DNA of 64,000 nt from Planctomycetota bacterium (GTDB lineage: Bacteria > Planctomycetota > MHYJ01 > JACQXL01), in contig JACRIK010000014.1 in assembly GCA_016235865.1 (NCBI GenBank), forward strand, positions 17,371-81,370. Direction: 5' to 3'. The position numbers and the translations under genes are program-made. The notes beneath the pieces were generated by a model, which was not told the DNA's origin, ran no database searches, and saw only the letters and a list, made by a program, of their open reading frames with translations. Below, in pieces: positions 1 through 64,000 of this stretch. Numbering within the stretch: position 1 is the first letter of the stretch; every line of letters begins with the position of its first letter.

Positions 1-2
1 GT

Positions 3-389
3 AAAGTGGCTAAATACCTTATCCAGGAATACCTGACCGGCGGCCGGGAGGTGATTATCGGCGCTAATTACATGGAAAATCTGGGCCATTTGATAATGTT
101 CGGCCTGGGCGGGATATTCGTCGAGGTGATGAAGGATGTGGCTTTTGCCATCAATCCCTTAACCTATCTTGAGGTGCAGGAAATGATTCGTTCGGTTAAG
201 GGTTATAAGATGCTTGAGGGCGTCCGCGGGCAGCCGGGCATTGATATGGACCGGCTCATTGAGATTATGATGAGGGTGTCGCGGCTGCTTAAGGATTGCC
301 CGGAAATAAAGGAGTTGGACCTCAATCCGGTGGTGCTGTATCCTGAGCGCGACCGGTGTAAGGCCGTCGATGTCAGAATAAGGATATAA
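3..389 (+). CDS. ADP-forming acyl-CoA synthetase, C-terminal fragment
   Basis: This is the 3' end of a gene that begins before the window; the frame is open to base 3 and the GTG at 6 is internal. The 128 visible residues match the end of the ATP-grasp subunit/domain of ADP-forming acetate/acyl-CoA synthetases. The block QEYLTGGREVIIGAN, the stretch MFGLGGIFVEVMKDV, the motif LEGVRGQPG and the terminal ELDLNPVV are all typical of that domain. The family converts acyl-CoA + ADP + Pi to acid + ATP + CoA, an energy-yielding step in fermenters. It is convergent with the STAS gene, which ends 9 nt away. The family call is secure; the substrate is unknown. Confidence 0.88.
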   Translation, partial: KVAKYLIQEYLTGGREVIIGANYMENLGHLIMFGLGGIFVEVMKDVAFAINPLTYLEVQEMIRSVKGYKMLEGVRGQPGIDMDRLIEIMMRVSRLLKDCPEIKELDLNPVVLYPERDRCKAVDVRIRI

Positions 390-398
390 TCGAAACCG

Positions 399-758
399 CT
401 AGGGATGCGCGGGCGTGTGTTGTTCGATTATTTTCAGGGCATTAGGTATTGTATCGGTAAACGAGAGCATCTTGGACATGCCGAGCATCTCGAATATTTC
501 CCTGACTTTTGCTTTGGGATTAACCAAAACAATGATACCTTTATTTTCTGCGGCCACGCAGTGGACGGCGATAAAAATACCGGCCCCGACGCTGCTCATA
601 TAATCGACTTTGGATAAGTCCACGATGAGTTTGTAATTATTCTTTTCCATCAGCTGGTCGAAGGATTCTTCGAATTTTTGGCAGGAGAACGCATCAATAA
701 AACCCTCCAGTGAAACTATTGTAATGTCGTTCTGGGCTTGGGTGTTTAGTTTTAGCAT
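399..758 (-). CDS. STAS-domain anti-sigma factor antagonist-like protein
   Basis: A 119-residue single STAS domain. The segment VDLSKVDYMSSVGAGIFIAV carries the conserved DxSxVDYxSSxG block, where one of the serines would be the site phosphorylated by an anti-sigma/switch kinase in SpoIIAA/RsbV-type proteins. Translation starts at 758 with a strong AAGGAGGG site located in the end of the upstream PAS gene, which stops 2 nt away, so the two are almost certainly co-transcribed and act in one signalling pathway. No cognate kinase or phosphatase gene lies next to them. The fold is clear; the partner is unknown. Confidence 0.86.
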   Translation of the reverse strand: MLKLNTQAQNDITIVSLEGFIDAFSCQKFEESFDQLMEKNNYKLIVDLSKVDYMSSVGAGIFIAVHCVAAENKGIIVLVNPKAKVREIFEMLGMSKMLSFTDTIPNALKIIEQHTPAHP

Positions 759-760
759 AA

Positions 761-1465
761 TTACTTCCCTCCTTTTTGTCCGCTGATATCGCGGAATATA
801 CCCTGAATGACTTTTCGGTTGTTAATTTTCATCACCCGGGAACTGATCAGGACCGGCACAATAGTGCCGTCTTTTCTTGCCACCTGTTGCCGGTCTGTCT
901 CGACTATCCGGCCCATTTTTACATGGTTTTTGAAGTGTTTTTCGTAATAGTCTTTCTTTTGGAGCGGGTGGAGTTGCGACTGGTGCATTCCGATGATTTC
1001 TTTTCTTGAGCGTCCCAGCAGGACTTCGGCTTCTTTGTTGCAGTCAATTATTACCCCGGTTTTGGCGTCGCCAACAAAGATGGCGTCATTGGCTTTCTCG
1101 AATAAGTCGTGGTGGTGTTTATTGTGTGCGCTGGTTGATTGGAACATCTCGTATATATCATTAAATAAGAATTTTACTAATTCATTAGAGTCTCCGGCCT
1201 TAATCAGGCGATGGACTTTTTGAGCGGGCGCGCCATTGGAAACCCGGCAGATGATGTGTGTGCTTAGGCCCAATACTTTAGCCAGTTCAACTAGTTTAGG
1301 CAGGCGGGGAACCGGGTATTTGCCGGTTTTAAATTCGTGGAAGTTCTTCTCATCCATTTTCCATCTGCGGGCAATCTGCCGGTCTGAAACCTCCGTGCCT
1401 AATACTAGGCGGATGAATCTGTAAAGATTGATGGAGTCCTTGAATACTTTTCGTTTCTTTTCCAT
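761..1465 (-). CDS. HTH + PAS domain signalling protein
   Basis: 234 residues. The N-terminal 75 residues look like a helix-turn-helix of XRE type (DRQIARRWKMDEKNFHEFKTG). Residues about 120-228 form a PAS domain (FEKANDAIFVGDAKTGVIIDCN, then RKDGTIVPVLISSRVM and a C-terminal IFRDISGQK). The protein probably binds DNA and senses a small ligand or redox state, but the HTH call rests on pattern only. There is no histidine kinase or GGDEF output domain. It is first gene of a two-gene operon with the STAS protein, driven by the promoter at 1540-1568, and has an AAAGGA site before the ATG. Confidence 0.75.
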   Translation of the reverse strand: MEKKRKVFKDSINLYRFIRLVLGTEVSDRQIARRWKMDEKNFHEFKTGKYPVPRLPKLVELAKVLGLSTHIICRVSNGAPAQKVHRLIKAGDSNELVKFLFNDIYEMFQSTSAHNKHHHDLFEKANDAIFVGDAKTGVIIDCNKEAEVLLGRSRKEIIGMHQSQLHPLQKKDYYEKHFKNHVKMGRIVETDRQQVARKDGTIVPVLISSRVMKINNRKVIQGIFRDISGQKGGK

Positions 1466-1539
1466 ACTTAGGTTGTCCTTTTTTGCTTATTGTCTGCCCC
1501 CGGCAGTGGCAATCACTTAAAATACCGGTGAATTTTGGC

Positions 1540-1568
1540 AATATACCAATGTTATGGCATTATGTCAA
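1540..1568 (-). promoter_or_regulatory. Sigma70-type promoter of the PAS-STAS operon
   Basis: Minus-strand TTGACA (1563-1568), 17-bp spacer, TATATT (1540-1545). It implies a 5' UTR of about 65 nt. An 8-bp inverted repeat, ATACCAAT at 1543-1550 and ATTGGTAT at 1595-1602, has one arm overlapping the -10 box and may be an operator; that part is inference. Confidence 0.6.
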
Positions 1569-1642
1569 GAAAATATGAATAATTTAGTGAAAATATTGGT
1601 ATGGATGTGGTGGTGGGATTTACCAGTGAGCATCTCCGCCGG

Positions 1643-2824
1643 CTATCCGTTTAGTTGCCTGTGTTTCTGGAGAATGCTGTCAGCCAACCGGTCTAAGGCC
1701 TTAAAATCAGTTTCCTTGGGAAATCCCCTGATGATAACCGGCTCGATGACTTCGACTTTGAGATTAGTCAGCATTCCGGTAATCTGTTCGGCCATCTTGC
1801 CGCCCCAGCCGTAAGAGCCGATAAGTGAAGCGAATTTCGCCTTGGGTCTCAGGGCATTGGTCAGGTAGGTGGCATAAAGCGCGGCCGGATGCGGTCCGAC
1901 CAGCACGGTCGGTGAGCCGATAACGATAGTCGCCGCATCAACCAGGGCCATAGCCAACTCGCCGATGTCGGTTTTGGTCAGGTTGAACGGCTTTACCGAT
2001 ATATTCCGCTTAATAAGCGCCTCGGTAAAGTAATCAACCATTTTTTTAGTCGAGCCGTGCATGGAAACATAAGGGATGAGCACTTCGTTCTTGACATCAT
2101 CAGATATCCAGTCCTTATAGGCGTCCATGATAAATGACGGCTTGGGGTAGGCCGGCCCGTGGCTTGGGGCGATTATTTCTATCGGCAGATCCTTTATTTT
2201 TTCTATGTGCTTTTTGATGCTGGTTCTGAAGGGCATCATTATCTCCGCATAGTATCGCTTAGCCGACCGGTAGACCAGTGGTTCATCAGTCACATACAGG
2301 TCGCTGGTGGCCAGATGCGAGCCGAATAAGTCGCACGGGAACAATATCTTATCTTCCTTGAGATAGGTCAGCATGGTTTCCGGCCAGTGCACCCAGGGCG
2401 CCAGGATAAAATCCAATGTCTTGTCGCCCAGTGAAATGGTTTCCCGGTCTTTGACTTCAATAAAGCGGTTATCAGGAATGAGCAGTAAATCCTTGAGCAT
2501 CTCCTTGCATTTCTGGTTGGTTACCACTTTGGCCTGCGGGTAGAGCTCCAGAATCTTGGGGATGGTGCCGGAGTGGTCCTGTTCGGCGTGATGGCAGATT
2601 ACATAATCAATCTTGCCGACTTCCAATTCCTTTAGGTTGCTTATAAGTTCCGATTCCTTGGCCGGGTCAACCGAATCCAGCAGGGCGGTTTTATCAGTGC
2701 CTTTTATCAGGTAGGCATTGTAGCTGGTTCCCTCCGGCAGGGGAATCAATTCGTCGAATAGGCGGCGGTCCCAATCAATCGCTCCGACTGAAAAGATATT
2801 GGTTTTTATTTCTCTGGCGGGCAT
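1643..2824 (-). CDS. fprA: Flavodiiron protein (A-type)
   Basis: 393 residues from the ATG at 2824, preceded by GGAAAGGA; a longer in-frame reading to 2899 would overlap the upstream gene and is not preferred. The N-terminal half is a metallo-beta-lactamase-like diiron domain with HHAEQDHSG, later metal ligands around the PWVHWPETM and CDLFGSH segments. The C-terminal half is a flavodoxin domain (YVSMHGSTKKM, GSPTVLVGPHPA). The family reduces O2 to water or NO to N2O in the cytoplasm of anaerobes. The gene directly follows the rubredoxin-flavin reductase gene (19 nt apart), the likely electron donor, as in the hrb-fprA pairs of acetogens. No C-terminal rubredoxin is fused, hence class A. Confidence 0.93.
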   Translation of the reverse strand: MPAREIKTNIFSVGAIDWDRRLFDELIPLPEGTSYNAYLIKGTDKTALLDSVDPAKESELISNLKELEVGKIDYVICHHAEQDHSGTIPKILELYPQAKVVTNQKCKEMLKDLLLIPDNRFIEVKDRETISLGDKTLDFILAPWVHWPETMLTYLKEDKILFPCDLFGSHLATSDLYVTDEPLVYRSAKRYYAEIMMPFRTSIKKHIEKIKDLPIEIIAPSHGPAYPKPSFIMDAYKDWISDDVKNEVLIPYVSMHGSTKKMVDYFTEALIKRNISVKPFNLTKTDIGELAMALVDAATIVIGSPTVLVGPHPAALYATYLTNALRPKAKFASLIGSYGWGGKMAEQITGMLTNLKVEVIEPVIIRGFPKETDFKALDRLADSILQKHRQLNG

Positions 2825-2843
2825 AGTTATTATTCCTTTCCGG

Positions 2844-3533
2844 TTATATTTTCTCGAATACGGACTTATCAGCCCCGCAGGTCGGGCAGACCCAGTCATC
2901 CGGTATATCCTTAAATTGAGTGCCGGGTTTTATGCCGCTGTCCGGGTCGCCTTTGGCCGGGTCATAGATATAGCCGCAGACCGTGCATTTATATTTCTCG
3001 GATATAACAGCCGTCTTCTGGGCAACGTCTTCTTTAATATAGGTCGGGGCTGACTTGGGCGCCTTGCCGCCTTTGATTTCGTGATAATAGGCGTAGGTCA
3101 TGGGTTCCTTGTCGTTCAATATTTCGGCATCAACCACCTTGCCGACAAATATCGTATGGGTTCCGACATCCATTGAATTAATCACCTCGGCTTCCAAATA
3201 GCCAATGGAATAATCCAGGACTATCGGCGCGCCGGTTACGCCAATCTTGTATTTGACATCTTTGAATTTGTCGATGGTGCGGCCGCTTTTGAACCCGAAT
3301 GTGCCGATGAACTGCATCGGTGCCTCTTGCGACAGGATAGCCGCGGTAAATATCTGGCTGGCTGTGATGTATTCATGGGTTAGGTTGGTCTTGCAGATGC
3401 TCACCGCAATGGTGGCTGGTTCCGAGGTGATCTGGAATACGGTGTTGGCAATCTGGCCGTTGAACCTGCCGTCTTTCCTGGAACTAACCACGTACATCCC
3501 GTAACTGATTTTCCAGAGAGTCTTATTATTCAT
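2844..3533 (-). CDS. hrb: High-molecular-weight rubredoxin (flavin reductase-rubredoxin fusion)
   Basis: 229 residues. Residues 1-165 are a flavin reductase-like FMN-binding domain ([22 protein letters not shown] is not quoted further; the [14 protein letters not shown] segment is typical). Residues 178-229 are a rubredoxin with the two iron-binding knuckles [10 protein letters not shown] and [12 protein letters not shown]. Such fusions pass electrons from NADH through flavin to flavodiiron proteins. Its ATG overlaps the rmuC stop codon (ATGA at 3530-3533), so translation is coupled, and fprA follows. The assignment is strong from domain order and gene context. Confidence 0.93.
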
Positions 3534-4576
3534 GGTATTAATCTTTGCTGGCTATCCTCGGCTTCCTCCGGTTCCTCGGTCAGGCTGATGATTTCTTCAG
3601 GCGCCGGAAGCGTCTGGACGTTTCTTAATTTCTTGTCAATAGTGCGTGATTTCCGGGCCGCGTCGTCAATGATATTGCCCGCCTCCTGGACTTTTTTCTG
3701 GGCGCGGTCAAGGATTTCCCCGAACTTGGCGAACTCGGTCTTGATGGTGCCCAGGATGGCCCAGACCTCGCTGGAGCGTTTCTCGATGGCCAGGGTCCGG
3801 AATCCCATCTGCAGGCTGTTCAGGAGCGCGCCCAGCGTGGTCGGTCCGACAACCAGGACATGATACTCCCTCTGCAGGGTTTCCGACAAACCCGGCCGGC
3901 GCAATACCTCGGCATACAATCCCTCAATCGGCAGGAACAGGATGCCGAAATCAACCGTATGAGGCGGGTCCAGATATTTATTCCGGATATCCTTGGCCTC
4001 GGCCTTTATCCGGATCTCCAGGAGTTTCCCGATTTCCTCGACTAACGGCATGTTGGCCTTTTCCTGGGCGTCCACTAATTTCTGGTAATCCTCCATGGGA
4101 AATTTGGCATCTATAGGCAGCCAGACGACATCCTTGCTGTCCCGGCCCGGCATCTTTATGGCGAACTCCACCCGGTCGTTGCTGCCTTTCTTGGTGGCGA
4201 CATTCTTGGCATATTGTTCGGGGGTTAGGATTTGTTCCAGCAGGGCGCCCAATTGTATCTCACCCAGCGTGCCTCTGGTCTTGACATTGGTCAGCACCTT
4301 TTTCAGGTCGCCCACGCCTGATGCCAGTGATTGCATCTCGCCCAATCCGCGCTGGACCGATTCCAGTTGGGTATTGAGCAGATTCATGAACCGGTCCAGC
4401 CCGCTCTGCAGGGACTCGGATATCTCCTTCCGGTTCTGGCATATCTCTTCTTTTACGACCCGTTCGGTCCGTTCCTGGGTCGCGGTGTTAGAGGAATGCC
4501 TGGTCAGCAGGATGACTACCAGGATAACCAGGGCGATGTTAAACGCCACCAGCAGGAATAACAGGATTTCACTCAT
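3530..4576 (-). CDS. rmuC: DNA recombination protein RmuC
   Basis: 348 residues. An N-terminal membrane helix (residues 4-24) is followed by a coiled-coil region (about 35-100) and the RmuC nuclease-like core with [31 protein letters not shown] and [18 protein letters not shown], all family hallmarks. RmuC proteins limit inversions at short inverted repeats, which is notable in a window so rich in palindromes. The gene leads the rmuC-hrb-fprA operon. A promoter at 4584-4611 puts its ATG 8 nt from the -10 box with no ribosome binding site, so the mRNA may be leaderless. Confidence 0.92.
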
Positions 4577-4583
4577 TGGCTTG

Positions 4584-4611
4584 ATTATAAATAATCAGTC
4601 GGACAAAGCAA
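4584..4611 (-). promoter_or_regulatory. Promoter of rmuC-hrb-fprA, leaderless geometry
   Basis: Minus-strand TTGCTT (4606-4611), 16-bp spacer, perfect TATAAT (4584-4589). Seven nucleotides separate the -10 box from the rmuC ATG at 4576, so transcription should start at or next to the start codon. Confidence 0.55.
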
Positions 4612-4614
4612 TAT

Positions 4615-6129
4615 TTAATTATTCTTAATATTCTCTGACTGGCCCGGGTTGCTGGGTGGCTCGTCATTTTTGTCGGCGAGTGCGTTGTAATCTGCCTTGG
4701 GCATAAAGAATTTTGGTAGGCCTATAAATCCCTCCTTGGCCTCTGTTATCAGATGCATAACCAGCTGGACCATGGGTTTTTCCTTGGGGTCGTTTATTTT
4801 GGCAAACCATATCAGGCATCCGAACCTGCCGACAGAAACCAGCCAGAGAACGATAGGGATAGCATGCAGAGATAAGAATGTCCGATTGGCAACCAAATCT
4901 ACAACCCAGCCGCTAATAAGCATTGGGATGGTAAAAGTCAGTCCTACTAAGGCGGAATAAATACCCAGGTAAATCTCACGGCCGTGCTTGGGGATAAAGG
5001 CCAGCTGGAGATTGAGAATGGCAATAGTGAATCCGCTCCACATCAGTCCGCTGGAGATGGCGTCGAGATAAATCAGGGCGGTAAAATTGGGGCTGGACAC
5101 CACGTAGAACAGGGGGTGGAATGCCGTGACATAGAGCGTGAACAGGATAACGGTCTTGTTACCGAAGCGGTCGATAATCTTACCCCAGACCATAAGAGAC
5201 AGTATGGTGAACAGCGGCGCCAAGAATAAATCGCAGGTATTCACCGCGGTCAGCGACATCTGAAGGTGTTTAAGTCGGAAAAGACCCCAGAATGGAGCCG
5301 AGAACCCATTGACAATATGCCAGATAGTCATCACCAGAAATAAGACCTTCAAGTCCTTGTTCTTGAGGATATACTTGATTGCAGCGACAATGGTTACTTT
5401 ATCGCCTGAGATATCCTTGTCATCTTTCGGCACCGGTTTGACGTAGGGCGGCTCTGGCTGTTTTATCAGGAATATCATGGATGGCAGGGCGCCGGCAAAA
5501 ACAGCTAAAATAAATATTAAACCAATCATGATAAATAAAAATGTTTGGTCAGGGGCCATAAATGCCGGAGTTACGAACGAAAACGCTCCAATTAATGGAA
5601 TGCTGTAGTTATTCTTAACAAAGGTGTAGAGCCATCCTGCGAGAACTCCAGTGGGGTTAACTATTGTACAGAGTAGGTTGCGTCGGCTGAAATATCGGCC
5701 GCGCAGCGCAGAGGGGATGGCGTCGGCCATCCAGGATATCCATGAGTTTCCGGCTATGGCCATGGATAGGTTTATGATGGCGTAAACTATAAAGAATAAT
5801 GATAGAACTTTTGTTTTAGGGAATAGGAATGGAATAATAGCAATCAGTAGCCAGGCGAAACGAGAGATGTTGGCGGTAATAATGGTAAGTGGCTTTCTCA
5901 GGTGCATGTGTGATTGTAGCCAGTGTGCTGAAATCGGTTGAATCAGTAAGGCGAAATTCGGTATGGCCGACACTAACGAGAATTGAAAATATGATGTGTC
6001 GTATGCGAGTAAGTAGTAAGTGAGAAAATTACCGCCGGCCAAGACCGCGTGGAACTGGGCAAAGACGCCGTCCCAGATGGATAGGTTTAACGATGAACGC
6101 CTCTGTTGAGGCGAGAAATCTTCAGCCAT
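4615..6129 (-). CDS. Major facilitator superfamily transporter
   Basis: 504 residues with about 12 predicted membrane helices and a longer charged loop in the middle (about residues 215-245, EPPYVKPVPKDDKDISGDK). The N-terminus (NLSIWDGVFAQFHAVLAGGN) and the pattern MADAIPSALRGRYFSRRN resemble the MFS_1 group of unknown substrate found in many bacteria, in which the last motif equals the conserved loop 2-3 signature. It follows the AmaP-like gene by 22 nt on the same strand and is probably in its operon. No ribosome binding site is obvious. The substrate cannot be predicted from sequence. Confidence 0.8.
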   Translation of the reverse strand: MAEDFSPQQRRSSLNLSIWDGVFAQFHAVLAGGNFLTYYLLAYDTSYFQFSLVSAIPNFALLIQPISAHWLQSHMHLRKPLTIITANISRFAWLLIAIIPFLFPKTKVLSLFFIVYAIINLSMAIAGNSWISWMADAIPSALRGRYFSRRNLLCTIVNPTGVLAGWLYTFVKNNYSIPLIGAFSFVTPAFMAPDQTFLFIMIGLIFILAVFAGALPSMIFLIKQPEPPYVKPVPKDDKDISGDKVTIVAAIKYILKNKDLKVLFLVMTIWHIVNGFSAPFWGLFRLKHLQMSLTAVNTCDLFLAPLFTILSLMVWGKIIDRFGNKTVILFTLYVTAFHPLFYVVSSPNFTALIYLDAISSGLMWSGFTIAILNLQLAFIPKHGREIYLGIYSALVGLTFTIPMLISGWVVDLVANRTFLSLHAIPIVLWLVSVGRFGCLIWFAKINDPKEKPMVQLVMHLITEAKEGFIGLPKFFMPKADYNALADKNDEPPSNPGQSENIKNN

Positions 6130-6151
6130 AGTGTTCAGAACCTAGCCTTAC

Positions 6152-6781
6152 CTAATCAATCGGGTATTCAGGTCCGTGGAACATCTCGCTTTCCATGAGT
6201 TCCTTGTCTTTTTTCCGGCTGTCCGGCTTGCGATGTTCCCGCTCCACGATGTTGGACAGAATAATGGTGAATACCGGAGGTTCTTTGACCTCAATAATCT
6301 CGTTGAACCTGATGGTGATGGCGGTTCTGATTTTGTCAGTCACCTCGGTGACATTGGTGCCTTCCCAGACCGAGAAGGTGGTGTAAATCTGGATGGGCTT
6401 GTTCTCCGGCTTGCGGACCTTATAGACCCGGATATGGGCGTCGTTGATTTCCGGCAGTTTCCGGACCGCCCGGCGCAGGGAGTTTTCTATGGCCGAGATG
6501 GCGATGGAGAACGAGCCGGCTTGGGAACTGACCTTGACGCTCGAGGCGTAATTCCGGGTGACCCAGCGGCCGATAAGATAAAGCAGATTAAATAGAATAA
6601 GATAGAATGCGCCGATGGCCAGCAGCCAGCGATAGGTATCTCCGCTGTCATTCAGGTCGCTGGCCCATTTACCGATCATTCCCAAATCTATGACATTGCC
6701 GACCCATAAAAGCGAGAGCACAGTAAAAAACACTGCCACCATCCAGTTAACGGTTTTCATTATTGCAGAGATTGTCTTCAT
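6152..6781 (-). CDS. AmaP/Asp23-like membrane protein
   Basis: 209 residues from the ATG at 6781, which has GGAG 8 nt upstream; an alternative ATG at 6811 lacks a site. Two membrane helices (about residues 5-30 and 50-75) precede a cytoplasmic alpha/beta domain containing AGSFSIAISAIENSLRRAVRKLPEINDAHIRV-type sequence, which resembles the alkaline-shock response membrane anchor AmaP and Asp23 proteins. The role would be envelope stress or cell-envelope organisation, by analogy with Gram-positive members. The family assignment is moderate; the gene is probably transcribed with the MFS gene from the promoter at 6851-6879. Confidence 0.62.
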   Translation of the reverse strand: MKTISAIMKTVNWMVAVFFTVLSLLWVGNVIDLGMIGKWASDLNDSGDTYRWLLAIGAFYLILFNLLYLIGRWVTRNYASSVKVSSQAGSFSIAISAIENSLRRAVRKLPEINDAHIRVYKVRKPENKPIQIYTTFSVWEGTNVTEVTDKIRTAITIRFNEIIEVKEPPVFTIILSNIVEREHRKPDSRKKDKELMESEMFHGPEYPID

Positions 6782-6850
6782 AAATATGACTCCAGAAGCC
6801 ACTGATTGCACCGATTGAGATTAATTATCAGTGCTTATCATGGTGAACCT

Positions 6851-6879
6851 ATAATACAATATATGTTTATAAATGTCAA
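6851..6879 (-). promoter_or_regulatory. Sigma70-type promoter of the AmaP-like gene
   Basis: Minus-strand TTGACA (6874-6879), 17-bp spacer, TATTAT (6851-6856). The predicted 5' UTR is about 63 nt, ending in a GGAG ribosome binding site. Confidence 0.6.
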
Positions 6880-6891
6880 ATAATATAAATA

Positions 6892-8031
6892 TTAACGTCC
6901 CGATGCCTTCGGATGCGGGGCGCTCCGCTCGTGAGCATCGGAGCGCAGCCGCATATCCGTCAATTCCTTGGGCAGCATTCTGGTTAAGACCTCGCAGCCC
7001 TGGGCCGTCACCAGCACCATATCCTCAATCCGGACGCCGATTTTGCCGGGCAGATAAATCCCCGGCTCGACCGTAAAGACCATCCCGGGCTTGAGCGTTT
7101 CCTTATTCTTGCCGCCTATCCGGGGCTGTTCATGGACCAGCCGGCCCACGCCGTGTCCCAGACTATGCCCGAAGTATTTACCATAGCCCTTTTGCTTGAT
7201 ATAACCCCGCGCCGCGTCGTCCAGGTCCTTGATAATTGCGCCGGGCCGGCATTTGGCAATGGCCCGTTTCTGGGCCTCCAGGACTATCGCGTATATCTTC
7301 TTGGCCAGAGGTGAAATCCTGCCCCGGAACAATACCCGGGTGGTATCAGAGTTGTAGCCGTTGACCCGGGCGCCCCAGTCAATCAATATGGCGCAGTCCT
7401 TGGTCACCTGCTTATCCGAGACCGGCGCATGCGGCAAGGCAGCCCGCTCGTCAACAGCAATGATGGTGCCGAAAGCGCTGCCTTCAGCCCCGTATTTGCG
7501 CATGGTGTAATCCATCTCATTGGACATCTGCTTTTCCGAAACCCCGGGCTTGATGAATCGTTTAAGCTTATTAAAGGCGTCAACCGCGCACTTGATGGAT
7601 TTTCTGATATTGGCGATTTCCTCCGGCGTCTTAATAGCGCCCAAAGATTCTATGGCGCCCTGGGTCGGCACTAACTTGATAGGCTTCTTCAGCCGCTTTT
7701 TCAGTTCATTATAAGAGGTTAGATTTATGAAGACCGACTCGAAGGCCAGGCGTTTGCCGAACTTACGGGAATTCATCATCTTGGCGACTTCGGCGAACAG
7801 CCCGTCTTTATGACGGACAATCTTGATATCCTTGTCCGTGATTTCTTCCTGCGCCTGGACAATGTATCTGAAATCGGTAATCAGGTAGGACTTTTTGGGC
7901 GTGACCAGCAGAAAACTATCCCCGCCGGTAAAGCCGGACAGATACTGGACGTTATTGGCATTAAGCACCAGGAAGGCATCGCATTTCAGTTCCGGTAGTT
8001 TCTGGCAGAATTTGGCTAAATACTTGTTCAT
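6892..8031 (-). CDS. Xaa-Pro aminopeptidase (M24 family)
   Basis: 379 residues from the ATG at 8031; a longer in-frame reading to 8100 only adds residues from a palindromic repeat. An N-terminal creatinase-like domain (1-130) is followed by the pita-bread M24 domain with metal ligands in LIDWGARVNGYNSDTTR, HSLGHGVGRLVHE, EPGIYL and a final RIEDMVLV. The enzyme removes N-terminal residues preceding proline in the cytoplasm. The natural reading PKELTD is extended by about 17 residues encoded by a double-hairpin repeat element at 6899-6947, so the C-terminus is probably acquired. PepP and PepQ are alternative names; the exact specificity is not resolvable. Confidence 0.9.
   Translation of the reverse strand: MNKYLAKFCQKLPELKCDAFLVLNANNVQYLSGFTGGDSFLLVTPKKSYLITDFRYIVQAQEEITDKDIKIVRHKDGLFAEVAKMMNSRKFGKRLAFESVFINLTSYNELKKRLKKPIKLVPTQGAIESLGAIKTPEEIANIRKSIKCAVDAFNKLKRFIKPGVSEKQMSNEMDYTMRKYGAEGSAFGTIIAVDERAALPHAPVSDKQVTKDCAILIDWGARVNGYNSDTTRVLFRGRISPLAKKIYAIVLEAQKRAIAKCRPGAIIKDLDDAARGYIKQKGYGKYFGHSLGHGVGRLVHEQPRIGGKNKETLKPGMVFTVEPGIYLPGKIGVRIEDMVLVTAQGCEVLTRMLPKELTDMRLRSDAHERSAPHPKASGR
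6899..6947. repeat. Double-hairpin repeat, copy 1 (3' end of the M24 peptidase gene)
   Basis: Left block CGATGCCTTCGGATGCGG followed by a second hairpin with perfect 8-bp arms GCGCTCCG and CGGAGCGC. The same left block recurs at 38201-38247 and, more diverged, at 47579-47624. Here it supplies the last codons of the peptidase gene. Confidence 0.75.
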
Positions 8032-8071
8032 AATCCATTCTTTCTTTACAACGGGCCCTGTGCGCAGCACT

Positions 8072-8104
8072 GGTCGGGAGTACGCCGAAGGCGAACGCAC
8101 CGGG
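8072..8104. repeat. GGTCGGGAG-hairpin-GCACCGGG element, copy 1
   Basis: Fixed ends GGTCGGGAG and GCACCGGG surround a small hairpin (CGCCGAAGGCG). Related copies with a different inner hairpin are at 8319-8358 and 36463-36500. Confidence 0.65.
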
Positions 8105-8116
8105 TACTTAAACGAG

Positions 8117-8206
8117 TAACAACCCCCTCGTCCCCTTTAATAAGGGGGAATTAGTGTACCCCGAATTAGTCCCCCTTAACAAAGGGGGAATTAAAGGGGG
8201 TTGTTA
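8117..8206. repeat. CCCCCTTT-rich inverted repeat element
   Basis: An imperfect 90-bp palindrome. Its ends are TAACAACCCCCT and AGGGGGTTGTTA (perfect 12-bp arms), and the inside holds two smaller CCCCTTT/AAAGGGG hairpins. A relative lies at 35231-35302. It separates the M24 peptidase gene from the miaB promoter and could act as a bidirectional terminator, although there is no U-tract. Confidence 0.7.
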
Positions 8207-8213
8207 ATTTCCC

Positions 8214-8241
8214 TTGACTGACCACATCTTTTTAGTATAAG
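8214..8241 (+). promoter_or_regulatory. Promoter upstream of miaB and its start-region remnant
   Basis: TTGACT (8214-8219), 16-bp spacer, TATAAG (8236-8241). The -10 box is 9 nt before the remnant ATG at 8251, not the real miaB ATG at 8384, which implies that 8251 was once the native start. Confidence 0.55.
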
Positions 8242-8250
8242 ATTGAAATT

Positions 8251-8379
8251 ATGTCAACGAATCAGAAGAATGTTTTAATCCAAACCTTTGGTTGCCAGAT
8301 GCCCCTCGCGATAGCGATGGTCGGGAGCACCCCGAAAGCTTTCGGGGAGCGCACCGGGAGGCATCAAACGGATAGGTAA
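8251..8379 (+). pseudogene. Remnant of a second MiaB N-terminus
   Basis: A 42-codon open frame starts with MSTNQKNVLIQTFGCQM and then runs into a palindromic element and stops. The following true gene starts MSKNLLMQTFGCQMNK. The two N-termini are homologous (QTFGCQM, the first Fe-S cysteine region of methylthiotransferases) but differ at many silent positions, so this is not a recent tandem copy. It sits directly behind the promoter. The element at 8319-8358, bracketed by GATGCC (8298-8303) and GGCATC (8360-8365), separates the halves. It could be the stump of an earlier miaB start or of a lost paralog; the sequence alone does not decide. Confidence 0.6.
8319..8358. repeat. GGTCGGGAG-hairpin-GCACCGGG element, copy 2
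   Basis: Same fixed ends as the copy at 8072, here around a perfect hairpin CCCCGAAAGCTTTCGGGG. Outer inverted repeat GATGCC/GGCATC. It lies between the miaB remnant and the intact start. Confidence 0.7.
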
Positions 8380-8383
8380 AACT

Positions 8384-9655
8384 ATGTCTAAAAACCTGCT
8401 TATGCAAACCTTCGGCTGTCAGATGAATAAACTTGATTCCGAACTAATCTCCGGCTCATTCATCGACGCCGGATACAAACTGGTTGATTCCGAATCACGA
8501 GCCGATGTCATCCTGGTCAATACCTGCAGTGTCCGCGAACACGCCGAGGAGCGGGTCTATTCCCGGATGATGAATCTCAAGCCGTTAAAGGCCAAGAAAC
8601 CCGGCCTGGTCATCGGCATCATCGGCTGTATGGCCCAGAAGGACAAAGAGGGCATCTTCAAGCGACTGCCGCATGTCTCTCTGGTCTGCGGCCCGCATCG
8701 GTATAAGAGTATTGTTAAACAGGTGGATAAGCTACGCACCAAAGACACTGACAAAGTGGTCTGCGCTGATAAAGAGGGTCTGGTCAAAGGCGAGTCATAC
8801 GAACACTCCACCTTTCTGGCGGATAAAGACCGCGCCTATGTTCAGGTAATGAGGGGCTGTGACAATTTTTGCAGTTATTGCATCGTGCCTTATGTCAGAG
8901 GCAAGGAAATCAGCCGCCCGCCTGAAGATATTATTGACGAGGTCGGCTCGCTGTTAGATAGGGGAGTCAAGGAGATTACTCTGCTCGGCCAGAATGTCAC
9001 GGCGTACGGCAAATCGCTGTCCCTTGATGTCATTGCGAGGAGCGAGACCCCTCGCTTGTCATTGCGAGCCCCAACGGGGCGAAGCAATCTCATTTACTCG
9101 GAACAGGCTCCGCAATCTCATGGATTGCCACGGTCTGACGCCTCTGGCGTCATCCCTCGCAATGACAATGTTAATAAGTATAATCTCTCCTGTCTTCTTA
9201 AAGAGTTAGTCATTCGTCATTCGTCATTAGACATCTCCTTCATCACTAGCCACCCCTCAGATGTAACCGACGAACTCCTAACCACCATGGCATCGCTGCC
9301 GCAGGTGAAAAGGGAACTCCACATGCCGGCGCAATCAGGGTCAGACCGAATCTTAAAGATGATGCGGCGCAGATATACCCGGGCTGAATATTTGGACATA
9401 GTGCGGAAGGCAAAGGAACTCATGCCCGATATCAGGATTGTCTCGGACTTTATTGTCGGATTCCCGACCGAGACCGATGCGGATTTCCAGGACACGGTTT
9501 CGCTGGTCAAGGAAGCCAGATTTTATAAGGTATTTATATTCAAGTATTCGCCCCGTTCCGGCACTAAGGCATCCAAAATGGCCGACGATGTGGCGATGGA
9601 GATAAAGAAGTATCGAAATAATCGCTTGTTAGAGGAGTTTAAGAAAACAAAATAG
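8384..9655 (+). CDS. miaB: MiaB-like tRNA methylthiotransferase with inserted repeat, no TRAM domain
   Basis: 423 residues. The N-terminal UPF0004 domain has three cysteines (FGCQM, NTCSVREHAEERVYS, IGCMAQ) for the auxiliary Fe-S cluster, and the radical SAM motif CDNFCSYC follows at about 165. This is the MiaB/2-methylthio-N6-isopentenyladenosine-37 synthase pattern, acting on tRNAs reading U-starting codons. Two oddities. Residues about 215-262 are encoded by a 140-bp palindromic element (9028-9167) inserted between GKSL and the LLKEL helix. The protein also ends right after the radical SAM domain (EEFKKTK) and lacks the usual C-terminal TRAM RNA-binding domain of about 60-70 residues; none was recognised downstream. 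It may be inactive or altered. Confidence 0.8.
   Translation: MSKNLLMQTFGCQMNKLDSELISGSFIDAGYKLVDSESRADVILVNTCSVREHAEERVYSRMMNLKPLKAKKPGLVIGIIGCMAQKDKEGIFKRLPHVSLVCGPHRYKSIVKQVDKLRTKDTDKVVCADKEGLVKGESYEHSTFLADKDRAYVQVMRGCDNFCSYCIVPYVRGKEISRPPEDIIDEVGSLLDRGVKEITLLGQNVTAYGKSLSLDVIARSETPRLSLRAPTGRSNLIYSEQAPQSHGLPRSDASGVIPRNDNVNKYNLSCLLKELVIRHSSLDISFITSHPSDVTDELLTTMASLPQVKRELHMPAQSGSDRILKMMRRRYTRAEYLDIVRKAKELMPDIRIVSDFIVGFPTETDADFQDTVSLVKEARFYKVFIFKYSPRSGTKASKMADDVAMEIKKYRNNRLLEEFKKTK
9028..9167. repeat. Palindromic element inserted in the miaB frame
   Basis: Ends are the perfect 13-bp inverted repeats TGTCATTGCGAGG and CCTCGCAATGACA; the inside repeats the GTCATTGCGAG and GAAGCAATCTCA modules seen in many bacterial genomes as a dispersed non-autonomous repeat. 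It adds about 47 residues to the protein without a stop codon. Confidence 0.85.
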
Positions 9656-9671
9656 GGCGGGGGATTTTGAT

Positions 9672-10193
9672 ATGAAAAAAATAGAAGTATTAAAAAGAAA
9701 AGCCAAAAAAGGCGATGTTGATGCTATTTGCGACCTGGGATATTTTTATCAGAACGGAATTGGAGTTAGGAAAAACTTCAGAAAAGCATTTGAGTATTAT
9801 AAACAGGGCCCAAAATTGCATTCGGCTTATTTGGTTGCTTGCCTTGCTGAGGCTTATGGATGTGGAGAAGGTGTTAGAAAGAATCTAAAGCTTGCATTTA
9901 AATACCACGACTTAGCCGCAATAAATGGCGATTCAGATGCTATGACTAGTTTAGGCGTTTGTTATCGTTATGGGAAAGGGGTCAAGAAGAATGAAAAAGA
10001 AGCTGTTAAGTGGTATAAAAAAGCAGCCAAGCAGGGACAAATAAATGCTCTTTATAATATAGGCCTTTGTTATATGAACGGAGAAGGCGTTAGAAAAGAT
10101 CTAAAGAAAGCGTATGAATACTTTAAATCTGCGGCAAAGAAAGGACATAAAGAGTCTAAATATAATCTCGCCAAAATCAGAAAGTTTTTGTAA
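9672..10193 (+). CDS. Sel1-repeat (TPR-like) protein
   Basis: 173 residues made of four Sel1-like repeats of 36 residues, each of the form A-x-x-x-L-G-x-x-Y-x-x-G-x-G-V-x-K-(N/D)-x-x-K-A-x-x-(Y/W)-(Y/F)-K-x-A-A: NGIGVRKNFRKAFEYYK, CGEGVRKNLKLAFKYHD, YGKGVKKNEKEAVKWYK, NGEGVRKDLKKAYEYFK. Such proteins are scaffolds for protein-protein contacts. There is no signal peptide, so it is probably cytoplasmic. It starts 16 nt after miaB with a GGGGGA site. Base composition is clearly more AT-rich than in the flanking genes, as it is in the next gene, which hints at separate ancestry. Confidence 0.9.
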   Translation: MKKIEVLKRKAKKGDVDAICDLGYFYQNGIGVRKNFRKAFEYYKQGPKLHSAYLVACLAEAYGCGEGVRKNLKLAFKYHDLAAINGDSDAMTSLGVCYRYGKGVKKNEKEAVKWYKKAAKQGQINALYNIGLCYMNGEGVRKDLKKAYEYFKSAAKKGHKESKYNLAKIRKFL

Positions 10194-10222
10194 TCACGGG
10201 CCGAGGATGGGAGAATAAATTA

Positions 10223-10900
10223 ATGATTTTTAATATACCTTCTAAGGATGACGTTAAGGATTTATTAAGCCAAATATTAAATCAGCAAAAATTAACCTAT
10301 AGTGACTTGGTGAACTTGATTACAAAGACAAGGCTGTTGATTGAAGGGGAGAATTTACGAAATGAATATCAAACGTTAAATTTTTACTGCGATTGGTGTT
10401 TACACACGGTTATTTCTAGATCTGCTAAAGGTTATAAAATACTAGAGCAAATAGCTGATATTTTTCTGGATGATGCCAGGGTTGATAAGAAAACTCATAC
10501 AAACACGCGTATGTGTGAAGTTGTGTCCCTTAAGGAATTGAGACAAGAATTTATATCTCTTTATACACAATATGGGATTCCTGTTTTTTTATTTACAGAT
10601 AAGCAACGGTGGAAGGGGTTTTGTGGAATGTTGTTAAAAGAATTGATGCATAAACCAATCGAATTTCAGCCAATGTCAAAAATGAGTAAAGAAGCAAAGA
10701 AAATTTATGATTCTATAATGAACAAAACCAAGGGCACTAATTTAGCTCCGTGTAAATTTGTTATATCAGGTGATATAAACCATGGTGTGTTTTGGAATGT
10801 AACTTTAATTTCTAAACCTAATGTCCTAGTATCCGGTCCTCTTCTTTTTACTGAAACGGACAAAGATTTTTCAAGCGGCGATCAGGGTACACACGCCTAA
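10223..10900 (+). CDS. Hypothetical protein, AT-rich
   Basis: 225 residues, no family recognised. There is no signal peptide or membrane helix. The N-terminal 60 residues are predicted helical (DDVKDLLSQILNQQKLTYSD), and the middle contains a Cys pair (FYCDWCLHTV). The C-terminal part is beta-rich (CKFVISGDINHGVFWNVTLI). It follows the Sel1 gene by 29 nt with a GGGAG site and the same AT-rich composition, so the pair may have been acquired together. A cytoplasmic role with the Sel1 protein is only a guess. Confidence 0.6.
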   Translation: MIFNIPSKDDVKDLLSQILNQQKLTYSDLVNLITKTRLLIEGENLRNEYQTLNFYCDWCLHTVISRSAKGYKILEQIADIFLDDARVDKKTHTNTRMCEVVSLKELRQEFISLYTQYGIPVFLFTDKQRWKGFCGMLLKELMHKPIEFQPMSKMSKEAKKIYDSIMNKTKGTNLAPCKFVISGDINHGVFWNVTLISKPNVLVSGPLLFTETDKDFSSGDQGTHA

Positions 10901-10986
10901 CTTATCAGTGCCCATCAACTCCGTGGACAGCGTGTTTGATTAATACTTTACCCGCTTGTAAATCACCAGTATTTTCCAGAACGGGC

Positions 10987-11014
10987 TTGACAAACCACAG
11001 GTAAAGGGTATAAT
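10987..11014 (+). promoter_or_regulatory. Sigma70-type promoter upstream of 21-bp array
   Basis: TTGACA (10987-10992), 16-bp spacer, TATAAT (11009-11014): both boxes are perfect consensus. Transcription should start near 11021, 45 nt before the array. The second 21-bp array (52217-52447) has the same arrangement, TTGACA-16-TATAAC. Confidence 0.65.
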
Positions 11015-11065
11015 ATTATTGGGTAGGGTGGTAGGACGTAGATTTAGCGTCTTTTCATCCCTTCT

Positions 11066-11212
11066 TATAACGGCTTCGTTACGAGTTATAACGGCAACGT
11101 TACGAGTTATAACGGCAACGTTACGAGTTGTAACGGCAACGTTACGAGTCATAACGGCAACGTTACGGGTCATAACGGCAACGTTACGAGTCATAACGAC
11201 ACCGTTACGGGT
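11066..11212. repeat. 21-bp mini-hairpin array A, 7 units
   Basis: Seven units of exactly 21 bp start at 11066, 11087, 11108, 11129, 11150, 11171 and 11192. Each has a 5-6 bp stem TAACG/CGTTA around a 4-nt loop (GCAA in five units, GCTT in one, ACAC in one), then a 5-nt spacer. Substitutions fall in the loops, the outermost pair and the spacers, while the stem core is unchanged. GCAA is a GNRA-type tetraloop, so an RNA copy would be a string of small stable hairpins. It is not a CRISPR array: there are no unique spacers. Confidence 0.9.
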
Positions 11213-11402
11213 CAAAGTCAGGTGATTTTGTGCTTAAATCAGCGCATTTCACCGTTTAATCAGGTGGTTTTAAGGGTGATTTAGGAGTTTTCCCGCCGGA
11301 GGCATATACGCCTCTGACGGAGATGGTTGTTTACATGGTCCGCCTACGCCCTTATGGGCTTTGGCGAGATGAATTAAAAGGGGATTTAGTTGGTTCTGAT
11401 TG

Positions 11403-11487
11403 CCCCCGCCGTGGCGGGGGTCTAAGAGTCCCGCCTGAGGCGGGTCTAAGAGGCTGTAATGCTCCTGCGTCGCTAACAGCCTCTAAG
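11403..11487 (+). promoter_or_regulatory. Multi-hairpin leader element before orphan gene A
   Basis: CCCCCGCC-GT-GGCGGGGG (11403-11420), CCCGCC-TGA-GGCGGG (11430-11444) and a larger hairpin with arms CTAAGAGGCTGT (11446-11457) and ACAGCCTCTAAG (11476-11487). The last two hairpins and the linking TAAGAG also occur, with diverged arms, at 35338-35390 before another orphan gene. It could control translation, since the ribosome binding site (AAAGG) is right after it, or be a dispersed repeat. Confidence 0.6.
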
Positions 11488-11500
11488 AAAGGTTGTTGTT

Positions 11501-12214
11501 ATGGCCGGTAAGAGAGGCAGTGACTGGATTCCGAACAAGGATAGTGAGTTTTTTACCAAGCAGCGCATCTATGTGGACCGGGTGGATACGAATAAGGTTG
11601 CCTGGGGCATCCCGGATGCTGATATTCAGGTGCTGAAAGACCTGCGCGCGGAGTATGAGCCGCGTTACAAGCAGGTGTGTATTAAGCAGAACCGGACCAG
11701 CGCCCAGGTTTCGGCGCACCGGGCCTGCCGCAAGCGATACGAAAAGGCCTGGCGGGCATTTCACAAGGAATGGGTTCTGAATAACCGCCGTATCCCCAAA
11801 TCAGACCTATTAACACTGGTCGGCCGGGAACCCGATATCAAGCCCACGCCCAAGCCGAAGATTAACGATATTCCCTGGGTCGGCTTGACGCCCATGGGCG
11901 GCGGCTGGATAAAGGTCACTTGCCGAAGGTTGACAGATGAGGACAGTCCGAGCATGCATAATGACGCAGATGTGATAGAATGTCGGTATACGTTTCTGCC
12001 GGTCCATATCAAGCCGGTGGAAGGCAAGAAGTTTTTCTTCCCGACTCCGGAGGAATGCCAGTATGTGCAGAACTCAACCCGGGCGCGGTTTATCATCAAG
12101 TGCGCGTCCGAGGGTGTGGGCATGAAGTTCTACGGCTACTTCCGCTGGGTTAATCAGAGAAATCCGGCCAACAACGGCTCCTGGACCAATGGACTGCAAG
12201 TGGTGATAGCTTAG
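11501..12214 (+). CDS. Orphan protein A (D-W-I-P-x-K-D family)
   Basis: 237 residues, no signal peptide or membrane helix. The start DWIPNKDSEFF matches the start DYIPEKDAAFN of the 52.6-kb orphan. Residues 1-100 are helical with many Arg/Lys; the C-terminal half is beta-rich (IPWVGLTPMGGGWIKVTCR, then RFIIKCASEGVGMKFYGYFRWVNQ) and may be an Ig/FnIII-like sandwich. Such proteins are known to me only as uncharacterised. It begins with ATG after AAAGG and is preceded by the repeat array and hairpin leader. No neighbour suggests a pathway. Confidence 0.7.
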   Translation: MAGKRGSDWIPNKDSEFFTKQRIYVDRVDTNKVAWGIPDADIQVLKDLRAEYEPRYKQVCIKQNRTSAQVSAHRACRKRYEKAWRAFHKEWVLNNRRIPKSDLLTLVGREPDIKPTPKPKINDIPWVGLTPMGGGWIKVTCRRLTDEDSPSMHNDADVIECRYTFLPVHIKPVEGKKFFFPTPEECQYVQNSTRARFIIKCASEGVGMKFYGYFRWVNQRNPANNGSWTNGLQVVIA

Positions 12215-12404
12215 GGGCAGTTAGCGAAGAATGAGCGTTACTGCCACTTAGCCTCGCCTCAGGCGGGCTTAGAAAAATACCTTGCCACACGTTCGCTTTG
12301 CTCAGTGTAAACTCCGACACAGAGGGCACAGAGAAGGATAAACCACGAGATTGCACAGATTAGCACAAGAATAATCTGGTGAAAATCTGGTGTTAATCTA
12401 GTGG

Positions 12405-13286
12405 TTACTTTTTCTGCTTGGCTTGTTCGTCCGGCGTGAATCCGAAATCACTCAGAAAATCTATATTAAAACCGCCACTCGAATTTGCGCCATCATGGAT
12501 AATAATCCAGTCATTGCCGGATTTACGGAATTTTATGTGGTAACTGCTGCCGTATCTCCTGGCGTGGAATAACCACAAAGTATAGCTGGCTAATTCATGG
12601 TTTGCTGAGAAGTCTATCCAGGCGTTGGCCTTGACTCCTTTTTGCCGGTCGAAAGAATGCATAATGATATTTATGCGGTCTAATGCCAGTTTTTCTATAT
12701 TTTTCACTTCCGGAAGGCCGATAGCGTTGACATATTCGTTCATATCTATTTTTCCCGGAATAACAAAAGGTTTAACCTGATTGCTGTTTTTAGTCCGTGT
12801 TATGGGAGTGGCTGACGCATCACTTTCTGAGAATTCATCTTTCTTTTCACCCGGCGGCTGGACATGAGTCGTGACCGTCACGACATTTTTTGGCCAATAT
12901 TCGTATTCATCGGTTGTTACGAAAAACAGGGCAATGCCGAATGGTATGCAGACCAGGAAATAGATGAGGGCGGTTTTTCTTATGAATTGGAATGTGGTAT
13001 GTGTCTGGCCGGAGCGTTTAATGACAAAACCTATGATAAATGCGATGGTTATTTGGATGCCGAGAATTATCAAAAATGGGGCAAGACCGTAGAATTCCAC
13101 GCCGGCTCGGCATTGCAAATAGCTGAACGGGGCGGATGAACCCAGAAATAAAGCGGAAATGCAAAAGGACAGTATGGCCTCAGAAATCCTTGTGAGGTCA
13201 ATCAGGGCTAACGGCAAAACTAAGACAATGGCAACAATCAAAAATATAAACGGCATGAGCAGGCTGGTGATGATAACCCTTTTCAT
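12405..13286 (-). CDS. Hypothetical membrane protein
   Basis: 293 residues with about four membrane helices in the N-terminal 125 residues (VIITSLLMPFIFLIVAIVLV; LSFCISALFLGSSAPF; FLIILGIQITIAFIIGFVI; ALIYFLVCIPFGIALFFV). A linker rich in charged and polar residues and a C-terminal soluble domain of about 120 residues (AWIDFSANHELASYTLWLFHA) follow. The latter contains no recognised motif. A promoter at 13293-13321 places the ATG 7 nt from the -10 box. The function is unknown. Confidence 0.7.
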   Translation of the reverse strand: MKRVIITSLLMPFIFLIVAIVLVLPLALIDLTRISEAILSFCISALFLGSSAPFSYLQCRAGVEFYGLAPFLIILGIQITIAFIIGFVIKRSGQTHTTFQFIRKTALIYFLVCIPFGIALFFVTTDEYEYWPKNVVTVTTHVQPPGEKKDEFSESDASATPITRTKNSNQVKPFVIPGKIDMNEYVNAIGLPEVKNIEKLALDRINIIMHSFDRQKGVKANAWIDFSANHELASYTLWLFHARRYGSSYHIKFRKSGNDWIIIHDGANSSGGFNIDFLSDFGFTPDEQAKQKK

Positions 13287-13292
13287 GGGTTC

Positions 13293-13321
13293 TTTCTACC
13301 AAATTCTGATAGGGATGTCAA
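13293..13321 (-). promoter_or_regulatory. Promoter of the membrane protein gene, leaderless geometry
   Basis: Minus-strand TTGACA (13316-13321), 17-bp spacer, TAGAAA (13293-13298), six nucleotides before the ATG at 13286. No ribosome binding site can fit. Confidence 0.5.
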
Positions 13322-13384
13322 TACTTGTTATAATCTGTGAACTCTACTGAGACCGCGCTAGCGAAATCTGTGGCTACTTTTTTC

Positions 13385-13413
13385 TTGAGTTATTTGCCTG
13401 TTGATGCTAATTA
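13385..13413 (+). promoter_or_regulatory. Candidate promoter of ribD, leaderless geometry
   Basis: TTGAGT (13385-13390), 17-bp spacer, TAATTA (13408-13413), six nucleotides before the ATG at 13420. The -10 match is weak, and AAGGGA overlaps it, so a leadered reading cannot be excluded. Confidence 0.4.
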
Positions 13414-13419
13414 AGGGAT

Positions 13420-14502
13420 ATGACTCACGAGAGATACATGCGCCTGGCTTTGGAACTTGCTATCAAAGGCGAGTGGTATGTGGCGCCGAATCCGCAGGTC
13501 GGGGCAGTTGTGGTTAAGAATAACCGCATTATCGGGCGGGGCTATCACCAGTATTTCGGCGGGCCGCATGCGGAAATCAATGCCATTAATTCAATTAACA
13601 ATCCGGAGCATCTCAATGGCGCAACGCTTTATCTGACCCTGGAACCGTGTTCGCATTTCGGCAAGACTCCGCCCTGCGCTGAGGCCATAGTCTCAAGCGG
13701 GATTAAGAAGGTAGTAATTGCCACCAGAGACCCGAATCCGTTGGTCCGGGGCAGAGGGATTGCATTGCTCAAAAAGCATGGTGTTACTATAATAGAAGGT
13801 GTGTTGGCCAAGGTGGCGCAAGCCATTAATAGGCCATTCTTCAAAACGCAGGAAAAAGGCCTGCCTTATGTGATTGCCAAGTGGGCCATGTCCCAGGATG
13901 GAAAGATGGCCTTGCCCAAGGGTCAGGGGCGTTGGATTACCTCCAAAAAGTCGCGCGACTACGCCAAGTCCATCCGGGCACAGTGCCAGGCAGTGATGGT
14001 CGGCATCAATACGGTCTTGAAGGATAAGCCGCGGCTGCTGGCCCGGGTTGGATATCTGATGAATCCGGCAAGGATTATTCTGGACAGCCACGCGCGGTTG
14101 CCTTTGGATTCCAAAATCATCAAGACCATTGACCAAGGCGATGTTTATCTTATGGTCTCACCGGCTGCGCCTAAAATTAAGAGAGCAAAACTGGAGAAGA
14201 AAGGCGTTAAGGTGTTGACCGTGCCGGCGCGCAAAGGACGACTGGACTTTATGGCGGCGATGAGGACGTTGGCCAGGAACGGGATTAACAAGTTAATGAT
14301 AGAAGGCGGTCCGAGCGTCTTAAAGAGCGCCTTTGATAATAAGGTGGTGGACGAGGTCTATTGCTTTATCTCCCCAAGGATAATCGGGGGCAGTAAGACC
14401 ATTAGCGCAAGGGGATTCTTTAAGATTGACGGCGCGATACGACTAAACAATTCCGGCGTGAAATATATCAGGCCGGATTTGCTGATACATGGGTATGTAT
14501 AG
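13420..14502 (+). CDS. ribD: Bifunctional riboflavin deaminase/reductase RibD
   Basis: 360 residues. The deaminase domain (1-145) has the zinc ligands HAEINAI and PCSHFGKTPPCAEAI. The reductase domain (150-360) has KWAMSQDGKMA, the NADPH-binding MVGINTVLKDKP, and MIEGGPSVL. The enzyme carries out two consecutive steps of riboflavin synthesis, deamination and reduction of the ribosylpyrimidine. The partner gene ribH is at 26.4 kb on the other strand, so the pathway genes are split. purN follows at 36 nt, with short repeats of about 8 bp (GTAGGGCAT-like) between. Confidence 0.95.
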   Translation: MTHERYMRLALELAIKGEWYVAPNPQVGAVVVKNNRIIGRGYHQYFGGPHAEINAINSINNPEHLNGATLYLTLEPCSHFGKTPPCAEAIVSSGIKKVVIATRDPNPLVRGRGIALLKKHGVTIIEGVLAKVAQAINRPFFKTQEKGLPYVIAKWAMSQDGKMALPKGQGRWITSKKSRDYAKSIRAQCQAVMVGINTVLKDKPRLLARVGYLMNPARIILDSHARLPLDSKIIKTIDQGDVYLMVSPAAPKIKRAKLEKKGVKVLTVPARKGRLDFMAAMRTLARNGINKLMIEGGPSVLKSAFDNKVVDEVYCFISPRIIGGSKTISARGFFKIDGAIRLNNSGVKYIRPDLLIHGYV

Positions 14503-14538
14503 CGTAGAGCGTAGGGCATAGAGCATAGAGGTATAATT

Positions 14539-15138
14539 ATGAAAAAGTTAAACCTGGCGGTTCTGATATCCGGTTCAGGCCGGACCTTGCAGAACTTCAT
14601 TGATTTGATAGGGCAGGGCAAACTGCCGGCTAACATTCAAGTCGTGATTTCCAGTAAGCCGGATGTGCAGGGCCTGGAGCGCGCCAAGAAGCATAACATC
14701 CCGGCATTTGTGGTTGACCGCAAGAAATACAAGACCAAAGAGGAATTCAGCCAAGCTATCAATGACATCTTAAAGAAGTATCCAATTGACCTGATTACCC
14801 TGGCCGGGTTTCTTCATTTATATGTTATCCCGCCGGAGTATCATCGCAAGGTGCTGAATATCCATCCGGCGTTGTTGCCGGATTTTGGCGGCGATGGTTT
14901 TTACGGGGACAAGGTCCATCAGGCAGTTCTTAATGCCGGGCGTAAGGAGTCGGGTTGCACGGTGCATTTCGCGGATAATACCTATGACACCGGTCCGATA
15001 ATCGTGCAGAAGAGGGTGCCGGTATTGGCCAATGACACGGTTCATACCCTGGCTGACCGGGTGTTTGAGGCGGAGAAACAGGCGTACCCTGAAGCCATCC
15101 GGATATTTGCCGAAGGTAAGTTGGTAGCGAAGCAATAA
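14539..15138 (+). CDS. purN: Phosphoribosylglycinamide formyltransferase
   Basis: 199 residues, full length for PurN. The start LAVLISGSGRTLQNFID matches the phosphate-binding loop (SGxGSN; here RT replaces SN). The catalytic Asn and His are in NIHPALLP, and the Asp is in DTGPII. The enzyme transfers formyl from 10-formyl-THF to GAR in purine synthesis. Translation uses GAGG upstream of the ATG. It probably belongs to an operon with ribD. Confidence 0.94.
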   Translation: MKKLNLAVLISGSGRTLQNFIDLIGQGKLPANIQVVISSKPDVQGLERAKKHNIPAFVVDRKKYKTKEEFSQAINDILKKYPIDLITLAGFLHLYVIPPEYHRKVLNIHPALLPDFGGDGFYGDKVHQAVLNAGRKESGCTVHFADNTYDTGPIIVQKRVPVLANDTVHTLADRVFEAEKQAYPEAIRIFAEGKLVAKQ

Positions 15139-15170
15139 AATGCCTTTTGTAGTCTCTTACTGAATCTATT

Positions 15171-15250
15171 CCCCTCCCTGGATGGGAGGGGTTAGGGGAG
15201 GGTGATTACTTTCCCCCTCACCCTGCCCTCTCCCGCAAGGGGAGAGGGAG
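15171..15250. repeat. CCCCTCCC palindromic element
   Basis: Hairpins CCCCTCCC/GGGAGGGG and CCCTCTCC/GGAGAGGG joined by a short linker. It follows purN and lies just before the HELGH gene. It is a common dispersed repeat type and could also serve as a terminator for ribD-purN. Confidence 0.6.
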
Positions 15251-15291
15251 TATTTCTTTCAAGCTTGCTTTATTCGAGCTGTTTAATCTTT

Positions 15292-15846
15292 ATGCTAAAG
15301 GAACTCTACGAAGAAGCCATTGAGTGGTGCAGAGGCCGGGTTTGGTATCTGCGCCTGGCGGTGTTAATCTTCTTTGGCTATGTCTTTATAAATCATTTAT
15401 CCAGTTCTTCGTATCAGAGTATTTTCAAGCCGCTCAATCTGGGTATTCACGAACTCGGACATTATGTCTTTGCTTTTGGGAGATTTATGGAAATGGCCGG
15501 GGGCACGCTGGCCCAGTGCCTGGCGCCGGTCGTTTCGATGGCGATGTTTTTCCGACTTCAGCGGGACTTCTTCGCGGTGGCATTCTGTTTCGGCTGGCTG
15601 TCAACCAATTTTTACGATGTGGCGGTTTACGCGGCCGATGCCCGGCTGATGCAACTGCCTTTGGTCAGTCCGGGTGGGGGTGATGTATTCCACGACTGGA
15701 ATTGGCTCTTGGGCCGGATGGGTCTGCTGGAGTGGGATAGCGCCATAGCATTTCTGTTCAATGCCGGTGGGGTTATTTCAATGTTGGTCTGTTTGGTCGG
15801 CGGCGGTTGGCTGGTCTGGAATATGGTGAAAAAAAGCGGTGAATAA
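15292..15846 (+). CDS. Membrane protein with HELGH motif (putative metalloprotease)
   Basis: 184 residues from the ATG at 15292; a reading from 15202 would translate the repeat element. Four or five membrane helices are predicted (LRLAVLIFFGYVFINHL; then the HELGHYVFAFG segment; MAMFFRL; AFLFNAGGVISMLVCLVG). HELGH is the zinc-binding HExxH motif, as in M50-type intramembrane proteases, but the second motif (LDG or NxxPxxxLDG) is not evident. The function is therefore open: a small site-2-protease relative or an unrelated membrane protein. No ribosome binding site is obvious. Confidence 0.6.
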   Translation: MLKELYEEAIEWCRGRVWYLRLAVLIFFGYVFINHLSSSSYQSIFKPLNLGIHELGHYVFAFGRFMEMAGGTLAQCLAPVVSMAMFFRLQRDFFAVAFCFGWLSTNFYDVAVYAADARLMQLPLVSPGGGDVFHDWNWLLGRMGLLEWDSAIAFLFNAGGVISMLVCLVGGGWLVWNMVKKSGE

Positions 15847-15859
15847 TCTCTTTTTTTGG

Positions 15860-15888
15860 TTGACCCTGTTAGCATATTTAAATAAAAT
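15860..15888 (+). promoter_or_regulatory. Promoter of the nucleotidyltransferase gene, leaderless geometry
   Basis: TTGACC (15860-15865), 17-bp spacer, TAAAAT (15883-15888), eight nucleotides before the ATG at 15897. Confidence 0.55.
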
Positions 15889-15896
15889 TAAGCATT

Positions 15897-16673
15897 ATGA
15901 AAGCATTAATTCTCGGCGCCGGGTATGGGTTGCGTTTGTACCCCTTAACCGCCAATACACCCAAGCCGCTGCTGGATATTGCCGGCAAGCCGGTAATTGA
16001 ATGGACCCTGGATTTACTCCTGCCGCGCAAGGAGATTGACAGGATATTTATCGTCAGCAACCACCTCTTCTATGGTAATTACGAAAAGTGGCTGGCCGAT
16101 AGGATGGAGCAGCGGTCCGGGCTGTTTCGGACCTACGGCAAAAAGATTGTGCTGTGCGATGATATGTCGGAGAGTGTCAATGATAAATTAGGCGCCATCG
16201 GCGATATTAAATTTGTCATCAAGAAGAACAAAATCAACGACGACCTGCTGATTGTGGCCGGCGATAATTTGTTTGAGATTGACTTCACTGATTTTATAAA
16301 GTATTTCAAGAAGCAGGGCACGGCCATTTCACTTAAGGATTTCAAGGGTAGCCATAAAGAGATTATCAGCCAGTATGGCGTGGTGACCCTGGATAAGGAC
16401 AAGCGGATAATTGATTTCGAGGAAAAGCCGGCCCAGCCGCAGAGCACCCTGGTGGCCATGTGCCTGTATATCTTTGCCAAAGGCGACCTGATGCTGATTG
16501 ACAAGTATCTGAACAAGGGTTTTAATCCAGATGCGCCCGGCTACTACCTGCAGTGGCTGTATAAACAGAAGGATATCTACGGCTATACCCTGAAGGGCAA
16601 CTGGTTTGACATCGGGGATATTGATTCTTACCAAAAGGCGTCTGATTATTACCGGCAGAAATACGCTGAATGA
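15897..16673 (+). CDS. Sugar-phosphate nucleotidyltransferase
   Basis: 258 residues, single GT-A-like NTP_transferase domain. Signature [33 protein letters not shown] is close to GxGxRLxPLTxxxPKP; the third residue group reads GAGYG. Further motifs are AGDNLFEID (metal-binding Asp), EKP and [10 protein letters not shown]. It activates a hexose-1-phosphate with NTP (dTTP or UTP type), for cell-envelope polysaccharides. No hexapeptide acetyltransferase domain follows. It is single gene, with a leaderless-type promoter, upstream of the pilus operon; the wecA-like and wbqC-like genes 7 kb away may be in the same pathway. Confidence 0.87.
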   Translation: [258 protein letters not shown]

Positions 16674-16721
16674 CGCGGCCGGAACCGGCTTTAAATTAGC
16701 GGATAAAAAATTATTAAATAC

Positions 16722-16750
16722 TTGAAGTAATATACGTATTTTGATATAAA
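16722..16750 (+). promoter_or_regulatory. Promoter of the pil operon, leaderless geometry
   Basis: TTGAAG (16722-16727), 17-bp spacer, TATAAA (16745-16750), nine nucleotides before the ATG at 16760 and no ribosome binding site. Confidence 0.55.
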
Positions 16751-16759
16751 CAATAATCT

Positions 16760-17815
16760 ATGGCAGTAAAGTTAAAAGGCAAACCGCTGATTGGTTTAGA
16801 CATCGGTTCGCGGGCTATTAAAGCCGTGGAATTGTCATACTCGCCCAAGACCGAGGGGTATGCCATGAGCGGGTATGTATACCGCGAAATAGCCCCCGGC
16901 GAGGACCTAAAGGAGGTTCTGAAACAAATCTGGGCCGAACACCAGTTCCACACCAACAAAGTCGCGACATCGATATCAGGCCGGTCGGTTATTGTCCGTT
17001 ACATTACCATGCCGGATATGACCGACGAGGAATTGAAGAACGCCATTAAATACGAGGCCAGCAAATATATTCCGTTTGAAGTGGATGAGGTGATGATAGA
17101 TTGCCTGAAACTTCCGCATATCAGGAAAGAGGATGCGGGCGGCAAACCGTCAAAGGATATTACCGTGCTGTTAGTCGCGGCCAAGCGGGATAAGCTGGAT
17201 GAGCATATCACGTTGCTTGAGGAAAGCGGTCTTTGGCCGATAGCGGTTGACGTGGATTGTTTTGCCCTGGGTAATTCATTCGAACTGAAGCAGTTGATTA
17301 ATCCGTCGCCGGATATCGGCAACAAGGTCACGGCTCTGATTGATATCGGCGCGGTCAAGACTAATGTTAATATCATGATCGGCTTGCAGGTGTTTTTTAC
17401 CAGGGAAATCTATATCGCCGGCAACGATTTTACCGAAGCCATCAGCAAAAAGATGGGCATGCCGGAAAACGAGGCGGAACAACTCAAGCGTAACCCGGCG
17501 CTCAAAGCCGATGAGATTAAGGACTATGTCAGTTCGCTGCTGGATGACCTGACCCACGAGATACAGCTTTCATTTGATTATTTTGAGCACCAGTTTGACA
17601 AGCCGATAGAAAATATTTATCTTTCCGGCGGCGCGTCTCAATTGCAGGGTCTGGAGGAGTCGTTTGATTCGGCGTTTAACCGGAAATTGATTCGCTGGGA
17701 CCCGTGCGAGTCATTTGAGGTGATTTCAGACAAGATTGACCCGGTTGAATTAAAGAAAAAGGCCACCCAGCTGGTTATTGCCGCCGGACTGGCATCAAGG
17801 GTAAAAAAGGATTAG
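16760..17815 (+). CDS. pilM: Type IV pilus assembly protein PilM
   Basis: 351 residues, an actin-like ATPase. The phosphate-1 motif is GLDIGSRAIKAVEL, phosphate-2 is ALIDIGAVKTNVN, and the adenosine motif is NIYLSGGASQLQGLEE. PilM lies on the cytoplasmic face and binds the N-terminus of PilN to link the cytoplasmic and periplasmic parts of the pilus machine. First gene of an operon continuing with pilN 3 nt later. The gene order pilM-N-O-(P)-Q is standard. Confidence 0.95.
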   Translation: MAVKLKGKPLIGLDIGSRAIKAVELSYSPKTEGYAMSGYVYREIAPGEDLKEVLKQIWAEHQFHTNKVATSISGRSVIVRYITMPDMTDEELKNAIKYEASKYIPFEVDEVMIDCLKLPHIRKEDAGGKPSKDITVLLVAAKRDKLDEHITLLEESGLWPIAVDVDCFALGNSFELKQLINPSPDIGNKVTALIDIGAVKTNVNIMIGLQVFFTREIYIAGNDFTEAISKKMGMPENEAEQLKRNPALKADEIKDYVSSLLDDLTHEIQLSFDYFEHQFDKPIENIYLSGGASQLQGLEESFDSAFNRKLIRWDPCESFEVISDKIDPVELKKKATQLVIAAGLASRVKKD

Positions 17816-17818
17816 ATT

Positions 17819-18442
17819 ATGATTCGGATAAATCTGCTTCCGGAAGAAAGAAGGCGTAAGGAAAAGACCCCATTGCCGCGCTTTCTGGCAATGAATGCGG
17901 CTGTGATTATCTGCTTGCTTCTGGGTATTTGGGATGCTTATACGTATGTGGACATCAATCGCAAGACCGAGATGTTAAGGACCGATAAGGACGCGTTGTC
18001 AAAACTGCAAATCCAGACCGCCGACTATAATACCATGCTGGCTGAAGAGCAGAAATTGAGCGAATGGAATAAAGCGGCTCTACAGATAAAAGAGACCCGG
18101 GAATTCTATTGGTGGGAGAAGATTGATGAAATCTGGGATATTATTTATGGCGCCCGGGATGTATGGATTACCTCCCTCCTGGCGAACGAGAGCGCGCCGG
18201 CCGGTTATCGCGGTAAGGCGTCGGTTTCGGCATCCATCAGCATGAATTGCCTGGCCACGGGATTTTCTTCAGAACGGATGACGAATTTCCGGCTAAAGCT
18301 AAAGAGCCATCAGAGTTTGATGGAAACTTTTAATCTCAAGATTAACGAACCTCCCCAATTTTCGGTGGTCGCCCAACCGCAAGCTAAGGAGGAATTCGCG
18401 GTCAAATTTGACATTGATATGAGCCGGGAGCGGAAGAAATAA
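17819..18442 (+). CDS. pilN: Type IV pilus assembly protein PilN
   Basis: 207 residues. The N-terminal MIRINLLPEERR is the conserved PilM-binding peptide, followed by one membrane helix (residues 25-45) and a periplasmic coiled-coil/ferredoxin-like domain. PilN forms an inner-membrane heterodimer with PilO. Position between pilM and pilO supports the call. Confidence 0.92.
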   Translation: MIRINLLPEERRRKEKTPLPRFLAMNAAVIICLLLGIWDAYTYVDINRKTEMLRTDKDALSKLQIQTADYNTMLAEEQKLSEWNKAALQIKETREFYWWEKIDEIWDIIYGARDVWITSLLANESAPAGYRGKASVSASISMNCLATGFSSERMTNFRLKLKSHQSLMETFNLKINEPPQFSVVAQPQAKEEFAVKFDIDMSRERKK

Positions 18443-18445
18443 CAG

Positions 18446-19030
18446 ATGAAATTGACTGAAAAACAACTGCTGATTCTGACCATTGTGATACCGGCCGTGG
18501 TAGCCATTGGTTTGGCCGGTGTCGGGTTCTTTGTGTTCAGTAAGGATATCGCCAAGTTAAACAAAGACATCGCTGAAGTTAATTTGAGGATAAAAGACGA
18601 GAAGGACAGATTAACTAAAATGGTGGAATTGGAAGAAAAACTGAAAAAGCTAAGGTTAGAGCGGGATGCGCTCCAGGCGCTTTTGCCGACCAAGGAAGAG
18701 GCGTCTTATGAGAATTTTATCGACACGCTGACCAGATTCAGCCGTGAAGCGGGTGTTAAGCTTTCCAGCGCCACCGCCGACGAAGGACGGAGTGGCCCGC
18801 CAACAACCGGTTCAACCTCCTTTGACAAAATGGCATATTCGTTAAAAATTCAGGGTAATTTTTTCCAGATTATTAACTTTGTCTATCTGCTGGAAACCTA
18901 CCAGCGGTTCATTAAGGTGGATAACTTTTCGGTCAGGCCGGTTGGCGCCGTAACAGCGGATAAGCCGACTCAATACAACCTGGATGTAAAAATAACATCC
19001 TATGTCTACAAGGAACCGGGAAAGAAATAA
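18446..19030 (+). CDS. pilO: Type IV pilus assembly protein PilO
   Basis: 194 residues. One membrane helix (LILTIVIPAVVAIGLAGVGF), a coiled coil (about 33-75, KLNKDIAEVNLRIKDEKDRL), then the small alpha/beta domain with the LLPTKEEASYENFIDTLTRF signature typical of PilO. It starts 3 nt after pilN. Partner of PilN in the inner-membrane platform. Confidence 0.9.
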   Translation: MKLTEKQLLILTIVIPAVVAIGLAGVGFFVFSKDIAKLNKDIAEVNLRIKDEKDRLTKMVELEEKLKKLRLERDALQALLPTKEEASYENFIDTLTRFSREAGVKLSSATADEGRSGPPTTGSTSFDKMAYSLKIQGNFFQIINFVYLLETYQRFIKVDNFSVRPVGAVTADKPTQYNLDVKITSYVYKEPGKK

Positions 19031-19067
19031 AATACGGTATTTGCACCGGGTGATGCGAGTTTAAATT

Positions 19068-20744
19068 ATGAAGCGTTTTATTTGTCTATCAGTTATAATT
19101 ACTTTGGGTTGTTTATTGTCTGAGGCGCTAATATGGGGGCAGGCCACCGCGCCTGCGGCCGCAGATAAAAAACAACCGGAGGCCGGCCAGCCAAGCCGTT
19201 TTGTCAAAGATGAAAGTTGGTATACTATCGTTCTGAACGGGGAAAAAGTCGGTTCCCGGCATACGACGCTTGATGAGATACCTGTGCAGGTCCAAGGCAG
19301 CACAGCAACACAAAAGGCATATGTATTTCTGCAGGAGGTATTTCTTGGTAACCCGGCGGCATTGCCTTATGTGAAATTGAGCGAAGAAATGCAGTTTAAC
19401 GCCTCCGATATGACTTTGCTGAAATCAACCCTCAGGCTGTCATTGGCAGATAAAAGGGAGATTGTTCTTAAGGGGAATAGGGAAGGGGACAAGCTAATGT
19501 TTGTCACTACAATAATCACTCCGGTGCCTTCAGGTGAGCCTGTTTCCCAACCTCCGGCCAACCAGGAGTTTGCAGATGGTGAGAATTTGTATTCAGAGCA
19601 GGCTTTGGGTTTTCTCTTGATTAATAATAATTGGACGGTTAATCAGAGCTATCCCTTGAAGCTTATAAACAGCTATAATCCCGGCAATTTGTTCGCCGAT
19701 GCCCATCTGATGATAAGGGAAAAAACAACCCAAAGGATAATGGGAGTTCCGACCGAGGGATATATGTGTTCTTTGGTGGTAATGGATCCTTCTTCCAGCG
19801 TGAAGGATATGGAGTATTTTATCGGGTTGAATGGCATGGTTTTGAAGCAAGCCACGGGCAATCTTACAGCAATCAAAATATCTCAGGAGGAGTACGCGAG
19901 CGGCATGGCCGCTAAACGTGTTTTTGAGCCCAAGGGGCGGATTGACCCCTTTGTGCCGCGCCTGACTGCGATAGGTCCTGGACGCACTTCAGGTAGTGAC
20001 ACGCCAGTCACCCCGCCAAAGACGCCGATAGGCGACGTATGGCTGACCGAGGCAAGAGAACAACTCCAGTTGATGAAGGATATTTACGAAAAGACACCTG
20101 CTGAGGAAAGAGATGCGTTGTTAGTGGCGCCATACCAGAGAATCCTCGATCTGTATGGGAAGGTAAACAGCACCAATGATATTAAGGCGAAGAATGAGAT
20201 GGAGGATATTCGGACCGAAGCGGAACGTCTCTTTGGCGGGGCAGAAAAGATATACGCTGAAGCAGTCTATATAAGAAACGAGGCCAAGAATGATTTTGAA
20301 GGCGGCATGACTATGGGGCTTTATAAGGACATCCCCAAGAAGTTAGTCAGGATTTCAGAGTTGGTTGATAGGAAAGAAATAAGAAAGACTGAATATCAGT
20401 CCAAGGTTAAAGCGCTGGTCGATGAGGTGGCGGAGCTGGCCCGGCGGGCAAAAATAATAGAGGAGTTCTTTGCCACCCGGCCGGTTATCAGCGGCATTAT
20501 TTATTATATGAAGGCGGAAGAGGTAAAATTACAGCCGTTGGTTATTAATTTCCTCGGCTCCGAGATTTCCCTGCCGATATCGTATTTTAAGCAGATACCG
20601 GCTTCATCAATTATGATAGGTACTAAGGTCTATAAGGAAGGGGACAAGGTGTCCGATGATTTGGCCGTTAAAACGATCCGGCCAAATGTAATAATATTCG
20701 ACTATAAAAACGAGGAAATTTCGTTAGAATATAAGGGAAGATAA
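19068..20744 (+). CDS. Secreted pilus-operon protein in the pilP position
   Basis: 558 residues with a signal peptide (FICLSVIITLGCLLSEALIWGQA). It has a long beta-rich region (40-270), a helical stretch (320-480; WLTEAREQLQLMKDIYEKT, ELARRAKIIEEFFA) and a C-terminal beta domain of about 60 residues (ISLPISYFKQIPASSIMIGT, then VYKEGDKV, PNVIIFDYKNEEISLEYKG). The last part resembles the homology region of PilP/GspC that contacts the secretin. PilP itself is about 170 residues, so this protein is an enlarged functional replacement by position. The role is inferred from place and from the C-terminal domain only. Confidence 0.72.
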   Translation: MKRFICLSVIITLGCLLSEALIWGQATAPAAADKKQPEAGQPSRFVKDESWYTIVLNGEKVGSRHTTLDEIPVQVQGSTATQKAYVFLQEVFLGNPAALPYVKLSEEMQFNASDMTLLKSTLRLSLADKREIVLKGNREGDKLMFVTTIITPVPSGEPVSQPPANQEFADGENLYSEQALGFLLINNNWTVNQSYPLKLINSYNPGNLFADAHLMIREKTTQRIMGVPTEGYMCSLVVMDPSSSVKDMEYFIGLNGMVLKQATGNLTAIKISQEEYASGMAAKRVFEPKGRIDPFVPRLTAIGPGRTSGSDTPVTPPKTPIGDVWLTEAREQLQLMKDIYEKTPAEERDALLVAPYQRILDLYGKVNSTNDIKAKNEMEDIRTEAERLFGGAEKIYAEAVYIRNEAKNDFEGGMTMGLYKDIPKKLVRISELVDRKEIRKTEYQSKVKALVDEVAELARRAKIIEEFFATRPVISGIIYYMKAEEVKLQPLVINFLGSEISLPISYFKQIPASSIMIGTKVYKEGDKVSDDLAVKTIRPNVIIFDYKNEEISLEYKGR

Positions 20745-20758
20745 AAGGAGTGTAATTT

Positions 20759-22534
20759 ATGAGGAAAGATACCTATCGATTAATGGCAGTTTGCGTATGC
20801 GTGCTGATGATTGGGGCGCTGGTATTATCGGCCCAGGAAAACCCGGTTCCGGCAGCCGGTTCGCCGGCATCAGCTCAGCCGGTGACAGATAAAGATAAAT
20901 CTATTGCTCCGACTATTACGGTTGAGTGGGTGGAAAAACCATTGAGAACGGCATTGGAAGCCATTGGAGAAGCCGCCAATGTCAATATAATAATTGACAC
21001 TCAGATATCAAACGAAGATAAAGTTACGGTGACATTCAGAAACCTTGATTGGCGCCTGGCCCTGGAAGCAACTACCCAATTGGCAAAGTGTATCCTGGAA
21101 GAGACCAGCCCTTCAGTTTTCATGGTAACCAAGCCGCCGACAATTAATATGGACCTTAAAAATGCCCCGCTGGACGAGGTTATTCGTCAGATTGCCAAAA
21201 TGGCCGATGTTAATATTATTATGACAGACGACATTAAAGGGTCTATTACGATGATGCTTTCAGATGTGCCCTGGCTGGAAGCGTTGCAGAATATCATTAA
21301 GACTACGGGTTTCAGTTTAGTGCAGGAGAGACACAAAGTTATTAGGATTGTCCGAACCGAGACGCTGAAGGAACAGTTGGAAACCAGGGTCTTTCAGTTA
21401 AAATACCTCAGGCCGCCCGGTTCTTACAAGGCAACGATAACGACTCCTTATGCGGTGGGCGGCGTTAAGGCCACAAGTGATAATATTAAGGAATTTACGG
21501 TATTAAACATCCTTAAGAATATGTTAACCCGTAAAGGGAGTTCCCTTATTGGTAATCTGGAATACGATATAAAAAGCAATTGTCTCATTGTTCAGGATAC
21601 CAAGACTGTCCTTGATTCAATGGGGAAGATGATTGAACAGTTAGATGTGGCTCCCGAACAGGTTCTTATTGAATTAAAATTCGTCTCTACCACCAATGAA
21701 GATCTGCTTAATTTTGGCATGAAGTATAATTTCGGCGGCTCCAAAGACCCCAAGTCGGAAATAATGAAGACGGCGCCGAGTCCGTCAAGCGTTACGACTT
21801 CCTTGCCTTTTGGATTCGGGCGCAAGCAGGACAGTACATTTAATCAGTTCTTCTTGAATACTTATGATGTCTCGGCGGTCTTGAGATTATTCAAGACAGA
21901 TACCAAGAGTAAGTTTATTCAGGAGCCCAACTTGATTATGCTGGACGGTGATGAAGCCACCGTATTTGTCGGTGAATTAATTCGTTATGCAGTGACAAAG
22001 GTTTCTTACTCAGCCGCCGGATTGCCGCTCTACGAATTAACCGAAGCACCCCCGATAAATGTTGGATTCCAATTGTGGGTTATGCCGAATGTTATCAAGG
22101 GGACAAATCAACTCCTGGTTACTCTTATTCCCCGCCTGGAAGATCTTTCAGGTAAGGATGATGGTTTTGAGACATTTGAAGTAGCTGGGCAGTCACTTAA
22201 ACTTCCCAGGATAAGGCAGTCAACCGTGGTGACGAAAATACTTATTGAAAGCGGTCAGACTGCAATCATAGGCGGCTTAGTGGATGAACGGCTGACCAAG
22301 ACAATGGAGCGGGTGCCCGGGCTGGGCGATATTCCCATAATCGGGGAACCATTTCGATATCGAGGTAAGTCGCTTAATGAACGCAAACTCTTAGTATTCG
22401 TTACTCCGCGTGTCATAAAAACGGCTGAGGTAACCACGAAGATATTAAGTGATAAGATTAACGGTGTGGAAAGTCCACTCGTGATGCCTTTTGACTCGGA
22501 AAAAGAAAAGGGCAAGGATAAGAAAACCAAATAA
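20759..22534 (+). CDS. pilQ: Type IV pilus secretin PilQ
   Basis: 591 residues with signal peptide. Two STN/N0-N1-type domains (about 50-120 and 130-200, DLKNAPLDEVIRQIAKMADVNI) precede the secretin barrel. The secretin signature is VTKILIESGQTAIIGGLVDE with VPGLGDIPIIGEPFRYRG and the terminal LLVFVTPRVIKT. It forms the outer-membrane channel for the pilus, which implies a double-membrane envelope. An AAGGAG-like site precedes the ATG. No AMIN domain is seen. Confidence 0.94.
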   Translation: MRKDTYRLMAVCVCVLMIGALVLSAQENPVPAAGSPASAQPVTDKDKSIAPTITVEWVEKPLRTALEAIGEAANVNIIIDTQISNEDKVTVTFRNLDWRLALEATTQLAKCILEETSPSVFMVTKPPTINMDLKNAPLDEVIRQIAKMADVNIIMTDDIKGSITMMLSDVPWLEALQNIIKTTGFSLVQERHKVIRIVRTETLKEQLETRVFQLKYLRPPGSYKATITTPYAVGGVKATSDNIKEFTVLNILKNMLTRKGSSLIGNLEYDIKSNCLIVQDTKTVLDSMGKMIEQLDVAPEQVLIELKFVSTTNEDLLNFGMKYNFGGSKDPKSEIMKTAPSPSSVTTSLPFGFGRKQDSTFNQFFLNTYDVSAVLRLFKTDTKSKFIQEPNLIMLDGDEATVFVGELIRYAVTKVSYSAAGLPLYELTEAPPINVGFQLWVMPNVIKGTNQLLVTLIPRLEDLSGKDDGFETFEVAGQSLKLPRIRQSTVVTKILIESGQTAIIGGLVDERLTKTMERVPGLGDIPIIGEPFRYRGKSLNERKLLVFVTPRVIKTAEVTTKILSDKINGVESPLVMPFDSEKEKGKDKKTK

Positions 22535-22543
22535 CGCGCCGAG

Positions 22544-23191
22544 ATGCCCACAAAATTTCAGTTCCTGGTGCGTTTTACCAAAAAGGGCAGGGCCAAATAC
22601 CTGTCGCATCGGGAACTGCTTAATCTTATCGAACAGGCCGTTCGTCGGGCAGATATTCCAGTTGTTTTCTCCGAAGGCTTTAACCCCAGGCCGCGCATCT
22701 CTTTTCTGACGGCATTGCCTTTAGGTATTTCATCTGATGATGAAGTTCTGCATTTCCAGCTGTCGGAATGGGTAAATCAGAACGAAATAATCCAGAAGTT
22801 TAATCGTGAGCTGGTTGAAGGCATAACGGCTACGAGCATTGAGCCGCTTAGGCAGGATATAACCGGTTCTTTTAATGTCGAATATAAAATTATGCCGCTT
22901 ACTGAAGATGCTTCAGCACAGATTTTGAAATTATCGGCTGACAAGATAAAAAACTGGATGCTCCAGCCAGTCCAGGTAATTAAGCGCGACTATGACAATA
23001 AAGAGTCTAAGAATATTAACCTGAAATCGTTTGTCCAAAAAATGGAATTAAAAGACCAGGCGCTGTTTTTAACTATAAAAGTATCCAACGACGGTACCGC
23101 GCGGCCTGAAGAAGTCCTTTGGTCGTTGGGTATTAAAAGCGGTATAAAAGATGGTTCTTATTCAATCCATAAACAAAAAACGTTCAGTTAA
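22544..23191 (+). CDS. TIGR03936/DUF2344 radical SAM-linked protein
   Basis: 215 residues matching TIGR03936 (FLVRFTKKGRAKYLSHREL, VVFSEGFNPRPRISFLTALPLGISS). Relatives are normally fused to, or adjacent to, a B12-dependent radical SAM protein; none lies nearby here. The protein's chemistry is unknown to me. It starts 9 nt after pilQ in the same transcription unit, whose relation to pili is unclear. Confidence 0.86.
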   Translation: MPTKFQFLVRFTKKGRAKYLSHRELLNLIEQAVRRADIPVVFSEGFNPRPRISFLTALPLGISSDDEVLHFQLSEWVNQNEIIQKFNRELVEGITATSIEPLRQDITGSFNVEYKIMPLTEDASAQILKLSADKIKNWMLQPVQVIKRDYDNKESKNINLKSFVQKMELKDQALFLTIKVSNDGTARPEEVLWSLGIKSGIKDGSYSIHKQKTFS

Positions 23192-23207
23192 CGCGTAATA
23201 ATTGTCT

Positions 23208-23951
23208 ATGCTAATTACCGGACATCAGCCGAATTACTTGCCGTATATTGGATTTTTCCATAAGGTTTTATTGGCAGATGTTTTTGTTATCGTAGATTTA
23301 GTCCAATATGTTAAGCGCGGGCCTTTTGGCTGGATTAATCGTAATCGCATCCGCACTGATCAGGGCTGGATTTGGTTGACAGTTCCGGTTAAAACCAAAG
23401 GGAAGTATCATCAATCGATTATGGAAACAGGAATAGATAACTCAACTTCTTGGGCACGTAAACATTTAAAAAGCATCGAACGAAATTACCATAGCGCCCC
23501 ATATTTTCAAAGATACTTCAAGGCTATACAGCAAATTTACCTGAAGCAGTGGCTGTTATTGGCTGAGCTAAACGAGGCCATCATTCGCTATCTGATAGAT
23601 GCTCTGGGTATAAAGGTCAAGATTGTCCGGGCTTCTCAATTAGGACTCGATTATAAGTTACCTGATGCCGATACTAGAAATGATGGTTCGGCTACGGATC
23701 TGATTATCCAGATATGTCAGAAACTTGGTTCTGATTCCTATTTGCACGGTAAGCACGGGCAGGATTATCTTGACGAATCGATGCTGAAGGAATCAAAGAT
23801 TGTTTCCTGCTTTCAGGAGTTCCATCACCCGGTTTATAAACAGCAGTATCAGTCGTTTATGCCGGAAATGTCCGTTATCGATTTATTATTTAACCACGGC
23901 GATGAGAGCATGAAAATCATCAGCCAGAGCGGTAAATATATATGCAAGTGA
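23208..23951 (+). CDS. WbqC-like family protein
   Basis: 247 residues from the ATG at 23208 (a TTG at 23202 is the alternative). Matches the WbqC-like family: ITGHQPNYLPYIGFFHKVLLADVF, FGWINRNRIRT, and the HPVYKQQYQSFMPEMSVIDLLFN end. Members are found in O-antigen/polysaccharide loci, and the enzymatic activity is not established. The last 10 nt overlap the next gene, so the two are coupled. Confidence 0.88.
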   Translation: MLITGHQPNYLPYIGFFHKVLLADVFVIVDLVQYVKRGPFGWINRNRIRTDQGWIWLTVPVKTKGKYHQSIMETGIDNSTSWARKHLKSIERNYHSAPYFQRYFKAIQQIYLKQWLLLAELNEAIIRYLIDALGIKVKIVRASQLGLDYKLPDADTRNDGSATDLIIQICQKLGSDSYLHGKHGQDYLDESMLKESKIVSCFQEFHHPVYKQQYQSFMPEMSVIDLLFNHGDESMKIISQSGKYICK

Positions 23952-25030
23952 GCTGGCTTTACTTTTATTTGGTTGTTTTTGCCATAGCGGCATTGATCAC
24001 CTATCTGGCTACTTTTCTGACACGAGCTATTTCCGGACCGTTGAAAATAGTGGATAACCCCGGTCCGCTTAAAATTCATACTCAGCCCACTCCACGACTC
24101 GGCGGCCTCGGTATTTATATTGGCTTTATACTGACGATTATTTTGATTTTCTATAATATTATCGGGGGGTCCCTGGTTAACCTTACGGAAATAACAAAAC
24201 AACAATTCATAAGTGTGATTCTCGGTGGGGGCGTCGTTATGCTGATAGGATTTTATGACGATGTCCGGTCCGCGTCTTCCGGCGGCTTATCAGCGATAAT
24301 AAAATTAATTATTCTTTTTGGCGCTACATTCATTTTGGCGCATGCCGGGATAATTCTGAATTTCCCGTTTCCCCAGTGGATTAATTTCGTGTTAACTCTA
24401 TTCTGGATAGTCGGAGTCATCAGCGCCTTTAATGCCATGGATAATATGGATGGATTGGCGACCGGATTAGCCCTGATTGCTGCAGGGATATATGTGGTTA
24501 TTGCCCGCCAGACCCATCAGTGGGTTTGGGGATTGCTGGCCTCGGCTTTAATGGGTGCCACAGCCGGTTTTCTGCCGCATAACTTCAGAGTTAAAAAGCC
24601 GGCGGCAGTCTTTATGGGTGATTCCGGAGCATTTTTCATCGGCTTTACACTGGCCGCACTGAGCATTATGGGCGGATGGTCCACCAGCCCTTTTAAGGCA
24701 TCGATTATCCCGATTATCATACTGGGTGTGCCCATACTTGATTTTATCTATATCGTTATCCAGAGGTATTTGAAGGGGCTCACGCCGACAATCTCTCAAG
24801 TAATTACCTATACCGGTAATGACCATCTCTCGCATCGGATTAATCATTTCCTGGGTAAAAAGCCGACGGTGTTGTTTATCTACCTGATTTCTTTTACCTT
24901 GGGGCTTGGGGCTGTGGCGCTCCGGAATTCTACTAAGACCGAGGCCATATTTATCACGGTTCAGTACCTGCTTATAGTTTCTATTATCCTGATTCTGATA
25001 GGGTTCTTGTCCAGGCACAAGGCGCATTAG
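23942..25030 (+). CDS. WecA/MraY-family undecaprenyl-phosphate sugar-1-phosphate transferase
   Basis: 362 residues, about ten membrane helices. Motifs of the GT4 family of polyprenyl-P transferases: PTPRLGGLGIY, GFYDDVRS, NAMDNMDGLATG (metal-binding Asp pair), FMGDSGAFFIGF. The enzyme links a sugar phosphate to undecaprenyl phosphate in the cytoplasmic membrane, starting a lipid-linked glycan. Sequence favours the WecA-type over MraY, as no mur genes are near, but the sugar is unknown. Last gene of the pil-to-wecA transcription unit; convergent with ftsY. Confidence 0.9.
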   Translation: MQVSWLYFYLVVFAIAALITYLATFLTRAISGPLKIVDNPGPLKIHTQPTPRLGGLGIYIGFILTIILIFYNIIGGSLVNLTEITKQQFISVILGGGVVMLIGFYDDVRSASSGGLSAIIKLIILFGATFILAHAGIILNFPFPQWINFVLTLFWIVGVISAFNAMDNMDGLATGLALIAAGIYVVIARQTHQWVWGLLASALMGATAGFLPHNFRVKKPAAVFMGDSGAFFIGFTLAALSIMGGWSTSPFKASIIPIIILGVPILDFIYIVIQRYLKGLTPTISQVITYTGNDHLSHRINHFLGKKPTVLFIYLISFTLGLGAVALRNSTKTEAIFITVQYLLIVSIILILIGFLSRHKAH

Positions 25031-25033
25031 CGT

Positions 25034-25957
25034 CTATTCTTCAAACATGGCCTCGACGAATTTATTAGCATCGAATTCTTCTATATCTTCCAGTTTCTCG
25101 CCGATGCCAATGAACTTGACCGGCAGGTTAAGCTGGTTTTTGATGGCTACGATGATTCCGCCTTTGGCCGTGCCGTCTAATTTAGCCAAAAAAAGCCCGT
25201 TGATTGGGACTGCTTCATTAAATAGTTTTGCTTGGATAATGGCATTCTGACCGGTGGTGGCATCAATCACCAGCAGAGTTTCATGGGGCGCATTAGGTAT
25301 TTTACTGGCAAGCACATTTTTTATCTTGGATAATTCCTTCATAAGATTGGTTTTCGTGTGCAGCCGCCCGGCCGTATCCACGATAAGCACGTCGGACTTC
25401 CTGGCCATCGCGGCCTCAGCCGCGTCAAAAGCCACCGCGCCGGGGTCGCTGTCCGCCTGGTGTTTGATGATATCAATGCCCAACCGTTCGGACCAGATTG
25501 TAAGTTGTTCAATCGCCGCCGCCCGAAAGGTATCGCTGGCTGATAGTAAAACCGATTTCCCGTTTCGTTTTAACAGGCCGGCTAATTTAGCAATCGAGGT
25601 GGTCTTGCCGCTTCCGTTAACGCCGACTACCAGGATAACCGTTGGACCTGATGGCGCTAATTTAATCTTATTATAGTCGCTCTGGCTAATCAGTGATTTC
25701 TTCAATTCCTGCTTGAGATAGTCAATAATTTGCGCTGAATCCGTCAATTTACCTGCCTTGTAATCAGTCTTCAAGTCCTCAACAATTTTAACGCTTTCCT
25801 GGACGCCGATGTCAGCGGTAATCAGGATTTCCTCAAGGCGGTTAAGGAGTTCCTCGTCTATCCGGGCTCCTCGGAGCAAGTCGCGCACATCGCTGTTCAG
25901 GAGTTTTCTGGTTTTGGCTAGTCCTTCCTTTAGCTTGCTAAATAGGTTCCCAATCAT
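25034..25957 (-). CDS. ftsY: Signal recognition particle receptor FtsY
   Basis: 307 residues. NG GTPase domain: P-loop VVGVNGSGKTTSIAKLA, DTFRAAAIEQL, DTAGRLHTKTNLMKEL, LAKLDGTAKGG. The N domain begins immediately (KLKEGLAKTRKLLNSD); the acidic A domain of the E. coli protein is absent, as in many bacteria. It docks the SRP-ribosome complex at the membrane. Its ATG overlaps the nusB stop (ATGA), so ribH-nusB-ftsY is an operon. Confidence 0.96.
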   Translation of the reverse strand: MIGNLFSKLKEGLAKTRKLLNSDVRDLLRGARIDEELLNRLEEILITADIGVQESVKIVEDLKTDYKAGKLTDSAQIIDYLKQELKKSLISQSDYNKIKLAPSGPTVILVVGVNGSGKTTSIAKLAGLLKRNGKSVLLSASDTFRAAAIEQLTIWSERLGIDIIKHQADSDPGAVAFDAAEAAMARKSDVLIVDTAGRLHTKTNLMKELSKIKNVLASKIPNAPHETLLVIDATTGQNAIIQAKLFNEAVPINGLFLAKLDGTAKGGIIVAIKNQLNLPVKFIGIGEKLEDIEEFDANKFVEAMFEE

Positions 25958-26382
25958 AATTGTCTCTTATTTTCTGCTGCAATTTTGTCCAAAATGCCGT
26001 TGATAAAGTTTGATGAGTTCTGGCCGCCGTATTTCTTGGCTAATTCGATAGCTTCATTGATACTGACGGCTTGAGGGATATCCGCCCGGCAGAGCAGTTC
26101 ATAGGCGGCAATTTGTAGAATTGCCCGGTCAATCAGGGCGATTCTCTGGAATTCCCAGTTAGCGGATGATTTCTTGATTGCTTCATCTATTGTATCTCGG
26201 TTTTGTAGGTATCCCTTGACTAATTCTTTGGTGTAGTGAGTTGTTGATTCTGCATGGTTAGCCGATGCTTTTATCAATTCCTCTAAAACGGCGTTAAGAT
26301 CGATGTCGGAGATGTCTTTTTGGAAATTAAGCCGATAGATAATCTGGAGAGCCAGTTCGCGCGATAGGGTTCTTTGACGCAT
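25954..26382 (-). CDS. nusB: Transcription antitermination factor NusB
   Basis: 142 residues, all-helical NusB fold: SRELALQIIYRLNFQ at the start, ALIDRAILQIAAYELL and SINEAIELAKKYGGQNSSNFINGILDKI at the end. It binds boxA RNA with NusE in rRNA antitermination. It starts 3 nt after ribH and overlaps ftsY by 4 nt. ribH-nusB linkage is very common. Confidence 0.95.
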   Translation of the reverse strand: MRQRTLSRELALQIIYRLNFQKDISDIDLNAVLEELIKASANHAESTTHYTKELVKGYLQNRDTIDEAIKKSSANWEFQRIALIDRAILQIAAYELLCRADIPQAVSINEAIELAKKYGGQNSSNFINGILDKIAAENKRQL

Positions 26383-26385
26383 TTC

Positions 26386-26850
26386 CTAAATCTGTTCTAG
26401 GATGTTAATCATCTCTACTGCGGCTTCGGCAGCTTGTGCGCCTTTATTGCCTCGCTTGATGCCGGCACGTTCCATAGCTTGCTCGACGGTTTCAGCTGTG
26501 ATAATGCCGAATTCTATGGGGATGCCGCTATTCAGAGAGACCTGGGCAATGCCTTTAGCTGATTCCGAGGCAATGTAGTCGAAATGAGGCGTATCACCCT
26601 TGATGATTGCGCCTAAGCAGATTAGCGCATCATATTTCTTAGTCTTGGCCACTTTCTGGGCGACGATGGGTATCTCGAAAGAACCGGGAACCCAAAAGGT
26701 ATCTATGTCATCCTTCTTAGCGCCGTGACGGATGAGCCGGTCTTCCGCGCCATCAAGCAGGCGCTGGGTTACCAATTCGTTAAATCGGCTGACAATAAGC
26801 GCAAACTTCTTACCCTTGCCATCTAAATTACCCTGAAATGTTTTACCCAT
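26386..26850 (-). CDS. ribH: 6,7-dimethyl-8-ribityllumazine synthase
   Basis: 154 residues, full length. Motifs SRFNELVTQRLLDGA, WVPGSFEIPIVA, GAIIKGDTPHFDYI (catalytic His) and the C-terminal helix RAGIKRGNKGAQAAEAAVEM. It condenses the aminouracil with dihydroxybutanone phosphate, the step before riboflavin synthase. A strong AAAAGGAG precedes the ATG. ribD is at 13.4 kb. Confidence 0.96.
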   Translation of the reverse strand: MGKTFQGNLDGKGKKFALIVSRFNELVTQRLLDGAEDRLIRHGAKKDDIDTFWVPGSFEIPIVAQKVAKTKKYDALICLGAIIKGDTPHFDYIASESAKGIAQVSLNSGIPIEFGIITAETVEQAMERAGIKRGNKGAQAAEAAVEMINILEQI

Positions 26851-26885
26851 ATTATGCTCCTTTTACTGGCGGTTAAGCTTTAGTT

Positions 26886-26929
26886 GTTACAGCCAGTTAT
26901 CCCGACAGTTTTTGTCGGGGTTCTTACAG
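26886..26929. repeat. Short hairpin between ribH and ispF
   Basis: CCCGACA-GTTTT-TGTCGGG (about 26900-26918) lies in the 186-bp divergent gap between ribH and ispF. It may be a small dispersed palindrome. The rest of the gap is AT-rich and must hold both promoters. Confidence 0.45.
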
Positions 26930-27001
26930 ATCGTTATATGATGTCATCGGCGTCACGATTAAGCGTATACTAACATTGGATTGTCAAATATCAAGAAAAT
27001 C

Positions 27002-27030
27002 TTGATTTAATTGTAAAGATTCCATATTAT
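27002..27030 (+). promoter_or_regulatory. Promoter of ispF-cysS, leaderless geometry
   Basis: TTGATT (27002-27007), 17-bp spacer, TATTAT (27025-27030), six nucleotides before the ATG at 27037. No ribosome binding site can fit. Confidence 0.55.
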
Positions 27031-27036
27031 AACAGT

Positions 27037-27516
27037 ATGTTAGGGCTTGGTTTTGATATTCATCGTTTAGTTCATGGTCGGGAGTTTATCTTAGGCGGGG
27101 TTAAGATTAGCTATCCCAAAGGTTTGGAAGGCCACTCGGATGCGGATGTCCTGCTCCATGCCCTGATAGATGCGCTCTTGGGCGCGGCTAAGTTAAAACA
27201 GGCCGGCGATATCGGGGACCTGTTTCCCAACACTGATCCGTCCTACAAAGGCATCGCCAGTTCAGTATTACTCAAAAGAACCATAGACTTTATCCGGAAA
27301 CATAAGCGCAAATTTAAGGTTGGGGAAGTGGACAGCATTGTCTTTCTTGAGGAGCCGAAATTAGGCAAGAAAAAAATGGCTATCGCAAACAAGATCGCGC
27401 GTCTTTTGAAGATACCTGCAAATAGAGTCAGCGTTAAGGCCAAGACCATGGAACGCCTCGGTCCAATCGGCCATAAAAAGGCTGTCGCGGCTTTGGTATT
27501 GGTAATAATCAATTAA
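27037..27516 (+). CDS. ispF: 2-C-methyl-D-erythritol 2,4-cyclodiphosphate synthase
   Basis: 159 residues, full-length IspF: GFDIHRLV (zinc ligands), GHSDADVLLHALIDALLGAA, GDIGDLFPNTDPSYKG, KAKTMERLGPIG. Enzyme of the MEP isoprenoid pathway. ispH lies 1.4 kb downstream on the opposite strand. cysS starts 2 nt after the stop, so the two form an operon. Confidence 0.96.
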   Translation: MLGLGFDIHRLVHGREFILGGVKISYPKGLEGHSDADVLLHALIDALLGAAKLKQAGDIGDLFPNTDPSYKGIASSVLLKRTIDFIRKHKRKFKVGEVDSIVFLEEPKLGKKKMAIANKIARLLKIPANRVSVKAKTMERLGPIGHKKAVAALVLVIIN

Positions 27517-27517
27517 T

Positions 27518-28957
27518 ATGGCTTTATATCTTTATAACACTTACAACAAGCGGAAAGAGGAATTCAAGCCCGGGGAGTCGGGAAAGGCCAGGGTTTATTC
27601 CTGCGGGCCGACTGTCTATTCCCATCCCCATATCGGTAATTTCCGCTCATTCATCGCGGCTGATATTCTCTGCCGGTACTTGCGTTACCAGGGGTATGAG
27701 GTTACCCAGATAATGAATATCACCGATGTCGGGCACCTGACCACCGATGATAACCTGGCTCCGGATGAAGAGGGGGTTGATAAGATTCAGTTAGCCGCCC
27801 AGTCCGAAAAGAAGTCACCCAAGGAGATTACCGAATTCTATGCCAACAAGTTCTTTGAATTATCCAAATTACTTAATCTCTATCCGGCCAGCCATTATCC
27901 AAAGGCAACCCAGCATATCCCTGAGATGATAGTCATTACAAAGCGACTGCTGGAAAAAGGATATGCCTATGAGGTTAATGGCAATATTTATTATGATATA
28001 AGCAAATTCCCTGATTACGGTAGGCTTTCCGGCAATACGTTGGAAAATCTCAAGGCCGGAGCCAGGGTGAGTATAAAAAGCGAGAAGCGGAGTCCGATGG
28101 ACTTTGCGCTCTGGAAGCATGACCCCAAACACCTGATGCAATGGGACAGTCCCTGGGGACGTGGATTTCCTGGCTGGCATCTGGAATGCTCGGCTATGGC
28201 CTTGAAATATCTGGGCGAGAAAATAGACATCCATACCGGCGGTGAAGATAATATCTTCCCGCACCATGAATGCGAGATAGCCCAGTCCGAGGCATTTACC
28301 GGCAGTAAAGTGATAAAATATTGGGTTCACGCCAGGCATTTACTGGTGGATAACCAGAAGATGTCCAAGTCATTGGGTAATTTCTATACGGTGGATGATA
28401 TATTAAAGCAGGGCTATCATCCGATGATCCTGCGTTATGCCCTGATGAGCAGCCACTATGGCCAGCAGCTCAATTTTAATATGGACTTATTGAAGGCGTC
28501 GAAAGGCGCGATAGAACGGCTGATTAATTTCCAAAGGATGCTGGATGCCCCCATTAGAGAAGGACGTCCCGCTGGGATTATCTCTAACGGGGTGAGTTTA
28601 CTTATCGGAAATACCAGGAAGCGGTTTGAGGCGGCGATGGACGATAATCTGAACATCTCCGAAGCGCTGGCCGCCATATTTGACCTAATCACCGCGGTGA
28701 ATAAACTGGCTGTTTCCGCTGCCGATGCAGTCGCGATAAAGTCGGCCTTAGAGGATTTTGATAAGGTTCTGGGTATACTCGGTGTGGTACGGGAAAGCGA
28801 TTCAGATGAAGAGATAGAGAAACTTGTTATCGAAAGGACCCTGGCCCGCAAGGAGAGCAATTTCAAGAGGGCAGACGAGATAAGAAAATATCTGGAAGAC
28901 AAGGGCATTATCCTGGAGGACACGCCTCGGGGCACCAAATGGCATCGGCATCTATAA
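27518..28957 (+). CDS. cysS: Cysteinyl-tRNA synthetase
   Basis: 479 residues, class I synthetase. The zinc/HIGH region is SCGPTVYSHPHIGNFRSFI, followed by WHLECSAMALKYLG, HHECEIAQSEA and KMSKSLGNF (KMSKS loop). The C-terminal anticodon-binding region is complete (DEIRKYLEDKGIILEDTPRGTKW). Overlaps the convergent ispH by 6 nt. Confidence 0.96.
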   Translation: MALYLYNTYNKRKEEFKPGESGKARVYSCGPTVYSHPHIGNFRSFIAADILCRYLRYQGYEVTQIMNITDVGHLTTDDNLAPDEEGVDKIQLAAQSEKKSPKEITEFYANKFFELSKLLNLYPASHYPKATQHIPEMIVITKRLLEKGYAYEVNGNIYYDISKFPDYGRLSGNTLENLKAGARVSIKSEKRSPMDFALWKHDPKHLMQWDSPWGRGFPGWHLECSAMALKYLGEKIDIHTGGEDNIFPHHECEIAQSEAFTGSKVIKYWVHARHLLVDNQKMSKSLGNFYTVDDILKQGYHPMILRYALMSSHYGQQLNFNMDLLKASKGAIERLINFQRMLDAPIREGRPAGIISNGVSLLIGNTRKRFEAAMDDNLNISEALAAIFDLITAVNKLAVSAADAVAIKSALEDFDKVLGILGVVRESDSDEEIEKLVIERTLARKESNFKRADEIRKYLEDKGIILEDTPRGTKWHRHL

Positions 28958-29830
28958 TTTCGATAGTTTATCAACCACTTCCTTAATCAGCCAGTCCGGA
29001 GTGGATGTTCCGGTGGAAATCCCGATCGAGCGGTATTTCTTTAGTCGGATGGTCGGCAATTCCGAGGCGGACGCCACCTGAAAGGCGGGAATTTTCATGG
29101 AACGCGCCAGCAGGGTCAGGTTGGTGGTATTGGCGCTTTTATGGTCGCCCACCACCACAATGGCATCAACCTCTTTGGCCAGGTCCTTGACCGCGCCCTG
29201 GCGCCGGGCCGGCGCCTGGCAGATAGTGTCCAGCACCACCATCTCAATATCAGGCGGTATTTTTGATTTTATGATGGTTACAATTTGATAATATATCCGC
29301 GGTTGGAAAGTGCTCTGGGCCAGGATACATATCTTCTTTTTGAGTTTGCGTTTGCTTTCCTTGACTATTTGCTGGGCTTCGGCTGTTGAACTCACGACAA
29401 TCACCGGCGGGTGGCGTTTTATGGCCCGGGCATAGCCGACCAAACTGATGACCTCGGCGTGTTTCTTATCTCCGGCAATGATTATCTGATAGCCCTGATT
29501 GGCGTATTCCTGGACTATTTTCTGTGATTTCTTGACGTGTGGGCAGGTGGCGTCAATAATACCGTAGCCGTTGGCTGAGAGTTTAGCCCGGACCGGCGGC
29601 GGCACACCATGGGCGCGGATTAATAATAGCGTCCGGTGCGGTGATTTTGCCTTGCGTCTTTGGAACGGCTCCACGCCCTTGGCCTTGAGCATCTCCACCA
29701 CATTCTCGTTATGAATCAAGGGGCCGTAGGTATAGACCTTTTTGGCCGAGACCGAGCTCTTCAATGCCAAATCCAGGGCTCGTTTGACACCCCAACAAAA
29801 ACCCACATCCTTAGCTAATTTAATCTTCAT
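28952..29830 (-). CDS. ispH: 4-hydroxy-3-methylbut-2-enyl diphosphate reductase
   Basis: 292 residues from the ATG at 29830; an upstream ATG at 29848 lies within the preceding gene. The three Fe-S cysteines are in GFCWGVKRA, DATCPHVKK and DTICQAPARRQ; the middle has GDKKHAEV. The final enzyme of the MEP pathway, producing IPP and DMAPP. It follows the AsmA-like gene by 4 nt and is likely read from the GIY-YIG promoter. Confidence 0.95.
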   Translation of the reverse strand: MKIKLAKDVGFCWGVKRALDLALKSSVSAKKVYTYGPLIHNENVVEMLKAKGVEPFQRRKAKSPHRTLLLIRAHGVPPPVRAKLSANGYGIIDATCPHVKKSQKIVQEYANQGYQIIIAGDKKHAEVISLVGYARAIKRHPPVIVVSSTAEAQQIVKESKRKLKKKICILAQSTFQPRIYYQIVTIIKSKIPPDIEMVVLDTICQAPARRQGAVKDLAKEVDAIVVVGDHKSANTTNLTLLARSMKIPAFQVASASELPTIRLKKYRSIGISTGTSTPDWLIKEVVDKLSKL

Positions 29831-29834
29831 ATGT

Positions 29835-32552
29835 TCATTTACTCTCAAACAAGTAGGGCAATAGTTTTATTTCGGCCTTGGGATTATCAAAGGTTCCGCC
29901 GATCTTTACGGTATAAATCGGTTTTATAAACAGGTTCTTAATATCATCCAGTATCTTTATCTTGATATCAAGAAATTTTGTGTCAAATTGTAGGTCGAGT
30001 GTGCCATCCTTGAGTTTCATCTTGCCGGCGCCTTTTAAAACTACGTCTTTGCTGGTAAAGGATAATCTTCTTATCTGCATTTCGCCGTTGGCGATACTGA
30101 ATCTTATTTCGCCTTCATGGAAGACGCTCTTCTTGGCCAGTCCAAAGAGATTATATACGCTCAGGAAGACCGGCACCTCCCATATTTGGGCGTCCCTAAG
30201 GATGGCCCGGCCGTCGGTAACGTTTAGGTTTTCGATGGATGTGCCTTTGCCATTAAAGGCGAATTCGCCGGATAATTTTCCGGTAATCTCCCGGCTGCCC
30301 CAGCGGGTATCACGCGAAAAATCCTTCATGTCAACGCTGCCGATTTCTATTTTTCCCTGGTATTCAATGGCATCGGTCGGCGTGATGGAATCCGGTAACG
30401 ACGGCAGGGTGATAATCAGGAATCCGTTAACCGCGCCGTTATAGGCATTGCCTTTAATGTCGTAAAAACTGATATGGTTGCTCTCCTGCAGAAAAGCCAG
30501 CGACATATTGTTAATGACCTTGTCTTCAACTTTTAATTGGGAGAATTTGCCGGAGCCGGCCAGGTGACTGGTTTGGTTCGTTCTGGTTATCGAGTGTGAT
30601 CCCCGGAAGATTATGGAGCCGGTGATGTTACTGAAATCCAGTCCCTTGCTGAACCCACAGTCAAACAACTTGATTTCACCTTGGTAATTAAGGGCTTCCT
30701 GATTTTCGTTGGTGACCTTCAGCGATATGTCTGAATTAGTGGTAAAACTAATCTGCTCCAGCAGGTATTCCAGGTTGGATGGGAATAAGCTGTATAATGC
30801 CTTCCCGCCCACCAGGAGATTGGAGATTCTAATCTCCAACGCAATTTTAGGCGGGGCTTTGGCCGAGGCGGTGGTGATGGATGGATTGGAAATACCGCCG
30901 TTTAGTTCGAACCTGCTTTTGTCATAGCCGGCCGAGAGATTCGTTATGGACAGATAGGGTTGCTGGCTATCTGCGTAATCAGTATAGTATTCGATTTGTC
31001 CCCGGATATCGGTAAAGGCCAGCGCGGACGGGCCGACCTTGGCTGTGACCCCATTGCATTGAACCAGGGTTTTGGCATTAATAGCCGGATGGTCGGCTGA
31101 TTTATGGAGCGTGACCGTAACATTGACCGGTCCTTCAGGTTGTGATTTATTCCATAGGCTGTCGATTCCGGTAAGAATCTTATTAGTGGCTTCTTTCAGA
31201 ACATAATCATTGCTCTCAATATTCTTGGCGTTGATGTTGACAGCCAGATCCTCGACCTGTCCATTCTGGCTGAGGGTTATTTCGCCGTCTATCCTGAATT
31301 CACCATTGTTCCGGGCCGCCAAAAGCGATTTGAGTTTTACCAGCCGTTCAACGATTTCTACTTCTCCGGTCAGGCCGTCAAGCGGATAGGGGAAAAAAGT
31401 GGGTTTGACCTGCACCTTTCGGCAGTATATCTTGGTGTGATAACGTGTTTCCTGCTTGGCGCCGACCGGTTTGGAGATTGATACTTCCGCGTCAGCCAGC
31501 CCGCCGAGTGATAATTCATCCCAGATATTCCTGAACTGCGGGTTAAGGGAATTATGGAGTTTGTCATCAAAGGCCATATTCTGGATCTTGAGCGCCAAAT
31601 CATACCCGCCGGATTGCTCATAACCGTCCACAGAACCGTTTGCCGTCACGGTCGTCAAGCCGTTTAGTCCCCTGAGGTTTTTGAGACTGGCGCCTTTTAA
31701 GGTGAATTCCACCTGCCCCTCTACCTTGGTTAAGGGATATGGGAATCCGTTGTAGGTCATATCGTTCTTCTGGCAGTCCATCAGGGCCGTGACCTCCGGG
31801 GGTTGTCCGTTGCCGGTCTTTAGCAGGATGTTCAGGTTTACCTTGCCCTGCGGCTGGTAACGTTGCCAGATAATATTATAATGGCTGCTCAATTTATCGG
31901 ATAAATATGTGCCGATATCGGTATTCTGGGCCAGCAGGTTGAGATTGATATTGGTGACGTTCGAATCCAGTTCGCCGCGCACCTTCCAGTTACCCAGTTC
32001 GGATGCGTCAAATCCGCCTTCAGCCACATAACGTCCCTTGATGATGGGGTAGAGATTGAGGTTGATGTCCTTTAGTTTCAAGGACGCATTATCTTTCAGG
32101 ATGTGATTGTCGGAGAATACCAGAGACGCATTCTTCAGGATGATTATTGGCGAAGGCGCGTTGCCCGAGGCGTCGAACTTAAAGTCGGGAATCCGGTTAT
32201 TGACCAGGAAAATCTCCGGATTATAAAGCGCTATTTTGTCGATGATAAACTTCCCGCGCAGTAATTTGGTCTGGTCATAGGTGACCCGGAGCGTCTTTAC
32301 CCTGATGAAGTCATAATTGCCTGCGCCGTTGGCGTCGGTGCAGGGGAGCTTGATATCCGAGACCTTTATCCCGCGCCAGAAGTTGAAGGTGATTTCACCG
32401 ACCGAGAATTTTGTCCCGAATATTTTATAGAGCTCCGACTCCACCTTGGCCGGCGTGACCAGGGAGGCTGTGATAATCCGGACATTTATCGCCGCCAGAA
32501 TCAGGAGAAACGCGATAATGAAGAAAAATACGCCAATAGTTCGGTATCTCAT
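29835..32552 (-). CDS. AsmA-like/DUF748-type envelope protein
   Basis: 905 residues. One N-terminal membrane helix (TIGVFFFIIAFLLILAAINV) anchors a long beta-rich periplasmic region with AsmA-like repeats: FNFWRGIKVSDIKL, repeated segments of the form ITNLSAGYDKSRFELNG, KGAGKMKLKDGTLDLQFDTKF and a final TVKIGGTFDNPKAEIK. These end motifs are typical of AsmA/TamB-type proteins, which are proposed to bridge the envelope for lipid transport. Start codon overlaps the GIY-YIG stop (ATGA). Confidence 0.78.
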   Translation of the reverse strand: MRYRTIGVFFFIIAFLLILAAINVRIITASLVTPAKVESELYKIFGTKFSVGEITFNFWRGIKVSDIKLPCTDANGAGNYDFIRVKTLRVTYDQTKLLRGKFIIDKIALYNPEIFLVNNRIPDFKFDASGNAPSPIIILKNASLVFSDNHILKDNASLKLKDINLNLYPIIKGRYVAEGGFDASELGNWKVRGELDSNVTNINLNLLAQNTDIGTYLSDKLSSHYNIIWQRYQPQGKVNLNILLKTGNGQPPEVTALMDCQKNDMTYNGFPYPLTKVEGQVEFTLKGASLKNLRGLNGLTTVTANGSVDGYEQSGGYDLALKIQNMAFDDKLHNSLNPQFRNIWDELSLGGLADAEVSISKPVGAKQETRYHTKIYCRKVQVKPTFFPYPLDGLTGEVEIVERLVKLKSLLAARNNGEFRIDGEITLSQNGQVEDLAVNINAKNIESNDYVLKEATNKILTGIDSLWNKSQPEGPVNVTVTLHKSADHPAINAKTLVQCNGVTAKVGPSALAFTDIRGQIEYYTDYADSQQPYLSITNLSAGYDKSRFELNGGISNPSITTASAKAPPKIALEIRISNLLVGGKALYSLFPSNLEYLLEQISFTTNSDISLKVTNENQEALNYQGEIKLFDCGFSKGLDFSNITGSIIFRGSHSITRTNQTSHLAGSGKFSQLKVEDKVINNMSLAFLQESNHISFYDIKGNAYNGAVNGFLIITLPSLPDSITPTDAIEYQGKIEIGSVDMKDFSRDTRWGSREITGKLSGEFAFNGKGTSIENLNVTDGRAILRDAQIWEVPVFLSVYNLFGLAKKSVFHEGEIRFSIANGEMQIRRLSFTSKDVVLKGAGKMKLKDGTLDLQFDTKFLDIKIKILDDIKNLFIKPIYTVKIGGTFDNPKAEIKLLPYLFESK

Positions 32553-32830
32553 AGAATGTTCTTATTTAAATAAAGATTTAAATCTAATGCTTCTCTTAAC
32601 ATTTGTTTTACCGTTGATTTGCCAGATGACGTCTTAAAATAATCTTCCCTTCTCATGGCATCTTTTTTAGATGAATGAGCTTCGTAGTAAATAAGTTTGA
32701 ACGGACGACGCGGCTCGGTGCTTTTGCACTTGCCTAAGGTATGTTCCGCCATTCTCCTTTTTAAGTCAGATGTGAATCCGATATATAACTTCCTGTCTTT
32801 AATACTGAGCAAGATATAAACGTAATGCAT
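32549..32830 (-). CDS. GIY-YIG nuclease-like protein, copy 1
   Basis: 93 residues, one UvrC/Endo-I type GIY-YIG domain: HYVYILLSIKDRKLYIGFTSDLKRRMAEH, with conserved Tyr, Arg and Glu (FKLIYYEAHSSKKDAMRRE). Small proteins like this are widespread and of unknown function. It is upstream of the AsmA-like gene and overlaps it by 4 nt. The similar 84-residue gene is at 38787-39041. Confidence 0.88.
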   Translation of the reverse strand: MHYVYILLSIKDRKLYIGFTSDLKRRMAEHTLGKCKSTEPRRPFKLIYYEAHSSKKDAMRREDYFKTSSGKSTVKQMLREALDLNLYLNKNIL

Positions 32831-32863
32831 CAGTTCTGGGGTTGAATTAAGCCGCTTAGTTGT

Positions 32864-32887
32864 CCGTGAACCACGTGGGGTTCACGG
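32864..32887. repeat. Perfect palindrome near tRNA-Gln
   Basis: CCGTGAACC-ACGTGG-GGTTCACGG, arms of 9 bp with a 6-bp centre. No ORF needed. It lies in the 143-bp gap between the GIY-YIG gene and the tRNA and shares its ACTGAAC flank with the next hairpin. Confidence 0.55.
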
Positions 32888-32946
32888 CACTGAACTATCA
32901 TATATTGTTTGGCATTGCACCGTCATGCGAGTTCTCACACAGTGCG

Positions 32947-32976
32947 TAGCACTGAACCCAACGCGGTTCAGTGCTA
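32947..32976. terminator. 12-bp hairpin overlapping the tRNA-Gln 3' end
   Basis: Arms TAGCACTGAACC (32947-32958) and GGTTCAGTGCTA (32965-32976) are perfect. Read from the tRNA it follows the 3' end directly and shares its last three bases. It could terminate transcription or be an element inserted at the tRNA end; there is no U-tract. Confidence 0.45.
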
Positions 32977-33045
32977 CCCGGCTTGGACTCGAACCAAGAC
33001 TAAGAGAACCAAAATCTCTTGTGCTACCAATTACACCACCGGGTA
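32974..33045 (-). tRNA. tRNA-Gln (anticodon UUG)
   Basis: Folded by eye: 7-bp acceptor TACCCGG/CCGGGTA with discriminator G, anticodon stem AGAGA/TCTCT around the loop TTTTGGT (anticodon TTG), and T arm CTTGG/CCAAG with TTCGAGT loop. No CCA is encoded. It is the only tRNA found in the window. Confidence 0.93.
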
Positions 33046-33191
33046 ATCTTACTGGCTGTTAGTTCCCCGTGGACGTTACAGCCCGTTACCCCGTCGTATG
33101 ACGGGGACTTGCAATTATTAGCAGGTTTATATATCATACATCTTCGGCCGGGTCAACAAATTATTATTATGTTTGCTTCTCTGATAGCCGA

Positions 33192-33197
33192 TATATT
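33192..33197 (+). promoter_or_regulatory. -10 box of the deacetylase gene
   Basis: TATATT ends six nucleotides before the ATG at 33204, the same spacing as at other leaderless-type promoters in this window. No good -35 box was seen. Confidence 0.35.
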
Positions 33198-33203
33198 CTT
33201 GCT

Positions 33204-34067
33204 ATGCGTAATTTAGTAATCCTCTGCCTTCTGCTGTTTCTCATCTCCGGTAATTCATTTGCCTACGCCGAGGACAAGAAAGAACCGCCGCCGGTTCCTA
33301 TCATAACGGATATCGCAAAGGAAAAGGCAACTCCGGAGTGGTTTAGTTTCACCGATGTTATCGGCGACTTCGTGGTCCTGACCTTTGACGACGGCCCGTT
33401 CCGCTCCGCCTTTAGGCGAGACCTCGCCTCTGGCGGGCAGGCCAACAACAACGGATGGGTGGACCATACCGGCATCATTCTGGATATCCTTAAAAGAGAA
33501 AACCTTAAGGCCGCCTTCTTTATCCTGGGCTTCCAACTGGATACCGCCAATGTCAAGACCGGCGAGACCTACCAGAAATACTGCCAGTGGCTGGGCCGGA
33601 TGTTCGCCGAAGGGCACACCGTGGCCATCCACGACCGCAAACATATCCAGTTTTACAAGCAGAGCCGGAAGGATATGGACGCCTCATTCGCCTATACCAA
33701 AACCCGGGTTCGGGAAATCTGCGGCCAGGAACTCTCCTGTTATGTCCGTTCACCGGGCGGGTCAGTCAGCCGTGAAGCATTGCAATACCTGAGGCAGAAT
33801 GGCTACAAGCACATCTTCTGGCACATCAATTCCGAGCCCGAACAGTATCTCACCCCGAAGCAGATATTAAAGGCCATCATTAAGGAACTCAACCGGGGCA
33901 AGCGGGGCATTATCATGATGCACGACCGGAATGCCTCGGAGTATCTGGAGGAATTGCTGCGCTGGCTCAAGGCCAATAAGATTAAAGTCATCACGCTGGA
34001 GGAATGGGAACGCCGCTACGGACTGCCTGAGACGCCCTTTACACCCCAAAAGGTCAAGTTTGACTGA
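33204..34067 (+). CDS. Secreted polysaccharide deacetylase (NodB family)
   Basis: 287 residues with a signal peptide (NLVILCLLLFLISGNSFAYA). NodB motif 1 LTFDDGPF at about 60; the metal His residues are in HTVAIHDRKH (motif 2, normally HxxxH) and the C-terminal catalytic His in IIMMHDRN; YVRSPGG is motif 3. The enzyme would remove N- or O-acetyl groups from peptidoglycan or polysaccharide in the envelope. A stretch of about 14 residues after DDGPF (RSAFRRDLASGGQ) is encoded by a palindrome-rich insert (33402-33443) and interrupts motif 1 from its usual continuation. Single gene. Confidence 0.87.
   Translation: MRNLVILCLLLFLISGNSFAYAEDKKEPPPVPIITDIAKEKATPEWFSFTDVIGDFVVLTFDDGPFRSAFRRDLASGGQANNNGWVDHTGIILDILKRENLKAAFFILGFQLDTANVKTGETYQKYCQWLGRMFAEGHTVAIHDRKHIQFYKQSRKDMDASFAYTKTRVREICGQELSCYVRSPGGSVSREALQYLRQNGYKHIFWHINSEPEQYLTPKQILKAIIKELNRGKRGIIMMHDRNASEYLEELLRWLKANKIKVITLEEWERRYGLPETPFTPQKVKFD
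33402..33443. repeat. GC-rich palindromic insert in the deacetylase gene
   Basis: About 42 bp with AGGCGA-GACC-TCGCCT and the CTCTGGCGGGC module seen in intergenic hairpins (CCCGCCTGAGGCGGG-like at 11430 and 12251). It keeps the frame. Confidence 0.5.
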
Positions 34068-35230
34068 TAGCGCGGGAATCTGCCCGGCAGGGATATACCT
34101 ATCCTACTAACCGGATATTATCTTCTGCCTGCATCCCTGTTACGGATAATCCAATGGGATACTATTCCTGGCCTGGCCGGGTATTATGCCTAATCCCGGA
34201 GCCGATATCCTCTGCTTACGCCTGCTACATATCCTAAATTACCTGGGTATGTATTTGTGCCTGATAGGATATGCCTGCTGAATCATCGGGGCAGTATAGC
34301 CGGAGAAATAGTATATGCCTTCTTAAATAATAGGGTATGTATGGCGCAAGCGCCTGGTATAGTTCTCTTATCAGTCGGGTATGCGCGACAAAGACAAAGG
34401 GTAGGCAGGGTAAATCAATATGGTATGCTGGATGGGGGTATATACTATGCTTGGTGTATCCACAGCCATATAGTCCCGACCGTACATCCTACCAGACCTT
34501 GCCTCACAGGGTATTACGGGTTGCGTCTATGGGTGCCAGAGGGTAGGGGGGAGGGTGGTAGGAGGGGGGGTGGGGGGTACTACCCCCTGACGCTTGGGAT
34601 AATAGGGTATATCGGTGGTGGTATTACCATAACCGGATGGGGGTATTAGGGTTAGTGATAACGACTAATACCAGATGACTCAGGGGGTGTCAGGACTTGC
34701 CGCTGGGGATACTACCATCTGGGTTAGGGGATAATACCTCATCCGGCTACCACTGATACCATGTCTGGCCAGTGATAATAGGTCTTGTGGTTGGCCATAA
34801 TACCACGTATGGCCAGAGGTATTACCAGTAACGGACAGAGGTATATGGCTGTAGAGCCATAGAGCCGGGGGAGTAGGGTTATTTAGCATAGGGTATTGCA
34901 ACAGAGAATATATGCTATTTCTTTTAGATACCACTTGATATTGGACAGAGGTATGGTTATATTACAATGGGGAGAAGATAGGGCTTCTCCAAGGATATGT
35001 CCGAGGGATTATATATAGTTATGGGGCGTATCAGCAGAGGCATAGGGCAGTGCATTAGAGGAATGGGGCTCGTTCTAACAAGAGCATATGCGTGTGGATT
35101 AGGATGCGTATACTCCTGTTACTAAGAGCATAGGTGACTGTTGAGTGAGGCATACTCATAATCATTGCCCATAAGCCCCTGGAAGAGTTGGTATATCCGG
35201 GGTAGAGAACGCGGAGCGTACTCCGTAGGG
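34068..35230. repeat. Degenerate 22-bp phased region B (non-coding)
   Basis: About 1.1 kb with no credible protein. GGTA/GGAT words recur with two-helical-turn spacing, best at 34246-34422 where they occur at 34246, 34267, 34334, 34356, 34378, 34400 and 34422 (steps 21, 67, 22, 22, 22, 22). Complementary TACC words appear around 34630-34830, so hairpins such as ATACC...GGTAT are possible. It also has long G runs (34540-34590). A TTGATA-17-TATATT promoter at 34935-34963 could read into the orphan gene. Less regular than the 21-bp arrays. Confidence 0.65.
34935..34963 (+). promoter_or_regulatory. Candidate promoter within region B
   Basis: TTGATA (34935-34940), 17-bp spacer, TATATT (34958-34963). 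It would give a long 5' UTR of about 435 nt for the orphan gene at 35407. Chance occurrence in an AT-mixed region is possible. Confidence 0.4.
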
Positions 35231-35302
35231 ACAACCCCCTAACCCCCTTTGTTAAGGGGGATTCAAACTCCCCCTTGGTAAAGGGGGACCAAGGGGGTTA
35301 TT
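35231..35302. repeat. CCCCCTTT-rich inverted repeat element, copy 2
   Basis: Same family as 8117-8206: an ACAACCCCCT start, two CCCCTT/AAGGGG hairpins, and an AAGGGGGTTAT end. Confidence 0.65.
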
Positions 35303-35337
35303 ATGTAACCTTAATGTAACATTATGAGTGAGGCAGT

Positions 35338-35390
35338 CCCGCCATTCGGCGGGATAAGAGTTTGTAACTCGCTTCGCTCTAACAAACTCT
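35338..35390 (+). promoter_or_regulatory. Two-hairpin leader before orphan gene B
   Basis: CCCGCC-ATTC-GGCGGG (35338-35353), then TAAGAG, then a hairpin with arms AGAGTTTGT (35357-35365) and ACAAACTCT (35382-35390). The order of hairpin, TAAGAG and hairpin is the same as at 11430-11487. The ribosome binding site AAAGGGGGT comes right after. Confidence 0.6.
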
Positions 35391-35406
35391 AAAGGGGGTG
35401 ATAACA

Positions 35407-36216
35407 ATGAGTAAAGTAGTAAGTTTTCTGCGCGTCTCGGCCACCGGCATTGCCTCAGACCCGCCCACCGGGGTATCTGTTCCGGACGGGTCCAAGGAAC
35501 AATGGCAGGAGGCGATGATTCTCAATGCCAGCCGGATTAACCAAAAACGCAAGAAGAAGATTCCGGACCAGCCCAGATACGAGACCAATATTGCCGGCTC
35601 GTCCATCAAGACCTGGGGCAACTTTATTGACCCGAACTTTATCAGCCGGTCCGGACGGACCAAGTCCAATATCGTGGCCACGCATGCCCGGGCTATTTCC
35701 CAGGGCTATGCCAAATATAACCAGCATCTGGACGAGATGTTCGCCACCGAGGACGGCGTGCCCTGCAAGAAGTTCCGGGACAAGGTCACGGCCGCGGCGG
35801 ACCGCTATGCCCAAAAGGCCCGGATAATGATGGGCCTGACCGGCAACAAGGTGACCGGCTACGGATGCAACGTGGTCATTCCGCTCTGGATTGCCAATGA
35901 CTCGCGCATCGCCGGGATGATTGGTCCGGGCGACAAGATGAGCGGCGGGCCGGTGGATATCATCAGGCCGGGGCTGCTGGTGCCGTTCAAGGGCGGGATA
36001 GTGTCGCTGTTAAATCAGGGCGGTTTCATGGTGGCCATGTCCAAATTCAGCCCGGAGATTATGCTCTATGAGAACATGCGCAACAATGATTTCCTGTCCG
36101 GGTTGCAGGACAGTGTCAAGTATGAGAAATTCTCCGTGGGCGGCGCCTCGCACTGCGACTGGGTCTCGGACATCGACCTGGGGCTTTGTTTGGAGGTGCA
36201 GATAAGCGAGAAATAG
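35407..36216 (+). CDS. Orphan protein B
   Basis: 269 residues from the ATG at 35407 (GGGGG 8 nt upstream); a GTG at 35398 is the alternative. No signal peptide; no family recognised. The N-terminal 40 residues are Ser/Pro-rich, residues 40-140 basic and helical (ASRINQKRKKKIPDQP, ARAISQGYAKYNQHLDEM), and the rest has beta and hydrophobic stretches (VIIPLWIANDSRIAGMIGPGD, LVPFKGGIVSLLNQGGFMV). It does not resemble orphan proteins A and C, but it has the same leader layout. Cytoplasmic by default. Confidence 0.65.
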   Translation: MSKVVSFLRVSATGIASDPPTGVSVPDGSKEQWQEAMILNASRINQKRKKKIPDQPRYETNIAGSSIKTWGNFIDPNFISRSGRTKSNIVATHARAISQGYAKYNQHLDEMFATEDGVPCKKFRDKVTAAADRYAQKARIMMGLTGNKVTGYGCNVVIPLWIANDSRIAGMIGPGDKMSGGPVDIIRPGLLVPFKGGIVSLLNQGGFMVAMSKFSPEIMLYENMRNNDFLSGLQDSVKYEKFSVGGASHCDWVSDIDLGLCLEVQISEK

Positions 36217-36247
36217 TTGAGCGTAGGGCGTATAGCGGAGAGAGTAG

Positions 36248-36281
36248 AATCCCCTCTAAAAAGAGGGGCAGGGGTGTGTTA
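36248..36281. repeat. Left arm of the 34-bp inverted repeat around a lipoprotein gene
   Basis: The 34-bp sequence with the core CCCCTCTAAAAAGAGGGG matches the reverse complement of 37709-37743 at all but about three positions plus one indel. The arms bracket 1.5 kb containing one lipoprotein gene. Confidence 0.7.
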
Positions 36282-36462
36282 CAGTGAACCCGCTGCGACT
36301 GAAGGGAGTCCCGTTAGGGATGCGGCTGAATTAATCGGCGTATGCTCCTAACTGGACTCTCGCCATGGCGGGAACGGGTATAATCTTTCGGCAATAATGC
36401 ACTTATTGACAATCTGATTGATAGAAAGTAGTATTTCCTGCCCAGCCCTTTGCAAAGCAATA

Positions 36463-36500
36463 GTCGGTAGCGCTTTAGCCAGCGGCTAAAGCGCACCGGG
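36463..36500. repeat. GTCGGTAG-hairpin-GCACCGGG element, copy 3
   Basis: Ends GTCGGTAG and GCACCGGG; hairpin GCTTTAGCC-A-GCGGCTAAAGC. Third member of the family at 8072 and 8319. Confidence 0.6.
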
Positions 36501-36592
36501 TACAATATTGTGTCCCCAGATTCCCAGATTCTGTAGATTCCCCAGATTCCATATTCCCAATCTTGAAAAGTACTATCACAAGAATTACAATT

Positions 36593-37195
36593 TTACTTTA
36601 TTTGGAATGATATTTCTGATTTTAATTCGCCATTCCATATTTTTTGCCCTTGATTGTATCTCTCAAAAGAGTATAATTTCCAATATTCCCAGACATAATC
36701 TCCGGGTTTCCACTCCACTAAAGACAATGGCCCTTCATTATCTTTATAAACAATATTTTTTATATAGGTACACCCCTTCTTTATTATGATAAATCCTCCG
36801 ATATCCACCTGTACGTCCATTAGAGATCCTTGCCAAACGAGTTCCCTCTTATTATTAGTTAGTCTATATGCCACCCTCCACTCATCTTTAGCTGACGGGA
36901 ATTTAGTAATAATAATATCATTCTCATCTAAATTTACTATTCTAAATTCCAATTTCATCTCGTCGCCTTTTGCATATACTTTTTTATCAGTAATGATTCT
37001 CATCGCTAACTTAGACTGAACAAATTCATTTGGAGGTGGGGGACGCAGGTTTTCTTGTATGTATTGAATTACATCTGTATCACGCTTCTTTTTTAACTCC
37101 GCCTCAATGGTATCGTGTGGAACAAATGAATTATTAGTACATGAGCCAACAGTCCAAACAATAGTTAAAACAAGTAAAACAATTTTAATATTCAT
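36593..37195 (-). CDS. Small lipoprotein, unknown function
   Basis: 200 residues, with a lipoprotein signal peptide (IVLLVLTIVWTVGSC, lipobox VGSC). The mature part begins TNNSFVPHD, has a PPPP stretch near residue 52, and a beta-rich C-terminal domain (MKLEFRIVNLDENDIII, YVWEYWKLYSFERYNQGQ) that may be an Ig-like fold with a BsuPI-like look. AT-rich. It is bracketed by long inverted repeats. The start of the mature lipoprotein (SCTNNS) matches that of the WD40 lipoprotein (SCTTNS). Function unknown. Confidence 0.65.
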   Translation of the reverse strand: MNIKIVLLVLTIVWTVGSCTNNSFVPHDTIEAELKKKRDTDVIQYIQENLRPPPPNEFVQSKLAMRIITDKKVYAKGDEMKLEFRIVNLDENDIIITKFPSAKDEWRVAYRLTNNKRELVWQGSLMDVQVDIGGFIIIKKGCTYIKNIVYKDNEGPLSLVEWKPGDYVWEYWKLYSFERYNQGQKIWNGELKSEISFQIK

Positions 37196-37258
37196 TTAAT
37201 TATCTCCAGTTTATGGTCTTGTTTTGAGCCAGCACTAGGTCGTTGTGCAATTTGGTAA

Positions 37259-37305
37259 TCTGGGGACACAATACTAGTTTCCCTCCTGTTTAACCTTGAA
37301 TTCGG
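37259..37305. repeat. 47-bp direct repeat, copy 1
   Basis: TCTGGGGACACAATACTAG... (47 bp) differs at one base from 37454-37500, 195 bp away. A 17-bp inverted relative is at 36504-36520. Confidence 0.8.
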
Positions 37306-37453
37306 TAGTTCAAGTTAGTTGGGGACAGACCACATATTTTCTTCCCCTTTATTTATGCGGCCTACCGGACTTTTTCTTTATAAAACACCGTTTTAGCCGA
37401 CGCTCCAGGCGCTCTATAATCTGGGATAATCTGGGATAATCTGTCTGGGACTG

Positions 37454-37500
37454 TCTGGGGACACAATACTAGTTTCCCTCCTGTTTAGCCTTGAATTCGG
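37454..37500. repeat. 47-bp direct repeat, copy 2
   Basis: 46 of 47 bases match 37259-37305. Confidence 0.8.
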
Positions 37501-37708
37501 GGGTCACCTACTCAATTCGCTCCGCTTAGAACGCTCCGCGGTCTCTACGAGTTCGCCCTCACTTTCGGTTTCGGGCCGGGCTTTTTAAACCCCAGAAACC
37601 GCCCCAAGAAATTTTCTATTTTCTTTATGAAACTCTCGTTCCCCGAATTCTGGGGATAGCATACTCGATTGTTTAATTCGGTATACCCAGAACGAACCCA
37701 GCATAAGA

Positions 37709-37743
37709 TAACACACCCCTGACCCCTCTTGATAGAGGGGATT
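37709..37743. repeat. Right arm of the 34-bp inverted repeat
   Basis: Reverse complement partner of 36248-36281. The right arm adjoins the end of the WD40 gene by 10 bp. Confidence 0.7.
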
Positions 37744-37752
37744 ATTAGGAAA

Positions 37753-38790
37753 CTACTTGTCCTTGGCCCAGAATTTTATCAGGGTGTCGCGGGAGCCGGA
37801 GGCGAGTAGTTGACCGTCCGGGCTGAAGACGATAAAGCAGGCCTTTTCGCTATGGCCCCGGATGGTCTGGATTTCCTGCCAGGTTGCCGTGTCCCAGATT
37901 TTTATCATCTTGTCCCAGCCGGATGATGCCAGATACCTGCCGTCCGGGGTATATGCCAGGCCGCAGAGTTTGTCCGTATGCCCGTAAAGGGTCTTGACTT
38001 CCTGACCTGTTGCCACGTCCCAGATTTTGACCAGTTTGTCATAGCCGCCGGATGCCAGGTATTTGCCGTCCGGCGAGAAGGTGACAAAGCTGACCTCCTT
38101 GGTGTGGCCCAGCAGGGTGTAGGTCGGGCGGTTTTGGTAGATGTCCCATATCTTTACGGTGCTATCAATGCCGGCCGAGGCGAGCATAGTCCCGGTCGGC
38201 GCTCCGATGCCTTCGGATGCGGAGCGCCCCGACTCCTGTCGGGGCGCAAATGCCACCGAATAGACCTCATTGGTATGGCCCATGAGGACATTAAATTCCT
38301 TGCCGGTGGCTACGTCCCAGATGACGATGGTCTTGTTGTGGGTGGCCGCGGCCAGGAAGGCACCGTCCGGGCTGAAGGCCAGGGACCAGATTTTGTCGTC
38401 GTTCCGGTCGCCTAACAGCCTGACTTCCTCGCCGGTATTAACGTCCCAGAAACGGATGGTCTTGTCCGAACTGCCTGAGACCAGGTATTTGTCGTCGGGT
38501 GAGAATATGACAATCGGGATATAGCCCTGATGTTCGGTGATGGTCCGGATTTCCTTGCCGGTGGCCACGTCCCAGAGCTTGAGGGAATAGCAGGATGAGG
38601 CCAGGTATTTTCCGTTGTGGCTGAAATTGATGCAGTTGACACAGCGATTGTGGCCGGTCAGGACCTTGACCTCCTTCCATGCCCCCACACCAATGGAATT
38701 GGTGTGGGGGCATGGGGCAGGTGAATTAGTGGTACAACTGATGGTAAATAGCAGTATGCCACAACACCAATATAGTAATAAATTTTTCAC
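37753..38790 (-). CDS. WD40 beta-propeller lipoprotein
   Basis: 345 residues. Signal peptide with lipobox ISC (LLLYWCCGILLFTISC), then seven WD40 repeats, each ending in WD or similar (SLKLWDVATGKEI, TIRFWDVNTGEEV, TIVIWDVATGKEF, TVKIWDIYQNRPT, LVKIWDVATGQEV, MIKIWDTATWQEI, LIKFWAKDK), which is a full propeller. It would be a periplasmic scaffold attached to a membrane. Two palindromic elements are read in frame: one near residues 25-35 (CPHTNSIGVGAW) and one at about 182-197 (RQESGRSASEGIGAP) interrupting repeat four. Probably exported; partners unknown. Confidence 0.88.
   Translation of the reverse strand: MKNLLLYWCCGILLFTISCTTNSPAPCPHTNSIGVGAWKEVKVLTGHNRCVNCINFSHNGKYLASSCYSLKLWDVATGKEIRTITEHQGYIPIVIFSPDDKYLVSGSSDKTIRFWDVNTGEEVRLLGDRNDDKIWSLAFSPDGAFLAAATHNKTIVIWDVATGKEFNVLMGHTNEVYSVAFAPRQESGRSASEGIGAPTGTMLASAGIDSTVKIWDIYQNRPTYTLLGHTKEVSFVTFSPDGKYLASGGYDKLVKIWDVATGQEVKTLYGHTDKLCGLAYTPDGRYLASSGWDKMIKIWDTATWQEIQTIRGHSEKACFIVFSPDGQLLASGSRDTLIKFWAKDK
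38201..38247. repeat. Double-hairpin repeat, copy 2 (inside the WD40 gene)
   Basis: GCTCCG...CGGAGC hairpin, then GCGCCCCGA-CTCCTG-TCGGGGCGC (9-bp arms). The left block is the same as at 6901. In frame in the WD40 gene, encoding about 15 residues. Confidence 0.8.
38677..38715. repeat. 39-bp perfect palindrome in the WD40 gene
   Basis: Arms CCATGCCCCCACACCAAT and ATTGGTGTGGGGGCATGG, 18 bp, with centre GGA. It encodes PHTNSIGVG near the mature N-terminus of the lipoprotein. A second copy with 14-bp arms lies at 39096-39126. Confidence 0.85.
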
Positions 38791-39041
38791 CGTATACTCT
38801 CCTTGATACGGTTTTTCAGTTGCGCGAGAGCTTTTGACCTTAGTTTCAGGTTCTTTTCCCTGATTCGCGCATCCTTTTCCGATTTGTATGCTTCATAATA
38901 GATTAATTCAAATAGAATTCTGCTTTTAGTAGAGAAGACCTGACCTCTATTGTGTTCTGCCAATCTTCTTTTCAAATCACTGGTTGAGCCGAGATATAGA
39001 TTGTTATCTTTCTTACTCTTCAGGATATACATATAGAACAT
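38787..39041 (-). CDS. GIY-YIG nuclease-like protein, copy 2
   Basis: 84 residues from the ATG at 39041; the reading upstream to 39149 consists of the palindromes and is excluded. It has MYILKSKKDNNLYLGSTSDLKRRLAEH (GIY-YIG core) and ILFELIYYEAYKSEKDARIRE. Same family as 32549-32830, not identical. A GGGGG site lies upstream. Function unknown. It lies between the WD40 gene and the HEAT operon. Confidence 0.86.
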   Translation of the reverse strand: MFYMYILKSKKDNNLYLGSTSDLKRRLAEHNRGQVFSTKSRILFELIYYEAYKSEKDARIREKNLKLRSKALAQLKNRIKESIR

Positions 39042-39095
39042 ATGAAGTTTACCCCCACACCAATCCATCGTCCCAATGTGTTGTGTGAGGGATTT

Positions 39096-39126
39096 ATCCC
39101 CACACCAATGGAATTGGTGTGGGGAT
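39096..39126. repeat. CCACACCAAT palindrome, copy 2
   Basis: Arms ATCCCCACACCAAT and ATTGGTGTGGGGAT around GGA. It reaches the stop end of the HEAT gene at 39127. A half copy (CCCCCACACCAAT) is at 39050-39063. Confidence 0.8.
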
Positions 39127-41175
39127 TTACCACACCGGTATTCCCCCAATATGGTCCATAATTACTGATGAGACGTCCACCAGGTTGCCAGTGACCTTAC
39201 TAAGCGGATTGAGCTGGTTTTTATCCATCAGAAATCCGATGGCGCTCATGGTGGTATACATGACAAAGGTATTATCCTTATCTGACGCGGCGTTGATAAA
39301 TACCTTGGCGGATTCCCGGTCGCCCAGCAGTCCGAGCGAATGCAGGGCATAGGAGCGCAGGAGTTGGTCCCGGGTCTGGGAGGCCTGTTTCAGCAATGCC
39401 GGCATAACAATGTCTTTTTTCTTGCCGAGCATGGTCAGGGCAATGGCCAGGTTAGAGTGATACGGATAGGTATTTGACCGGTCCGGCAGTTTTTCCCACA
39501 TCTTCTGCAGAATCTCAACGCCTTTGGGGTCTTTAATCATTCCCAAAGCCAGGATTAGATAGGGGGTCAGGAGGGTATCGTTTTGTTGTTTTTCATCGCT
39601 GAGGATACTGACGATTATCGGGACGGCTTCGCTGTCTTTCAGCAGGCCCAGCCCGATGGCGGCCGATGCTTTGAACAGGGGTGAGCGGGCCTTTTTGTTT
39701 TCCAGAATCTTTCTCAAGTCCGCCTTGGCCTTGTCATGGCAGGATAGCCCTAAGGCCAGGGCCATCAGGCCGTCGGCTTCAACGGATTTCTCCTTGCGGA
39801 ATAATTCAGATATAATTTCATAGGATTTAGGGCTCTTGACCTGGGCCAGGGCCAGGGCGGCATAACCGCGGACTACCGGATACCGGTCACGCAGGAATGC
39901 GGCAACAGAATCTCCGGCTTCCGGAGCCCCGGTCATTCCCAATGCTATGACCACAGCCGTGCGGACATCGGATTCTTTTTCCGCGGTGGGACTGGATTTC
40001 TGGAGCTCAGTGATGGCTTCTTTGGTGGCGATTCTGCCCAAGGCGAGCGCGGCATAGGCCCGAACCGCCGGATGTTCCTTCTTTCCGCCTTCGGCCTGGT
40101 TGAGCATCTTTCCCAGCAGCGCGATGGCCGAGGCATCCTTGAGGTTGCCGAGCGCCAGCGCCGCGCAGCATCTGACTTCGTGGTCATCTTCCCGGTCAGC
40201 CAGGATGTCTTTGAGTGTCTTGGTTGAGTCGGAGTTATTGACCGGCAGGTAGCCGATGGTCAGGGCGGCGTAACAGCGCCTCAAAGCTATCTCTTTTTTC
40301 TTATCCAGCAGGACCTTGCGGGCCAGTTCGCCGGCCGAGGCGTCGCCGCTAAAACCCAGGGCTAGGAGCATATTGTTGCGGACGAATAAGCGAGTCTCGG
40401 ATTCCTCGGACTTCTTGAGCAGTTCCATGGCTTTCTGGCTGCCGGCTGAGGGATCCATGGCGTCCTTGACCTTGCCGAGCGAGATGGCGGCCCGGAAAGC
40501 GACAAAGGTGTTCTTATTTGACATGCCTTCGACCAGGGCATTAATAAGTTCGTCATAAAGCGGGTGGATGGTTACTGATTTTGACCCCTGGCCATCATCG
40601 ACAATATTTGCCCATTCCACCGGTTCCCGGAAAGAGATGAATTTATCGCGGTTGTTGCTCCACCAGACCTCCCAGGGTTCTACCACGCCGACGAATGAGG
40701 TGGATTGGAACCGGATACTCTGGAAAAGCGGTTGGAGACCGATACCCGGGGCCGGGCGGGTGGCGCTGGGTGGGGCGGCAGACGTAGCGCCTCTGGAGCC
40801 GGAGCCGGGCGTTGGCAGCGGGCTATCCGGCGTTGCTGGCTGGCTGGGCGGCGGCGGAGGCGGTGGTGTTGCAGGTGTTGGCGCTGGTGCCGGTGTAGCC
40901 GGCGGTTGCGGTGTAGCCGGCGTAGTTGGTTGAGCAGGCGGCTGGCTTGGTGTCCCAGGTGTTTTATCAGGTGGCGGTGTCTCTTTGGGCGCTTCAGACG
41001 GTGGCGATTCACGCGGCGCTTCACCCGGAGCCGGAGGCGCCTCTCTTGGCGCCGGAGGCGGGGGCGGCACGCCTCTTCTGGGACAACAGCTGTTAAGATA
41101 GTTTGTATCCGGGGCCAATATAAATATGCCGCTTAATAAAAGTAGCGCTCCAATTAAACTTTTGGTCTGTTTCAT
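39127..41175 (-). CDS. Secreted HEAT-repeat protein 1 (PIPVW tail)
   Basis: 682 residues. Signal peptide (LIGALLLLSGIFILA), a mature start with NSCCPRRG, then an Ala/Pro-rich linker (33-140), the shared WEVWWSNNRDKFISFREPVEWANIVDDG block, and about ten HEAT/PBS-type repeats (of the form ALGLLGDRESAKVFINAA, ALALGRIATKEAI). The C-terminus is MDHIGGIPVW. Forms a superhelical scaffold, probably periplasmic or surface. It is last gene of a three-gene operon, 25 nt after the next gene, with an AAAGGAG site. The family is not known to me. Confidence 0.85.
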   Translation of the reverse strand: MKQTKSLIGALLLLSGIFILAPDTNYLNSCCPRRGVPPPPPAPREAPPAPGEAPRESPPSEAPKETPPPDKTPGTPSQPPAQPTTPATPQPPATPAPAPTPATPPPPPPPSQPATPDSPLPTPGSGSRGATSAAPPSATRPAPGIGLQPLFQSIRFQSTSFVGVVEPWEVWWSNNRDKFISFREPVEWANIVDDGQGSKSVTIHPLYDELINALVEGMSNKNTFVAFRAAISLGKVKDAMDPSAGSQKAMELLKKSEESETRLFVRNNMLLALGFSGDASAGELARKVLLDKKKEIALRRCYAALTIGYLPVNNSDSTKTLKDILADREDDHEVRCCAALALGNLKDASAIALLGKMLNQAEGGKKEHPAVRAYAALALGRIATKEAITELQKSSPTAEKESDVRTAVVIALGMTGAPEAGDSVAAFLRDRYPVVRGYAALALAQVKSPKSYEIISELFRKEKSVEADGLMALALGLSCHDKAKADLRKILENKKARSPLFKASAAIGLGLLKDSEAVPIIVSILSDEKQQNDTLLTPYLILALGMIKDPKGVEILQKMWEKLPDRSNTYPYHSNLAIALTMLGKKKDIVMPALLKQASQTRDQLLRSYALHSLGLLGDRESAKVFINAASDKDNTFVMYTTMSAIGFLMDKNQLNPLSKVTGNLVDVSSVIMDHIGGIPVW

Positions 41176-41200
41176 AACGCTCCTTTCCCGGATAAGGTTA

Positions 41201-43078
41201 TCACCAGACCGGTATTGGCAGGAGATGTTTCATTATTTCCAATTCATTTGAGATGTCAATATTGTCGGCGGTCACTTTATCAATCGGGTTAACCGGATGC
41301 TTGTCCATCAGGAAGCCGATGCCGGTTATTGCCGCTTTGCGCACTTCCGGGTTGTTATCCTTATAGGCCTCGACAAATGCCTTGGCGGTGGCCTTATTTC
41401 CAATCAAGCCCAGGGTATGAAGCGCATAGGTGCGCAGGGTAGCATCCTTTGAGCCGATGTGCTTCAGCAATTCTTCCGTCATCTTTTCCCGTGAAGTCAA
41501 TTTCATCAGGGCAATGACCAGATTGGTATAGGCAGTGATGCTAAGGCTCTTATCGGCTTTTGACCACATCTTTTGCAGTATGTCCAGGGTTTGTTTTTCC
41601 AGGTCAGATAATTCTTTTATCCGGGCTGACTTTGAGCCGATTCCATCGCCTTCAACCACGATTTCCTCCTTTTTCTGTTCATTTAACATGGCCAGGGTCA
41701 GGAGCAGATAAGGTGTAAGAATAGTGTCGTTCTGCTGTTTTTCATCCTTGAGTATGTTGACTATTGTCGGGAGAGTTTCCGTATCCTTGAGCAAGCCCAG
41801 GGCGATAGCGGCTGCGCCGCGCAGTAACGCCCGTGATTTCTTATTATCGGCTAATATTTTCCTCAAGTCCGTTTTGGCTTTTTCATGGCCGGTTAAACCC
41901 ATGCCGATCAACATTAATCCGTCTGAATTGGGCGACTTATTCTTCAGCAGCGCCTCGGAGATGGTCTCGTATGCCTTGTCGTATTTTATCTGGGCCAGCG
42001 CGACGCAGGCCATTCCCTTAACCGAAGGCGCCTTATCCTGGAGTAAGGCCAGAATGGCATCCTTGGCTTCTGGTAATCCGGTCATCCCCATTGCCGTGAC
42101 TGCCGCAACGCGGACATCTTCGTCTTTCTCAATGCCCGGAGCTATTTTTTTTAATTCATCTAACGCTTCTTTGGTGCCGATTCTACCCAGGGCCAGGGCC
42201 GCATACGCCCTGATCATGCCTTGTTCCTTTTTGCCGCCGTCTCCGGTAAGGATTTTGCCTAAAACAGGAACTGCGGACGTATCTTTAAGGTTGCCTAAGG
42301 AAAGACAGACGGATGATTTTACTTCAGCGTTTTCCTTTTCGGCGGTTAATAAATCCCGGAGTATCTTGGGCGCGTCAGAGTCGCCGGGCAGGTAACCCAA
42401 GGCCAGCGCCGCATAGGAACGTTTTAAAGGCGGATTTTTAGTCTGCAGGATATTTTTTAGAATCGGTATCACCGAAATGTCGGATGTGAGTCCCCAGCCT
42501 ATGAGAACATTATTCGCGACGAAGTAACGGGTTTCGGTCTCATTGGCCTTTTTGAGAGCCTCGATGGCTTTAGGGCTGCTGATTGCGGGATTCTGGGAAT
42601 CCTGGGCTTTGCCCAGGGCAATAGCCGCCCGGAATGCCAAGTAGATATCCTTATCTGCTACGCCGTCTACCAGCGCATTGAGAAGTTCGTCGTAAATAGG
42701 AGAAATCGAAAATGATTTAGTGCCTCCCTGGTCCACAATATTTGCCCACTCAATAGTCTCCCGGAATGCGAGATATCTATCACGATTTCGGGTCCACCAG
42801 GCCTCCCATGGTTCAGCCACGCCTAACAGTGATTGGGCGCTCTGAATTAATGGCATCAATCCAGGACCTAATTGGGGGCGGGGAGGCGCTGAAGGCGCCG
42901 GCGGCCTGGTCGTTGGAGTGGTTTCGCCTGATGGAGGTGCGGGTGTGCTTGGAGCCGGAGTTGAGCCGCCGCTGCCGCCACGCGGGCAGCAACTGTCCAG
43001 TAAATTCATATCCGCGGTCAGGAGAAAAAGCCCAAGTAATAATATAATAGCCCCCGCCAGATATTTTATGGTTTTCAT
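41201..43078 (-). CDS. Secreted HEAT-repeat protein 2 (PIPVW tail)
   Basis: 625 residues. Signal peptide, mature start with LDSCCPRGG, Thr/Pro-rich linker (35-75), shared WEAWWTRNRDRYLAFRETIEWANIVD block, then HEAT repeats (e.g. AALALGRIGTKEALDEL, ALHTLGLIGNKATAKAF). The tail is LLPIPVW. AAGGAGG precedes the ATG. Second gene of the operon with the 43124 and 39127 genes (gaps 45 and 25 nt). The two repeats-rich halves are colinear with those of the paralogs, so the genes came from duplication. Confidence 0.86.
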   Translation of the reverse strand: MKTIKYLAGAIILLLGLFLLTADMNLLDSCCPRGGSGGSTPAPSTPAPPSGETTPTTRPPAPSAPPRPQLGPGLMPLIQSAQSLLGVAEPWEAWWTRNRDRYLAFRETIEWANIVDQGGTKSFSISPIYDELLNALVDGVADKDIYLAFRAAIALGKAQDSQNPAISSPKAIEALKKANETETRYFVANNVLIGWGLTSDISVIPILKNILQTKNPPLKRSYAALALGYLPGDSDAPKILRDLLTAEKENAEVKSSVCLSLGNLKDTSAVPVLGKILTGDGGKKEQGMIRAYAALALGRIGTKEALDELKKIAPGIEKDEDVRVAAVTAMGMTGLPEAKDAILALLQDKAPSVKGMACVALAQIKYDKAYETISEALLKNKSPNSDGLMLIGMGLTGHEKAKTDLRKILADNKKSRALLRGAAAIALGLLKDTETLPTIVNILKDEKQQNDTILTPYLLLTLAMLNEQKKEEIVVEGDGIGSKSARIKELSDLEKQTLDILQKMWSKADKSLSITAYTNLVIALMKLTSREKMTEELLKHIGSKDATLRTYALHTLGLIGNKATAKAFVEAYKDNNPEVRKAAITGIGFLMDKHPVNPIDKVTADNIDISNELEIMKHLLPIPVW

Positions 43079-43123
43079 AGCTACCTCCTTTTTAGTCCTG
43101 CCTGCCGGTCGGAGTGTAAGGGT

Positions 43124-45019
43124 TTACCAAACTGGTATCGGCAGGATGTGATCCAGTATCATCATCTGCATATCAACGCTGTCCGATGTTATCCGGTCAA
43201 CTGGATTTATCGGATTTTTATCCATCAGGAATCCTATGCCGACCATTACGGCCTTACGCATCTCAGGGTTATTATCCTTGGCGGCATCAATAAATGCCTT
43301 GGCTGAATCCCTGTTGCCGACCAGGCCGAGCGTGTGCAGGGCATAAGAGGCCAGGGTCTTGTCATTGCTGTTGATATGTTTTATCAGTTGTTCTACCACT
43401 TCGTTTCTTTTGCCCATTCTGGCTAGTGCGACAGCCAGATTGGTGTAGGCGGTAATAGTCAGTTTTTTGTCTGCCTTAGCCCACATCTTCTGGAGTATTT
43501 CAACCATTTGTTTCTCTGCATTCGGCAGTTCTTTCTTCTTAACCGCTTCAGTATCAGAACCTTCTTTTTCAAATACTTCGTCTTTCTTCGGCTCGCTAAT
43601 CATTGCGACCGATAAGATAAGATAAGGTGTCAGCGTTGTCTCATTTTGCTGTTTATCTTCCTTGAGGATATCGACCATTATCGGAATTGTTTCGGCATCC
43701 TTAAGCAAGCCTAGTCCGATAGCGGCCGCGCCGCGCAGTAACGCACGTGACTTCTTGTTGTCGGCTAATATCTTCCTTAAGTCCGTCTTGGCTTTCTCAT
43801 TACCGGTCAATCCCAGGGCAATCAGCATCAAACCGTCGGCATCGGTGGTTTTGTTTTTCTGAAGCGCCTCTGAAATGGTTTCGTATGCTTTTTCGTATTT
43901 TATCTGGGCCAGCGCGATACAGGCCATGCCTTTGACCGATGGGGTTTTGTCCTGCATGAAAGCCAGGATGGCGTCCTTGGCTTCGGGCAATCCGGTTATT
44001 CCTAATGCCATCACCACGGCCGCCCGGACATCGCTTTCTTTTTCATTGGCCGGGGTGAATTTCTTCAGTTCATCCAACGATTCCTTGGTGGCGATTCGGC
44101 CCAGGCCTAAAGCGGCGTGCGCCCGGATGGTTCCCCGTTCCTTTTTGCTGACACCATCGCCGTTAAGTATTTTACTCAGGACCGGAACCGATTCGGCGTC
44201 CTTGAGATTACCTAAGGCGATGCAGGCGGATGATTTTACTTCGTGGTCATCCTTATCAGCCGTGATGATGTCGCGGAGTATTTTGGGGATTTCCGGGTCG
44301 TTGGCAACATAGCCTAACGCTAATGCGGCATAGGATCGTCTCAATGAAGAATTGTCTTTTTTGTTCTGGAGCGCTTCTTTGATTACGCCGGATACGGTAT
44401 TATCCGCGGTAAGCCCTAGCCCAAATAGGATATTATTACTGACGAAATCACGCTTTTCGGATTCGTGCGCCTTTTTAAGGACCTCTACGGCTTTGGGGCT
44501 GCTGGCCGCGGGATTCTGGGAATCCTGGGCTTTGCCCAGGGAAATAGCCGCCCGGAATGCCACATAGTGGTCTTTATTGCCCACTCCGTCGGACAGGACA
44601 TTTATAAGTTCGGCATGAAGAGGGGAGATGGAATATGATTTGGTTCCGCCCTGGTCAACGATATTGGCCCATTCAATCGGGGCCCTGAATGCCAGATACT
44701 TATCGCGATTCCGGCTCCACCAGATTTCCCATGGTTCGACTGCGCCGGTTAGAAACTGGATACTCTGTATCAGCGGCTGCAGCCCCACGCCCAAACTTGG
44801 TCTGGGGGTAGGTGCAGGTCCCGGACCTCCTCTTGGGGTGGGGCCGGGAGTCGGCGGCGGCACTCCGGGCGTTGAGGAGTCAGGCGGGGGCGGCGGAGGC
44901 GGAGGCGGTGTATATCCGCCCATCTTCGGTGGATTTGGGCACCATCCGTCAACATTTTGAATCTGGGTTATCGATAGAATGGCTGCCAGGGCTATTATTC
45001 CGATTAGGATTTTTCTCAT
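43124..45019 (-). CDS. Secreted HEAT-repeat protein 3 (PIPVW tail)
   Basis: 631 residues from the ATG at 45019, which has GAGAGGAG upstream; a reading to 45175 runs through the promoter. Signal peptide (ILIGIIALAAILSI), Pro/Gly-rich linker (PPPPPPPP), LGVGLQPLIQSIQFL, then WEIWWSRNRDKYLAFRAPIEWANIVD and HEAT repeats. Tail MILDHILPIPVW. First gene of the operon, under the conserved promoter at 45047-45076. Very close to the 45169 gene. Confidence 0.87.
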   Translation of the reverse strand: MRKILIGIIALAAILSITQIQNVDGWCPNPPKMGGYTPPPPPPPPPDSSTPGVPPPTPGPTPRGGPGPAPTPRPSLGVGLQPLIQSIQFLTGAVEPWEIWWSRNRDKYLAFRAPIEWANIVDQGGTKSYSISPLHAELINVLSDGVGNKDHYVAFRAAISLGKAQDSQNPAASSPKAVEVLKKAHESEKRDFVSNNILFGLGLTADNTVSGVIKEALQNKKDNSSLRRSYAALALGYVANDPEIPKILRDIITADKDDHEVKSSACIALGNLKDAESVPVLSKILNGDGVSKKERGTIRAHAALGLGRIATKESLDELKKFTPANEKESDVRAAVVMALGITGLPEAKDAILAFMQDKTPSVKGMACIALAQIKYEKAYETISEALQKNKTTDADGLMLIALGLTGNEKAKTDLRKILADNKKSRALLRGAAAIGLGLLKDAETIPIMVDILKEDKQQNETTLTPYLILSVAMISEPKKDEVFEKEGSDTEAVKKKELPNAEKQMVEILQKMWAKADKKLTITAYTNLAVALARMGKRNEVVEQLIKHINSNDKTLASYALHTLGLVGNRDSAKAFIDAAKDNNPEMRKAVMVGIGFLMDKNPINPVDRITSDSVDMQMMILDHILPIPVW

Positions 45020-45046
45020 ATGGATGCTCCTCTCGACTACAGGTCT

Positions 45047-45076
45047 TGTATATATCCTTAAACCGCTGTTTGTCAA
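45047..45076 (-). promoter_or_regulatory. Promoter of the HEAT operon, conserved block
   Basis: Minus-strand TTGACA (45071-45076), 18-bp spacer that includes TTTAAGGAT, TATACA (45047-45052). Upstream, TCAAACATTC and TGCAGTATTATAGC are shared with the region at 61318-61375; see the findings. Confidence 0.6.
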
Positions 45077-45168
45077 TAATATTGCTCTATAATATAGAAT
45101 GTTTGAGAGGGCTATAATACTGCATCTAATGTTAAAATATTTCAAATCTGATGCAGTGCTCCCTGATA

Positions 45169-46956
45169 CTACCACACCGGTATCGGAAGGATATGGTCCA
45201 TTATGCGCATCTGGATATCGACGCTATCCGCCGTTACCTTATCAATCGGATTTATTTGATTCCTGTCCAGCAGGAATCCTATAGCGCCTATTACGGCCTT
45301 ACGCACATCAGGATTATTGTCTTTGGCGGCATCAATAAATGCTTTGGCCGAATCCCGGTTGCCGATTAATCCGAGGGTGTGCAGGGCGTAAATCCGCAGC
45401 GTGGCGTCCTTGGCAGTTGCATGTTTAAGTAATTGTTCTATAATCTGATTTCTTGATGTGAATCTCATCATCGTAATCGCCAGGTTGGTATAGGCGACAA
45501 TGTTGATATTTTTATCAACCCTGGCCCACATCTTTTGCAATATCTCCACTTCCAGTTTTTCCAGACCCGATAATTCACTGGTAGTTTTCTTGTTTTCCTG
45601 GTCATGAATCATGGCCAGCGATAGAATCAGGTATGGCGCGAGAATGGTGTCATACTGTTGCTTATCATCCTTAAGGATACTGACTATTATTTCAATCGCA
45701 TCCTTATCCTTAAGCAGTCCCAGTCCGATAGCGGCCGCGGCCTTAAGCAATGGCCTTGTTTTACGGCTGTCTGCGGATAATATTTTTCTCAGGTCCGCTT
45801 TGGCCTTATCATTGCCGGTCAGGCCCAGGGCGATCAGCATCAAGCCGTCAGCTTCCGGCGATTTGTTCTTCAGCAATGCCTCGGAAATCATGTCGTATGA
45901 CTTGGAGTCTTTTATTTGAGCCAGCGAAATACAGGCTAATCCTCGGACGACATTAGCTTTATCTTGCAGGAATTCGATAATAGTATCCCGGGCGTCCGGT
46001 GACCCATTCATACCCAAAGCCATAATGACAGCCGAACGGAGGTCATTTTCCTTTTCAGTATCCTGGGTAAATTTTTTCAGCTCATCCAGCGCTTCTTTAG
46101 TGCCGATTCTGCCCAACCCCAGGGCCGCATGCGCTCTGATCATCCCCTGTTCTTTCTTGCCGCCGTCGCCATTAAGGATTTTGCCTAAAGTCGTAACTGC
46201 CGAGGCATCCTTGAGATTGCCCAGTGAGATGCAGCAGGTGGATTTTACTTCTCGGTCTTCCTTTTCGGCCGATAATATCTCTTTGAGCGCAGATGATATC
46301 TCGGAGTTATTGGCAACGTAACTCAATGCCAGCGCCGCAAATGAGCGCCTCAACGGGGCATTATCTTTTTTCTGCAGGACATTTTTTATAATGGCTATCG
46401 TGGAAGTATCAGAGGTGAGGCCCAGCCCCAAAAGGACATTATTCCTGACGAAATCTCTGGTTTCTGATTCGTACGCCTTCTTAAGAACCTCGATGGCTTT
46501 TTGGTTGCTGGCCGCGGGATTCTGCGGGTCCTGCGCTTTGCCCAAGGCAATAGCCGCGCGAAATGCCAAATAAGGGTCTTTATCGTCCACGCCGTCGGCC
46601 AATATGCTGATAAGTTCGTCATAAACAGGGGAGATGAAATATGATTTGGTCCCGCCTTTGTCGGTGATATCGGCCCATTGGATCGGTTCCCTAAAATAAA
46701 GATATTTATCGCGGTTCCTGGTCCACCAGAACTCCCAGGGGTCGGCTACGCCGAGTAATGGCTGAGCGCTCTGAATCAGGGGTTGTAACCCTACGCCCAA
46801 GGGAGGGCGTTGAGCGGATGGCAGGCCGGATCCCGGGCCGCCGCCTGGGGTGGAGCCACCTCCTCCGCTACTGGGACAGGCGCCGCCGGCATATCTATCC
46901 GATCCCAATGCCACGCTGCTCAGGCATAATACAATTAATATCAGATATCTCCGCAT
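45169..46956 (-). CDS. Secreted HEAT-repeat protein 4 (PIPVW tail)
   Basis: 595 residues. Signal peptide (YLILIVLCLSSVALGS), a short Gly/Pro-rich linker, LGVGLQPLIQSAQPLLGV, WEFWWTRNRDKYLYFREPIQWADI, then HEAT repeats and the tail MDHILPIPVW. It has the shortest linker of the four. It is transcribed from its own copy of the conserved promoter (46980-47007) and ends 93 bp before the promoter of the next gene. Confidence 0.87.
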   Translation of the reverse strand: MRRYLILIVLCLSSVALGSDRYAGGACPSSGGGGSTPGGGPGSGLPSAQRPPLGVGLQPLIQSAQPLLGVADPWEFWWTRNRDKYLYFREPIQWADITDKGGTKSYFISPVYDELISILADGVDDKDPYLAFRAAIALGKAQDPQNPAASNQKAIEVLKKAYESETRDFVRNNVLLGLGLTSDTSTIAIIKNVLQKKDNAPLRRSFAALALSYVANNSEISSALKEILSAEKEDREVKSTCCISLGNLKDASAVTTLGKILNGDGGKKEQGMIRAHAALGLGRIGTKEALDELKKFTQDTEKENDLRSAVIMALGMNGSPDARDTIIEFLQDKANVVRGLACISLAQIKDSKSYDMISEALLKNKSPEADGLMLIALGLTGNDKAKADLRKILSADSRKTRPLLKAAAAIGLGLLKDKDAIEIIVSILKDDKQQYDTILAPYLILSLAMIHDQENKKTTSELSGLEKLEVEILQKMWARVDKNINIVAYTNLAITMMRFTSRNQIIEQLLKHATAKDATLRIYALHTLGLIGNRDSAKAFIDAAKDNNPDVRKAVIGAIGFLLDRNQINPIDKVTADSVDIQMRIMDHILPIPVW

Positions 46957-46979
46957 TTGGTTTGCTCCATGCTAAATTT

Positions 46980-47007
46980 ATAGTAGCATAAATCCTTAAA
47001 TTGTCAA
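46980..47007 (-). promoter_or_regulatory. Promoter of the HEAT gene 4, conserved block
   Basis: Minus-strand TTGACA (47002-47007), 16-bp spacer containing TTTAAGGAT, TACTAT (46980-46985); TATAAA at 46977-46982 with 19-bp spacer is the alternative. TCAAACATTC is conserved upstream. Confidence 0.5.
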
Positions 47008-47070
47008 TGCTAATCTCGATAATATTGAATGTTTGAAACGCCTGAAAAACTGCATAAATACAGAAAATAT

Positions 47071-47099
47071 TTGATATCAGGCGATAATTTTTCTATATA
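47071..47099 (+). promoter_or_regulatory. Promoter of the tRNA-binding gene, leaderless geometry
   Basis: TTGATA (47071-47076), 17-bp spacer, TATATA (47094-47099), eight nucleotides before the ATG at 47108. Confidence 0.55.
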
Positions 47100-47107
47100 G
47101 GCTCTTT

Positions 47108-47551
47108 ATGGAAAACCAATTGATTAGTTTTGATGACTTTAAGAAACTGGACATCCGGATTGCCAAGGTTCTTTCGGTGGAGAATCACCCCAATGCCGAC
47201 AAGCTCTATATCCTCAAGGTTGATATCGGTCCGTCGGCCAGCCTGCCGATAGGCACAGCCAGCCCGGCAGGTGCTAATACTGTGGCTGGCGCGCCCGAAC
47301 AAAAGGCAGTTGAATCCGATCCGGCCGGGCGGGACATCCGCCAGTGCGTGGCCGGATTGCGGCCTTTCATCAGCCCGGAACGGCTCCTGAATCGCCATGT
47401 GGCAATGGTGGTCAATCTCCAGCCGGCTATGCTGCGCGGTATGGAAAGCACGGCCATGCTCCTGGCTGCCAGCACCGAAACCCTAGCCGGCCGCGAGGTC
47501 GTTTTGCTCCTGCCTGAAAAAGAACTGCCACCCGGGTCAAAGGTGTCTTAG
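47108..47551 (+). CDS. tRNA-binding OB-fold protein (MetRS C-terminal/CsaA type)
   Basis: 147 residues. DFKKLDIRIAKVLSVENHPNADKLYILKVDIG at the start and LLNRHVAMVVNLQPAMLRGMESTAMLLAA are the conserved blocks of tRNA_bind OB domains. An insert of about 35 residues (41-76; ends ESDPAGR) splits the fold between strands and is absent from ordinary 110-residue relatives; it is GC-rich with partial dyads. It may have come from a repeat element. Cytosolic tRNA or aminoacyl-tRNA synthetase cofactor by family. Not part of a larger MetRS here. Confidence 0.87.
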   Translation: MENQLISFDDFKKLDIRIAKVLSVENHPNADKLYILKVDIGPSASLPIGTASPAGANTVAGAPEQKAVESDPAGRDIRQCVAGLRPFISPERLLNRHVAMVVNLQPAMLRGMESTAMLLAASTETLAGREVVLLLPEKELPPGSKVS

Positions 47552-47578
47552 AGTTGAGGACTAATGTCATTCCTGCGT

Positions 47579-47624
47579 CCCGATGCCAACGGGGATACGG
47601 GGCGCCCCGATTCACATCGGGGCG
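47579..47624. repeat. Double-hairpin repeat, copy 3
   Basis: CCGATGCC start, then CGCCCCGAT-TCAC-ATCGGGGCG (9-bp arms). It follows the tRNA-binding gene by 27 nt. Confidence 0.65.
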
Positions 47625-47712
47625 GAAGCGGGGCGGAATGTCCAGAAGGGGCGTTTAGCATGAGTCCGGTAATTTGTAATCTCCTGTAACTATTTAGAAT
47701 AGCGAGTAGAGT

Positions 47713-50700
47713 ATGAGCAAGAAGAGCGGTTTTATGTTTGACGCCAAGCTGTCATCATTGGACCCGGACATTGTTTCATTTATAAACGCCGAAGAGCAGC
47801 GGCAGTCCAATAATCTCCTGATGATTGCCTCGGAAAGCTTGTGTCCCAAGCCGGTGCGCGAGGCCCTGACCGCGGTCTTCACCAACAAATATGCCGAGGG
47901 TTATCCGTCCCTGCGCATGACCATCGAGGAGCGCAACCGTATCGAAAAAGAGCCCGAGCGCTACCTGGCTTTCCACCGTCGTTACGGCGACCGGAGATTC
48001 TACAAGGGCGCGGAATTCTCCAACTTCGTCGAGGTCCTGGCCCAGCGCCGGGCCGCTGAAATATTCGCTAATCCCAACGCTCCGGTGGACGGGATATTCG
48101 TCAATGTCCAGCCGCTCTCCGGCGCGGCCGCCAATAACGCCGTCTATAACTCGTTCCTGGTTCCGGGCGATGTGATTATGGGCATGTCGCTATCCTACGG
48201 CGGACATCTCACCCACGGCAGTCCGTTTAACCGCTCCGGCCGTCAATACAAGGTCATTCCATATACCGTTGACTTGAAGACCGGCCAATTTGACTATGAA
48301 GCGCTGGAAAAACTGGCCATGGAACACAAGCCCAAGATAATCATTGCCGGCGCCAGCGCATTCCCCTGGAATATCGATTGGGCCAGGTTCAAGGCCATCG
48401 CGGAAAAGGTCCCGGTCCAGATTACCGGCCTGACCAGAACCGGCGCCATACTCATGGCTGATATCTCGCATCCGGCCGGATTGGTCGTAGCCGGTCTATT
48501 CAACAACCCGGTCGGCGTGGCAGATGTCACCACCTTTACCACGCATAAGACCATGTGCGGCCCGCGCGGCGCAGTCATTATCTCCTCTGACGAAGAGATT
48601 GCCAAACGCATTGACCTGGGCGTATTCCCGGGTGAGCAGGGTGGTCCCCATCTTAATAATATCACGGCCAAGGCCGTGGCCTTTAAGATTGCCGCGACCA
48701 AGGAATTCAAGGCGCTCCAGCAAAATATAGCGGCCAACTGTAAGACATTGGCTGATGAATTCCGGAAACTGGGATTCCAGCTGGCTTATGGCGGTACCAA
48801 TACCCATCTGGTTCTGATTGATTTAGATAGTTTGAAAGGCGGGTCAGGCATTCCGCCCAAGGGCGACATCGCCTCCAACATCCTGGATATCTGCGGGATT
48901 ACCTGCAACAAGAACGCCTTACCGGGTGACGAAACCGGCGCCCGGCCGCGTGGCTTGCGCTTCGGAACAACCGTCCTGTCGCAGTTAGGTATGGGCGCTC
49001 CGGAGATGAAGAAGATTGCCCAGCTGGTCCACTATGTCCTGAGCAATATCAAGACCTTTACCGTCATGAGTCATTCCGGCGAGATAGTCCGCGGTAAGAT
49101 TGACCTTGAGGTAATGGAAAAGACCCGGGCTGAGGTTAGCAAACTCATGAAGTGCAAAGCCAAGGGCGCGGCACAAAAGGGCAATGCCATCGAAGTAGTC
49201 GGCGAACGCGCTATTGCCTTCCTGCAATCGCTGGTCTCCGAGAATATTTATCTGTTAAAGCCGGGTCAGGCCATCCAGGCCACGCTCAAGGTTGGTAACA
49301 GCACCAGCGAGGTTGTTTTCAAGATGATGCAATCGGATACTTTTTTGGTTGTTCCCCCCAAAGCTAAGATTGACACCATAGTCAGATACTTTAATGGCCT
49401 CTCAGACGGCTATATCACCTGGAAAACGGATGACATCTACGCCAAGGTTGAAGGCCCGGTGGTGATAAGGCTGACCCGTAGTGTCATTCTGAGCAAAGCG
49501 AAGAATCTACTGCCAAAGGAGACCCTTCGTTCCACTCAGGGTGACATTAAGAGGATTGACTTCGTCTTCAAACCCTTTACCGGCGAGCCGCGCCGGACAT
49601 CATTATACGAGGAGCATCTCAAACTGACCAAGGCCCAGTTTCTGGTCCCGTTTGCCGGATGGTCCATGCCGCTCTGGTACACCCGGGCCAGCGAGGAGCA
49701 TCAAGCCGTGCGCGCCGCGGCCGGGCTGTTTGATGTCTCGCATATGGGCAAACTGGAAATCTCCGGCGCCTATGCCACCCGATTCCTGGATATGGTCACC
49801 AGCAACTATGTGCCCAAACTCCAGATAGGCCAGTCGCATTATTCCTATGTGCTTGATGCGGTCGGAAGTCCGCTGGATGATATCCTGCTCTATAGAATGG
49901 AAGAGCAGAAATACCTGATGGTGGTCAACGCCTCCAACAAGGAAAAGATTGAGCAGTGGCTCAATGCAGTCAATGCGGGTGAGGTGATAATTGACCGTGA
50001 CAATCCGAATCGCGGATTGGAATCCAGCGTCAAGATAGTTGACCGGGCCGTAGAAAATGACTGGGTCAACGTGGCGCTCCAAGGCCCGATCGGCATTAAG
50101 ATACTGCTCAAGCTCACCGGAAGTAAGGAAGACGCCCAGAAACTCCGATGCCTGAAAAAGACATTCTTTGTCGAATTGGAGTTGAATGGTATTACCGCGC
50201 TAATCGCCCGGACCGGATATACCGGCGAGGAAATTGCCTATGAGATATTCGTGGCCAGGGCCAATGCGCCTCGTTTCTGGAATCTCCTGCTTGAGACCGG
50301 CAAGGAATTCGGCATCAAACCCTGCGGACTGGCCGCCCGTGATTCACTCCGGACCGAGGCCGGACTGCCGCTCTACGGGCACGAACTCAACGGCGAGAAT
50401 AATGTCATGCCCACCGAGGCCGGCTATGGCGCATTCATTAAGCGGCACAAGCCGTTCTTTATCGGACGTAAGGCATATATCCAAAGAGAAAAACAATCAG
50501 AAAAGAAAATCGTGCGCTTCAAGATAACCACACCCAATGCCCGGGCCATCAAACCCGGTGATGCGGTTTACCAGTCGGCCAGCAGACCGGCAGACCAGCA
50601 GACCGGCGGACAGGTCGGCATAGTCACCAGTTGCACGCTTGCCACAGGCGGACAAATTGGCCTGGCGCTGATTGACAAGAAGAATGCTATTCAGGATGCC

Positions 50701-50796
50701 GTGTTACAGGTGATTCCAACACCCAGGCCCGGCAGTCAGCAGACAGTGCAACCGGTTGACGCAATTATCCTGACGAGGTTTATGGTTAAGGGATAA
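47713..50796 (+). CDS. Serine hydroxymethyltransferase-GcvT fusion
   Basis: 1027 residues. Residues 1-480 are a PLP-dependent serine hydroxymethyltransferase: LTNKYAEGYPS-like FTNKYAEGYPSLRM, GGHLTHGSPF, and the PLP lysine in FTTHKTMCGPRG. A bridging domain of about 110 residues (480-590) is not recognised. From about 625 the sequence is aminomethyltransferase GcvT: VPFAGWSMPLWYT, FDVSHMGKLEISG, RTGYTGEEIAYEIF, GLAARDSLRTEAGLPLYGHEL. Both use tetrahydrofolate and act in glycine-serine one-carbon exchange, so a fusion would channel methylene-THF. The linker (590-612, SVILSKAKNL...TQGD) is encoded by a palindromic element at 49482-49548. Confidence 0.88.
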   Translation: MSKKSGFMFDAKLSSLDPDIVSFINAEEQRQSNNLLMIASESLCPKPVREALTAVFTNKYAEGYPSLRMTIEERNRIEKEPERYLAFHRRYGDRRFYKGAEFSNFVEVLAQRRAAEIFANPNAPVDGIFVNVQPLSGAAANNAVYNSFLVPGDVIMGMSLSYGGHLTHGSPFNRSGRQYKVIPYTVDLKTGQFDYEALEKLAMEHKPKIIIAGASAFPWNIDWARFKAIAEKVPVQITGLTRTGAILMADISHPAGLVVAGLFNNPVGVADVTTFTTHKTMCGPRGAVIISSDEEIAKRIDLGVFPGEQGGPHLNNITAKAVAFKIAATKEFKALQQNIAANCKTLADEFRKLGFQLAYGGTNTHLVLIDLDSLKGGSGIPPKGDIASNILDICGITCNKNALPGDETGARPRGLRFGTTVLSQLGMGAPEMKKIAQLVHYVLSNIKTFTVMSHSGEIVRGKIDLEVMEKTRAEVSKLMKCKAKGAAQKGNAIEVVGERAIAFLQSLVSENIYLLKPGQAIQATLKVGNSTSEVVFKMMQSDTFLVVPPKAKIDTIVRYFNGLSDGYITWKTDDIYAKVEGPVVIRLTRSVILSKAKNLLPKETLRSTQGDIKRIDFVFKPFTGEPRRTSLYEEHLKLTKAQFLVPFAGWSMPLWYTRASEEHQAVRAAAGLFDVSHMGKLEISGAYATRFLDMVTSNYVPKLQIGQSHYSYVLDAVGSPLDDILLYRMEEQKYLMVVNASNKEKIEQWLNAVNAGEVIIDRDNPNRGLESSVKIVDRAVENDWVNVALQGPIGIKILLKLTGSKEDAQKLRCLKKTFFVELELNGITALIARTGYTGEEIAYEIFVARANAPRFWNLLLETGKEFGIKPCGLAARDSLRTEAGLPLYGHELNGENNVMPTEAGYGAFIKRHKPFFIGRKAYIQREKQSEKKIVRFKITTPNARAIKPGDAVYQSASRPADQQTGGQVGIVTSCTLATGGQIGLALIDKKNAIQDAVLQVIPTPRPGSQQTVQPVDAIILTRFMVKG
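49482..49548. repeat. Palindromic element inserted in the glyA-gcvT linker
   Basis: 67 bp, ends TGTCATTCTGAGC and CTCAGGGTGACA, inner AAAGCGAAGAATCT and AGACCCTTCG; this is a familiar dispersed repeat in bacterial genomes. Read in frame, it gives about 23 residues between the two enzymes. Confidence 0.85.
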
Positions 50797-50804
50797 AGGA
50801 TAAT

Positions 50805-52052
50805 ATGAAAAATATCTTGATGATATTAATTGGGCTAATAGTAGGGGTAACAATTGGATATGGTGTAGTTATTCTATCTGAAAAAAAGATAACAACCTCA
50901 TCATTTCCGAAAGATGCAGAATTAACATTGATGAGAGAAATGGTTAGCGCCTTGACCTCTCGTGAAAAAGAACTCCAAAGCAAGCTGTCTGATAGCGAAA
51001 AAACTAAGATCCAGCTCCAAGCGCAAATATCCAACCTGAAGAAACAATTATCCGGGATAGAAGAACAGATATCTGTCTCGCAAACCACAGGATCTGCGAT
51101 TAAAGATACCGAATCGGACAAGCATACATCGTTCAACAAGGAAAATATGCGCCTGTATGCCCGGGCCATCATGGCACTAGAGGGTGATGGCGAACCGCTC
51201 AGGAAAGACCCGACTTTGCAGACGGCATTCCAGGAACTGATGGCTGATATAATGAAGATGATGGCAAAATATAATATTGATTTTGATATGTGGGGCACTG
51301 GTGATGAGGTGTTATACAAGGCCTATGCGATTCCTGAAATCAGGCAGTGGTTTTCTGAGTTAGGCGCGGCGACCTTCGAGGAAGCGGGCGTGCCCCTGAC
51401 CAAGGCGCAGCTCAAGGCCGTGGATGAGGCCATGCTCCGCAGGGCCGAGGAAGGTAAGAAACTGAATGACCCGTCAGTAACCAACATGGAAAAGGCGGTA
51501 ATGTTTCAAAGGTTCATGGCCAAACAGGACAAGGAGTTTCGCGACATATTTACAGACGAACAGGAAAGGAAGTTGCCGGGAGATGTTGCCACGACTTTGA
51601 TAGGGTTAAATAGGGTTAACACATTGCCGAATGTTGACGCTTCGGTCAAGACCAAAGACGAATGTTCTAATATTTTCATTCAGAAGTGGGGGAATGAACT
51701 GAAACTGAACGATAGTGAAAAACAGTATGTCAAATATGTATCGGATATGTATGTGAATGAATATGTTGTCCTAAAGGCAAGCGCCGAGGCGGAATACGGC
51801 AAGGAGTTTATGGATTACAATCTGGAACGCTACGACCGGGCTGATAAATATAAATATATGGACTGGTATGTATCCAGATGGCGATATTTTGATAATCCCG
51901 AGAATAAACGCAGGCAGGATGCGGTGAACCTGCGTTTTGCCGAACTCCAACTCAAATACCAGAAGCAACTCCAATCTATCTTCCCAGATAAACTGGAATT
52001 GATAAAAGAGCAAAGACCGCAGATTACCCACTTCCCCTATCTGACGGAGTAG
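50805..52052 (+). CDS. Membrane-anchored coiled-coil protein, unknown
   Basis: 415 residues. One N-terminal membrane helix (ILMILIGLIVGVTIGYGVVIL), a coiled coil (about 45-95, REKELQSKLSDSEKTKIQLQAQ), then a helical domain with aromatic residues (FDMWGTGDEVLYKAYAIPEIRQWFSELG; YDRADKYKYMDWYVSRWRYFDNP). The coiled-coil part is AT-rich. It starts 8 nt after the fusion gene. No family is recognised; likely periplasmic and anchored. Confidence 0.7.
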   Translation: MKNILMILIGLIVGVTIGYGVVILSEKKITTSSFPKDAELTLMREMVSALTSREKELQSKLSDSEKTKIQLQAQISNLKKQLSGIEEQISVSQTTGSAIKDTESDKHTSFNKENMRLYARAIMALEGDGEPLRKDPTLQTAFQELMADIMKMMAKYNIDFDMWGTGDEVLYKAYAIPEIRQWFSELGAATFEEAGVPLTKAQLKAVDEAMLRRAEEGKKLNDPSVTNMEKAVMFQRFMAKQDKEFRDIFTDEQERKLPGDVATTLIGLNRVNTLPNVDASVKTKDECSNIFIQKWGNELKLNDSEKQYVKYVSDMYVNEYVVLKASAEAEYGKEFMDYNLERYDRADKYKYMDWYVSRWRYFDNPENKRRQDAVNLRFAELQLKYQKQLQSIFPDKLELIKEQRPQITHFPYLTE

Positions 52053-52186
52053 GAAAATGATCGCGCTGAATTCGTGGGGCAGTTCAGCACCCGTACGGGT
52101 GCTGGGTAAGTATACTTAAGTCAGCCCCATTAGAAGTGAACGCAGTTGTCGTAAGAGGAATAGACCTTAATCTAATCAACAAATAC

Positions 52187-52214
52187 TTGACATTGACAGA
52201 TAGGACAGTATAAC
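52187..52214 (+). promoter_or_regulatory. Sigma70-type promoter at the edge of the array C
   Basis: TTGACA (52187-52192), 16-bp spacer, TATAAC (52209-52214). A second TTGACA at 52193-52198 overlaps. Transcription would begin within the first array unit. Same TTGACA-16-TATAA layout as at array A. Confidence 0.6.
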
Positions 52215-52216
52215 AA

Positions 52217-52447
52217 ATACTGGAGTCAGTATAAAAGATACTGGTTCAAGTATGAAAGATACTGCTTCAATTATAAGATATACTGGTATAAGTATAAATG
52301 ATACTTGCACAAGTATAAACTATACTGCTATAAGTAAATAAGATACTGGTATCAGTAGAGGAGATACTGAGTCAAGTATATGATATATTTGAACAAGTAG
52401 AAGATATACTGGTGTCAGTAGGAAATATACTGTGGTGAGTAATACTA
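52217..52447. repeat. 21-bp mini-hairpin array C, 11 units
   Basis: ATACT (once ATATT) begins units at 52217, 52238, 52259, 52280, 52301, 52322, 52343, 52364, 52385, 52406 and 52427, an exact 21-bp step throughout. Most units can form a 4-6 bp stem (e.g. ATACTG-GAGT-CAGTAT) around a 4-nt loop with a 5-nt spacer. In the unit at 52301 the inner G-C pair is replaced by T-A (ATACTT-GCAC-AAGTAT), and in 52385 a U-G pair keeps the stem; unit 52259 is broken. The design equals that of array A although the sequence is unrelated. Confidence 0.9.
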
Positions 52448-52469
52448 ATTAATAACAGTTAGCATTTTG

Positions 52470-52540
52470 TGTCATTCCCGAGAAAGCGGGAATCCAGTAG
52501 GTCCAAAGAGGTCTGGATTCCTGCCTGCGCAGGAATGACA
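52470..52540. repeat. TGTCATTCC palindromic element, copy 1
   Basis: Ends TGTCATTCCCG and AGGAATGACA with CCAG..CTGG inside; relative at 55761-55830. Confidence 0.75.
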
Positions 52541-52571
52541 GTGAGTGCGCAACTCGCATAAGGAGACAAGC

Positions 52572-53267
52572 ATGAAGAGAGATTATATCCCAGAAAAGGA
52601 TGCGGCATTTAATGGGTGGCTGGCGAGTTTCACTAAATATATAGAGTCCCATTATGCGGAACTGGGGTTATCGGCAACTGATAAGGACAATATCGTTGCC
52701 GCTAATACCGGCTGGAAGACTGGCTATCAGGCGCATATGACGGCCCAGGGTGCGGCCCGGGGCGCAAAAGAGAAAAAAGATAGCATCCGGAAGACGGCCG
52801 AATCGCTGGCCCGGAATCTGGCCCAGCGGAGCACTGTTTATCCCGGGACAACCGATGGCCATCGCGCGGGAATGGGTATGAGACCGCTGGATACCAATCC
52901 CACCCCGACTGCGCCGGAATATGTCGGCACTTTAGAACCGCCGTTGTTGGTGCTGGACTGGTCGCTCCGCAGCCAGGTGGTGATTCATTTCGGGGTCAAT
53001 CCGGCCAATGAAAAGGAGAATTCCAAGCCCGCGGATATTGCCGGCGTTAAACTCTGGTTTCGCCGGAAGGGCGAGGATTGGCAATTTCTGGCCGATGATA
53101 CCAATAGTCCTTATACGCACAACCTGTCTGACATAGTGCCTATCGGGGCGCAGGCCGGTCTGGGGATAACCGAGCCGCAAAATGTGGAATATAAGGCCCA
53201 GTGGTTTGATAAGAAGATGCGTCTCGGCTCTTTCGGCCAGACGGCTAAGTGCACGGTGACGCCGTGA
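52572..53267 (+). CDS. Orphan protein C (D-Y-I-P-x-K-D family)
   Basis: 231 residues from the ATG at 52572 (AAGGAG upstream); the ATG at 52545 is rejected, as it lies in front of the site. The start RDYIPEKDAAFNGWLASF is shared in pattern with orphan A (DWIPNKDSEFF). Residues 1-95 are a helical bundle (ANTGWKTGYQAHMTAQGAARGA), and 125-230 are beta-rich with a DWSLRSQVVIHFG start and VKLWFRRKGEDWQFL, YKAQWFDKKMRLGSF: an Ig/FnIII-like fold. No signal peptide. The function is unknown. Confidence 0.72.
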   Translation: MKRDYIPEKDAAFNGWLASFTKYIESHYAELGLSATDKDNIVAANTGWKTGYQAHMTAQGAARGAKEKKDSIRKTAESLARNLAQRSTVYPGTTDGHRAGMGMRPLDTNPTPTAPEYVGTLEPPLLVLDWSLRSQVVIHFGVNPANEKENSKPADIAGVKLWFRRKGEDWQFLADDTNSPYTHNLSDIVPIGAQAGLGITEPQNVEYKAQWFDKKMRLGSFGQTAKCTVTP

Positions 53268-53269
53268 AA

Positions 53270-53335
53270 AGGTTACAAAAAGTTACAAGATGTTACATTG
53301 AGGTTACAAGAGGTTGCAGTAATCTTTTGTAACAT
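53270..53335. repeat. 10-bp phased GTTAC repeat (array D)
   Basis: GTTAC recurs in steps of 10, 10, 11 and 10 bp, ending with the inverted GTAAC. The array lies between orphan genes C and D, 11 nt before the ATG of D. One helical turn per step, half of the 21-bp arrays. Confidence 0.6.
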
Positions 53336-53346
53336 CAGGAGGATTT

Positions 53347-54624
53347 ATGCCTACCTACGAACAGGCCAAGGCAGAATTGCTGGCTGAGTTGGATGCCTGG
53401 GATAAGTTTGACGCCGAGAGAGAATCATTGCCGCCGGAAATAGAAGAGGCCAAGGCGGCCGCCGCTGACTTCGGTCCGTCTGGGGCTATCATCCGGTCAC
53501 GGCAACTGATTCCGCTTATATTGGAGCGTCTTGAGAAGGACATCAAAGATAAGACATACCCGTCTGATTTGGTGGTCCAGATGCTTGGCGCGGCGACTAT
53601 CATTCTTGCCACAAAACGGAAATGGATTAGCGAACGGAATAATTTAGACCCGGATATTTATCCGTCAGCGCAGGAAAAGGCCGTAATCGATGCCTCAAAA
53701 TCATTCCAGACCTCCCTGAAGAAGTGGATGGCGACCGGCATCAGGTTTAAGGCGGATATGGAACGGCTGTATCTTGACCTTTGGATAATCGGCAGTTGGT
53801 TGCTGGACCTTGCCGATAATTCCCGGCGCCACGGCGAATGGCCGCCCGATGAACCGGGGCAATGGAACGAGAAAGAGTGGTGCGCCTATTTCTGGCGCAA
53901 TCTTAGCAGACGCTCGCCATTCATCAGTTATGTGGAGCGGCACGGTCTGAGTATCGAGTCGCTGGACAAGGGCTTTGCTGAAGAGGAGATTTTCAGTCGC
54001 CGGACTAACCAGCGGGCCGGGGACTTTGTCAAACGTTATGAATTGGAACGCCAGACCGCCTTGGCCTGGGATAAGGAACATCCCCTGAACTATCTGGATA
54101 TGAAGGAATTGCCGGCTCCACCGCCTGAAGACAACAGCGATTACCACGTGGAGAGTATTGATATCAATGAAGAATCCTGTAAGGAACACGAGAAATGGCG
54201 CTCGTCACTGCCTGAAATTGACCGCTGGAATGAGCATTCCGAAAGGCGGCCGGTTCAGCCATACCAGAAAGACCCGGCATTTAAAGAATTGAGTAAGTTC
54301 ACTTCCAAGATAATCAAGGCATCCAAGGATAACTGGAAGCATCAGCAGATGGAGTCGGACCATCCACGGAACTATCGCCCGCCCCTGGACCAGTATCTGG
54401 TGCTGTTGGTCTTATGCGCGGACGGTGTGATGATTCACGGACTGATAGACGAAGATGACGACACGGAAATATTTGATAAGAACCGAATAAAGGGGTGCCA
54501 TCTCTTCTGCGCCGAGGTATTCACCAAGTTCGCCCAGGCAATAAATCTCTATAAGGATTCGGCCTATCGCAGCCTGGCCAGCGAGGCCCTGAAACTTGCC
54601 CGGAAAATATCACTTCGTACATGA
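53347..54624 (+). CDS. Orphan protein D
   Basis: 425 residues, mostly helical and charged, no signal peptide, no family recognised. Visible features: acidic and basic alternation (residues 1-60), DADMERLYLDLWIIGSWLLDLADN-like segment around 140 (one possible amphipathic helix), a Pro-rich patch (ELPAPPPEDNSDY) near 258, and a C-terminal ALKLARKISLRT. A strong AGGAGG site precedes the ATG. It may be cotranscribed with C. Function unknown. Confidence 0.65.
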   Translation: MPTYEQAKAELLAELDAWDKFDAERESLPPEIEEAKAAAADFGPSGAIIRSRQLIPLILERLEKDIKDKTYPSDLVVQMLGAATIILATKRKWISERNNLDPDIYPSAQEKAVIDASKSFQTSLKKWMATGIRFKADMERLYLDLWIIGSWLLDLADNSRRHGEWPPDEPGQWNEKEWCAYFWRNLSRRSPFISYVERHGLSIESLDKGFAEEEIFSRRTNQRAGDFVKRYELERQTALAWDKEHPLNYLDMKELPAPPPEDNSDYHVESIDINEESCKEHEKWRSSLPEIDRWNEHSERRPVQPYQKDPAFKELSKFTSKIIKASKDNWKHQQMESDHPRNYRPPLDQYLVLLVLCADGVMIHGLIDEDDDTEIFDKNRIKGCHLFCAEVFTKFAQAINLYKDSAYRSLASEALKLARKISLRT

Positions 54625-54648
54625 TGTCTTTCTTCTGTGGTGTGTCAG

Positions 54649-55746
54649 CTATTCCGCGGGGATGACCCAAATCGGTTTGGTGAGTGATAACGAAACCTGT
54701 TGCTTTAATTCCATCGCTGACGGTGATGTAATATTGAGCGCGAGACCAGATGCAGTGGTGATGGTTGCCAGATAGTTCTCGCCCTTGAACTGGACTGCGC
54801 TAATGACGCCTTTGATTGTGCCACTGGGGTTGAGCTGGGTGTTCTCCGGCCGAATAATCGCCCAGACGTCCTTGTCTGTAATCTTCGGATTTACTTGGCA
54901 TTTTAATTCCCCCAGTTCTGTCCTGACCGTATCCGGCTTTAGCAATTCTCCTTTTACCAGCGTGGCGTCTCCGATAAACGATGCCACGAATCGGTTGGCC
55001 GGTCGGTTGTAAATCGTTTCCGGTGAATCAAATTGGCTTAGTTGCCCGTCTTTTATCACCGCCACCAAATCGGCAATGCTGAGCGCCTCTGACTGGTCGT
55101 GCGTGACATAGATGGTCGTGGTCTTAAAATCATCGTGGAATTTCCGGATAAGGGGCAGTAGTTTGGACGCCAGGTTGCGGTCCAGGCTGGAGAGCGGTTC
55201 ATCCAGCAGGAAAATGTTTGGCCGGACGATTAATGCCCGGACCAGCGCCACCCGTTGCTGTTCACCGCCTGATAGATTGGGCGGGTAGGTGTCGGCATAG
55301 CCGGTCAGGTCAGTCAAGGCCAGGAGTTGGTCAACCCAGCCCTTGTTTCCAGAAAACTTAGCGGAATCACTCTTCGGCGAGACAAGGGCTGGGTCAATCT
55401 GCCCGGTCATTTCTTGTTTGGGGCATTTGCCCTTTAATGCGAATTCCAGATTCCGGCGGACCGTCATATGGGGCCAGAGTGCCAGGGTCTGGAAGACCAT
55501 GCCAATCTTGCGCTGGCGGGGCTGGATGATTATTTTGCCCGGGCCTGATGCCAGTTGGTTGTTGATATAGATTTCGCCCGCATCCGGCGCCAGGAGACCG
55601 GTCAGGAGCGACAGTAGGGTGCTCTTGCCTGAGCCGGAGGGGCCTAAGAAGGCGACTAATTTGCCGGAGGGGATGGTCAGCGAGAAATCCCTGATTGCGG
55701 TAAGAGTTCCAAAAGTCCGAGTAATGTTGCTGAATCTGATTTCCAT
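54649..55746 (-). CDS. Iron(III)/spermidine-type ABC transporter ATP-binding protein
   Basis: 365 residues. Walker A GPSGSGKS, Q-loop (MVFQTLALWPHMTV), signature LSGGEQQRVALVRAL, Walker B FLLDEPLSSLD, switch VTHDQSEAL. A C-terminal TOBE-type domain (from about 265) is as in PotA/FbpC. It is the ATPase of the transporter with the next two genes. The ATP-binding gene is downstream of the permease, with an element-bearing gap of 105 bp. Confidence 0.92.
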   Translation of the reverse strand: MEIRFSNITRTFGTLTAIRDFSLTIPSGKLVAFLGPSGSGKSTLLSLLTGLLAPDAGEIYINNQLASGPGKIIIQPRQRKIGMVFQTLALWPHMTVRRNLEFALKGKCPKQEMTGQIDPALVSPKSDSAKFSGNKGWVDQLLALTDLTGYADTYPPNLSGGEQQRVALVRALIVRPNIFLLDEPLSSLDRNLASKLLPLIRKFHDDFKTTTIYVTHDQSEALSIADLVAVIKDGQLSQFDSPETIYNRPANRFVASFIGDATLVKGELLKPDTVRTELGELKCQVNPKITDKDVWAIIRPENTQLNPSGTIKGVISAVQFKGENYLATITTASGLALNITSPSAMELKQQVSLSLTKPIWVIPAE

Positions 55747-55760
55747 AATTGTTTTCTCTG

Positions 55761-55830
55761 TGTCACTCCTGCGAAAGCAGGAGTCCAGACCCTTTGCAAT
55801 TACTGGATTCCCGCCTGCGCGGGAATGACA
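55761..55830. repeat. TGTCATTCC palindromic element, copy 2
   Basis: Ends TGTCACTCCTG and GGGAATGACA. Same family as 52470-52540. It sits between the permease and ATPase genes of the ABC operon. Confidence 0.75.
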
Positions 55831-55851
55831 GGGGTGGCGTTTCGCCGGAGT

Positions 55852-57417
55852 TCAGTCCTCCTTTATAACAGAACCCAGGATGATATACAATAAAACAACC
55901 AGAAAAGCCATTATCAGGCACATGGACGCCACCTCAGCGGCCTTGTTGAAATGGAAGAGCGAGTAAATCCGGACCGAGAGCGGGGTAATGCCGGGCGGGG
56001 CGACCAGGATGGTTACGGCCAGCTCGTTGATAGCCAGGATAAAGCAGATGATGGCTGAGATGGCCAATGGACGTTTGAGTAAAGGTAGGATGACCCTGGT
56101 TAAGGTGGCAGTCCGCGACACCCCGGCCACCCGGGCGGCATTTTCCAGAGACGGGTCCAGTGTCTTGAACGCGCCGGCCATAATCAGCGCGGGCAGTGCC
56201 ACAAACCGGGCCATCAGGCCGAGCGAGATGATAAATTGCGAGTGATAGATAAATAGCAGGCCGCTATGGTTGTATAATTTTATCAGGCCGAGGCCGATGG
56301 CTGCGCCGGGGATGACCAGCGATAGTATCAGTAGCCAGAGCAGGAGTCCCTTGAACCTGAATTCGGTTCGTTCCAGCAGATAAGCCAGCAGGAATCCGAG
56401 GATGAGCGTGCCGGCCGTGGAGATAAACGTCGTGCTGATACTGTTGAACAGATGGGGTTGGATGATGATAAAGGTATTGATGATGTCCGTTAATGAGTTG
56501 ATGTTAAGAGCCAGGCCGATGATGGGCAGGGCCACGGATAGACCGATAATTAGGGTGATAAAGACCAGGCAGAGTGTCTGGGCCAGCCAGCTGATGGGGA
56601 TTCGTTCCGGCGCCTTCCAGCGGGTGTTGATGGTGAATATCGGCCGATTGCGGAAAAGATAATACCATATCAAAACCGCAGTCAGGGTAATGGCTAATAA
56701 TGGCAGGGTCAGAATCATGGCCTGGTCGGTCCGGAAGAAGACGCTGAACCGGTAAAATATTTCCAGCGGGTAAACATCGAGCAGGGTAATGGACGGGACG
56801 TCAAAGTTGTTGACGGCCAGCACGAAAACCAGGATTCCGCCGCCCAGGATATAAGGCAGGACTAGGGGCAGCGAGACGCTTAAGAATGCCCTGAATTTTG
56901 AGGTAGTCAGCCAGGCGGTTTTTTCCAGATTGGAATCCAGGTTGCGCAGTCCGGCCAGGGTTAGGAAAGTGACAAACGGGAAGTGGCACATGACCATTAT
57001 GAATACCGCGCCGGTGACTCCGTAGATGTTGAATGGCAGTGTGCTAATCCCGAGCAGTTTCTGGAGCCAGACGGTCAGGATTCCATTCCAGCCGAGCATA
57101 TAAACCAAGGAAATGGTTACGAAGTAGGATGGGATAAGGATGGGCAGGAGCAAGAGGTATTCCAGTGTCCGGCTGAACGGGATTCTGAACCGGGCCAGGA
57201 TAAAGGCCAGCGGGACGCCGAGGATGATTGAGCCGAGCGCGGTCAGCGTTGCTATCAGCACGGTCCGGCTGAATAATACCAGGTAACGGCTGTTGGTGAT
57301 GACCTCGAACAGGAAGCCGGTGTCCAGGTTGATAAGGGTAGCCAGGAACATATAGCCAATCGGCGCCAGCATGATGAGCAGAGCCAGGCAGATAAGCAGT
57401 TTTGCCGGAGTTCTCAT
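55852..57417 (-). CDS. Iron(III) ABC transporter permease, FbpB-like
   Basis: 521 residues, about 12 membrane helices in two homologous halves, each with a BPD-type EAA loop (DSNLEKTAWLTTSKFRAFLSVSLPLVLP, DPSLENAARVAGVSRTATLTRVILPLL). This two-domain layout is typical of FbpB/iron permeases. It starts 9 nt after the binding-protein gene. Confidence 0.91.
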   Translation of the reverse strand: MRTPAKLLICLALLIMLAPIGYMFLATLINLDTGFLFEVITNSRYLVLFSRTVLIATLTALGSIILGVPLAFILARFRIPFSRTLEYLLLLPILIPSYFVTISLVYMLGWNGILTVWLQKLLGISTLPFNIYGVTGAVFIMVMCHFPFVTFLTLAGLRNLDSNLEKTAWLTTSKFRAFLSVSLPLVLPYILGGGILVFVLAVNNFDVPSITLLDVYPLEIFYRFSVFFRTDQAMILTLPLLAITLTAVLIWYYLFRNRPIFTINTRWKAPERIPISWLAQTLCLVFITLIIGLSVALPIIGLALNINSLTDIINTFIIIQPHLFNSISTTFISTAGTLILGFLLAYLLERTEFRFKGLLLWLLILSLVIPGAAIGLGLIKLYNHSGLLFIYHSQFIISLGLMARFVALPALIMAGAFKTLDPSLENAARVAGVSRTATLTRVILPLLKRPLAISAIICFILAINELAVTILVAPPGITPLSVRIYSLFHFNKAAEVASMCLIMAFLVVLLYIILGSVIKED

Positions 57418-57426
57418 TCAATCAGC

Positions 57427-58452
57427 CTATTTCAGGAACTCGTCGTAGATGAATTTTTTGGCCGGGTCAATCGCATCGGCGAGTTTGCTGTAATCTATGG
57501 CCATAACTTTGATGTTACGCAGGTCAAAAAGCGGGCTGTAGGGCTCCAAGCCGGGCCGGAGCGGCATCTGGGCTGAGGCCAGTTTGGCCAGCCGTTGTTC
57601 GGTCTGGGCGCTTAGGATATATTCAATCAGTTTTTTGCCGTTGACCGGATTGGGGCCGCCTTTAATCAGTCCGATGCTGTTGGGCAGAACCAGCGTGCCG
57701 ATGCCGGACTGGTCCGGGTAGATTATCTTCACTGGTTTCTTGTCGAGCATCATCTCATTGGCGTCATCCGTATCCGTCAGGCAGAGCGGCAGTTCACCGC
57801 TGGCCACCATTTTGGCCGCCATCATATTCCCGGAGGCAATCTTGCAGTCATTGGCTTTCAAGTTCATGAATAGTTTCTTGGCATCGGCTTCGCCCAGCAC
57901 AGCAAAGAACGCCGCGGCATGGGTCAGGGTGGTGCCGAAGATAGGACGGGCAATGGCCACCTTGCCTTTATACTGTGGTTGGGTTAAATCGAGGACGGAT
58001 TGGGGAGCTTCAGCTTCCTTCAATAAATCAGTGTTGTATAATATCACACGGGCCCGGGCGGCAAATCCGGTCCAATAGCCCTGCGGGTCTTTATAACGCT
58101 CCGGGATGTCTTTGGCTGATGTCGGGGAAAATGGCGCCAAGATGCCTTGCTGTTTCAGGACCAGGGTCCAGCCGATTTCGTTATTCCAAAACACATCGGC
58201 TTGGGGATGGTCCTTTTCCGCCACCAGACGGGTAGCCAATCCGACGGTCTTGGACGCCTCGGTATCGGTCAGCATCTGCACCTTGATGCCGGTGTCTTTC
58301 TCGAAGCTCTTCAGGATTGGGCCGGAAAAGACCTCGTCCAGTGCGGTATAAATCACCACTTCATTGCTCGGCGTCTTTGAGCAGGCGGGACAAATAGTCA
58401 GTATCACCAGTAGGGTTAGGCTTACCAGGAATAGAAGATTCTTTAGGGTCAT
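57427..58452 (-). CDS. Iron(III)-type extracellular solute-binding lipoprotein
   Basis: 341 residues. Lipoprotein signal peptide ending TICPAC, then a periplasmic-binding fold of the FbpA class (VVIYTALDEVFSGPILKSFEKDTGIKV; QADVFWNNEIGWTLVL; GYWTGFAARARVILYNTDLL). The Tyr pair that binds Fe in FbpA is not obvious. First gene of the transporter operon. Iron is the likely substrate, but a related substrate such as another metal or phosphonate is possible. Confidence 0.88.
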   Translation of the reverse strand: MTLKNLLFLVSLTLLVILTICPACSKTPSNEVVIYTALDEVFSGPILKSFEKDTGIKVQMLTDTEASKTVGLATRLVAEKDHPQADVFWNNEIGWTLVLKQQGILAPFSPTSAKDIPERYKDPQGYWTGFAARARVILYNTDLLKEAEAPQSVLDLTQPQYKGKVAIARPIFGTTLTHAAAFFAVLGEADAKKLFMNLKANDCKIASGNMMAAKMVASGELPLCLTDTDDANEMMLDKKPVKIIYPDQSGIGTLVLPNSIGLIKGGPNPVNGKKLIEYILSAQTEQRLAKLASAQMPLRPGLEPYSPLFDLRNIKVMAIDYSKLADAIDPAKKFIYDEFLK

Positions 58453-58474
58453 GTTATTTTCGTTATTTGGTCTG

Positions 58475-58993
58475 TTAGAATGACGCTTCTTTTTCAGCTA
58501 GGAAGATCTTGCCGGCCTCTTTATTCTCATCCGTCACGGAAAAATCCTCATAGGTTATCTTTATCCGGACCTTGCCATGAGGGAAGGTCAGGTCGTATCC
58601 GAATTCGGCCGATGTTTTCGGATTTATTTGCTGCGAGATTTCGGTGAAATTAGGCGCTGGCCGTTTGAAATATTCCTTATAGGTTTCCATAATCTGGCCA
58701 TCGGTATTTATCAAGTCCGTGGTGCAGACAATGGCCCGATGCGATTCTTCATCCGGGATTCTTTCCTTCTCTGATTTGTTTATCAGCCAGATCCAGGCGG
58801 TTTTGCCTTCCACCTCCACATGCGGCTCTAATATCTCCCTGAGAAACTCGGGATATCTGCCGCTGGCGATGGAGTCCGGTGTCGCTGCCAGGTCCGGCTG
58901 ATTTATTGGATTAGTCCGGTATCGATAACCGATGATGCCGCTGAGCAAAGCCACTAATACCAGCAAAGCCGCAATTAACACGAAATTCTTCAT
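58475..58993 (-). CDS. Anchored protein, unknown
   Basis: 172 residues from the ATG at 58993; a longer reading to 59092 would overlap the HEAT gene. One N-terminal membrane helix (FVLIAALLVLVALLSGIIG) and a soluble region with HVEVEGKTAWIWLINKSEKERIPDEE and FPHGKVRIKITYEDF. It follows the HEAT gene by 16 nt and precedes the iron transporter operon. Not recognised. Confidence 0.65.
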   Translation of the reverse strand: MKNFVLIAALLVLVALLSGIIGYRYRTNPINQPDLAATPDSIASGRYPEFLREILEPHVEVEGKTAWIWLINKSEKERIPDEESHRAIVCTTDLINTDGQIMETYKEYFKRPAPNFTEISQQINPKTSAEFGYDLTFPHGKVRIKITYEDFSVTDENKEAGKIFLAEKEASF

Positions 58994-59009
58994 TACTGCC
59001 CACGCTGTT

Positions 59010-61256
59010 CTATTTATATTTGTCGCTTCCGCCTTCAGCCCACCATTTTTTCCAGAGCGCCGCGGTTTCCTTGCGGACCGTATCGGAATCATACATCCAT
59101 TCGCAGTTAAAGTCCTGCCCGGTAACCCGTTTCAGGGCGCAGTAAGCGCAATAGCGGGTCCAGCCGTCCTCATCAGACAGCATTTCAATCATTGTCTTGA
59201 CGACATGCTTTTTTGGCGGCAGGTCAGCCAACGTCAGGATGGCCTTGCCGCGGAAATGGGGGTTGCCTTGCTTGGCCACTTCCAGCAATATCTTGGATGC
59301 CTCTTCTGTCCGGATTAATCCTAATTGCTCAATTGCGGTTTCTATCACCGGCGGTTTAGCCAGCAGCAGCCCGTTGTCTCTATCCGGAGGTAGCCGCAGT
59401 TTTATGCTCTCAAGATACTTGTTAATCGCTTCCTGGAGCACCGGCTCTTTATTGGCATTGAGCAATCCCAGTATTCTCATGCCCACGACCGTGTCAAACC
59501 CTTCGCCGTCTATCCGGACGCCTTTTCTGGTCAAATCTTTTAGGGAATCCTTGATAACCACCTCCGTATCCGCAATCATATCTTTATCCTTCAATACATA
59601 CAGGGTGTATAGTCCGTAGGCCTTAAGGATTGACGGTGTTTCCGGGTTCGCGACAAGTTCCTTCAGCACATCGATATGCTTGGGCGTAAATTTCATCTGG
59701 GTTATCGCGGCGAATCTGACCTTGGTGTCATAAAGCCGGTTGGTAATAATGGACAGAAGTATCGGGGCGCCGTCATCGCCCATTTTGCTAAATACTCTTA
59801 TCGCGAAGTAAAGCACCGGATATTGAAGTTTCTGGAGCTGGTTCTTGGATGTCTTTAACTCCAGGTTGTCGGCCGCTGATTTATCACCCATGGAATATAA
59901 GGCAATCCAGGCAAAATATCTGGTCACGGCCAGCTTTTTGTAAATAATCCCGTTGAGATACTTTTTGACATCCTCATTGGTCTCATTGCAGAGCAGGCCC
60001 AGTGATTGTATTACCGCCCAGAGCACGTCGCGGTTATTAGGATCGGATTCCATATAATCCATCAACGGCTTAATGGCCTGTTTATCACCCAGCAGTCCCA
60101 GGGAATAAGCGGCCATGGTTTTAAAATAGTTGTCTTTACTATTTTTTAATATATCAATTAAGGCCGGCACTATTTTGACGTCACGCCGGTTGACCAAGGC
60201 GGATAATGCCCGATTGCGGATGACTTTGTCCTTTTCGATGTTAGAAACAAAGAGATCTCTTAAAGCATTTGAAGCTTCGGGTGTATTATAATAACCAAGC
60301 AGTGCCACCGCATTTCGCCTTAACAGTGAATGTTGGCTGTTTTTAGCCGCATTTATAATATAGGGCAGGACCTCCGGGCCCAATTCTCTCAGGCGACGGC
60401 CTAAATCACAGCCTGGGAAATAGTACTCCTTGCCAAGTTCCTCGGTCATGAGCCGGTTAATCATCGTTTCAAAATGATTTCCGTTATAACTGCTGGTGCC
60501 GGAATTATTTGGGCTGGAATTATTTGTATCGGAAATAGCCGCGCCAGCGATTTCCACCGGCGGCGGTTGGGGCGCCGGGTCGCCTATGGCCTCCATTACA
60601 TGGGCGGCCACCCGTTTGCCTATGGCTTTATCCCTAAGCCAGGCGCCAATCAATGCGCCCGGAAGCTCGTAAGTTGTCTTCGCCGCCATCAGGCTCGGCT
60701 GTGATATCTCAATCAGATATTCCGCGCAGGAAGATTCAGGACAAATTTCGATATACGACATGGTCTGCAGAATTGATACTATTAAATGCAGCCTGAAAAC
60801 CAAGGGGACTCCAGGTATAAAAATCTCTTTCTTGCTGGGGGCTGGCACGGTTACACCGCTCAGGCTGCTTACCTGGTAAGTATCGAAAGGTATGAAGTAA
60901 CTGTTGAGCATTTCTATGCCGATTAATGCCGGATCGAGCAGGTTGACCGAAGCAGTGCCGGTTTCGGTAATTTTCTCCTTTATAACCGGGCGGATTAATC
61001 CGCCCAAAAAATCATAGGTGATGCCTTCGGTTGATATGAAAGGCGGTGGAGCACTTCGGCTGGGTGGTGGTTTACCTGGTTGCGGTGGTTGTCCGGTGCC
61101 GGGATTATTAGGGTCGGTAGGCAGGGGGATAGAGTCAGGCGGCGGTGGTGGTGGTATCGGATTACCGCCGTGCGGCCCGCCGCCATGCCCCTGGGCAATA
61201 TTTATCAGGATGAAAAAAGTAATTATTCCTATGGCAATTACTAATAAATATTTCAT
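59010..61256 (-). CDS. Secreted HEAT-repeat protein 5
   Basis: 748 residues. Signal peptide (YLLVIAIGIITFFILINIAQG), Gly/Pro-rich linker (24-75), beta-rich domain (75-235), a helical HEAT region (250-745; AYSLGLLGDKQAIKPLMDYM, AILTLADLPPKKHVVKTMIEML). It lacks the WW block and the PIPVW tail of the other four, so it is a distinct branch. It is under the same kind of promoter (61295-61323), linking it to the same regulation. An AAGGAA site precedes the ATG. Confidence 0.82.
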   Translation of the reverse strand: MKYLLVIAIGIITFFILINIAQGHGGGPHGGNPIPPPPPPDSIPLPTDPNNPGTGQPPQPGKPPPSRSAPPPFISTEGITYDFLGGLIRPVIKEKITETGTASVNLLDPALIGIEMLNSYFIPFDTYQVSSLSGVTVPAPSKKEIFIPGVPLVFRLHLIVSILQTMSYIEICPESSCAEYLIEISQPSLMAAKTTYELPGALIGAWLRDKAIGKRVAAHVMEAIGDPAPQPPPVEIAGAAISDTNNSSPNNSGTSSYNGNHFETMINRLMTEELGKEYYFPGCDLGRRLRELGPEVLPYIINAAKNSQHSLLRRNAVALLGYYNTPEASNALRDLFVSNIEKDKVIRNRALSALVNRRDVKIVPALIDILKNSKDNYFKTMAAYSLGLLGDKQAIKPLMDYMESDPNNRDVLWAVIQSLGLLCNETNEDVKKYLNGIIYKKLAVTRYFAWIALYSMGDKSAADNLELKTSKNQLQKLQYPVLYFAIRVFSKMGDDGAPILLSIITNRLYDTKVRFAAITQMKFTPKHIDVLKELVANPETPSILKAYGLYTLYVLKDKDMIADTEVVIKDSLKDLTRKGVRIDGEGFDTVVGMRILGLLNANKEPVLQEAINKYLESIKLRLPPDRDNGLLLAKPPVIETAIEQLGLIRTEEASKILLEVAKQGNPHFRGKAILTLADLPPKKHVVKTMIEMLSDEDGWTRYCAYCALKRVTGQDFNCEWMYDSDTVRKETAALWKKWWAEGGSDKYK

Positions 61257-61294
61257 TATAATTCCTTCAGTGTGATGCGCCTTGTATGATAATA

Positions 61295-61323
61295 ATTATA
61301 ACCTTAAACTGCTATATTGTCAA
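61295..61323 (-). promoter_or_regulatory. Promoter of the fifth HEAT gene, conserved block
   Basis: Minus-strand TTGACA (61318-61323), 17-bp spacer with TTTAAGG, TATAAT (61295-61300). The upstream blocks TCAAACATTC and TGCAGTATTATAGC are the same as at 45.1 kb. Confidence 0.65.
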
Positions 61324-61415
61324 TAATATTCCATTATAAGATAGAATGTTTGAGCGGGCTATAATACTGCATGCGGTGCGAAAATAATTGCAACTGAACT
61401 GTAATCTTGACGGCG

Positions 61416-63341
61416 CTACTGTATGAGACGGTCCATTTCGATGAGGATATTTTCCCCCTGTTCATAATAGCCCTTGGGCGACTTGTCGGATTTTAGGCGT
61501 TCGATATTATCTGCTAACTTCCGGCGTGCCTGCCTGAGCGTGGCCAGCGTCTGCTCCCGCTCGGCGCCGGTTAATCTGACGCTCATATATTCCAGCGCCT
61601 CGGTCACGCTACGGGCAAAATACTGAGGGTCAATATCCATTAGATTGGCCTGATGGTATTTGAATAGATCAATCTCTTTTGTAAACCCCGCCTCGGTGAG
61701 AATCCGGAATGAATTAACCCTGACCTGGCTGTCTTCTTCAGAATAGGCGTATTGCATAAAGTAAGTCTTGAGTTCCGGCATCAGGAAGCGGGTGAATATC
61801 TTCCGGGCGGTTTCGGTATGCTTGCCTTCGTATTGCTTGAGAATTGGGAAAAGTCCGTATTTTGAGGTATCCAGTCCTTTCTTCAGCCCGGTCAGGGCGC
61901 CTGATCGTGACGCTTTCTCAAAATACGCCAGCGCTTCAGCCATCAGGTCGGAATAAATCGTGGAGTTGATAACCGTTAGCCAGTGGTAAGTGAACTCCTC
62001 CTGCGGAGTCAGGTCCTTTTTGTTAGTCAGTATCCGGAAGGCATTGACCCGCTGGTATTCCTCGGTTGACAGAAGCAATGCCTTCAGTTCGTCCTTGAAT
62101 GCCTGAAAATAATAATTCTCGATGATTTTACGGGCTAGTTCGCCGCTGTGGTCAAAGGGATATGCTTTCCGCATGCCTTCCTTGGCGAAATCGGTAAAGG
62201 TTTGGTCCTTGACGTATTTATTGTCCTTGGGCAATAGCTTCAGCAATGCCTGGCGCGCCAAATGCCGTGAGCCGTCCGGCTGGGTAATGTTCAGCAGGGC
62301 GGTCTGATAGATCACCTCCTCATTTTCCGGATAACGTTGGTAGAGCTCGGTCAGTATCTGGTATGCCTTTGAGTCATGGTCGCTAAAGCCGGCCTGTATT
62401 TGGGCTATCTTATATTTTATCCGTAAAGGGGTCATATCAGCCAGGGCGCCGTATTTTTCCTCTATCTGGGTCAGGAATTTATCCAGGTCGTCATAGCGCC
62501 GGTTTTCCGCCAGGTAATCCGCGTGTTTGAGTACGGCACCCAGGAGGAGCATCGTGAATTTTACAGGATTACCACCTTTATTTTTTAATGTGGTCAGTAA
62601 TTCCAGGGCATCCAGGGCTTGGCCTTTATTGATTAAATCATCGACCTTATTAAACTCCCGGTCAGTCTGGCCAGACATATAGAAGATAACTGCGCCAATT
62701 GCCAAGGCCAGCACGACTACGCCGATGAAGTAAACCAGCGGCCGGGAGCGTCGCTCAATCAGCACGTCGTCCTTGATGGTGAAATTACCTGAGCGCCATT
62801 TCTTTATTAGGACGTTATACTGTTCTGAGTTCTCATCCTGAATGACCTTATAGACCTTGATGGCCTCAGGCAGTCCCTTGAGTTTGCGCCAGCCGATTTC
62901 GCTGGACGGCACCTCGCTCTTGTTCATAGCTAAATAGACTGCCTCGGTGAAGTATATCTCATTGGCCTCGGTGATGCCCTCAATCCGGGCCGCGATATTG
63001 ACCGCCTCGCCGAACAGGTCTTTATCCTGGATTTGCACCTCGCCGGCGTTCAGCGCCACCCGGACCAGGATTTTCGCATCATCCGGAGCCGTCAGATTAT
63101 ATTCCTTCATCTTGTGCTGGATGAGCATGGCGCACAAGACGGCATTGGTTGGACTCTCAAAGGCGGCCATAAAGGCGTCGCCGATGGTTTTTATGACCTT
63201 ACCGCCGAATTTCGTGATGACCGGTGCGACTAAATCATCGTGCGTTTTGAGGAGGTTGGTCAGGTGCTCGCGCGACTGGCTTGAGGTTCGTTCCGTAAAT
63301 CCCTTAATATCCGTAAACATGATGGTCAGAACTTTATTCAT
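61416..63341 (-). CDS. Class III adenylate/guanylate cyclase with membrane anchor
   Basis: 641 residues. The N-terminal 185 residues are a nucleotidyl cyclase domain: LTIMFTDIKGFTERTS (metal Asp), VIKTIGDAFMAAF (second Asp), GEAVNIAARIEG (transition-state Asn, Arg). One membrane helix (about 204-224) and a helical, probably extracytoplasmic region of about 415 residues follow. This order (cyclase first) is inverted from most membrane cyclases. It is divergent from a Ser/Thr kinase gene. A TTGACA (63374-63379) lies upstream, with a weak -10. Confidence 0.88.
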   Translation of the reverse strand: MNKVLTIMFTDIKGFTERTSSQSREHLTNLLKTHDDLVAPVITKFGGKVIKTIGDAFMAAFESPTNAVLCAMLIQHKMKEYNLTAPDDAKILVRVALNAGEVQIQDKDLFGEAVNIAARIEGITEANEIYFTEAVYLAMNKSEVPSSEIGWRKLKGLPEAIKVYKVIQDENSEQYNVLIKKWRSGNFTIKDDVLIERRSRPLVYFIGVVVLALAIGAVIFYMSGQTDREFNKVDDLINKGQALDALELLTTLKNKGGNPVKFTMLLLGAVLKHADYLAENRRYDDLDKFLTQIEEKYGALADMTPLRIKYKIAQIQAGFSDHDSKAYQILTELYQRYPENEEVIYQTALLNITQPDGSRHLARQALLKLLPKDNKYVKDQTFTDFAKEGMRKAYPFDHSGELARKIIENYYFQAFKDELKALLLSTEEYQRVNAFRILTNKKDLTPQEEFTYHWLTVINSTIYSDLMAEALAYFEKASRSGALTGLKKGLDTSKYGLFPILKQYEGKHTETARKIFTRFLMPELKTYFMQYAYSEEDSQVRVNSFRILTEAGFTKEIDLFKYHQANLMDIDPQYFARSVTEALEYMSVRLTGAEREQTLATLRQARRKLADNIERLKSDKSPKGYYEQGENILIEMDRLIQ

Positions 63342-63510
63342 TTGGAGTAATATGCTAGCTGCGGGACTGGAAATGTCAAGACAAAATTATGGTATAAATT
63401 GGTCGGGTAAACTCAACCTCCGGGCAGAGAGAGAAGAGGTAAAATGCGTATTTTAGCTGAATATGTAGAGACATAGTATTACAATATGTTTATGGATAAC
63501 CATGCAATAA

Positions 63511-63538
63511 TTGACAGATAAAAAGTATATTTTATAAT
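63511..63538 (+). promoter_or_regulatory. Promoter of the kinase gene, leaderless geometry
   Basis: TTGACA (63511-63516), 16-bp spacer, TATAAT (63533-63538), six nucleotides before the ATG at 63545: both boxes are consensus. Confidence 0.65.
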
Positions 63539-63544
63539 GTTTCT

Positions 63545-64000
63545 ATGTCAACAGGTGAGTTACAAATCCGTGAGTTCAGGTCATTCGACGAATTTCGTGT
63601 CTGGTGGAATAGTCCTGAGATAGTTGAATTCTGCCGGCAGAATCCGGATCAGGTCGACCAATTAAAAGAGCATCCATTCCTGAAATGCTGGTTCGGCGAT
63701 GCTGGACAGACACTGCGGACAGGCGATATGCCTGCAGAGGTGATGGTAGTCCAGGATGCCCCGTCCGCTTTGGAAGTATTCGGCCGGTATCAGCTGGAAC
63801 GCGAATTAGGCCGGGGCGGGATGGGGGTGGTGCATCTGGCCGCTGACCCGGTTCTGGAGCGCAAGGTGGCGCTCAAGGTAATGACTCTGGAAGGCATTGA
63901 GGCCACGGCCCGATTCATGCGCGAGGTCCGGGCATCCGCCAAGTTAAAGCATCCCAACATCGTCCAAATCTACGAGGTCGGCGCCCAGGGTAAATCCCAC
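63545..64000 (+). CDS. Ser/Thr protein kinase, N-terminal part
   Basis: 152 codons to the window edge, the gene runs on. Residues about 1-75 are a leader region with charged residues (EFRSFDEFRVWW). The kinase domain begins with YQLERELGRGGMGVVHLA (glycine-rich loop), VALKVM (catalytic Lys), FMREVRASAKLKHPNIVQIYEVG. This is a Pkn-type eukaryotic-like kinase. Divergent with the cyclase gene. Confidence 0.92.
   Translation, partial: MSTGELQIREFRSFDEFRVWWNSPEIVEFCRQNPDQVDQLKEHPFLKCWFGDAGQTLRTGDMPAEVMVVQDAPSALEVFGRYQLERELGRGGMGVVHLAADPVLERKVALKVMTLEGIEATARFMREVRASAKLKHPNIVQIYEVGAQGKSH

Follow-up and report, generated by a model that had tools for sequence, protein, structure and literature searches.

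What keeps a tandem array of 21-bp units directly ahead of a protein-coding gene, and what is the array for? We address this for array C and the gene downstream of it, which encodes the protein P0004, in a stretch of 64,000 nucleotides analysed as a whole (the window). The window also holds a second array of the same period (array A) and one of another type (array B; Table 1).

Array C and its surroundings

The sequence-only reading from which this work started had described eleven units at an exact 21-bp step, and this is borne out. The units start at 52217, 52238 and so on to 52427 with zero indels, and the lag-21 identity over 52207–52447 is 0.691, far above that of 5000 simple shuffles (0.299, sd 0.030, maximum 0.441). 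A half-unit, AGTAT, lies at 52207, ahead of the array. The stem, ATACTG-N4-CAGTAT, has six pairs, the four middle ones being whole in 9 of the 11 units; unit 52385 carries one wobble and unit 52259 one broken pair. Pairing is lost at the outermost position in 5 of the 11 units and at the innermost in 6. The innermost G-C is replaced by T-A in unit 52301, as had been claimed along with the changes in 52385 and 52259, and likewise in unit 52385. Selection on pairing had been suggested from these changes; covariation exceeds a permuted control over the arrays as a group (see below), but in array C alone it is not above chance (z −0.3).

The promoter-like TTGACA-16-TATAAC is indeed present ahead of array C, and its −10 part overlaps the first half-unit. 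A promoter ahead of every array is not supported, as promoter-like sites before the arrays of 35 loci have a mean score of 5.35, close to that of shuffled sequence (5.39, sd 0.29), with no enrichment. The palindromic element between array C and the gene we take, by its look, to be REP-like. Beyond the gene, a 10-bp GTTACA-type repeat (window positions 53268–53326) separates it from the following gene, which starts at 53347, encodes 425 aa and has no family match. On the other side of array C, window positions 47713–50796 hold a single 1027-aa ORF in which serine hydroxymethyltransferase (91–438) and aminomethyltransferase GCV_T (633–907) domains are fused.

Table 1. Positions of the arrays, genes and associated elements in the window
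Feature	Position	Strand	Remarks
Array A	11065..11209	+	21-bp units TTATAACGGCAACGTTACGAG, dyad TAACG-gcaa-CGTTA
SDWIP gene, downstream of array A	11501..12214	+	distant member of the same superfamily as DYIP
Array B (22-bp type)	about 34253–35140		
Promoter-like TTGACA-16-TATAAC (candidate)	52187..52214	+	TTGACA at 52187, TATAAC at 52209
Array C	52217..52447	+	11 units, each exactly 21 bp, dyad ATACT...AGTAT
Palindromic element GTCATTCCCG...GGAATGAC	52472..52540	.	in the spacer between array C and the gene
DYIP-family gene (protein P0004)	52572..53267	+	ATG at 52572, 231 aa
Codons 1–13 (MKRDYIPEKDAAF), N-terminal arm	52572..52610	+	residues co-vary with array sequence in close relatives

The DYIP protein family

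The downstream gene had been called an orphan, which is not strictly so: 81 database proteins, counting the query, match P0004 at E ≤ 1e-3, and none of them has a Pfam domain. P0004 itself gives no match at E ≤ 1 in Pfam, NCBIfam or PHROGs, and matches among 75 family members are only weak and scattered. Two genomes carry 13 near-full-length members each.

In the AlphaFold2 model of P0004 (pLDDT 88.6), residues 1–9 of the N-terminal arm are predicted as coil, followed by two long helices in the N-terminal half and an Fn3-like beta domain in the C-terminal half. The matches that Foldseek listed for the model are mainly Fn3-containing chains, including several Fn3 domains at E 4e-5 and weaker; the C-terminal half is thereby predicted, by structure search, to be an Fn3 fold, which sequence models do not detect. 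The model shows no known DNA-binding fold, and the family proteins are not basic (median pI 5.9, 80 proteins).

No neighbouring gene recurs widely, the commonest neighbour families in our clustering reaching just 4 of 37 loci. A gene with GAVTTxKI repeats, whose product is tail-fibre-like by look, lies directly downstream of a DYIP-superfamily gene in 4 of 37 loci (L026 and C1, C21 and C3 of the window's own genome). The MTGNPNF proteins form a second helical and Fn3-like family; all three own-genome members (L170, L173 and L174) have a 21-bp array upstream, and their N-terminus likewise appears variable.

A 21-bp array precedes nearly every examined gene of the family

We assembled 53 distinct relatives of P0004 from Planctomycetota, WOR-3/Stahlbacteria, KSB1, Sumerlaeota, Elusimicrobia and other MAGs; three with under 110 bp of upstream DNA were set aside, and 10 fragment matches were skipped. 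A scan of GTDB contigs added 29 loci (Brocadiia/Planctomycetota, WOR-3, Stahlbacteria, KSB1, Sumerlaeota, Elusimicrobia, or plain ‘bacterium’), and a further search, through seven of those genomes, gave 52 matches: 30 already with loci, 10 added and 12 left out (10 partial and 2 no more than 80 bases from a contig end). Duplicates (L005/L016, L006/L026, L008/L018, L010/L020, L009/L014 and L001/window) and fragments (L011, L013, L015, L038, L043 and L044) were dropped; the N-terminal fragment L015 has 248 bp of upstream DNA with no array there.

The check that had been proposed, whether DYIP-family genes are preceded by such arrays, gave an array in 48 of the 50 distinct genes having at least 110 bp of upstream DNA. 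As to the two failures, L048_537 has a mis-called start and its array was detected in other analyses, while L209 scores 7.1 against a cut-off of 8 with lag 21 still its best period. Consistent with this count, among genes with a start, the best lag between 12 and 45 is 21 or 42 in 31 of the 32 upstream regions long enough; the 32nd, L026 at a contig edge, gives a tie. Some arrays are short, namely those of L005 (3.4 units), L006 (2.7), L235 (3.0) and L231 (4.2).

At a strict cut-off, 206,984 bases of flanking DNA (genes and the 950 bp upstream of them excluded) contain zero period-21 arrays and two arrays of periods 12 and 14, while 18 of 29 upstream zones contain 19 arrays. A looser method (TRF) found four short 21-bp repeats of 2.1–2.9 copies in the flanks. 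Two observations had been set beforehand as refuting the earlier reading, arrays missing upstream of homologues in relatives and arrays equally common in random intergenic regions, and neither appeared. The linkage across the family, with units that are mostly unrelated, strongly supports the earlier proposal that the arrays represent a recurring design and not copies of a single repeat.

The same association holds within the window's own genome. P0004 has three close paralogues, each behind a different 21-bp array, and the SDWIP gene has four, every one with a 21-bp array upstream; a profile search of the 2.03 Mb examined found nine ORFs of DYIP and SDWIP kin, all nine with a 21/42-bp array directly upstream. 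Arrays A and C have no common unit sequence, as had been noted, but their genes belong to one superfamily; the promoter spacing said to unite them is not general. At C26:75489 in the own genome, an array that has no DYIP gene is built on the same unit as the SDWIP-gene array at C1:598.

Step, length and symmetry are kept while unit sequence changes

The arrays are similar in length, with a mean of 231 bp (sd 35, 36 arrays) and a median of 10.1 units (46 loci), and lie 21 to 272 bp before the ATG; L016, L026 and L033, whose arrays are short or weak, were excluded from the length and dyad statistics. Across 303 units in 29 arrays, we counted 1235 substitutions and 7 one-base indels, and because indels are so few the phase appears to be guarded. 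A step of 21 bp corresponds to two turns of B-DNA. The dyad that had been claimed for the units is supported collectively: it scores 1.499 over 46 loci against 0.984 (sd 0.043) in column-permuted arrays, and z 11.0 over 31 own-genome 21-bp arrays. Furthermore, within-array covariation over 29 loci is 75.1, compared with 39.6 (sd 7.9) in the permuted control.

Unit sequence, in contrast, changes much faster than gene and flanks. Just 33 of 1953 array pairs, some of them one array counted twice, reach a profile similarity of 0.53. In the syntenic pairs L035/L036 and L041/L042, the flanks are 88–95% identical and the genes 92–94% identical in DNA, yet the arrays are unrelated or strongly diverged. 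One unit is shared, in opposite orientation, by MAGs of WOR-3 (L027) and Elusimicrobia (L040), with related genes and a similarity of 0.70.

The N-terminal arm and the array tend to change together in close relatives

Protein comparison of close relatives with differing arrays revealed that amino-acid changes bunch in residues 1–13. Specifically, in four close pairs with different arrays, nonsynonymous changes per site are 5.5/29.2, 7/32, 6.7/30.8 and 7.7/34.2 in codons 1–13, versus 12.5/488, 18/469.8, 12.5/489.5 and 12.5/470.2 in the remaining codons. Pooled, these pairs give 26.9/126.2 versus 55.5/~1918 for nonsynonymous and 9.1/29.8 versus 107.5/~564 for synonymous change; L041/L042 is counted here as a different-array pair, though a similarity of 0.55 remains, the first two units being alike. 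Six pairs with the same array have 0, 0, 0, 1, 0 and 2 nonsynonymous changes in codons 1–13, of 32–35 sites each (3/203 pooled), while the rest of the protein differs by 2 to 22%. Two pairs run counter to this pattern, having similar arrays and different arms: L023/L024 (array similarity 0.57, 8.8/29 nonsynonymous) and win11516/L046 (0.63, 11.3/37.3), both of which were excluded from the pooled same-array count.

Over the 22 pairs with a body identity of at least 0.70, array similarity follows N-terminal identity (Spearman 0.72, p 0.0002) and is unrelated to body identity (0.17, p 0.45). Two trios display the same behaviour in single genes: L022 combines the array and arm of L017 (codons 1–13 98% identical in DNA) with the body of L021, and L036 combines the array and arm of L028 (codons 1–13 100%) with the body of its syntenic partner L035. 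Among 27 distant pairs with similar arrays, identity at the arm-key residues 3, 4, 8 and 9 is 0.454 against 0.245 (permutation p 0.0005), where body identity is 0.36 against 0.31, a small difference that is uncontrolled. L006, L235 and L048_537 were left out of both the 22-pair and the distant-pair comparisons, and their p values are optimistic because the pairs share loci and are not independent. When all 351 pairs among 27 loci are taken, the partial correlation of the N-terminal window with array similarity is −0.055 (Mantel p 0.71), and the highest of the sliding windows is at residues 106–119 (0.264); this test is blunted because most distant arrays show no measurable similarity. The joint change of arm and array lies outside what the sequence-only reading considered.

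Alternative explanations

Array and first codons adjoin, so a single exchange could move both. Arrays might then turn over as a satellite, with recombination between paralogues dragging the first codons along and mimicking a match, an account that we regard as unlikely. In its favour, codons 1–13 of L017/L022 and L028/L036 have zero synonymous change, compared with 55.5/140 and 50.3/135.7 in the rest, and look transferred as judged from the sequence, which fits movement of a DNA piece as well as selection; the arrays of L028 and L036 are alike although the syntenic partner of L036 is L035. However, the spacer that separates array and ATG argues against linkage as the whole story, since its similarity does not go with that of the array: it rises above the null maximum for 3 of 5 pairs with the same array and for 5 of 8 with different arrays. 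In particular, array and arm match within L017/L022 and within L001/L005 but the spacers are unrelated, while L031/L036 have a spacer 88% identical and yet differ in array and arm. In L004/L018 and L004/L020, which have kept their array, codons 1–13 contain 3–4 synonymous changes in 7.3 sites and 0/34.7 nonsynonymous. Moreover, linked exchange by itself leaves the constant period and the dyad unexplained.

About equally improbable, in our view, is an RNA leader, in which the array would be transcribed and its units would fold as short hairpins, bound in their own mRNA by the arm or another factor. Compared with column-permuted units, the real ones do fold more stably (mean z −1.90 over 36 arrays), and the gene strand is slightly the more stable of the two in absolute terms (−7.2 against −6.2 kcal for each unit; 25 of 36, p 0.006). 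The array reaches to within 30 nt of the ATG in 5 of 37 loci and is thus probably transcribed there. The gain over permuted arrays is nevertheless equal for both strands (z −1.90 and −1.90), and one-sided stem changes yield 73 G-U and 62 A-C, where pairing in RNA should favour G-U; on these two results, the RNA hairpin of the earlier reading is not supported. Separate hairpins, furthermore, do not need an exact 21-bp step, and an Rfam scan of the window at the gathering threshold yields just a tRNA. Pairing of the array with the gene start, sense or antisense, gave no signal over swapped partners (7.96 versus 8.10, sd 0.16, in one orientation and 6.61 versus 6.40, sd 0.16, in the other).

We consider it very unlikely that array and gene transpose as a unit, the array serving movement. 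The patchy spread over distant phyla and the many paralogues per genome would suit such a cassette, but no recombinase-like neighbour recurs in the neighbour clustering, L035/L036 and L041/L042 occupy the same sites with the 88–95% identical flanks described above, and a scan of viral contigs for relatives gave 11 pattern matches, none of them a relative.

Scarcely credible is a coding repeat, in which 21 bp would equal seven codons and the array would encode a heptad-repeat peptide ahead of the gene: an ORF covers at least 90% of the array in 19 of 39 cases, and in several WOR-3-type loci that ORF begins MNDL, but open-frame length equals that of column-permuted arrays (0.880 versus 0.878 on the gene strand, 0.927 versus 0.923 on the other), third-position variation shows no excess (0.0571 versus 0.0564, sd 0.0055), and every forward frame of array C is interrupted by 3 to 8 stops, so that, the MNDL-type loci apart, it is rejected as a general explanation. 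In eight WOR-3-type loci (L023, L024, L027, L028, L031, L036, L041 and L042), a conserved leader (ATGAATGATTT...) at the array start opens an M(N/K)(D/N)L ORF that runs through the array.

A protein arm may read its own array

Linkage of gene and array, a 21-bp step kept over about ten units, a dyad neutral to strand, fast turnover of the units and joint change with the arm in close relatives together point to another reading. We consider it rather probable that the array is a double-stranded DNA target, private to each gene, that is bound by the N-terminal arm of the neighbouring protein. Binding and its outcome are what we infer. The arm (xxxYIPxxDxxF) would touch half-sites of roughly 5 bp that are spaced by about one helical turn and alternate in orientation. 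Because the step equals two turns of B-DNA, the sites would face one side, and several copies of the protein would line up along one face of the DNA. As for the outcome, our guess is that the gene most likely controls itself, or else that a DNA-bound scaffold presents the Fn3-like domain. Counting against binding of DNA by the arm are the non-basic character of the family, the lack of a known DNA-binding fold in the model, the null all-pairs test and the two counter-example pairs.

Tentatively, we extend this reading to a widespread self-addressing system, in which each arm would read only the 21-bp satellite of its own gene, both would be replaced together, and the pairs would spell out a recognition code. 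Candidate pairs of such a code would be DYIPE[KR]D with half-sites AGTAT/ATACT, DYIPY[SA]D with CAGT/ACTG, and GYIPG with CCGA/TCGG. In genomes with 13 members, private units would prevent cross-reaction between pairs.

Should the arm read the array, a new recognition code could be deduced simply by comparing dozens of natural pairs, which would also supply orthogonal DNA–protein address pairs, and the family would offer a bacterial case of co-change between satellite and binder, otherwise discussed for centromeres. A family without a known DNA-binding fold appears to be coupled to a private, phase-locked satellite across several phyla of bacteria, and this offers a first approach to what these proteins, absent from Pfam, may do.

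Comparison with known systems

In ParMRC systems, the parC tandem short repeats lie upstream of the gene and are bound by the small adaptor ParR; their sequences differ by family, each tested ParR homologue bound only its cognate parC, and the repeat lengths quoted are 10, 11, 17 and 20 bp (PMC9426499). The DYIP loci likewise have tandem direct repeats beside a gene. Unlike ParR, however, the DYIP protein is predicted to be a helical bundle with an Fn3-like domain and without a ribbon-helix-helix fold, and its specificity would sit in the 13-residue N-terminal arm. Moreover, no ParM-like neighbour recurs by neighbour clustering (at most 4 of 37 loci), which involved no dedicated ParM model, and the DYIP loci lie on chromosome-sized MAG contigs.

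The iterons of plasmid origins are short direct repeats of about two helical turns that adjoin the gene of the Rep protein binding them. Unlike these, the DYIP loci show no match to a Rep domain (Pfam and NCBIfam, P0004) and no replicon sign, and have many paralogues per chromosome. In function, the DYIP system would by analogy resemble ParR/parC or Rep/iterons, yet by these tests it belongs to neither. CRISPR arrays also differ in repeat content between close relatives at one locus; the 21-bp units, in contrast, abut directly without unique spacers and diverge from one unit to the next. In eukaryotic centromeres, satellites and their binders combine a fixed period, a fast-changing sequence and a co-changing binding segment, whereas the DYIP arrays are bacterial, 21 bp in period and present as one array per gene.

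A search of the literature found no description of the DYIP family or its arrays. In our judgement, the family and its arrays represent a new kind of system, because by these tests they fall within none of the systems compared and the search gave no description of them; if the binding is ordinary autoregulation, the novelty shrinks to a version of a known kind.

A separate set of 22-bp arrays in the same genome

A census of tandem repeats in the own genome (2.03 Mb, L070–L169) gave 110 arrays, 32 of period 21/42 and 66 of period 22/44, and the 22-bp arrays are a separate system. They form 59 clusters with a median gap of 26 kb and are more evenly spaced than random intergenic positions (CV 0.51 versus 0.85, sd 0.11; 0 of 1000 as low), whereas the 21-bp arrays are not regularly spaced (CV 0.98). 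The dyad of the 22-bp arrays is weak (z 3.9), and their unit families recur at 2–6 places in both orientations. The gene at window positions 35407–36216 belongs to a family (also L050–L069) that has no Pfam match; the own genome yields 20 matches to it at E ≤ 1, and at E ≤ 1e-6 G003 yields 22 and G005 yields 32. Several members of this family have 22-bp, not 21-bp, arrays upstream; at a strict threshold, a 22-bp array lies within 1.2 kb upstream in 8 of 17 ORFs.
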